From a virus, in IMG/VR virus record IMGVR_UViG_3300004097_001262, positions 1-25,205 of that record: a stretch of 25,205 nucleotides of DNA; one strand, given 5' to 3'. The position numbers were made by a program, and so were the translations under genes. Shown here one piece after another: positions 1 through 25,205 of the stretch. A model generated the notes under the pieces. The model was not told the DNA's origin, searched no databases, and saw only the letters and a program-made list of their open reading frames with translations. Within the stretch, counting starts at the first letter, position 1. Every line of letters begins with the position of its first letter.

Positions 1-30
1 AAAAAAAAAGAAGTTTGTTAGACTTCTTTT
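1..30 (-). terminator. Intrinsic terminator ending the leftmost minus-strand operon
   Basis: Positions 6-14 (AAAAGAAGT) and 22-30 (ACTTCTTTT) form a perfect 9-bp stem around a 7-base loop. On the minus strand the hairpin is followed directly by a run of T formed by the A-tract at 1-5 and continuing from the stem. It lies 11 bases past the stop of the 42-524 gene. This is a classical rho-independent terminator and differs from the GCATAA-flanked hairpins elsewhere in the window. Confidence 0.85.
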
Positions 31-41
31 ATTAGTAACAT

Positions 42-524
42 TTAAGACATGTGATTAGTTATAACTCTAGCCACATCTCCTCTCATATTAATAAGAGATT
101 GTATCACTCCACTAGGTACGTTAGAATAGACTAATGTATTCTCCGTAGACTTAGGTGATAGGTATTTAGATAGCTCAGGAATTTCACCAAACGAACTAGA
201 TACTTCAAACTGTTCATAGAACTCATACGTCTTAGCATGACAGTTTAACTGGGGATAACTATCACGTGTAGCTCCCGCTTGGATATTTAAGGCAGTCCCA
301 TCCCACAACTGTAGACCACAACAAAGAGGGTCTTGGTCCCACGTACCGAACTGTCCATCATTCATATATTTCGTAAATGCTTTAGTTTCCATAGTGTTTC
401 TCCTTACAGCAACCGCCTCTATATTGGATGTGCCGCATATGTGTTTATTTGCCTCATGGAAGGCAACGGGGGTTATATCAGAAGATACGTCTACAATCGC
501 TATAGGTTTTTTATTACGGTTCAT
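42..524 (-). CDS. Hypothetical phage protein, 160 aa
   Basis: I do not recognise this family. The 160-residue product is soluble, with no signal peptide, membrane segment or evident repeat. It has a Trp/Cys-containing stretch, GTWDQDPLCCGLQLWDGT, near residues 60-77. The start is the ATG at 524. Its leader contains AATAATAAGTGAGA, which also precedes the next upstream gene (start 1346), suggesting a shared translation or transcription signal. It is the last gene of a four-gene minus-strand set (2309 to 42) and is followed at once by a strong terminator. Coding status rests on length, the leader and tight packing. Function is unknown. Confidence 0.75.
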   Translation of the reverse strand: MNRNKKPIAIVDVSSDITPVAFHEANKHICGTSNIEAVAVRRNTMETKAFTKYMNDGQFGTWDQDPLCCGLQLWDGTALNIQAGATRDSYPQLNCHAKTYEFYEQFEVSSSFGEIPELSKYLSPKSTENTLVYSNVPSGVIQSLINMRGDVARVITNHMS

Positions 525-551
525 TATAATCTCACTTATTATTTAGTTAAT

Positions 552-1346
552 TTAATATGTCCAAGGTAGGTTAAACTCACGATATATGTCTTGTAGTCTT
601 CTAAGTGACTTAGGTCCTAAATTAGGTATTCTTCTAAATTTCTCATCGTCGTACGTCATTAAGTCTGTTATAGTTAAAATGTTTTCACTACGAAGACAGT
701 TAAGTAATCTATTATCAGTACTTATACGAGCAAAGATTGATACCTCTTCATCATCACTAACTTTAACCGACGTAACTTTACGATCCGGGTATAACTCGGC
801 ACGCAGCTTATTTGTAATCATTTCCTTACTGACGTTAGACTCCAATGCCTTTAGTATCGTTTTTAATGTGTATTTTTCTACAACTAAGAATCGTTCCCAG
901 TTCTCCACAGACTCATCCGCTTTCATTAATAACTTTCCATTTATAGGCAAACGATAATCGCTTGATAATAACTTATCTATGAAATAAGACGATATCTCTA
1001 ACGAGGCTTTAATGTGTTCTTTATTTCTATAGAGACACTCTTCGCCAGTTTTAACATCTATGGTTCTGAATCTGTTGTTTTGTAGGACTACCGGCTCCTG
1101 TGACACGATACATTCGGTACCATCTGGGGCCGTCCAATTAAAGGGTTTAATATTCCTAGTCAACTTACTGACAAATTGTCTTGCATTGACACGTGCAGCC
1201 TGACGTACATCATAGGGATCGTTTTTATTGTATGGCCAGACTGTCTTACCAAAGGCCGAACGACTACCAGATATTAGATATATTTCACCGTTAGTACGAC
1301 TAGCTGTAACTTGATAACGCATTGGTGGGTTAGTTTTCTCTTTCAT
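552..1346 (-). CDS. Protein with C-terminal RNA polymerase alpha-CTD-like domain
   Basis: The product has 264 residues. Residues about 205-260 match the bacterial RNAP alpha C-terminal domain: NRLLNCLRSENILTITDL aligns with RSANCLKAE-IHYIGDL of E. coli, and RRIPNLGPKSLRRLQDI aligns with KTPNLGKKSLTEIKDV. The residues that contact UP-element DNA in E. coli alpha (R265, N268, N294, G296, K298, S299) correspond to R213, N216, N242, G244, K246 and S247 here and are all kept. E302 is replaced by Arg. The N-terminal 200 residues resemble nothing I know and are not an alpha-NTD. The frame is open up to 1421, but ATG 1346 has an AGTGAGAAG leader and avoids overlapping the upstream gene. By inference it is a DNA-binding transcription factor, or a phage RNAP accessory acting at A/T-rich promoters. 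The alpha-CTD fold (paired helix-hairpin-helix) also occurs in other DNA-binding proteins, so RNAP contact is not proven. Confidence 0.8.
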   Translation of the reverse strand: MKEKTNPPMRYQVTASRTNGEIYLISGSRSAFGKTVWPYNKNDPYDVRQAARVNARQFVSKLTRNIKPFNWTAPDGTECIVSQEPVVLQNNRFRTIDVKTGEECLYRNKEHIKASLEISSYFIDKLLSSDYRLPINGKLLMKADESVENWERFLVVEKYTLKTILKALESNVSKEMITNKLRAELYPDRKVTSVKVSDDEEVSIFARISTDNRLLNCLRSENILTITDLMTYDDEKFRRIPNLGPKSLRRLQDIYREFNLPWTY

Positions 1347-1389
1347 AATCTTCTCACTTATTATTGTAAAGGGGGCATAGAAAAGAGGA

Positions 1390-1785
1390 TTACTCCTCAA
1401 CATCTTCTTCTTCCATATCACTGGATAAATCTAACTTTAAAGAGTGTATAGTAGTTACACCCTTTCTAGTTATTCTTACTTCAAAGTCAACCATGTTAGC
1501 TCCTAGAAATCTTAGTCCTTTTAGAAATGTTTTAAATGACATAGGGTCACTACATAACTGTTTAGATAGATTGCCACGAGCAGTAGAACGGTCTTTACCA
1601 CTTGCAGGTATATTGTTAACTGGATTATCTAAAAACTTCTTCATAAGTCTATCGAACGACAACGGTCCAACATTTAAGTCAGCCGATATTTGTCGATACA
1701 ATCTACTGAGAACGTTCTTAGCTTGAGCGACACTTTGGTATCGCTCAGTTAACATCATCGTCATTCGTTTCTTGTTATTACTCAT
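1390..1785 (-). CDS. Small basic protein with acidic C-terminal tail, 131 aa
   Basis: I do not recognise a named family. The first 110 residues are basic and mostly helical in appearance (start MSNNKKRMTMMLTERYQ). A central segment, DPMSFKTFLKGLRFLG, is followed by a strand-like region, and the protein ends in a strongly acidic tail, DMEEEDVEE. A basic core with an acidic tail is common in small nucleic-acid-binding proteins, but that is inference only. The start ATG at 1785 overlaps the TGA stop of the upstream gene (ATGA), so the two are probably translationally coupled. It sits directly upstream of the alpha-CTD-like gene, and a role in the same process is possible but not shown. Confidence 0.75.
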   Translation of the reverse strand: MSNNKKRMTMMLTERYQSVAQAKNVLSRLYRQISADLNVGPLSFDRLMKKFLDNPVNNIPASGKDRSTARGNLSKQLCSDPMSFKTFLKGLRFLGANMVDFEVRITRKGVTTIHSLKLDLSSDMEEEDVEE

Positions 1786-2309
1786 CTAGTTGTCGTTACC
1801 TCTAGCAACGCTCCCGTTATAGTAGACAATTCCAATAGTACTATCTTTAGTTTACGTTCATAATACACTACTCTGTCAGGTCGATGTAAATGGACATCTT
1901 TAAGGGCAGTATTTAATTCTGTAATAATGTTACTAAATTTAGACCATAACCAATTTATATTAATCTCATAACCATCGATGGTAGTCAGCCATTCGTCGAA
2001 CGTGATGGTTATAGGTTTATCTAACATGCTATTAAAAGTTCTATTACTAATAGCTTCCTTATTTCTAACACTAGTGACTGATGTATCAAGGAAGTTTAAC
2101 AACTCCTCCACACTTCCAAAACGGGTAGTCACGCGATACTGTTGTCCTGCGATAGATGCGTAATTATCTACGTCAATATATATAAAACATTTAGGTATTT
2201 GTTCACACATATCAGTAACAGTATTACAGCTATTAAGAGCTACTAATTTATCCAATTTAAAAATACTAGCCCATAAACGCTTTACTGTATACACAAAACC
2301 ATTTGACAT
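1782..2309 (-). CDS. Hypothetical phage protein, 175 aa
   Basis: Unrecognised soluble protein of 175 residues, first gene of the leftmost minus-strand operon. ATG 2309 is preceded by AGGAG with 6-7 bases of spacing, a strong ribosome-binding site. The stop overlaps the start of the next gene in ATGA. No signal peptide, membrane helix or catalytic motif was seen. The C-terminal third is rich in Leu, Ile and Thr and appears helical. It diverges from the 2389 gene across a 79-base gap that probably holds promoters for both directions. Confidence 0.75.
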   Translation of the reverse strand: MSNGFVYTVKRLWASIFKLDKLVALNSCNTVTDMCEQIPKCFIYIDVDNYASIAGQQYRVTTRFGSVEELLNFLDTSVTSVRNKEAISNRTFNSMLDKPITITFDEWLTTIDGYEININWLWSKFSNIITELNTALKDVHLHRPDRVVYYERKLKIVLLELSTITGALLEVTTTR

Positions 2310-2388
2310 TACACACTCCTACTATGAGACACATTGTTATATCCCAACTTTATAATATATATTCGAAAAACTCACGAATGAGGTTTAT
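2310..2388. promoter_or_regulatory. Divergent intergenic region, probable promoters
   Basis: This 79-base A/T-rich gap separates divergent genes starting at 2309 (minus) and 2389 (plus), so it should contain start signals for both. On the plus strand there is a TATAAT at 2351-2356 followed by ATATATTC. No convincing -35 hexamer lies 16-18 bases upstream, so it may be read by a phage polymerase or an activated host enzyme. GAGG at 2380-2383 is the ribosome-binding site of the 2389 gene. The call rests on position and one hexamer only. Confidence 0.4.
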
Positions 2389-2823
2389 ATGAGCGACATT
2401 ATCCCAACTCCTGCAGAAGCAGATACCCGTAGTATTGAAGATAGACTTCTAGAACTTACCCAGAATACCAGATACTCATTAATTAGTCAGTTGACCAAAG
2501 GTGGTATTCCTACCTGCAATAAAGATATTAGAGTACTTAACGAAGTACTATCGGCTGCAGATACTACTTCACTAGCTTTGAAGAAGTTAGATGATAATAA
2601 TTCCAATGCACATTCAGATAGACAAGCCGCATTATTGGCAGCAACTATTATATCTAACGCGGGTGCAGTTAACCCTTTCCAAACAACTACTGTTAAGTTG
2701 CCCGCCAATCACACATTAGCCGCAGGTGCAATCGACGGTACTAGTATTACCGAAGAAGAAAAAACTTTAGGTACGTCTGAAGTTACATATAATGAATTTA
2801 TGGATAAATTCAACGCCGACTAA
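2389..2823 (+). CDS. Small conserved-looking phage protein, 144 aa
   Basis: The 144-residue protein begins with a helical region of the form IEDRLLELTQNTRYSLISQL, then a KGGIPTCNKDIRVLNEVL segment. This organisation (an L-x-x-L-T-x-x-T-R helix followed by G-[IMV]-P and a VL-L helix) reminds me of a small protein common in large tailed phages, whose function I cannot name. A small-terminase-like DNA-binding role is possible but unsupported here. The start ATG 2389 has GAGG 5-6 bases upstream. It is a single plus-strand gene between minus-strand operons, and its stop TAA overlaps by 4 bases the stop of the convergent gene. No membrane segments; the C-terminus is acidic. Confidence 0.75.
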   Translation: MSDIIPTPAEADTRSIEDRLLELTQNTRYSLISQLTKGGIPTCNKDIRVLNEVLSAADTTSLALKKLDDNNSNAHSDRQAALLAATIISNAGAVNPFQTTTVKLPANHTLAAGAIDGTSITEEEKTLGTSEVTYNEFMDKFNAD

Positions 2824-3548
2824 AGTTCCATAATGCTATAATGTTTTATTCCCACCCAAGTCAAACTAAGATAGCTAAATAAAGTTAACGATGCCGCATC
2901 AAAAGGACAATAGTCTTTAAATGCGGTTACGTCTACTTTATGCCCTTTACGGTCAATGACGTCAGGCGTACTATCTTTATTAGCTAAAATTTTAGGTACA
3001 TATAACTCTACCGATGGCATTGGTTCTTTAATCAATAACTCATGATGAACGTTCATCCATTCATCAAAATTATACATCCATAGTATCTTCCATCGAGCAG
3101 TTATAGAAGCTGTAGTCATATGAAGAGTAGGAATATAAATACACTTTATACTAACATGAGTTCCTATTCTAGCGGCCAGCGCTAACAATAGAATATCCTT
3201 TTCAGCCACAGATAGTTTATACGGATATAGGTTAACGTCTAAATGTACTAAATCTGCAGTAGGGTTATCTATAGACTCTACATTTACACGGTCGATGACG
3301 TTCTTAATAAACGTTATCATATTGGACATATACGAAAACTTTAAAGTCTCTACGTCCCTGTCTTTAAATGCAGCTATATACTCGTCAGATTTTAGGGTGG
3401 TGGACAGAGTAGATAAATCATCATGTTTTCGATTATTATAATCGTTACCTAATATCTCATCTACATAACCGTCTCCGAGCTTCGCAACTGTACCAATACG
3501 AGTATCTAATAGGGTATCAAGGTCGGTATAGAATGTTTGATTACTCAT
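2820..3548 (-). CDS. Hypothetical phage protein, 242 aa
   Basis: Unrecognised 242-residue soluble protein. The N-terminal segment, FYTDLDTLLDTRIGTVAKL, has the D-L-x-T-L-x-D-T-R-x-[AG]-T pattern that I associate with an uncharacterised jumbo-phage protein family; this is recollection, not a search. Start ATG 3548 has GGGG about 10 bases upstream, just 3 bases after the stop of the preceding gene. It is the last gene of the long minus-strand array starting at 9508. It converges on the 2389 gene with overlapping stops and no visible terminator between them. Confidence 0.75.
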   Translation of the reverse strand: MSNQTFYTDLDTLLDTRIGTVAKLGDGYVDEILGNDYNNRKHDDLSTLSTTLKSDEYIAAFKDRDVETLKFSYMSNMITFIKNVIDRVNVESIDNPTADLVHLDVNLYPYKLSVAEKDILLLALAARIGTHVSIKCIYIPTLHMTTASITARWKILWMYNFDEWMNVHHELLIKEPMPSVELYVPKILANKDSTPDVIDRKGHKVDVTAFKDYCPFDAASLTLFSYLSLTWVGIKHYSIMEL

Positions 3549-3550
3549 TA

Positions 3551-4015
3551 CTATTCCCCGAAGTTAATACTATCCATGAACGCTATTAGAATAACTGGTA
3601 CTAACCAGACGTTATTTTTTAATAGAGTATGGGTCGTTACACTATCGTTTAATGTGGCAGCTACAGCAGCATCAATTGCACGACCAGTTTCATTAGTATA
3701 CGTTATAGATAAAGAATTAGCTAAACACTCTACCAAATCATCCCATTCGGATGAAGTACAACACTTACCACGCAACTCACTAGTTGCAGATAAAATGAAA
3801 TCAACGCCATCTTCACTGGCAACCGTACGTATCTTCAACCACAGATTAGTTATATTACTACCATGGGCAATGGAATGTAATCTAATAGTTCTATTGATGT
3901 AAATGAATAACGTCATTAGTTCCGTAGGGTCATCCATGTGCGAAAGTGTACTATGTATTTTATCTAACAGAATCGACGATGCGTGACTGATAGTTTCTTT
4001 TGTTGTATGTTCCAT
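3551..4015 (-). CDS. Hypothetical phage protein, 154 aa
   Basis: Unrecognised 154-residue protein, apparently mostly helical. It has a hydrophobic C-terminal stretch, NNVWLVPVILIAFMDSI, that is borderline for a membrane helix. Start ATG 4015 is preceded by TAGGAGTTAACA, a strong ribosome-binding site. The gene sits 9 bases after the stop of the RNAP-beta-like gene and 2 bases before the next start, so the three are almost certainly co-transcribed. No catalytic motif is visible. Confidence 0.75.
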   Translation of the reverse strand: MEHTTKETISHASSILLDKIHSTLSHMDDPTELMTLFIYINRTIRLHSIAHGSNITNLWLKIRTVASEDGVDFILSATSELRGKCCTSSEWDDLVECLANSLSITYTNETGRAIDAAVAATLNDSVTTHTLLKNNVWLVPVILIAFMDSINFGE

Positions 4016-4024
4016 TGTTAACTC

Positions 4025-4696
4025 CTAAACTAATGCGTTTTGTAAATGCATACCCTTTAATAGAGTAGACAGTGTTTCGGTTGATTTTACAGTACTACCT
4101 AAAGTAGCTATATCGTCTAGAGATGCTCTACCAGTGTCAATGATATCTTTGTTCATTTTATTGAAGGCCACTTCGTCGCCGCCCCGAGTTTTAATTAACT
4201 CCTCAATAACCCTATCCATACCTAAACCGAATAGTAGTTGCGTTTCTGGAAACGATAAAGAGCTACCTTTACTAGGACCAGTAGGCTGGTTAGTAAGTTC
4301 ATCTCTATGGTTGTTATTATCAGGTAGACTAATTTTCTTAGTTAGTAATTGAGACTGACGTTTTAAAGGTAGGGTTACTACCATGTACTTTAATGGCGTC
4401 AAATATTCTTTACCAGTTGCAGGGTCCGTTAACCATAACTGCTCATAAAACTCATGACCTAATTTTCTGGCCAGTTTTATATTACGAGTAGTGTCTAACT
4501 TACTCTTATTCATATTAGGAATGATTAGAGGGAGTATAGTAGTACCCTCTTCTAATTGTCGCATCAGTAAGTCAAATTCGCGGTCAGACATACCTTTAAA
4601 CATATCTTCATATAACTTACCATTTTCACTACTAGGTACAATCTGACTTATCTGCTCAATGATAAATTTTTGTGCTGCCTTTCTGTTACCCGCCAT
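4025..4696 (-). CDS. Possible RNA polymerase beta-subunit C-terminal fragment
   Basis: The product has 223 residues. Two blocks resemble the extreme C-terminus of bacterial RNAP beta. Residues 91-111, TDPATGKEYLTPLKYMVVTL and onward, mirror [23 protein letters not shown]. Residues 135-157 (TNQPTGPSKGSSLSFPETQL and onward) mirror [21 protein letters not shown]. A final segment, TLSTLLKGMHL, resembles the FNVLLKEIRSL of beta. phiKZ-like phages are known to carry beta and beta' as split polypeptides, which makes such a fragment plausible. The catalytic lysine region of beta is absent, so this would be only the clamp-side tail and needs a partner encoded elsewhere. It could instead be an unrelated conserved jumbo-phage protein. 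ATG 4696 has ACGGAG about 7 bases upstream. It is cotranscribed with membrane-protein genes upstream. Confidence 0.5.
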   Translation of the reverse strand: MAGNRKAAQKFIIEQISQIVPSSENGKLYEDMFKGMSDREFDLLMRQLEEGTTILPLIIPNMNKSKLDTTRNIKLARKLGHEFYEQLWLTDPATGKEYLTPLKYMVVTLPLKRQSQLLTKKISLPDNNNHRDELTNQPTGPSKGSSLSFPETQLLFGLGMDRVIEELIKTRGGDEVAFNKMNKDIIDTGRASLDDIATLGSTVKSTETLSTLLKGMHLQNALV

Positions 4697-4755
4697 GTTA
4701 TACTCCGTTAATTATTAGTTACACAGGATTAGTTATAAGTCTACAACCATAGACG

Positions 4756-5244
4756 TTATTGTAAGTCATTTTCAACTGTAAACCACGTAAGACCGTTATC
4801 AATACTTTTAATATCACAACTACCCGGTAGTGTTATAGTCCATAGACCATCGCTGTCGGTAGTAATTGAAACGCCATCTAAATTCATCAACTTAGATTCT
4901 ATAATATCGTAAGGTAGAGTAACCCAAGTATTTCCATTATCAATAGTACGTGATATATAACCACCTACAGTTACCTTTACACCTACACCATTACCATCGT
5001 GTGAAATATATAGTTGTGGACCCGAACCTAAGTTACGTCGCTTCACCCTATACTTACGTATCAGTAAAGTAAAGTAACATATATATACTACGTTACTACA
5101 TGCATATAAAGTTACGAACATTAGTAATTGATGACTACCATCAAACAAATCCGATATACTTAGATGTCTCCCATAGGTAAATAATATTATTATTGCCACT
5201 ATAATAGAACCGATGTGACACCAACGTTGATTTTCTAAATTCAT
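4756..5244 (-). CDS. Membrane protein with two Asp-box (BNR-like) repeats
   Basis: The 162-residue protein has two hydrophobic segments (about 10-24 and 38-62), then a basic stretch, RKYRVKRR (63-70), and a soluble C-terminal domain of about 90 residues. By the positive-inside rule, the C-terminal domain should be cytoplasmic. That domain holds two good matches to the Asp-box S/T-x-D-x-G-x-T-W: TIDNGNTW at 100-107 and SIDNGLTW at 147-154. Asp boxes are beta-hairpin elements of sialidase/BNR-type beta propellers. Two repeats are too few for a whole propeller, so the domain may oligomerise or be a small beta sheet. ATG 5244 is preceded by TAGGAAAAG. It lies next to another 2-TM gene of similar design. 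Function unknown. Confidence 0.75.
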   Translation of the reverse strand: MNLENQRWCHIGSIIVAIIILFTYGRHLSISDLFDGSHQLLMFVTLYACSNVVYICYFTLLIRKYRVKRRNLGSGPQLYISHDGNGVGVKVTVGGYISRTIDNGNTWVTLPYDIIESKLMNLDGVSITTDSDGLWTITLPGSCDIKSIDNGLTWFTVENDLQ

Positions 5245-5253
5245 ACTCTTTTC

Positions 5254-5730
5254 CTATAACCAATTACTAATTACGTCCCTTAGAGGAACTGCACGTCTAA
5301 CATTACCTATATACTGGTCATGTACTACATAGATATCCCATACGTTTTTATTATCTACATATAACTCTACCCACTGTTGGTTAATAGAATCGAAGACATT
5401 TATGTGATACATAGTAGGGTCAGGTACTATGTATACCGTACTATTCATTTTAAATAAACATTCCAGCGTAATCGGGTAGTTCCAACCTTTAGCCACTTTA
5501 ATCGAATGCCAATTACGATTACCCTCCATTATAAATGTACGAGTAACTAACGCTCTAATAATTTCGTTATATGCAATAATAGCGGCAGAGAAGATTTGTA
5601 TGTTACACAGTGCTATGAGCCACCCATAACCTAAATTGAACCGAATGAATATTTCAGGTACAGCTACAGTAATAGTAGTTAATGTTGCGGACACTATAAA
5701 CAATACTCGATACCACGTTAGTCTGAACAT
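5254..5730 (-). CDS. Two-TM membrane protein with soluble C-terminal domain, 158 aa
   Basis: There are two hydrophobic segments at about residues 8-27 and 37-60, followed by a soluble domain of about 95 residues rich in Val, Tyr and Asp (likely beta). It has the same architecture and almost the same length as the downstream Asp-box membrane protein, but no Asp boxes and little obvious sequence identity. The start is ATG 5730 with GGAGG 5 bases upstream; a longer reading from TTG 5742 places that ribosome-binding site inside the coding region and is rejected. It starts 3 bases from the stop of the exonuclease gene. Function unknown; the pair may form an inner-membrane complex. Confidence 0.75.
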   Translation of the reverse strand: MFRLTWYRVLFIVSATLTTITVAVPEIFIRFNLGYGWLIALCNIQIFSAAIIAYNEIIRALVTRTFIMEGNRNWHSIKVAKGWNYPITLECLFKMNSTVYIVPDPTMYHINVFDSINQQWVELYVDNKNVWDIYVVHDQYIGNVRRAVPLRDVISNWL

Positions 5731-5732
5731 AG

Positions 5733-6401
5733 CTACCTCCAAAATCTAAAGTTGTTAAGTTTCTGAATACGACGAAACCATTTACGATATACTTTAGCTT
5801 CTTTAATAGTCTCCATGATATCTACCAACGCTTCATGTTTATAAGTTTTATGCTTTACCCCATCCATACACGGTGCCCACAATCTACGTAGAATATCAAT
5901 ACCAGATAAATCTACCTGACGGTAATGTACATATTCATTCAGTATGGGCATCTGACACATTATGTAATCGCGGTCAAAGTGAAATGAATTACCTAACAAT
6001 ATTCCACCAGTCCGATTTCTACGATGATATTCTTCTATACCGCAGGCTTTCATAGTTCTAATTATACGACTCTCAACTTCCTGTAAGGATAGGTCGCTAC
6101 TCAAACACTTATCAAATAAACCAGATTTAATATGCGTATCTTTAGCCCATTCACTCATGCCATTTAAAGTTTCAAAAGTGTGCGATACTACAAACGTAGT
6201 CGGAGGGATTAGATAGTTTAAATCGCTATCCACTACGGCCATGGCCGCTTCTAATATAGGATAGTCCTTCATACCCAACTTACCATCTTCAATAGGGCCG
6301 TTTAACCCTCCTGTTTCTAAGTCAAATACAATGAGCGCACTTCCATCTATACTCTGTCTAGCCTGCTTTAAATACTCTTCGAAATCATACGAGGTCGTCA
6401 T
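5733..6401 (-). CDS. Oligoribonuclease-like DEDDh 3'-5' exonuclease
   Basis: The product has 222 residues, against about 180 for bacterial Orn. It carries the exonuclease motifs of the DnaQ/Orn superfamily: Exo I FDLETGGL (D27, E29), an Orn-like NGMSEWAKDTHIKSGLFDKC block matching the M-x-x-W-x-x-x-x-H-x-x-SGL hallmark, Exo II GNSFHFDRDYI (D143), and Exo III HEALVDIMETI (H189, D194). It therefore probably degrades short oligoribonucleotides or single-stranded nucleic acid 3' to 5' with two metal ions, and could recycle nucleotides during infection. ATG 6401 lies about 11 bases after AAGGA. An upstream in-frame ATG at 6422 has no ribosome-binding site. The start overlaps the end of the 58-aa membrane gene, suggesting coupled translation. 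Confidence 0.87.
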   Translation of the reverse strand: MTTSYDFEEYLKQARQSIDGSALIVFDLETGGLNGPIEDGKLGMKDYPILEAAMAVVDSDLNYLIPPTTFVVSHTFETLNGMSEWAKDTHIKSGLFDKCLSSDLSLQEVESRIIRTMKACGIEEYHRRNRTGGILLGNSFHFDRDYIMCQMPILNEYVHYRQVDLSGIDILRRLWAPCMDGVKHKTYKHEALVDIMETIKEAKVYRKWFRRIQKLNNFRFWR

Positions 6402-6561
6402 TACACACTTTTCCTTTATCATACAGAATGAGGGAATCTACCGCTACCGAAAAGAATACTAGTACAACAAAAAGACTTCCGCCCATTAGCATTAGTAATA
6501 TTTCCGATAGAGTAATTATAATAATTAATAAGATACTAAATATTTCTTTAACTATCGACAT
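6385..6561 (-). CDS. Small membrane protein, 58 aa
   Basis: The sequence encodes 58 residues beginning MSIVKEIFSILL and ending in a short polar tail after VDSLILYDKGK. Residues about 7-45 are almost entirely hydrophobic, enough for one long or two short membrane helices. ATG 6561 is preceded by AAAGGACAGTTTG, an excellent ribosome-binding site at 7-8 bases. The start lies inside the last codons of the upstream membrane gene (6548) and the end overlaps the exonuclease start at 6401, so it is held by overlaps on both sides. The gene is easily missed because of its length. A holin-like role is possible, but nothing specific supports it. Confidence 0.75.
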   Translation of the reverse strand: MSIVKEIFSILLIIIITLSEILLMLMGGSLFVVLVFFSVAVDSLILYDKGKVCNDDLV

Positions 6562-6820
6562 CAAACTGTCCTTTAGTAGACCAGAACGATAATAACATAT
6601 CTTCGTTGATTGAGCAGTTACAAAGACGGGCTATAGCATACACTATTAGTACTACTAGTATCGGACCTATTAATACTAAACCAGTCAGTACCAACGCTAC
6701 CATTAGTATTAATAGTAATAGTACGACTACGATAGATAGGGATACTGTAGTAATTAATATTATTATTTTATCAGTTACAGACGACGCTTTAAAGGCCGCT
6801 ATTTGTTTTGCATTATACAT
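6548..6820 (-). CDS. Small two-TM membrane protein, 90 aa
   Basis: Residues about 19-65 form a long hydrophobic region broken by Gly and Pro (VLTGLVLIGPILVVLIVY), consistent with two membrane helices in a tight hairpin. The C-terminus is polar. ATG 6820 has TAGGA 7 bases upstream and begins one base after the preceding gene's stop. A longer in-frame reading from 6886 lies inside that upstream gene and is rejected. It is followed by the overlapping 58-aa membrane gene, and both probably act in the host inner membrane. Function unknown. Confidence 0.75.
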   Translation of the reverse strand: MYNAKQIAAFKASSVTDKIIILITTVSLSIVVVLLLLILMVALVLTGLVLIGPILVVLIVYAIARLCNCSINEDMLLSFWSTKGQFDVDS

Positions 6821-6821
6821 G

Positions 6822-7109
6822 TTATTTCCTAGTAGTTTTAATAGTATAAGTTTGTGTACATTTGATTGCAGTTCTATATATTTCAAGACCTGTTTCAGTT
6901 GTACGAATTTCCATAGCAGGTCTACTCCACTTACCTAACGCTACATGATATACGTAGTCTAAGGTGTCAGTTAGGATATGGTCCGTTATTACCATGCTAC
7001 CTAACGTCCACAACGCATTGACTGCACATTTACATACGGGACCTTCCGTCCATTCGCGACCCGGTGATAAATTAGGTGAGTCCAGCGTGGTTACATTTGT
7101 TATCTTCAC
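6822..7109 (-). CDS. Hypothetical small protein, 95 aa
   Basis: Unrecognised 95-residue protein with a GTG start at 7109, preceded by CGGGAG at about 9-10 bases. A central Cys pair, CKCAVNAL, is present, but there is no zinc-finger spacing with a second pair. The C-terminus is basic (TYTIKTTRK). It lies between a small acidic helical protein and the membrane-protein pair in the long minus-strand array, with gaps of 1-6 bases that point to cotranscription. Confidence 0.65.
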   Translation of the reverse strand: MKITNVTTLDSPNLSPGREWTEGPVCKCAVNALWTLGSMVITDHILTDTLDYVYHVALGKWSRPAMEIRTTETGLEIYRTAIKCTQTYTIKTTRK

Positions 7110-7115
7110 GATTAA

Positions 7116-7394
7116 CTACTCCCGGTTAGGTAAGCGGTGTTCTCTAATAACGGGCATGACTTCAGTCTTAAAATAAGTCATCCAGCTAGTTACAGATAAA
7201 TCATCGTCTAGACAAGTACGAGCATCTATAGTAGATACTGATAGAGAGGATAGTTGAATACGCCAAAAGTTATTAGCGTCTGCAATTTGTTCTTGGTCGG
7301 TTTGTCCGGATACTTCTACGTACATATCCTCGAACCGATTAGCTGTGTCTTGGTCGATATGTTTTAACATGTCGACGATAATAGATTTTAACAT
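7116..7394 (-). CDS. Hypothetical small acidic protein, 92 aa
   Basis: Unrecognised 92-residue acidic, mostly helical protein without membrane segments. ATG 7394 follows TAGGAGTTAGAA, a strong ribosome-binding site. There are 70 bases between it and the SLOG gene upstream, the largest gap inside this array, so an internal promoter there is possible; I saw no clear one. Confidence 0.7.
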   Translation of the reverse strand: MLKSIIVDMLKHIDQDTANRFEDMYVEVSGQTDQEQIADANNFWRIQLSSLSVSTIDARTCLDDDLSVTSWMTYFKTEVMPVIREHRLPNRE

Positions 7395-7464
7395 TTCTAA
7401 CTCCTACGTAGATGACTTCAATTTAACGTCATACGTTCTATAAATTTAATTTGTGGTTTATCAA

Positions 7465-8094
7465 TTAGTAGATAAGTACTCTAGTTGGTAACTTGGCTTT
7501 CTTAGCTATGTCTAACATGTGTTTACTCCCAAGACTCTTTAGATTCCAACAGAGTGCAAGACGATTTGCGTAAACAGACATTTCAACGTTACGTAGATAA
7601 CCAGCATGTTTTCCTATAGACCAGTCAGCAGGGAAACGCTTAATACTGTAACCACGCTCCTCAGCATAGCGTTCCCCTAGTACGTCCGCACCCTTGGCAG
7701 TACCAGAGACTATCTCTATCTCATTTTTAGGCTTACCTAATAGTAATCTATCCATGAAGAGGCAGAGGGCATGGTAGTTATTAAACGTTCTGCCCCCAGC
7801 AATTATTATTCTATACTTCTTCAAAGGAGGGTTAGGGATGTCCGCAATTATAGTACCTGATAAAAAACTATCTCTAGGTACTTCAACCGCTACTTTACCT
7901 TTGTAATGTTTAGTACCGTAATAATCCTCGTTACGTTCTATCCAGAATACCTCCTTTTCAGAAAATACATACTCAGGGTCTTTGGCTATTAGACTAACAG
8001 CCTCGGCAGTTAGACGTACGTTATTAACTCGTTTAGTTTCATTAAATTTAGTAACCATGACCGTATGATTACCGGTAAATAACATATCGTCCAT
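7465..8094 (-). CDS. SLOG-type Rossmann protein (DUF2493-like)
   Basis: The product has 209 residues. Residues about 93-209 fit the DUF2493/SLOG family of DprA-like Rossmann folds: KYRIIIAGGRTFNN (93-106), then IVSGTAKGADVLGERYAEERG (128-148), and FPADWSIGKHAGYLRNVEM (154-172). These are the glycine-rich nucleotide-binding elements of that family. The first 90 residues are an additional unknown domain. SLOG proteins bind nucleotides or nucleotide-derived ligands, and the precise ligand here is unknown. ATG 8094 has AGGGGG 6 bases upstream and starts 10 bases after the stop of the UvsX-like gene, so the two are cotranscribed. Bacterial DprA, also SLOG, loads RecA on ssDNA, so a link to the recombinase is conceivable but unproven. 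Confidence 0.83.
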   Translation of the reverse strand: MDDMLFTGNHTVMVTKFNETKRVNNVRLTAEAVSLIAKDPEYVFSEKEVFWIERNEDYYGTKHYKGKVAVEVPRDSFLSGTIIADIPNPPLKKYRIIIAGGRTFNNYHALCLFMDRLLLGKPKNEIEIVSGTAKGADVLGERYAEERGYSIKRFPADWSIGKHAGYLRNVEMSVYANRLALCWNLKSLGSKHMLDIAKKAKLPTRVLIY

Positions 8095-8104
8095 AAACGA
8101 CCCC

Positions 8105-9508
8105 CTAGACGGTAACTGTTAACTTCTTCATCCAGTAAGGATGGTAGGTTCCAGCACGCATATTTAATAAATCCATAGTGCTAAGGAAGTTTAATGGATG
8201 CTGTTGTTCCTTAAACGTCCAATAGCCGCGTGTATTAAGTAATACGTCCCAATCATAGCCTTTAGCTTTAAGGTCTTCAAATAGTTCTTTAGGCGTACAC
8301 AATAGCCCTTCTGGTAAATTCTTCCACAGTGTAGTAATCTGACACAGTTCAGAAGTTATTTCAATAGCACGTTGTAGTAGCTGGTCGTTGGCAATTTTAT
8401 TACGAATGGTAGTTCTATTTAAAACAACGTCAGGACGAAGTTCCATACAGAAGTTCTGGTCATTACCACCTAAACCAAACTTACGTTCTTTACAGTAGTT
8501 ATATTCAGTTAAACCAACTAACATACCTTCGGATTGCGAAACGATAATGTTAAAGGGTAATCCAGATACACCTGACTTAGAACGTAGTGCTTGTACAGTT
8601 ACCTGTTGTAAATCAGTATCACCTACTTGACGGTCATTCTTACCACGTGGCCATAATGGAGTTTTATCTGTTTTGTTTTGCTTAACCGTTGCACCAGAAC
8701 ACTGATATAGTACGTTAGTTAAAAAGGAAAAGTTCTTAGGTACACGTTTGAAAATAGTTTTCTGTTTCATGAACCCTAAACGTTTCTGTGGAGGAGCGTA
8801 TGGGTCTAGTTGAATCTCATCATCTAGATGGGCAGTCATTATCATAAATAAACTATTACGAGATGTAATGCCGGGTAACTCAGCTATCATTTGAGACTTC
8901 GCAGCAGAGGCTTTCATAGCTTCCATGTTACGGCCAGACTCACCGATTTCATTTTTCTCTATCATGCCATCTACCGCGTCGATAGGCATTTGCGACATCG
9001 AATCTATTTCAGCCAAGGTAGGTTTAGGCATTTTAATAACTTCACCCTTAGTATTAATGAATGGTGTAGTAACCTGTAAGTCCTTCTTATTAGCCATTTT
9101 AGTTTTCAAGAACGACTTAAGGGCTTCGAACCATTTATTACCAGACATTACGGTATCGGTAATATGTACCACACCCTCTTCATCTAAGTCACGGTCAGTA
9201 AGATATAGAAACGATTTAGATATCTGTTCCATACGTGCAGGAGTCAGAGAGTTCTCTGTGTCGTATATTAACCCAAGTTCAACGAAGTATCGATTAATAA
9301 TAGAAAGGGTAAAGAAATGCGATACAGTGGACTTGTACGTATTACCTCTACCACACACACCGATAATATGTGAGTAGCCTGCGGATAAAATAGATTCCCC
9401 GTGTTCACCAGTATAATAGGTGCCAGTTGGAATGTCAAAGAGACAACCTACGTTCATGGTAGGTCGAAGCTTAGCTACTTTAGTAAAGAAATCATTAGGG
9501 TTAGTCAT
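8105..9508 (-). CDS. UvsX/RecA-like recombinase ATPase
   Basis: The 467-residue protein has a RecA core. The Walker A is GRGNTYKS (53-60), with Tyr where RecA has Gly before the Lys, as in T4 UvsX (GPSKSFKS). DTENSLTP (83-90) matches the DAEHALDP motif of RecA with its catalytic Glu (E85). EIDSMSQM (167-174) matches the Walker B VDSVAAL, and SLFMIMTAHLDDE (219-231) matches the strand leading to loop L1. It is longer than RecA (about 350) and UvsX (about 390), with extra sequence after the core. It probably forms filaments on ssDNA for strand exchange and recombination-dependent replication; an alternative is a RecA-fold ATPase with another role. ATG 9508 begins the long minus-strand array. 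Its leader contains AATAATGAGAGG. Confidence 0.82.
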   Translation of the reverse strand: MTNPNDFFTKVAKLRPTMNVGCLFDIPTGTYYTGEHGESILSAGYSHIIGVCGRGNTYKSTVSHFFTLSIINRYFVELGLIYDTENSLTPARMEQISKSFLYLTDRDLDEEGVVHITDTVMSGNKWFEALKSFLKTKMANKKDLQVTTPFINTKGEVIKMPKPTLAEIDSMSQMPIDAVDGMIEKNEIGESGRNMEAMKASAAKSQMIAELPGITSRNSLFMIMTAHLDDEIQLDPYAPPQKRLGFMKQKTIFKRVPKNFSFLTNVLYQCSGATVKQNKTDKTPLWPRGKNDRQVGDTDLQQVTVQALRSKSGVSGLPFNIIVSQSEGMLVGLTEYNYCKERKFGLGGNDQNFCMELRPDVVLNRTTIRNKIANDQLLQRAIEITSELCQITTLWKNLPEGLLCTPKELFEDLKAKGYDWDVLLNTRGYWTFKEQQHPLNFLSTMDLLNMRAGTYHPYWMKKLTVTV

Positions 9509-9610
9509 TAGGACTGGCCTCTCATTATTTAAGAATAGGTTATTATTACAAAAGATTTATCTATTCTGTTTAATTTTATGTCTATAAACACAATTCTTGG
9601 AGTAAACCTT

Positions 9611-10438
9611 ATGTCACTATTTATAACGCCTGCGTGGAATCACACCTTAGCTTTAATTAGCGTAGAGGCTGTATCTACACAAACAACAAATTCACCGGGC
9701 GATATAAGTCGTCTACCACTTTTCATTTCACGCTTCCTTTCAGATATAGAAAAGATATTTGATAAAAATACTTACGTCGCTGATAAAACGGCTATGATTA
9801 CTAAGTTCGATAAAGTACTTAGAGACAACAAATATGTATCTCTAACAGGTATAGAGATGTTTAGACCTACTGGTCTACAAGTACCATATATCGAATATGT
9901 GAAGGTATTAGAGTTGTGGCATCGAGAATTAATTGATGTAGAAGAACGTTTATTAGCGCCATTAAGTAAGTGGGTAGCGTCTATGTTAGGTGACCCTAGT
10001 AAATTAAAACATCTTACTAGTATAGATAAGTTTGATTTAATTGACGAAGTTGCTTTAGTGACCGCCATGCGTGGAACTGTTGCCGAAAAGGACCGTGGTA
10101 CTTCAACGTCTTACGGACAATTAATTCAACGTAATAGTGATTGGAATATAGTGACCGCTACTGTTAATGAAATGTATAAAGAATATTTAGCTAGTACTCC
10201 AGCTAATATACATAAAACTATCACCGGCATTTCGGAGAACATCAATTTATTACTCACTCGCATTAATGAAAATCCATCGACCTATACAGTATCTGGTAGT
10301 GTAGTTAATACGCTAGCTAAAGTATTACATCGCATTGGTAGAGAAGTGGAGTTATATGGCGTACACGGATATAACTTAAAGGTCATGGTAAATAACTTAG
10401 ACCAAAACCATACTCGTTTAAACGAAATTCTAAAGTAG
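9611..10438 (+). CDS. Possible virion structural protein, 275 aa
   Basis: I do not recognise a domain. The protein is 275 residues, soluble and mostly helical, without a signal peptide. A single plus-strand gene between a recombinase operon and an RNase H operon recalls the gene order of phiKZ-like phages, where a virion protein lies between the UvsX-like and RNase H genes; this is from memory and weak. The frame is open from ATG 9578, but that codon has no ribosome-binding site, while ATG 9611 has GGAG 8 bases upstream, so I chose 9611. The 5' leader 9541-9610 probably carries the promoter. It is followed by a strong palindromic terminator. Confidence 0.7.
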   Translation: MSLFITPAWNHTLALISVEAVSTQTTNSPGDISRLPLFISRFLSDIEKIFDKNTYVADKTAMITKFDKVLRDNKYVSLTGIEMFRPTGLQVPYIEYVKVLELWHRELIDVEERLLAPLSKWVASMLGDPSKLKHLTSIDKFDLIDEVALVTAMRGTVAEKDRGTSTSYGQLIQRNSDWNIVTATVNEMYKEYLASTPANIHKTITGISENINLLLTRINENPSTYTVSGSVVNTLAKVLHRIGREVELYGVHGYNLKVMVNNLDQNHTRLNEILK

Positions 10439-10443
10439 TAACG

Positions 10444-10486
10444 GCATAAAGAAAGAGAGTAGTTCCTAGGAACTACTCTCCTATGC
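10444..10486. terminator. Bidirectional palindromic terminator (GCATA-flanked)
   Basis: A perfect 26-bp palindrome at 10455-10480 (half-site GAGAGTAGTTCCT) lies between the converging stops at 10438 and 10490. It is flanked by GCATA (10444-10448) and TATGC (10482-10486), which extend the inverted repeat outward. On the minus strand the stem is followed by TTTCTTTATGCC. The same layout recurs at 15342-15379 and 19933-19971. Confidence 0.8.
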
Positions 10487-10489
10487 GGA

Positions 10490-10900
10490 CTAACCCATAG
10501 CTTGAACTGTAGTGAGTCTCAGCATCGATTGTATTAACTTAAAGACCAACATGATATCATTGGTCTGGTCGGTAATATTATCGTACTGTAACCAAAACGG
10601 CGTCGCTGCTAATATAGTATCTAAGGTCAGTTGGTTGTGAACCACTGCGTTTCTATCAATATCACCTAAAGCGGTGTCTCCCCAAATCTTATTAGTAAAT
10701 AAGGCGGGTAAATCGAAACTTCCTACATTAGGCGTTAAACCGTCCACCTTTTCGTGTAACTGAGCGTAGTTGTATTTAGTATGACATCGGTCTGCTAAAT
10801 GCGTGTACAGCGTAGTTATGAAAAAGAGCCGTCTTAACTTCGTTGGTGTAATGGCGCGTATAAACGAATTCTTAACGGGTAGGGTTTTGACGAGTAACAT
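10490..10900 (-). CDS. Hypothetical phage protein, 136 aa
   Basis: Unrecognised 136-residue protein with a basic N-terminus (KLRRLFFITTLYTHLADRCH) and a helical C-terminus, IMLVFKLIQSMLRLTTV. These hydrophobic stretches are amphipathic rather than clear membrane helices. It is the last gene of the minus-strand operon that includes RNase H, starts 19 bases after its stop, and ends at a palindromic terminator. ATG 10900 is preceded by AAGGAG at about 9 bases. Confidence 0.7.
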   Translation of the reverse strand: MLLVKTLPVKNSFIRAITPTKLRRLFFITTLYTHLADRCHTKYNYAQLHEKVDGLTPNVGSFDLPALFTNKIWGDTALGDIDRNAVVHNQLTLDTILAATPFWLQYDNITDQTNDIMLVFKLIQSMLRLTTVQAMG

Positions 10901-10919
10901 AAAGATACTCCTTGGTTGA

Positions 10920-12341
10920 TTAAATGACTCGTAGATTAGAGTGTGCTGCTGCCCATATACCTATACCCCCATCACATTTGATGATAGACGCGCATCTAAA
11001 ACCATGCTTAGATTCGGGCCAAGTCATAACAAATACTTTAGGGTTAAGTTTAGAAATACCGGACAAAGCATTTCTAGTAGGTAAATCTACGCCTAGTGTC
11101 ATGCAGATAGAAATGTCCTTTTCTATTCCATCAGCACTATACTTTATAGGTACGTCGATTGATTTAGTACTAACTGATATCGCTTTATTAAAAGTCGTTT
11201 TAGCATTGACTTTAATAGGCGTATCATATAATAGCTCAGTCACGTCGGTGACTACATACCCATCACCTAGGTTGTCGTGTCTAAATTCATTTAACTGAAT
11301 CTCCAATAACGCTAAAGTATCTATTAAGTTAAATACTAACCGAGGAGGCTTACATTCAATAGTTAACGGTAACTCATCTACATTTTCTATATCACGTGTA
11401 TTACCAGTACCGCCCAATTCTCCTCTACTTTTAGGTCTAGGTTTTAGGTGTAGAAATGCGTTATCTTTAACATCGTTAAATACCCTACCGTTAAAGATAT
11501 TATCTAGACGTCCAATGAAGATACTAGTTTCTTTATTAGCAACCAATATATTCTGATAAGTTCTAATTGATTCTAATACAGGTTCAGGTTCATCTAGAAT
11601 AACTACAGAATGTATAGTGTCGGAAATCTTCTTACCTATCAATTCATCCAACTTACCATGACTACCGCAATGATATACGTATTTACCATCTTCGGTTAAA
11701 ATGGAGGCATCCGGGTGAGATGCAAAATACCATCTAGGTGCGGATAGTAGTTTATGATACGGAGGTGTTTTAAACGTATTATGTTTATTAACAGGGGATT
11801 CTAAAAGAAAGCGTGTATGCTCTCCCTTCTGTCCACCTATAATACCCATAGAAGCTCCACGGTCAGCAAATTCATTACCTTTATTACCAGAGTGACCCTT
11901 TACCCATTCCCATTTAACTTTGCCTTCATAGTCGTTTACAGTAGATATGAGTTCTTGCCAATAACTTTTATTCCTTACAGGTTCCCCATCACGTTTCACC
12001 CAGCCACGTTTAATCCAACCCGGTACATATTTAGTAAAACTATCTAATACATACTTACTATCAGTTTTAATAGTAACCACTTCTACATTTTTAGCTGCAG
12101 CTAATTTAACCCCTTCCGTGGCAGCCACTAGCTCAGCAACGTTATTGGTGGCAATGTGCTCGTCACTACCCTCAGCCTTTAGTATAATACTGCCCCAACT
12201 ATCGTAAACAGTACCGCCTATATTACCGTGGATTCCCCAGCCTCCAATACCGGGATTTGGTTTAGCACCACCATCCGAAAATATCGTAGCCTCTTTTACG
12301 GATTTAACTTTATCTTTTTCTTCTACTTTTTTATCTGACAT
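10920..12341 (-). CDS. rnhA: RNase HI fused to a large uncharacterised domain
   Basis: The product has 473 residues, against about 155 for ordinary RNase HI. Residues about 15-168 are a full type-1 RNase H: FSDGGAKPNPGIGGWG with catalytic D23, NNVAELVAATEG with E70, IKTDSKYVLD with D94, and VKGHSGNKGNEFADRGA with H150 and D160. It should cleave RNA in RNA:DNA hybrids, for example primers or R-loops, using Mg2+. The remaining 300 residues contain no motif I recognise; a Cys/His-containing YVYHCGSHGK lies near 220-235. ATG 12341 follows TGGGGCAAACC. A promoter-like TATAAT and a palindrome lie just upstream, after a terminator, so this is probably the first gene of a two-gene operon. The gene name applies only to the N-terminal domain. 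Confidence 0.9.
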   Translation of the reverse strand: MSDKKVEEKDKVKSVKEATIFSDGGAKPNPGIGGWGIHGNIGGTVYDSWGSIILKAEGSDEHIATNNVAELVAATEGVKLAAAKNVEVVTIKTDSKYVLDSFTKYVPGWIKRGWVKRDGEPVRNKSYWQELISTVNDYEGKVKWEWVKGHSGNKGNEFADRGASMGIIGGQKGEHTRFLLESPVNKHNTFKTPPYHKLLSAPRWYFASHPDASILTEDGKYVYHCGSHGKLDELIGKKISDTIHSVVILDEPEPVLESIRTYQNILVANKETSIFIGRLDNIFNGRVFNDVKDNAFLHLKPRPKSRGELGGTGNTRDIENVDELPLTIECKPPRLVFNLIDTLALLEIQLNEFRHDNLGDGYVVTDVTELLYDTPIKVNAKTTFNKAISVSTKSIDVPIKYSADGIEKDISICMTLGVDLPTRNALSGISKLNPKVFVMTWPESKHGFRCASIIKCDGGIGIWAAAHSNLRVI

Positions 12342-12373
12342 GGTTTGCCCCAGAGATTAAATTATTACAATAC

Positions 12374-12400
12374 ATTATACTACTCTGTAATCTGTTACAG
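12374..12400 (-). promoter_or_regulatory. Candidate promoter with operator-like palindrome for the RNase H gene
   Basis: On the minus strand a TATAAT hexamer (12379-12374) lies 33 bases upstream of ATG 12341. Five bases upstream of it is an inverted repeat, CTGTAATCTGTTACAG (12385-12400), with 6-bp arms and a 4-base centre. The arms occupy the -35/spacer zone, so they could be an activator or repressor site; no TTGACA-like -35 is present. It sits between the upstream operon's terminator and the RNase H start. Confidence 0.45.
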
Positions 12401-12406
12401 ACTACG

Positions 12407-12433
12407 GCATAAAGGGCGTCCGGTGGGACGCCC
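12407..12433 (-). terminator. Terminator after the spanin-like pair
   Basis: GGGCGTCC (12414-12421) and GGACGCCC (12426-12433) form an 8-bp G+C-rich stem with a 4-base loop. On the minus strand the stem is followed by TTTATGCCG, the same tail seen after the other hairpins in this window instead of a long U run. It lies 11 bases past the stop at 12444 and separates this operon from the RNase H operon. Confidence 0.75.
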
Positions 12434-12443
12434 GTATATTATA

Positions 12444-12947
12444 CTATTCACATAGTTTATTGTATTCACGTATACTTTCTTCAAATAGTTTAGTAATAAC
12501 GTCGGTATGTCGTTTTAACGCACTATTGTATCGTAACTGTAAATTCCATAACTCTGATTTAGTTACATGTTCAGGTATGGTAGGTTTTACTGGAAACGGA
12601 GGTAGGGTAGGTATTATGAATTCACCAGCATCACAGCTAGTCGTCTCTATATCAAACCTGTCTTCTAAGTATACTGTAAGGTCATCTATATAAACTGATA
12701 TATAACTGTTATAGTGTCGAAGGTCATTCATATATGGAATTAACGTACTGGTATATGTAGTCTCTCCATCAAAACCTATATAATCATTTTTATTCGGAGG
12801 AGGTAATAACTCTCCCGGTACTTCCGTCCTTATGAACTCGAATACCGGTCTAGGAATAGGCTCCTTATGGTCTACTGGTGGAGATGGTGCTGGTACTGCA
12901 GTACAGCCTAGCAGTGTCATAGCCGACACAAACAATAACTTTTTCAC
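12444..12947 (-). CDS. Lipoprotein, probable outer-membrane spanin subunit
   Basis: The 167-residue product starts MKKLLFVSAMTLLGC, a short type II signal peptide with an LLGC lipobox, so Cys15 would be lipidated after cleavage. The mature N-terminus is proline-rich (AVPAPSPP, EPIPRP, LPPPNKN), as in Rz1-type o-spanins. The rest is soluble with a helical C-terminus. It follows a coiled-coil membrane protein after 3 bases, the order expected of an i-spanin/o-spanin pair that fuses inner and outer membranes at lysis. It is longer than typical o-spanins, so another lipoprotein role, such as superinfection exclusion, remains possible. The GTG start at 12947 has GAGG 10 bases upstream. No endolysin lies next to it. 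Confidence 0.75.
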   Translation of the reverse strand: MKKLLFVSAMTLLGCTAVPAPSPPVDHKEPIPRPVFEFIRTEVPGELLPPPNKNDYIGFDGETTYTSTLIPYMNDLRHYNSYISVYIDDLTVYLEDRFDIETTSCDAGEFIIPTLPPFPVKPTIPEHVTKSELWNLQLRYNSALKRHTDVITKLFEESIREYNKLCE

Positions 12948-12950
12948 AAG

Positions 12951-13406
12951 TCATATACCTCTATAGTCTTTTAACATCTTAGCCATTTCCTCATCAGCCT
13001 GTACTACGGGTGGTTTGACTACCGTTTTTTTCAAAGCAGCGGCTAACTGTAGTTTAGTCGAGGCTAAAGCGCCTTTCAATTCACGCAATTCATAATTCAA
13101 CGTATCGTGGAGTTTTTCATATTCCTTAATCTCCGCGACATACGCATCATTAAGTTTTTGTATTCTATCAAAACGCTTAACGCGTTCAGCTAATAACGCC
13201 TTCTCAGTAGCTAAGGCTATGTTAGCTTTAGCGCGAACTTGCATCTCGGTATAGATGTCCGCTCCCACATAAACCGTTCCCACCCAAACTACTACTATCA
13301 ATGACAATAGGGTGGTGTTTTTACTTTTAGACTTCCCTTTGTTATCGAACATAGTTATAAGGAAGGGAAGGAATTGTGGCAAAGCTCTTAAAAAAGAGAC
13401 TAACAT
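12951..13406 (-). CDS. Coiled-coil membrane protein, probable inner-membrane spanin subunit
   Basis: The product has 151 residues. A hydrophobic N-terminus (MLVSFLRALPQFLPFLITMF) is followed by a basic KGKSKSK loop and a clear membrane helix (about 32-52, LLSLIVVVWVGTVYVGADIY). Residues about 55-135 are charged and helical, with heptad-like Leu/Ile spacing, consistent with a periplasmic coiled coil. This is the i-spanin (Rz) design with an added N-terminal segment. The next gene is a proline-rich lipoprotein, supporting a spanin pair. The frame is open to 13433, but ATG 13406 has GGAGG 6 bases upstream and is chosen. Inference only; other membrane-anchored coiled-coil roles are possible. Confidence 0.75.
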   Translation of the reverse strand: MLVSFLRALPQFLPFLITMFDNKGKSKSKNTTLLSLIVVVWVGTVYVGADIYTEMQVRAKANIALATEKALLAERVKRFDRIQKLNDAYVAEIKEYEKLHDTLNYELRELKGALASTKLQLAAALKKTVVKPPVVQADEEMAKMLKDYRGI

Positions 13407-13453
13407 TATGTACCTCCATTTTAATTTAAACACAGATATAGGGGTTTAAAGCG

Positions 13454-14767
13454 ATGATTACCATAAAGGGTTTCGTTACTATAAACAGTAAAGTAAACAA
13501 TATAGAAAATAGCGTTTCTCCTATTGGAGAATTATCACCCAAGAGTAATAGTTACAGTATGGATAGAGGTGATTTTACGCACGTAGACTACCCTTCAGTA
13601 CGACTAACTACATTCTCTACCTTAGATGAAACGGGTAAGGAAACAACATTATCACAAGACTTTTTTAACCATGCTTTAAAAATTGCTAGCTGGATTAATT
13701 CTATATCTACCACGGGTGAAATAACCTCAGATGTACAATCGCTAGTAACTGCAATTAGAACATCAGTCCATAATATTGCTGACGCTTTAGAGGTTGACGA
13801 AATAGTTGTTGATAATGGTACGTATATGCCTACCTACATTCAGTGGGTTTTCAATGGCGTGACATTTAAACTATGGTTCACTAACGACGCATTTGAAGCG
13901 CAGTATGACGAGTCTGAATTTAAAGTTATTGCACCTATGGCAACGCTAAATGATTTCCATAGACCATACTCGGAAGTATTCCATTTAGTAGACAGTAGTG
14001 TAACGGTCATGTTACCTCGTGTCAACGATATTTCCGAAGAGTCACCGTATACCAAACTACAGTCGGTTGATGTGGAATGGGTAGACGTAGCCACTGCAAT
14101 GAAATCTACTACTACATGGTTAGTGGCAATTTATGGCGAGGCTGGTAATAATCCAGATTCAATTAGAAATGCCCTAGTAGATTATATCTTAGAAAACAGC
14201 GACTTTACAGAAGCTGAATGGTATAATGTTTTCCCGCTATTGTTTAGACCTACCGAATTTGTTATTGTACCCGCATGGCATCGCTACAGTATGCCTGACG
14301 TAAGTGGAACTGCTGGAAATTATTCTCCTACTATTCCATATCGCGATATGTTGCCCATGATAACACAACCCACTATTAACTACGACGCTGAACATCGTTT
14401 AGAAAACATGACATGTACTACTGCGGTTTATAAATCATTAGGTTTAGTATCTGTTGGTAACATAGGTAATGCTGATGGTATATTTAGTTTAGATGAGAAA
14501 TTTAAAGATTATCTAATTCGTGAATCGGATGCCGTAGACTATAATGAAATAAATCCAGTTACACAAAACTGGATGTACTTACTTCACCGTATGTTAATTA
14601 TAGCAGAAACCATGGATGTCTATACGCCGTTGGAATCTGGCTTTAGTAGACTACGACGTAATGACGTAACCTTCTTAGTATCCAAATATTTAGATGTAAA
14701 TTATCTGGTGGTTACCAAAGAAAGTTTTAAGGATTATTTCAATGAAGATACTGACACCGTCTCTTAA
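13454..14767 (+). CDS. Probable virion structural protein, 437 aa
   Basis: The 437-residue acidic, soluble protein has no signal peptide or membrane segment. Many Thr, Ser, Asp and aromatic residues and a mixed strand/helix look suggest a structural or baseplate protein, but no domain is recognised. AGGGG lies about 10 bases upstream of ATG 13454, in a 47-base divergent gap that must also serve the spanin-like genes. Its end overlaps the next gene by 26 bases, so the two products are probably made together. Location among spike and fibre genes is the main reason for the virion suggestion. Confidence 0.65.
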   Translation: MITIKGFVTINSKVNNIENSVSPIGELSPKSNSYSMDRGDFTHVDYPSVRLTTFSTLDETGKETTLSQDFFNHALKIASWINSISTTGEITSDVQSLVTAIRTSVHNIADALEVDEIVVDNGTYMPTYIQWVFNGVTFKLWFTNDAFEAQYDESEFKVIAPMATLNDFHRPYSEVFHLVDSSVTVMLPRVNDISEESPYTKLQSVDVEWVDVATAMKSTTTWLVAIYGEAGNNPDSIRNALVDYILENSDFTEAEWYNVFPLLFRPTEFVIVPAWHRYSMPDVSGTAGNYSPTIPYRDMLPMITQPTINYDAEHRLENMTCTTAVYKSLGLVSVGNIGNADGIFSLDEKFKDYLIRESDAVDYNEINPVTQNWMYLLHRMLIIAETMDVYTPLESGFSRLRRNDVTFLVSKYLDVNYLVVTKESFKDYFNEDTDTVS

Positions 14768-15347
14768 TACAGCAGGGGCCTTTAAATTGAAGGCTCCGTG
14801 GGATACTATTCCTAATACCGAATATGTGTGCACGGCCATTGCTACCATTCCAAGTTTACTGGAACAGGAAGTGGATGTATTGAAAACTATTTATAAGCCA
14901 ATGACTTTAACAGAGGCTGATTATTTAGAGGACGTATCTAATAACGTACCTATCTTAACCCTAACTTCTGCAACGGCACCTACGATTAAAGTACCAAGTA
15001 GTTATTTGTTAGAGTATCCTGATATCAGTATAATTCCATATAGTCATATAGTCCTATCCGTATCGTTAGGCGCTATCGCCGATAGTACTAATTTGGAGCA
15101 TGTTAAAGATGTCATAGGTGTAGAAGTTGAATCTACGTTCGGTATTACTCCTAACGTGTTAGTTCATCGTGCACCTAGTACAGGGACCATTACACCAGAA
15201 CAACATGCCAATATAGAAACTAATAGACTGGCAGCGGTAACTACCACCACCACTGACCGAGCTAGAGTACTTGAATTAACTGATATTGTAACTGAGCAAC
15301 GCACGTATATTAAGTTATTAGAAGACGCTATTATAAATAACGCATAA
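14742..15347 (+). CDS. Possible virion-associated protein, 201 aa
   Basis: The 201-residue protein is unrecognised. The first two-thirds look beta-rich, and a C-terminal helix of about 45 residues (RARVLELTDIVTEQRTYIKL) could be a coiled coil. ATG 14742 lies inside the end of the upstream frame, with AAGGA 8 bases upstream, so the 26-base overlap looks real and points to translational coupling. The stop codon TAA is part of the GCATAA arm of the following terminator. Confidence 0.7.
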   Translation: MKILTPSLNTAGAFKLKAPWDTIPNTEYVCTAIATIPSLLEQEVDVLKTIYKPMTLTEADYLEDVSNNVPILTLTSATAPTIKVPSSYLLEYPDISIIPYSHIVLSVSLGAIADSTNLEHVKDVIGVEVESTFGITPNVLVHRAPSTGTITPEQHANIETNRLAAVTTTTTDRARVLELTDIVTEQRTYIKLLEDAIINNA

Positions 15348-15379
15348 GAAAGAGGAGTCCTAGGACTCCTCATTTATGC
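15342..15379. terminator. Bidirectional palindromic terminator (GCATAA/TTATGC-flanked)
   Basis: A perfect 20-bp palindrome, GAGGAGTCCT and its complement (15352-15371), lies between converging stops at 15347 and 15385. Outer arms GCATAA (15342-15347) and TTATGC (15374-15379) are fully complementary, and the left arm contains the TAA stop of the upstream gene. The hairpin is followed by ATTTATGCC on the plus strand and TTTCTTATGC on the minus strand. Confidence 0.8.
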
Positions 15380-15384
15380 CGATT

Positions 15385-15801
15385 TTAGTGTCCGTAGTTG
15401 AATCCGAACCAGAACATATTTCCAGTTATGGCATTGATACCTAATTTATCTATAGATGCACAACAACCATCGTCTACTGCAGCAGAATAGTTAGGACTCC
15501 AACACTCTTTACTTTCAGTACGTTCCAGTCTAAAGTTGTCTACGCACCCATCGTTAACCCCTTGATATAGTTTACCCAATTGATTACATAGCCAGTAGTA
15601 GTCGTTTAAGTTATCTACAATCGGTTCGACGTATGTTCCATATATCTTACTATTAAACGTTTGTCTAGTAATATCAAGTTTCTTTGGAGGTTCTTCTAAC
15701 TTAACTATTTTAACATTAACTTCTTTAGTGCCATCAGGTGTCTCTATATCAAAAGACTTAATACCCATTACACGGGCAACGGGCTGTTCACTGTGTTCCA
15801 T
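15385..15801 (-). CDS. Hypothetical phage protein, 138 aa
   Basis: Unrecognised 138-residue protein with Cys-containing segments in the C-terminal half (DGCVDNF, KECWSPN, DDGCCAS) and an aromatic C-terminus, GNMFWFGFNYGH. The start is ATG 15801 with GGAG 8 bases upstream; a TTG codon at 15813 would extend it by four residues but places the ribosome-binding site inside the gene. It is cotranscribed with the spike-like gene upstream, 17 bases away, and may assist its assembly or be a small baseplate part. Confidence 0.7.
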   Translation of the reverse strand: MEHSEQPVARVMGIKSFDIETPDGTKEVNVKIVKLEEPPKKLDITRQTFNSKIYGTYVEPIVDNLNDYYWLCNQLGKLYQGVNDGCVDNFRLERTESKECWSPNYSAAVDDGCCASIDKLGINAITGNMFWFGFNYGH

Positions 15802-15818
15802 AATTTTCTCCAACTTAT

Positions 15819-16622
15819 TTAAATAGGCGCACCAGAGCGACTACCCGCATGTGCATTTCCTGTAGTGATGGTATCTCCAGTAAACGTTACTAGTGGTACG
15901 TCAAAAAGTATTGCGACGCCTGCTTTGAAAGTCATCATGTTAGCAACTGTATACGTTAGACTGTCAGGTGCAAATGCCGTTAAGTTCATTTTATCTAACT
16001 TAGTCCAAGTACCATCGTGGTTATGGCACTCTATCACGGTATCTTTAGAATTTAACTGTATGTAATTATCTTTATCATCGGTGATGGTGACGTGTGAATT
16101 CTTAGCATCTACTTGGATGGTGTATAAGAAATCTTCTTTATCGTTCTTAGACGTCTTTAAAGTAATGTGTTTTTTATGAGTACTAACTTCTAGTGTATAA
16201 CAGTTATCTATATTTAACTCTATATCCTTACCATTATCAGACTCATCACTCCACGCATATATTACAGTTTCCAATCGACGAAGGTTATCGTTACGTCCCA
16301 TAGAAGTCCAGTAATATTTGTCAGTGTCGCCATATTGATAAATTAGTACCTGTTCACCGCGACGAACATCAGGAGACGTTATGCGGTTAGTAGATAGAGA
16401 AAACCATTCCGCAGTGATAGTCTGGTCAATAGATACTTTAACCTGATACTCTTTACCTAAATGGTCTAACCCTTTTGAATAAAGGTCTTCAGGTTTATAT
16501 TCTATCTCACCGTCCATCATAGGTACGAACTCGATAGGCGTAACTTCTATTTCATTAGAAGACATTTCTTTATTGATAGCAACTCTACCAATTGAATATA
16601 TACGTAACTTACTCTGGTCCAC
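15819..16622 (-). CDS. Baseplate spike-like protein (gp5/gpV-type)
   Basis: The product has about 267 residues. An N-terminal region (LRIYSIGRVAI and onward) leads to DVRRGEQVLIYQYGDTDKYYW, the kind of strand-rich segment found in the OB domain of phage central-spike proteins. Then come repeated beta strands with alternating charged and hydrophobic residues (ITLKTSKND, VTITDDKDNYIQLNS, TVIECHNHD), as in an intertwined beta-helix. It ends in TFTGDTITTGNAHAGSRSGAPI, resembling spike C-termini. It likely forms the trimeric membrane-piercing tip of the baseplate. I chose GTG 16622, which has AAGGA 7 bases upstream; GTG 16649 would add nine residues but lacks such a site. A lysozyme domain like that of T4 gp5 is absent. 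Confidence 0.65.
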   Translation of the reverse strand: MDQSKLRIYSIGRVAINKEMSSNEIEVTPIEFVPMMDGEIEYKPEDLYSKGLDHLGKEYQVKVSIDQTITAEWFSLSTNRITSPDVRRGEQVLIYQYGDTDKYYWTSMGRNDNLRRLETVIYAWSDESDNGKDIELNIDNCYTLEVSTHKKHITLKTSKNDKEDFLYTIQVDAKNSHVTITDDKDNYIQLNSKDTVIECHNHDGTWTKLDKMNLTAFAPDSLTYTVANMMTFKAGVAILFDVPLVTFTGDTITTGNAHAGSRSGAPI

Positions 16623-16735
16623 AGTAAAATCCTTACTTTTAGTTATCACTATAACATAAATTAACTAATGTATAAGTTTAGTGATAAATTACATCCCTGA
16701 GTAATAATCTGAGATAAACTAAAGGATGGCCATAG

Positions 16736-19231
16736 ATGAGAATTTTAAGTCTACATTTAACGAACTATAAACGATTTCTATTAACAGGTATTAAAGAGAT
16801 TACTCTAGATACAGAATCGTTACTACAACTAATACTTGGTACCAATGGTTCAGGTAAATCGTCTCTACTAGCAGAGGCTACTCCGTTACCAGCAAACGGA
16901 AATGACTACGAGTCAGGTGGAATTAAAATAATCGTACTAGAACACAGAGGTTCAACTTACACATTACGTTCGGATATAGCTCGACTATCTAAACACAGCT
17001 TTATTAAGGATGATGGGGAGAATCTAAATCCGGGTGGAACTAGTACAGTACAGCGAGAGTTGATTGTACAAGAATTAGGCTTCACTGTACAACTACAAGA
17101 TTTATTAACGGGTAAGACTACATTCTGTAGTATGTCTCCTGCAAAACGACGGGAATGGATTACTAGCCTTAGTTCGGTAGACTTAACTTACGCTACTGGA
17201 GTATTCCAGTCTATGAGAAGTTCTGTACGTGACGTACAAGGAGCCATGCGGTTAAATAAGGAACGTTTAGTACGTGAGTCTAGTAAGTTATTAGATTTAG
17301 AAAAGATAACAGAATTACAGACTAGGGCGACTCGATTAAACGAAGATTTAGTTATACTAACTGAAAACAAAGAACACAATATCCCGTCGGTTACAGAAAT
17401 AGAAAATCGTATCAGAAGCGACTCTAAAGAATTAATTGATATAACTACCAGATTGTTGACTACTGCCACGACCTATTCTCCAGACATTGCTATAAAAAAC
17501 TTTGATGATTTAGAGGACGCTATTAACGTACTATTCGGCGATGAACATAGATATCGTGCATTGATAGAGTCTAACAGTGATGAGTTACTAAACATCAATA
17601 ATGTAATATCATCTATGATTGAATCGGGTGCAATGGATTTAGAGGGACTACATAAACGCATAGGTACTCTTTATGAACAACGTGCTACCTGTGATAGTAG
17701 TTCAGAACAGTTTACCTTTAACGGCGATTTAGATATTACGTTGGCAGACACCGATAGTGTGTGGGAGACTTTAAATAACCTAGTGTTATCCATTCCACTA
17801 AACGTCCGACCTGACTTTGATAATGAAAGGTACAACTCCGCTAAAGGTAACATAGTTGCAGGCGATACGTTCTTAAATAAAATAAATAACGTTATTACTA
17901 AAGTACAAAATAGAATTGAACTAATTAACTCTAGCATAGATAGTGAGTGTCCTAGTTGTAAGTATGTATGGAAACCGGGCGTAAGTGATAACGAACTTCG
18001 TAACCTTCAAGCCTCTTTAGATGAACACTTATCTAAGAAGGACGAGATGGTTACAAAACTTAAGGTCGAGAAGGAGATAGTCGAACAGTTCGATGTTTAT
18101 ACCGGCTACCTGAGACGTTTCCGTTCTATAGTTGAATCATATCCGCGTTTAGATGCACTGTGGAATGAAGTAATTAAACAGAAGTACTTAGATACGACTC
18201 CTACTATAATTATGGAAACGCATTCATTGTGGAAACGTGCAGTATTGAATGCTAAGTGTTTAGCTGAGTTAGACCAAGAGATTAAAGAGGTAGAACAATC
18301 TATTAATCATTTGGGTAGTTTAGAAACTACTGATGTCAGCGGTTTCCAGTCTAGAAAGATTGAGTTAGAAAATATCATAGAAGATAATACCCTATCATTA
18401 GAACGTACCGTTTCGTCATTAAAGTATTTAAAAGTATACAAAAATAACATGCGTAACTATGTGGACGTGGTTGACAGATGTTCTATACTCACTACTAACA
18501 TTGAGAGGCAACGAGACCTACTTATAAGGGCATATCGTCAAGAGATGATAGAAGTTACTATCAACAAGACGCAAAGCTCACTAGCGGTCTTACAGACATC
18601 CTTAAATGAAAAGGATACACTGGCGGGAATAGTTAACGATTTGAAGTATTCGGTAACTACACTAGAAACTGACTTTGAGGCATGGTCTATACTTGGCGAC
18701 ATACTTTCACCATCTAACGGTATTATTGCTGAACAGATGATTGGGTTTATCGATTGTATGACTAGTCAGATGAATGATGTTATTGAAAAGATATGGGAAT
18801 ATGATTTACAGATACTTTCATGTAGTAATGATGCGGGGGAGTTAGACTATAAGTTTCCTCTGTTAGTTAAGAATAAGAATAATGTAGTAAAGGATATATC
18901 TAATGGCAGTACTGCTCAACAGGATATAGTTAATTTTGCATTTACCATGATGGTAATGTTTTATAAAGACTTACAAGACTATCCATTGTACCTAGATGAG
19001 ACTGGCGCATCTTTTGATACGGCACATCGTTTTAACTTGATGAGATATGTAAAACATTTATTAGACACCAATCAATGTAGTCAGATATATCTAGTTAACC
19101 ATTACAGCTCAGAAATAGGCGGTATATCAAACGCAGACGTATGTGTTTTAGACCCTACGAATATAACCGTGCCTAGTGCATATAACCAACACGTAACAAT
19201 TATATACGGGATAGGAAATGGAAACAAATAA
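16736..19231 (+). CDS. SbcC/Rad50/gp46-like ATPase subunit of a recombination nuclease
   Basis: The product has 831 residues. Walker A is GTNGSGKS (35-42). The ABC signature lies at SNGSTAQQDIVN (from 722), Walker B with D-loop at YLDETGASFD (D754, E755), and the H-loop at VNHYSS (H789). In the middle, two long charged helical coiled-coil arms flank a zinc-hook CPSC (405-408), the site where Rad50-type dimers join. It is shorter than E. coli SbcC (about 1,050) but near phage gp46-like versions. It should bind a Mre11/SbcD-like nuclease to process DNA ends, but no such nuclease gene is visible nearby. ATG 16736 follows AAAGGATGGCCATAG. Phage role by analogy to T4 gp46: recombination-dependent replication and end resection. 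Confidence 0.9.
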   Translation: MRILSLHLTNYKRFLLTGIKEITLDTESLLQLILGTNGSGKSSLLAEATPLPANGNDYESGGIKIIVLEHRGSTYTLRSDIARLSKHSFIKDDGENLNPGGTSTVQRELIVQELGFTVQLQDLLTGKTTFCSMSPAKRREWITSLSSVDLTYATGVFQSMRSSVRDVQGAMRLNKERLVRESSKLLDLEKITELQTRATRLNEDLVILTENKEHNIPSVTEIENRIRSDSKELIDITTRLLTTATTYSPDIAIKNFDDLEDAINVLFGDEHRYRALIESNSDELLNINNVISSMIESGAMDLEGLHKRIGTLYEQRATCDSSSEQFTFNGDLDITLADTDSVWETLNNLVLSIPLNVRPDFDNERYNSAKGNIVAGDTFLNKINNVITKVQNRIELINSSIDSECPSCKYVWKPGVSDNELRNLQASLDEHLSKKDEMVTKLKVEKEIVEQFDVYTGYLRRFRSIVESYPRLDALWNEVIKQKYLDTTPTIIMETHSLWKRAVLNAKCLAELDQEIKEVEQSINHLGSLETTDVSGFQSRKIELENIIEDNTLSLERTVSSLKYLKVYKNNMRNYVDVVDRCSILTTNIERQRDLLIRAYRQEMIEVTINKTQSSLAVLQTSLNEKDTLAGIVNDLKYSVTTLETDFEAWSILGDILSPSNGIIAEQMIGFIDCMTSQMNDVIEKIWEYDLQILSCSNDAGELDYKFPLLVKNKNNVVKDISNGSTAQQDIVNFAFTMMVMFYKDLQDYPLYLDETGASFDTAHRFNLMRYVKHLLDTNQCSQIYLVNHYSSEIGGISNADVCVLDPTNITVPSAYNQHVTIIYGIGNGNK

Positions 19232-19928
19232 ATGTACACCAACTTCAAATACTAGTCAAGTAACTGCTACTAATTTATCGATAACCTCCAGTTCAATAGA
19301 TAATCGTTGTAATAGAACCAACTCTAATATAGTTAAGTTGCGCGAACGTCCCGACTCTATGTCGAGATATAAAGTGTTAGTAGGTATCTCAGGTACTAGT
19401 CAAATAACCGGTGACTTACAAAATGAGATTATTAATATTAACTATGATTTCAATGTAACCGATACGCTAACGCCTAAAATGGGGAACTTATTGACATTGG
19501 TACTGTATGAGTTATTAGGATATAATCTAACTAACCTTGAATTAAACGTACGCATAGCTACACGCGGTCAGTCTATAGATACTAACGTAACTCCAGAATA
19601 TTATCTAACAAAGAGTACTCAGTTTGTAGGTATAGAAATTAGTCAAGCGGTAAATACGTATCTATCTATTAACCACTCATTTGATAGTATAGAAAATGTT
19701 AGATTACGTAGACAAGGAATTAGACCATTAGAACTTCTAGCTCCCATGCGTGACGATATCTTAGTGGCACTTTACTACGCCGTAAGAATTTTAGATAACA
19801 TGACCGACCTTCCCAATGTAGGAGATTATGGTAGGGACGGTTACCTCCCTTTAGAATCCGGGAGAGTTGGAACTGACCAACTATTAACTCGTATAGATGA
19901 AATAATGACTAGTAATCATACATTATAA
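19218..19928 (+). CDS. Hypothetical protein overlapping the SbcC-like gene, 236 aa
   Basis: Unrecognised 236-residue protein. The first 45 residues are low-complexity, rich in Thr, Ser and Asn; then KVLVGISGTSQI begins a mixed alpha/beta region, ending in helices. None of the phosphoesterase motifs of SbcD/Mre11 (D-x-H, GD-x-x-D, GNHD) are present, so it is not the expected nuclease partner. The start overlaps the upstream gene by 14 bases, with GGGATAGGA just before ATG 19218, pointing to coupled translation. Being next to virion-type genes, it could equally be structural. Confidence 0.7.
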   Translation: METNKCTPTSNTSQVTATNLSITSSSIDNRCNRTNSNIVKLRERPDSMSRYKVLVGISGTSQITGDLQNEIININYDFNVTDTLTPKMGNLLTLVLYELLGYNLTNLELNVRIATRGQSIDTNVTPEYYLTKSTQFVGIEISQAVNTYLSINHSFDSIENVRLRRQGIRPLELLAPMRDDILVALYYAVRILDNMTDLPNVGDYGRDGYLPLESGRVGTDQLLTRIDEIMTSNHTL

Positions 19929-19932
19929 CCGA

Positions 19933-19971
19933 CATAAGAAAGAGAGCATTCTAAGAATGCTCTCTTTTATG
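19933..19971. terminator. Bidirectional palindromic terminator (CATAA/TTATG-flanked)
   Basis: Arms AGAGAGCATTCT (19941-19952) and AGAATGCTCTCT (19954-19965) form a 12-bp perfect stem with one central base, between converging stops at 19928 and 19974. CATAA (19933-19937) and TTATG (19967-19971) continue the inverted repeat outside. On the plus strand it is followed by TTTTATGCCC and on the minus strand by TTTCTTATG. Confidence 0.8.
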
Positions 19972-19973
19972 CC

Positions 19974-21188
19974 CTAAAGGACATATATGGTTTTCAGGTA
20001 AACGATGTCAGGGGAATAGGGGTTTAATGTAGATACCGTTTCGTCTACCCGTACCATACTATCTGGATCGCCTACCGTATCTATATTCCAGTTACGGGGT
20101 TCAGGGGCAGTGGTAGTTATTACTACTTTCTCATCATCAGTAAACCAACTATATTCAGCTAGTGTTCCATCATGTCGTAATACTAGACCCGTCGGTGTAG
20201 TATCACTAATATACTTTCCCTGTAACTTAGCGCTCTCTAATATACAGGTATCTACACATATATCGACCGCATCAACTAACACGATAAAGCTATGTTTATT
20301 TTCAGCTAACCCCCTAATACTTTCATCACTAGCAATAACGGATGGTAATAGCGCCACACTACTCCCTCCAGTCATTGGTATTTCAGAATAATCTAAGAGT
20401 TCTCTAGCCACTAATGCGCGTTGGGCTAATGGATAATCTTTTATGTTAACGGATAACGTATCGTCGTTAAGTTGACTATATGCATCGTCCAAAACATGTA
20501 GTATACCGCCCAATACTAATAACGGAGTTTTATCACTAAAACTAACGTTAGTTTTGATATACATTCTTTCACGTACATTATAGTTACTAGACAAAATCAT
20601 ATCGTCTGTAATAGGTATTATTTCCAACTTACCTAAAGCGCGAAAATCTAACATACCTAAGTTGGTGTCGTTAACTATAAGAGAGTTGCGATTACCGTCT
20701 AATAGATATAATCCATGTTCGCGTACAACTGCAGGATGGATAAAGCCGTTAACGGTAAATAGAAAACTCTCACCTAAAGTAGCATAGTCGACCCCTTCTT
20801 TAGTTAGAATTAGGTCAGTGCATTTCTCTCTAGATAATTTGACGTCAGGATGATGGGTTATGTTTGTATGATTTACAGCATAACCTGCATTCAAAACGTT
20901 ATAGTATTTTACAGTTTTAATGTTATCCAAAGAACTAACTTCGATGGCAGTCGGTAGAGTTATATTACCGATGGAAGTTAACCAGTCGGATATGGTTAGT
21001 TGGAGATGTGCGGTTTGCACTTTGACGTCACTTAATAGTAATTCCATAGTACCCGTAATAGCAGGGTTAGATAATTCTATTCTAAGTTCGTCGTATAGGG
21101 AATGTAGTTGAGATAGGGTTATAGTGGAGGTATCTACTTCCTCCCAAGCCTGTTCTCTTCTACCTAGAGCTTTTACTAGAACGTACAT
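19974..21188 (-). CDS. Probable virion structural protein, 404 aa
   Basis: A 404-residue, acidic, beta-rich protein with no signal peptide or membrane segment. The start MYVLVKALGRREQAWEEV is followed by helices, then long strand-rich sequence with many Thr, Val and Asp residues. I recognise no domain. It is flanked by a recombination gene pair and the tail-fibre locus, and its composition resembles baseplate or tail proteins, so a virion role is inferred. It is a single-gene minus-strand unit, divergent from the fibre locus over a 95-base A/T-rich gap and ended by a palindromic terminator. ATG 21188 follows GAGGATAAATATA. Confidence 0.65.
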   Translation of the reverse strand: MYVLVKALGRREQAWEEVDTSTITLSQLHSLYDELRIELSNPAITGTMELLLSDVKVQTAHLQLTISDWLTSIGNITLPTAIEVSSLDNIKTVKYYNVLNAGYAVNHTNITHHPDVKLSREKCTDLILTKEGVDYATLGESFLFTVNGFIHPAVVREHGLYLLDGNRNSLIVNDTNLGMLDFRALGKLEIIPITDDMILSSNYNVRERMYIKTNVSFSDKTPLLVLGGILHVLDDAYSQLNDDTLSVNIKDYPLAQRALVARELLDYSEIPMTGGSSVALLPSVIASDESIRGLAENKHSFIVLVDAVDICVDTCILESAKLQGKYISDTTPTGLVLRHDGTLAEYSWFTDDEKVVITTTAPEPRNWNIDTVGDPDSMVRVDETVSTLNPYSPDIVYLKTIYVL

Positions 21189-21283
21189 TATATTTATCCT
21201 CTTATCAACGTATCATAGTTTAAGAGTCTAAAATTAATAATATGTACTTGATTTTTTATTTTACATACTAGTTTGGAGTTATC

Positions 21284-22405
21284 ATGCCAGCTGAAGAATA
21301 CCGTTACCCCTACGATCCGACGGGCAATAGTCCTGACAATCTAGTGGAAAATGAACTCCATACTCTCACCACAGAGAATGGAGATAATTATAAATTTATA
21401 GTTCCACTTAACGCCCCATATTTCAAAGATACTTTGGTGGTTACTCATCCTAGTACTAGTAGAATTTTGACGGCGGGAGTAGACTATATTCACACTCACG
21501 AATATATTTCAGCTAAACATGATTTAGGTGAATGTATAAACGGGAGTATAACCTTTTTAAATAAAACGATTAGTGGTACTATTTATTTAAATTACCAAAC
21601 TTTAGGCGGTGCTCACCTATACGACACCGAGAACCTGCTAGTAGAACTAAGTGCATTATTACTTACCCCAGACTTACGTACGTGGGAAGACGTAAGTATG
21701 ATACCTGATGTTTTTACTCCGCAACAACATGTAGTTTTCTCAAGCGATTTAGTTGGCATGAGTGATGTAGTTGAGGAACTGAAACGACTCAGACTTAGTA
21801 TCACTGGTTTTGGTGAAGCGTACCACGTACACGAAATGGCGCAGATTAACGGTCTGTTAATTAAGTTAGCTCAGTTAACTTCAAATGCAGGAAATCATAA
21901 ACTAGCTCCTAGTAATGGATATACCGTTTTAAATCATACTGGTTCTATAGGAATTGTATTACCTCAATTTGCCGTAGATACTAGAGTATTGGTTAAATTT
22001 GAAATACTATCTGAAAATGAACCTGCCCAATTTGAAGTTAGTGGACTTGTACGTTCTAAGTTCGATAGTCAACCTAACGATACGTGGAAAGAAGCTCGTA
22101 CTAGATTTGTGGGTCACGACTTCACTAGAAAATCAAACCTGACATATAACGATGAGAACCATCCTGTTATACTGCTAGGTAAAAATTTTCTATGGACTGA
22201 CTGTCATGTAGTTATCACTAGTATTACTATTGATAGTAGTATACCCGTTAACTATATTGCTGGATGGGAAGTATTTCTATCAACACAATCTTACGGTAAG
22301 AACATACGGGTACGTGAAATAGCCGGTCTGGATGGCGTCAAACGTTATCAGCGACGACTTAAACTCAACGCACTATACGGTCGTCCTATTTTCCCTGAAT
22401 ATTAA
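21284..22405 (+). CDS. Tail-fibre-associated structural protein, paralogue A
   Basis: The 373-residue product is clearly paralogous with the 23363 gene product. Shared landmarks are YPYDPTGNSPDNLVENELH versus YAFDPSGKALSNRVTNEFH near the start, NAPYFKDTLVVT versus HGPFYTEGLLVT, INYQ-type strands ending YQTLGG versus YQVVGG near 110, FTPQQHVVFSSDLVGM versus FRPRQHLHNAADLIGM near 145-165, and a C-terminal Y-x-x-G strand. The similarity runs over about 330 residues. Such proteins lie next to fibre genes in large phages and probably join fibres to the baseplate, or form part of the fibre. ATG 21284 follows TTGGAGTTATC. It is the first gene of the plus-strand fibre operon. Confidence 0.75.
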   Translation: MPAEEYRYPYDPTGNSPDNLVENELHTLTTENGDNYKFIVPLNAPYFKDTLVVTHPSTSRILTAGVDYIHTHEYISAKHDLGECINGSITFLNKTISGTIYLNYQTLGGAHLYDTENLLVELSALLLTPDLRTWEDVSMIPDVFTPQQHVVFSSDLVGMSDVVEELKRLRLSITGFGEAYHVHEMAQINGLLIKLAQLTSNAGNHKLAPSNGYTVLNHTGSIGIVLPQFAVDTRVLVKFEILSENEPAQFEVSGLVRSKFDSQPNDTWKEARTRFVGHDFTRKSNLTYNDENHPVILLGKNFLWTDCHVVITSITIDSSIPVNYIAGWEVFLSTQSYGKNIRVREIAGLDGVKRYQRRLKLNALYGRPIFPEY

Positions 22406-22438
22406 TATTCTTATTTTTACATTTTACATTGAGGTAAC

Positions 22439-23320
22439 GTGGCCATGCCAACAGAACAATCAACTGATATTATTAATGCCGCCAGTATACTACAAGCGGG
22501 TATAAATCGTCTTTACGAACTGATGCCCGAAATTGAAGATGGCGAAGATATGTTGTACGCAGTCAAAGCCTTAGAGGAACTGACTGCACGTACCGATAGT
22601 TTAATTACTGAAGGTAACTACGACGAATTTAACACCGCAATAAACGACGCTTTAGTAGAAGCTCGTGCTGCGTTATTAGCTGCGACAGATGCCTTTAACG
22701 GTATCAAGACTATGCACGATACGGTAGTTACGAAGGCGGGTGAAACTCACAACGATCGTTTAGAGGTAGAGTCTTTATTATCTGGTCTACAAGACGCTAT
22801 TGCCGCCGCTTCATTAGCTTTAATTGATGGGGAGAATGGTTTAGTAGCTAACGTAACTGCTGCATTGAAAGTAATACAAGATGACGTTAAAGCTAACCGT
22901 GATGCAGTAGATAGTAAGTATGACGCTACGGTAGCTAAATACAACGCTACCGTAGATAAGTACAATGCCACTGTAGTTAAACATGATGCAGTAATAGCTG
23001 CGGCTTCTGGACTAGATGTCCTTAAGCGCTCATTTATTGATTTAGCTCAATCAGGTACCTTACCTAGCTGGAGTGTTTGGATTATAGATTCATCTGCAGC
23101 TCGTACCAGAGCATTACCTGCAAGTCCTACCGATGGTGATGAAATTAGTATTCGTGATGGAAAAGGTTTATGTGGTACTAACAACGCTACTATTACAGGT
23201 AGATTAAGTTTCCCTACCGGTACACAGACGTCCCTTACTATCACTACAAACTTTTCTTGGACTAAATTAAAGTACCACAAAGCTACAAATTTATGGTACG
23301 CAATTGAAGGTGACGCATAG
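22439..23320 (+). CDS. Coiled-coil tail fibre protein, 293 aa
   Basis: The 293-residue product is an acidic, Ala-rich helical shaft for residues 1-195 with four near-perfect 7-residue repeats (K-[YH]-[DN]-A-T-V type, about residues 160-187), i.e. a regular coiled coil. A beta-rich C-terminal domain follows (about 205-293), beginning with a Trp-rich SGTLPSWSVWIIDS and containing DGDEISIRDGKG and TNNATITG, typical of fibre tips. It therefore probably forms a trimeric fibre. I kept the GTG start at 22439, since GAGGTAAC directly before it matches the leader of the 23363 gene; ATG 22445 is a possible alternative. It lies between two paralogous fibre-associated genes. Confidence 0.78.
   Translation: MAMPTEQSTDIINAASILQAGINRLYELMPEIEDGEDMLYAVKALEELTARTDSLITEGNYDEFNTAINDALVEARAALLAATDAFNGIKTMHDTVVTKAGETHNDRLEVESLLSGLQDAIAAASLALIDGENGLVANVTAALKVIQDDVKANRDAVDSKYDATVAKYNATVDKYNATVVKHDAVIAAASGLDVLKRSFIDLAQSGTLPSWSVWIIDSSAARTRALPASPTDGDEISIRDGKGLCGTNNATITGRLSFPTGTQTSLTITTNFSWTKLKYHKATNLWYAIEGDA
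22916..22999 (+). repeat. Four tandem 21-bp units encoding a heptad repeat
   Basis: Four consecutive 21-base units encode KYDATVA, KYNATVD, KYNATVV and KHDAVIA. The DNA differs mainly at third codon positions, so the repeat is old and held at protein level. The 7-residue period fits a coiled-coil shaft in the fibre protein. Confidence 0.8.
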
Positions 23321-23329
23321 TTAGTAACC

Positions 23330-23346
23330 GTATAGTTTAACTATAC
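23330..23346. promoter_or_regulatory. Palindrome upstream of the second paralogue
   Basis: GTATAGTTTAACTATAC is an 8-bp inverted repeat with a single central base, in the 42-base gap between the genes at 23320 and 23363. It is followed by ATTTTAAGGAGG. It could be an operator, a weak terminator/attenuator or an mRNA 5' hairpin; the A/T-rich stem and short following T run make efficient termination unlikely. Confidence 0.4.
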
Positions 23347-23362
23347 ATTTTAAGGAGGTAAC

Positions 23363-24586
23363 ATGTTACCTGATTTATATAAGTACGCGTTTGACCCGTC
23401 AGGTAAAGCACTGTCTAATAGAGTTACTAATGAGTTTCACGATTTATCCACAGATACTAACCGTATTTTAGCACTAAGTCACGGTCCTTTTTATACCGAA
23501 GGATTATTAGTAACTAGATTGTCAGGCGTTTCGCTAGTAAGAAATATAGACTATAAACCGTTATACCTTTACCAAGAAGCTACCGAAGCTACAGGTAGAG
23601 AAGTATGTACTGCTATAGTACTATTGAAGGATTCATTTACGGAAGATTTGAATATAAGCTATCAGGTAGTTGGTGGTAAGTATGGTGGGGAAGGAGCGGC
23701 TATTCATGAGATAGTTGAGAATCTGGACCAATACGACCTATCGACTACATGGGATTTAATAAAGTTTAAACCCACTGAGTTTAGACCACGTCAACATTTA
23801 CATAACGCAGCCGATTTAATTGGTATGGGACCTGTACGTGATGAACTGGTTAACATAACGGAGGCCGTTAAATCTTTAGCTGATGAAGACGGACTTACTA
23901 CCCAAGCGGCAATTAAAAACCGTGTAAGTAGAATGGGTCATCAGAAGTTAATCGTGGATGAGGGTGACATCTATTTAGATGATCATACTGGCCCTATTGA
24001 ATTAACGTTTGGTCGCTCCAACACGCAAAATGCACAGATGTCCATAGAGATACGTGTCATCTCAAATCTAGGAACCGATACTTATATAGTAACTGGTTCT
24101 GAAATAGAGTCCACTTTTGAACACGTGGTCTACGCAGATACGGGTGGTGGTGGAAGTTTACCGATGTTACTACGAACGGTAGATGGAACCTCTAACCAAC
24201 TTATTCTAGGTGGACTAGAAACTGTGTGGAAAAATTCATACATCGTGATATCTGGTTTGATTGTTAATACCGGCGACCCTGATGCATATGTGAAAGGTTA
24301 TAACTGGTCTAAGGAAGTACTTGGTACGTTCCCTGAACTAGCACTACCAGTCATAGAACTAGACGGTGAACTTGGTGTAATGCAAGACTCTATACGTAAA
24401 CTTGCAGACTTATTAAATACTCATATTCAAAATAACACCAACCCTCACGGTAATGATATAGGGCAGTTTGTAACTGAATCCGAATTAGATGAATTTCAGG
24501 AAGACACGGATGACAGTCTTGAAGAATTATCTGTGAGAATAACAACCCAAATCCACACCTTACTGGACCGTGGATATACATTTTAA
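23363..24586 (+). CDS. Tail-fibre-associated structural protein, paralogue B
   Basis: The 407-residue product shares its first 320 residues with the product of 21284 (same PTG/PSG start, YQ-x-x-GG, F-x-P-x-QH-x-x-x-x-x-DL-x-GM blocks). It adds a C-terminal extension of about 60 residues with HIQNNTNPHGNDIGQFV, the N-P-H-G element common in phage tail fibres, then an acidic helix. The extension may dock the fibre encoded next. ATG 23363 is preceded by AAGGAGGTAAC, an almost ideal ribosome-binding site, suggesting high expression. The fibre gene starts 17 bases after its stop. Confidence 0.78.
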   Translation: MLPDLYKYAFDPSGKALSNRVTNEFHDLSTDTNRILALSHGPFYTEGLLVTRLSGVSLVRNIDYKPLYLYQEATEATGREVCTAIVLLKDSFTEDLNISYQVVGGKYGGEGAAIHEIVENLDQYDLSTTWDLIKFKPTEFRPRQHLHNAADLIGMGPVRDELVNITEAVKSLADEDGLTTQAAIKNRVSRMGHQKLIVDEGDIYLDDHTGPIELTFGRSNTQNAQMSIEIRVISNLGTDTYIVTGSEIESTFEHVVYADTGGGGSLPMLLRTVDGTSNQLILGGLETVWKNSYIVISGLIVNTGDPDAYVKGYNWSKEVLGTFPELALPVIELDGELGVMQDSIRKLADLLNTHIQNNTNPHGNDIGQFVTESELDEFQEDTDDSLEELSVRITTQIHTLLDRGYTF

Positions 24587-24602
24587 ATTTTAGGAGTAAA
24601 CA

Positions 24603-25205
24603 ATGGCGAATATCCCACTAACTACAGATTCTGACAACGTAACAGTTGACCTTGGCCAAATCCAATTTGACCGTTCAATCACTCCGGGCGCAGTTCCGTT
24701 AGCAGCGGCAGTTAAAGAAGGTGCGTTAGCTATTAACTTAGTTGATCGTAAAATCTTCACTAAAGACCAAGACGGTAATATTATCAGTCTTGGTAGAGAT
24801 TATTCAGCTGACATCACGGCTAGTGCAGCCGCGGCAGTTAGTAGTGCTAACGGTTATACCGACGGTCTTATCTCTGCTGTTAAAGGCGGTGACCTAGACG
24901 CTAACCTTGATACGTTACTTAAATTGGGTAATCGTTTAGCTACTGCAGAAGCTAACATCGTTGCTGGCTCTGAAGCTGTAACTGACTTAACTAGCGCTGA
25001 CGTTGGTCTTGGTAATGTTGGTAACTTCGGTATCTCTGACGCTATCGATGAAGCTAACGCTTCACAGTACGCTTCTTCAGCTGCTGTTAAAACCGCATTT
25101 GATCGCGCTGTATCTGGCGAAGCTGCTGCAATTGCATACGCTGACCAAGTTAAGTCTGATTTATTAGGTGGTGCTCCTGCGGCAGCACTAGATACTTTAG
25201 TTGAA
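24603..25205 (+). CDS. Tail fibre protein, 3' end beyond the window
   Basis: The frame is open from ATG 24603 to the last base, giving 201 residues so far. ATTTTAGGAG lies about 6 bases before the start. The N-terminus has the fibre signature [20 protein letters not shown] (residues about 40-60). Next come [23 protein letters not shown] and [19 protein letters not shown] followed by [11 protein letters not shown], the repeat type of tail-fibre proteins (VGLGNV ... AVKTA). It probably contacts the host surface. The gene is visibly richer in G+C and in GCT/GGT/GAC codons than its neighbours and holds two of the window's eight GATC sites, which could mean high expression or acquisition from elsewhere. 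Confidence 0.85.

Follow-up and report, generated by a model that had tools for sequence, protein, structure and literature searches.

How do the split multisubunit RNA polymerases (RNAPs) of nucleus-forming phages stop? The searchable literature seems to hold no description of this, and the question is raised by the hairpins of the DNA analysed here, a viral stretch of 25,205 bases (the window). Its genes show the window to be part of a jumbo phage of the phiKZ-like (Chimalliviridae-type) group: the phiKZ-like core gene set is present, and the gene order is phiKZ-like and near that of phiKZ gp147-gp165. Gene identities were taken from profile searches. The genes and the predicted terminators are as follows.

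1374-1398, minus strand, weak fifth hairpin candidate (stem 1385-1398, 5 bp) at the end of the minus-strand gene 1390-1785; minus exit TTTTCTATGCC, also written TTTTCTATGCCCCC
4025-4696, minus strand, virion RNAP beta-subunit fragment like phiKZ gp149, among the phiKZ-like markers (profile search)
8105-9508, UvsX-like gene (profile search)
9578-10438, plus strand, gene like phiKZ gp153, left of terminator A
10444-10486, both strands, predicted two-way terminator A (stem 10455-10480, 11 bp, 4-nt loop) between convergent genes 9578-10438 (plus) and 10490-10900 (minus); exits TATG 10482-10485 (plus) and TATG 10448-10445 (minus)
10490-10900, minus strand, gene at the place of phiKZ gp154, facing gene 9578-10438
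10920-12341, RNase H gene (profile search)
12407-12433, minus strand, predicted one-way terminator D (stem 12414-12433, 8 bp, 4-nt loop) following the minus-strand gene 12444-12947; its single exit, TTTATGCCG, is on the minus strand, TATG 12411-12408
12444-12947, minus strand, gene ahead of terminator D
13454-14767, virion protein like gp157 (profile search)
14742-15347, plus strand, gene left of terminator B
15342-15379, both strands, predicted two-way terminator B (stem 15352-15371, 8 bp, 4-nt loop) between convergent genes 14742-15347 (plus) and 15385-15813 (minus); exits TATG 15375-15378 (plus) and TATG 15346-15343 (minus)
15385-15813, minus strand, gene right of terminator B
15819-16649, baseplate protein like gp164 (profile search)
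16736-19231, SbcC-like gene, like gp165 (profile search)
19218-19928, plus strand, gene left of terminator C
19933-19971, both strands, predicted two-way terminator C (stem 19939-19967, 13 bp, 3-nt loop) between convergent genes 19218-19928 (plus) and 19974-21188 (minus); exits TATG 19968-19971 (plus) and TATG 19936-19933 (minus)
19974-21188, minus strand, gene right of terminator C

The window has no near DNA relative in the phage collection, where megablast gave no match for the region, and there was no Rfam match at gathering scores. The RNase H protein, used alone as a query, found no relatives; these were found instead through an alignment of 11 gp157 homologues. The nearest protein relatives in the collection are 30-53 % identical, and among the contigs found G001 (locus L116) came closest, with a gp157 homologue of 41 % identity. 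The gp123 homologue of G001 is 35 % identical to that of phiKZ, and the window itself is a fragment without the region of the non-virion RNAP (nvRNAP; gp123, gp68 etc.).

Hairpins are present at all four places where a sequence-only reading of the window had put them, and A-D are the sole four in the window with at least eight perfect pairs, at least four G+C and a loop of 3-6 nt. Their fold energies are -17 to -20 kcal/mol (z -4.3 to -7.2), those of the weak fifth candidate -6 to -7 kcal/mol (z about -3). At 4/4 sites a stable GC-rich hairpin of the kind expected of an intrinsic terminator lies next to a stop codon, and no run of five T is found on any of the eight exits. Five T within 7 nt occur at only two of the eight, the T stretches being otherwise short (2-4 T). 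The exits carry TATG, which starts at most 6 nt from the stem at 7/8 of them (binomial p about 6e-10, with a window background of 0.0052 per base). The earlier observation of a conserved exit in place of a long U run was borne out. Four of the seven TATG exits continue exactly as TATGYYG (TATGCCG three times, TATGTCG once), for which chance would give about 1 in 16, and the other three read TATGCGG, TATGCGT and TATGCCC.

The same reading had described a shared outer frame of GCATAA and TTATGC. The conserved element exists, but the exact pair stands on both sides only at 15342-15379; hairpin 10444 has the rightward exit CTATGCG, hairpin 19933 has ACATAAG on its left, and the invariant core is TATG(C/T). 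GCATAA and TTATGC are one motif on opposite strands, so that the frame is a two-way exit, and its exact form is only a local variant of TTATGYYG. The stems do differ, although three of the hairpins have CATAA(A)GAAAGAG in their left flanks and are thus not wholly unrelated. Wherever two convergent genes of the window meet without overlapping, at three junctions in all, there is a two-sided hairpin (A, B and C), and both of its exits face antisense DNA. An exit on both sides of a convergent junction makes a two-way terminator and with it a CATAA...TTATG frame; placement and exits therefore agree with the suggested two-way action, termination itself being a prediction.

The exit is not confined to the window; the survey took in nine other phiKZ-like genomes and 80 viral contigs. 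In 264 distinct exits from 80 viral contigs the consensus was TTATG-[CT]-[CT]-G-T-T, with T before TATG in 60 % and, after it, C/T in 88 %, C/T in 90 %, G in 64 %, T in 59 % and T in 50 %. TATG lies 1-3 nt past the stem in 80 % of these exits, most often 2 nt, and the stem sequences vary between sites while the exit stays. At one-sided hairpins YYG was kept in 14/27 cases in phiKZ and in 15/23 in Desertfox, where about 1 in 16 was expected. As the other flank lacks the motif at these sites, YYG is not mere pairing of the lower stem or flanks.

When all perfect hairpins of at least seven pairs were counted, TATG exits exceeded those in shuffled exits in phiKZ (82 observed vs 12.4 shuffled), 201phi2-1 (61 vs 10.8), Noxifer (84 vs 9.2), LucasX (108 vs 11.4), Desertfox (58 vs 6.2) and G001 (46 vs 4.7). 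The enrichment was only moderate in FLC8 (30 vs 8.2); Goslar gave 10 vs 5.2 and pVa-21 12 vs 4.3. Stems in Goslar are interrupted and are missed by a count of perfect hairpins. There was no enrichment in the controls T4 (5 vs 3.8) and AR9 (4 vs 3.8). Runs of five T were rare in the enriched genomes, with 0-5 exits each (phiKZ 5, 201phi2-1 1, Desertfox 0). In a folding-based count (RNAfold), which admits imperfect hairpins and ranks TATG among its 12 letter permutations, TATG came first in every phiKZ-like genome tested except pVa-21; it came first in T4 too, but at just 1.2 % and tied with ATTG. T-runs dominate in pVa-21 (TTTT at 182/1594 sites in the folding-based count), where TATG is weakly enriched, and the exit is thus not universal in the phiKZ-like group. 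These hairpin-anchored counts took the place of a scan for the frame itself as CATAA-gap-TTATG, which proved uninformative and was dropped, the reversed pattern matching as often as the forward one in several genomes.

Placement in the relatives follows that in the window. All 19 convergent junctions of phiKZ have a hairpin carrying TATG on at least one side, most of them on both (for example CAGCATAAGCCCTCCC-loop-GGGAGGGCATTATGTCT), and in LucasX a perfect hairpin stands directly ahead of 61 of the 143 TATGYYG words in the genome. The same junction could not be compared exactly across the named genomes, whose gene neighbours are rearranged. Neighbours are rearranged between the window and G001 as well, and in G001 the frame is again present at a new convergent junction, between the gp165-like gene and the counterpart of gene 14742-15347. 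Many phiKZ exits read TTATT instead of TTATG, and the G is thus not needed everywhere. The TTATT exits cluster at 0-12 and 199-265 kb (Fisher p 1.1e-5 for a post hoc regional split) and showed no association with the early-promoter word TATATTAC within 3 kb (p 0.36 in phiKZ, 1.0 in 201phi2-1). Because of this negative result we do not claim them as marks of early (vRNAP) units.

We consider it probable that the hairpins are terminators for the phage's own multisubunit RNAP, working through the hairpin together with a specific exit sequence, stem-(T)TTATG-Y-Y-G, that stands where a U-tract would be expected. The acting enzyme is most likely the nvRNAP that transcribes the late genes. Transcription in phiKZ is independent of the host RNAP and rifampicin-resistant, and the late promoter of its nvRNAP is TATG, of which all four bases are required and the G is +1, the sequence downstream being reported as unconserved (PMC4666361). 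YYG is absent from the known phiKZ late promoter. In the open-promoter structure (PMC12809450) it is GP123, the beta-like subunit, whose pocket holds the TATG of the non-template strand. The exit has the same TATG on the same, non-template strand relative to the direction of transcription, which suggests that the phage polymerase may use one recognition site for starting and stopping. The earlier proposal that the exit is recognised by a phage-encoded polymerase or factor is strengthened in so far as the exit is kept across phiKZ-like phages that encode their own polymerases, is not enriched in T4 or AR9 and contains the nvRNAP promoter TATG, but pVa-21, with its mostly plain T-runs, departs from this. 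The promoter motif of the AR9 nvRNAP differs from TATG.

It is possible, though we put it forward only tentatively, that the pocket of the beta-like subunit binds the non-template TATG again during elongation and that the hairpin, 1-3 nt upstream, turns a promoter-like pause into termination. More generally, the most likely course is that the hairpin would form while the nvRNAP enters the exit, that the enzyme would be held by TATG in the pocket and/or by a Y-1/G+1 pause at YYG, and that the hairpin would then pull the RNA out; the predicted 3' end is at TATGYY, just ahead of the G and some 7-8 nt beyond the stem. In the initiation register, with TATG in the pocket, only about 5 nt would separate the stem from the RNA 3' end, less than is usual for hairpin-driven release, and extra forward movement (scrunching) must therefore be assumed. 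Among nine GP123 homologues (the window's own gp123 is outside the fragment), phages with the TATG exit keep S144, F151, an aromatic residue or histidine at 185, an aromatic residue at 406, H331 and Q466, and the pVa-21 homologue, with W at 406, differs at 158, 185 (L), 334 and 466 (E). This correlation would agree with the pocket model, albeit weakly, since the pVa-21 sequence is also the furthest from the rest, and in FLC8 the main residues of the pocket are intact although TATG is only moderately enriched at its perfect-hairpin exits.

The exit could also have come to resemble the promoter by coincidence and be an elemental pause site of the nvRNAP, with G-11/G-10 supplied by the stem, Y-1 and G+1, a reading to which we give some credence while doubting it. 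At the commonest offset of 2 nt the last G's of the stem fall at -10 to -12 and Y-1/G+1 8 nt past the stem, and YYG is kept irrespective of TATG, for example in the TTTATTTCG exits of phiKZ. The bacterial consensus pause is T-3 G-2 Y-1 G+1. The exit does not match it at -3/-2, and its best-preserved part is TATG itself. An ordinary intrinsic terminator, in which hairpin and short T-rich tail suffice and TATGYYG is a shared quirk that nothing specifically recognises, seems unlikely. Two to four T usually precede or overlap TATG, and pVa-21, of the same group, uses plain T-runs; however, runs of five T are almost absent elsewhere, and the A, the G and YYG are kept across genomes of 37-55 % GC. 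Neutral drift would not preserve a word of seven nucleotides between phages with, for the most part, 25-40 % protein identity.

We see very little room for readings without termination by a phage enzyme. Since TATG is the late-promoter motif and required for initiation (PMC4666361), the exits might be late promoters that happen to lie behind hairpins, but at convergent junctions both would then point into the antisense strand of the facing gene. Moreover, the sequence upstream of phiKZ gp119 has TATGTAGACAG, without YYG and with no such hairpin in view, and conservation downstream of TATG is at odds with the unconserved sequence reported for the promoters. It is just as improbable that the hairpins terminate the host polymerase or, with no link to the phage polymerase, form a DNA element, be it a recombination cassette, a repeat or a protein-binding dyad. 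Hairpins with conserved flanks are indeed known from other genomes as mobile regulatory cassettes and repeats; here, however, the stem sequence changes from site to site, so that these are not copies of one unit, and the one-sided forms break a dyad. T4, which depends on the host RNAP, lacks the exit, and rifampicin-resistant transcription in phiKZ (PMC4666361) speaks against a host enzyme. We keep to hairpin-dependent termination by the phage RNAP as the best explanation.

No description of the exit was found in the searchable literature, a scope outside which the main 2014 phiKZ transcriptome and 2021 dRNA-seq papers fall, and an earlier description is possible; the reviews and structure papers on phiKZ-like RNAPs that were examined do not treat termination at such sites. 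TTAT at phiKZ terminators may already have been remarked on. With an exit that contains the promoter element, the proposal can be put to a direct test with an enzyme that has already been purified. The conserved, hairpin-coupled exit explains why standard terminator finders may overlook such sites, and with it one can delimit transcription units in phiKZ-like genomes by sequence alone. Two-way terminators could contain antisense transcription and may help to answer why the abundant TATG sites are not all promoters.

The elements resemble the Rho-independent terminators of bacteria in having a GC-rich hairpin directly behind genes, often acting both ways between convergent genes, and in an expected 3' end some 7-9 nt beyond the stem, but they carry a conserved TTATGYYG where those have the U-tract. 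With the phiKZ nvRNAP late promoter they share TATG on the non-template strand (PMC4666361, PMC12809450), whereas the exit follows a hairpin, has YYG after TATG and at convergent junctions is directed into antisense DNA. The terminators of pVa-21 and AR9, phages with related multisubunit RNAPs, are likewise hairpins behind genes; unlike the phiKZ-type exit they have plain T-runs, TATG being weakly enriched in pVa-21 and not enriched in AR9. At sigma-dependent promoter-like pauses and T7 class II sites a specific DNA word, not U-richness, stops the RNAP, and the promoter-like pauses reuse a promoter element. A specific word would stop the enzyme at the phiKZ-type exit as well, which differs from both in that a hairpin goes with it and that it serves junctions throughout the genome. 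We file the phiKZ-type elements as intrinsic-type terminators with a polymerase-specific exit.

The left flanks of all three two-way hairpins in the window, the candidate terminators at convergent gene junctions, have the word CATAA(A)GAAAGAG in common. At 12-13 bases it extends past the exit motif, and it was not found at the hairpins of L116, a locus of the closest relative.

10444-10455: left flank, CATAA(A)GAAAGAG
15342-15352: left flank, CATAA(A)GAAAGAG
19933-19943: left flank, CATAA(A)GAAAGAG
2937-2945, plus strand: exit-like word, TTTATGCCC

The stop codons at 10438, 15347, 19928 and 1390 overlap terminator elements or lie within ~6 nt of them, and thus the GCATAA/TTATGC frame may additionally constrain stop-codon surroundings in the window. 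The word at 2937-2945 lies 114 nt beyond the end of plus-strand gene 2389-2823, within the facing gene; a clear hairpin is absent there, and the word is probably a chance occurrence.

In phiKZ (NC_004629), TTTATTTCG or TTTTATTTT predominate at hairpin exits, replacing TTATG, within 0-12 and 199-265 kb (loci L006, L009 and L010), with 19 such exits versus 5 with TTATG, compared to 6 versus 25 in the remaining genome. The opposite exit of these variant hairpins often retains TATG, and such exits have no gene in their direction for kilobases.

The terminators of the phiKZ-like phage pVa-21 (KY499642, loci L020-L031) carry plain T-runs, a few hairpins still being flanked by GCATAAG. The TATG pocket residues of its GP123-like protein, the beta-like subunit of the non-virion RNA polymerase, are also divergent. 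With T-run terminators and an altered pocket, pVa-21 provides a natural contrast for the proposed recognition of exit TATG by this polymerase.
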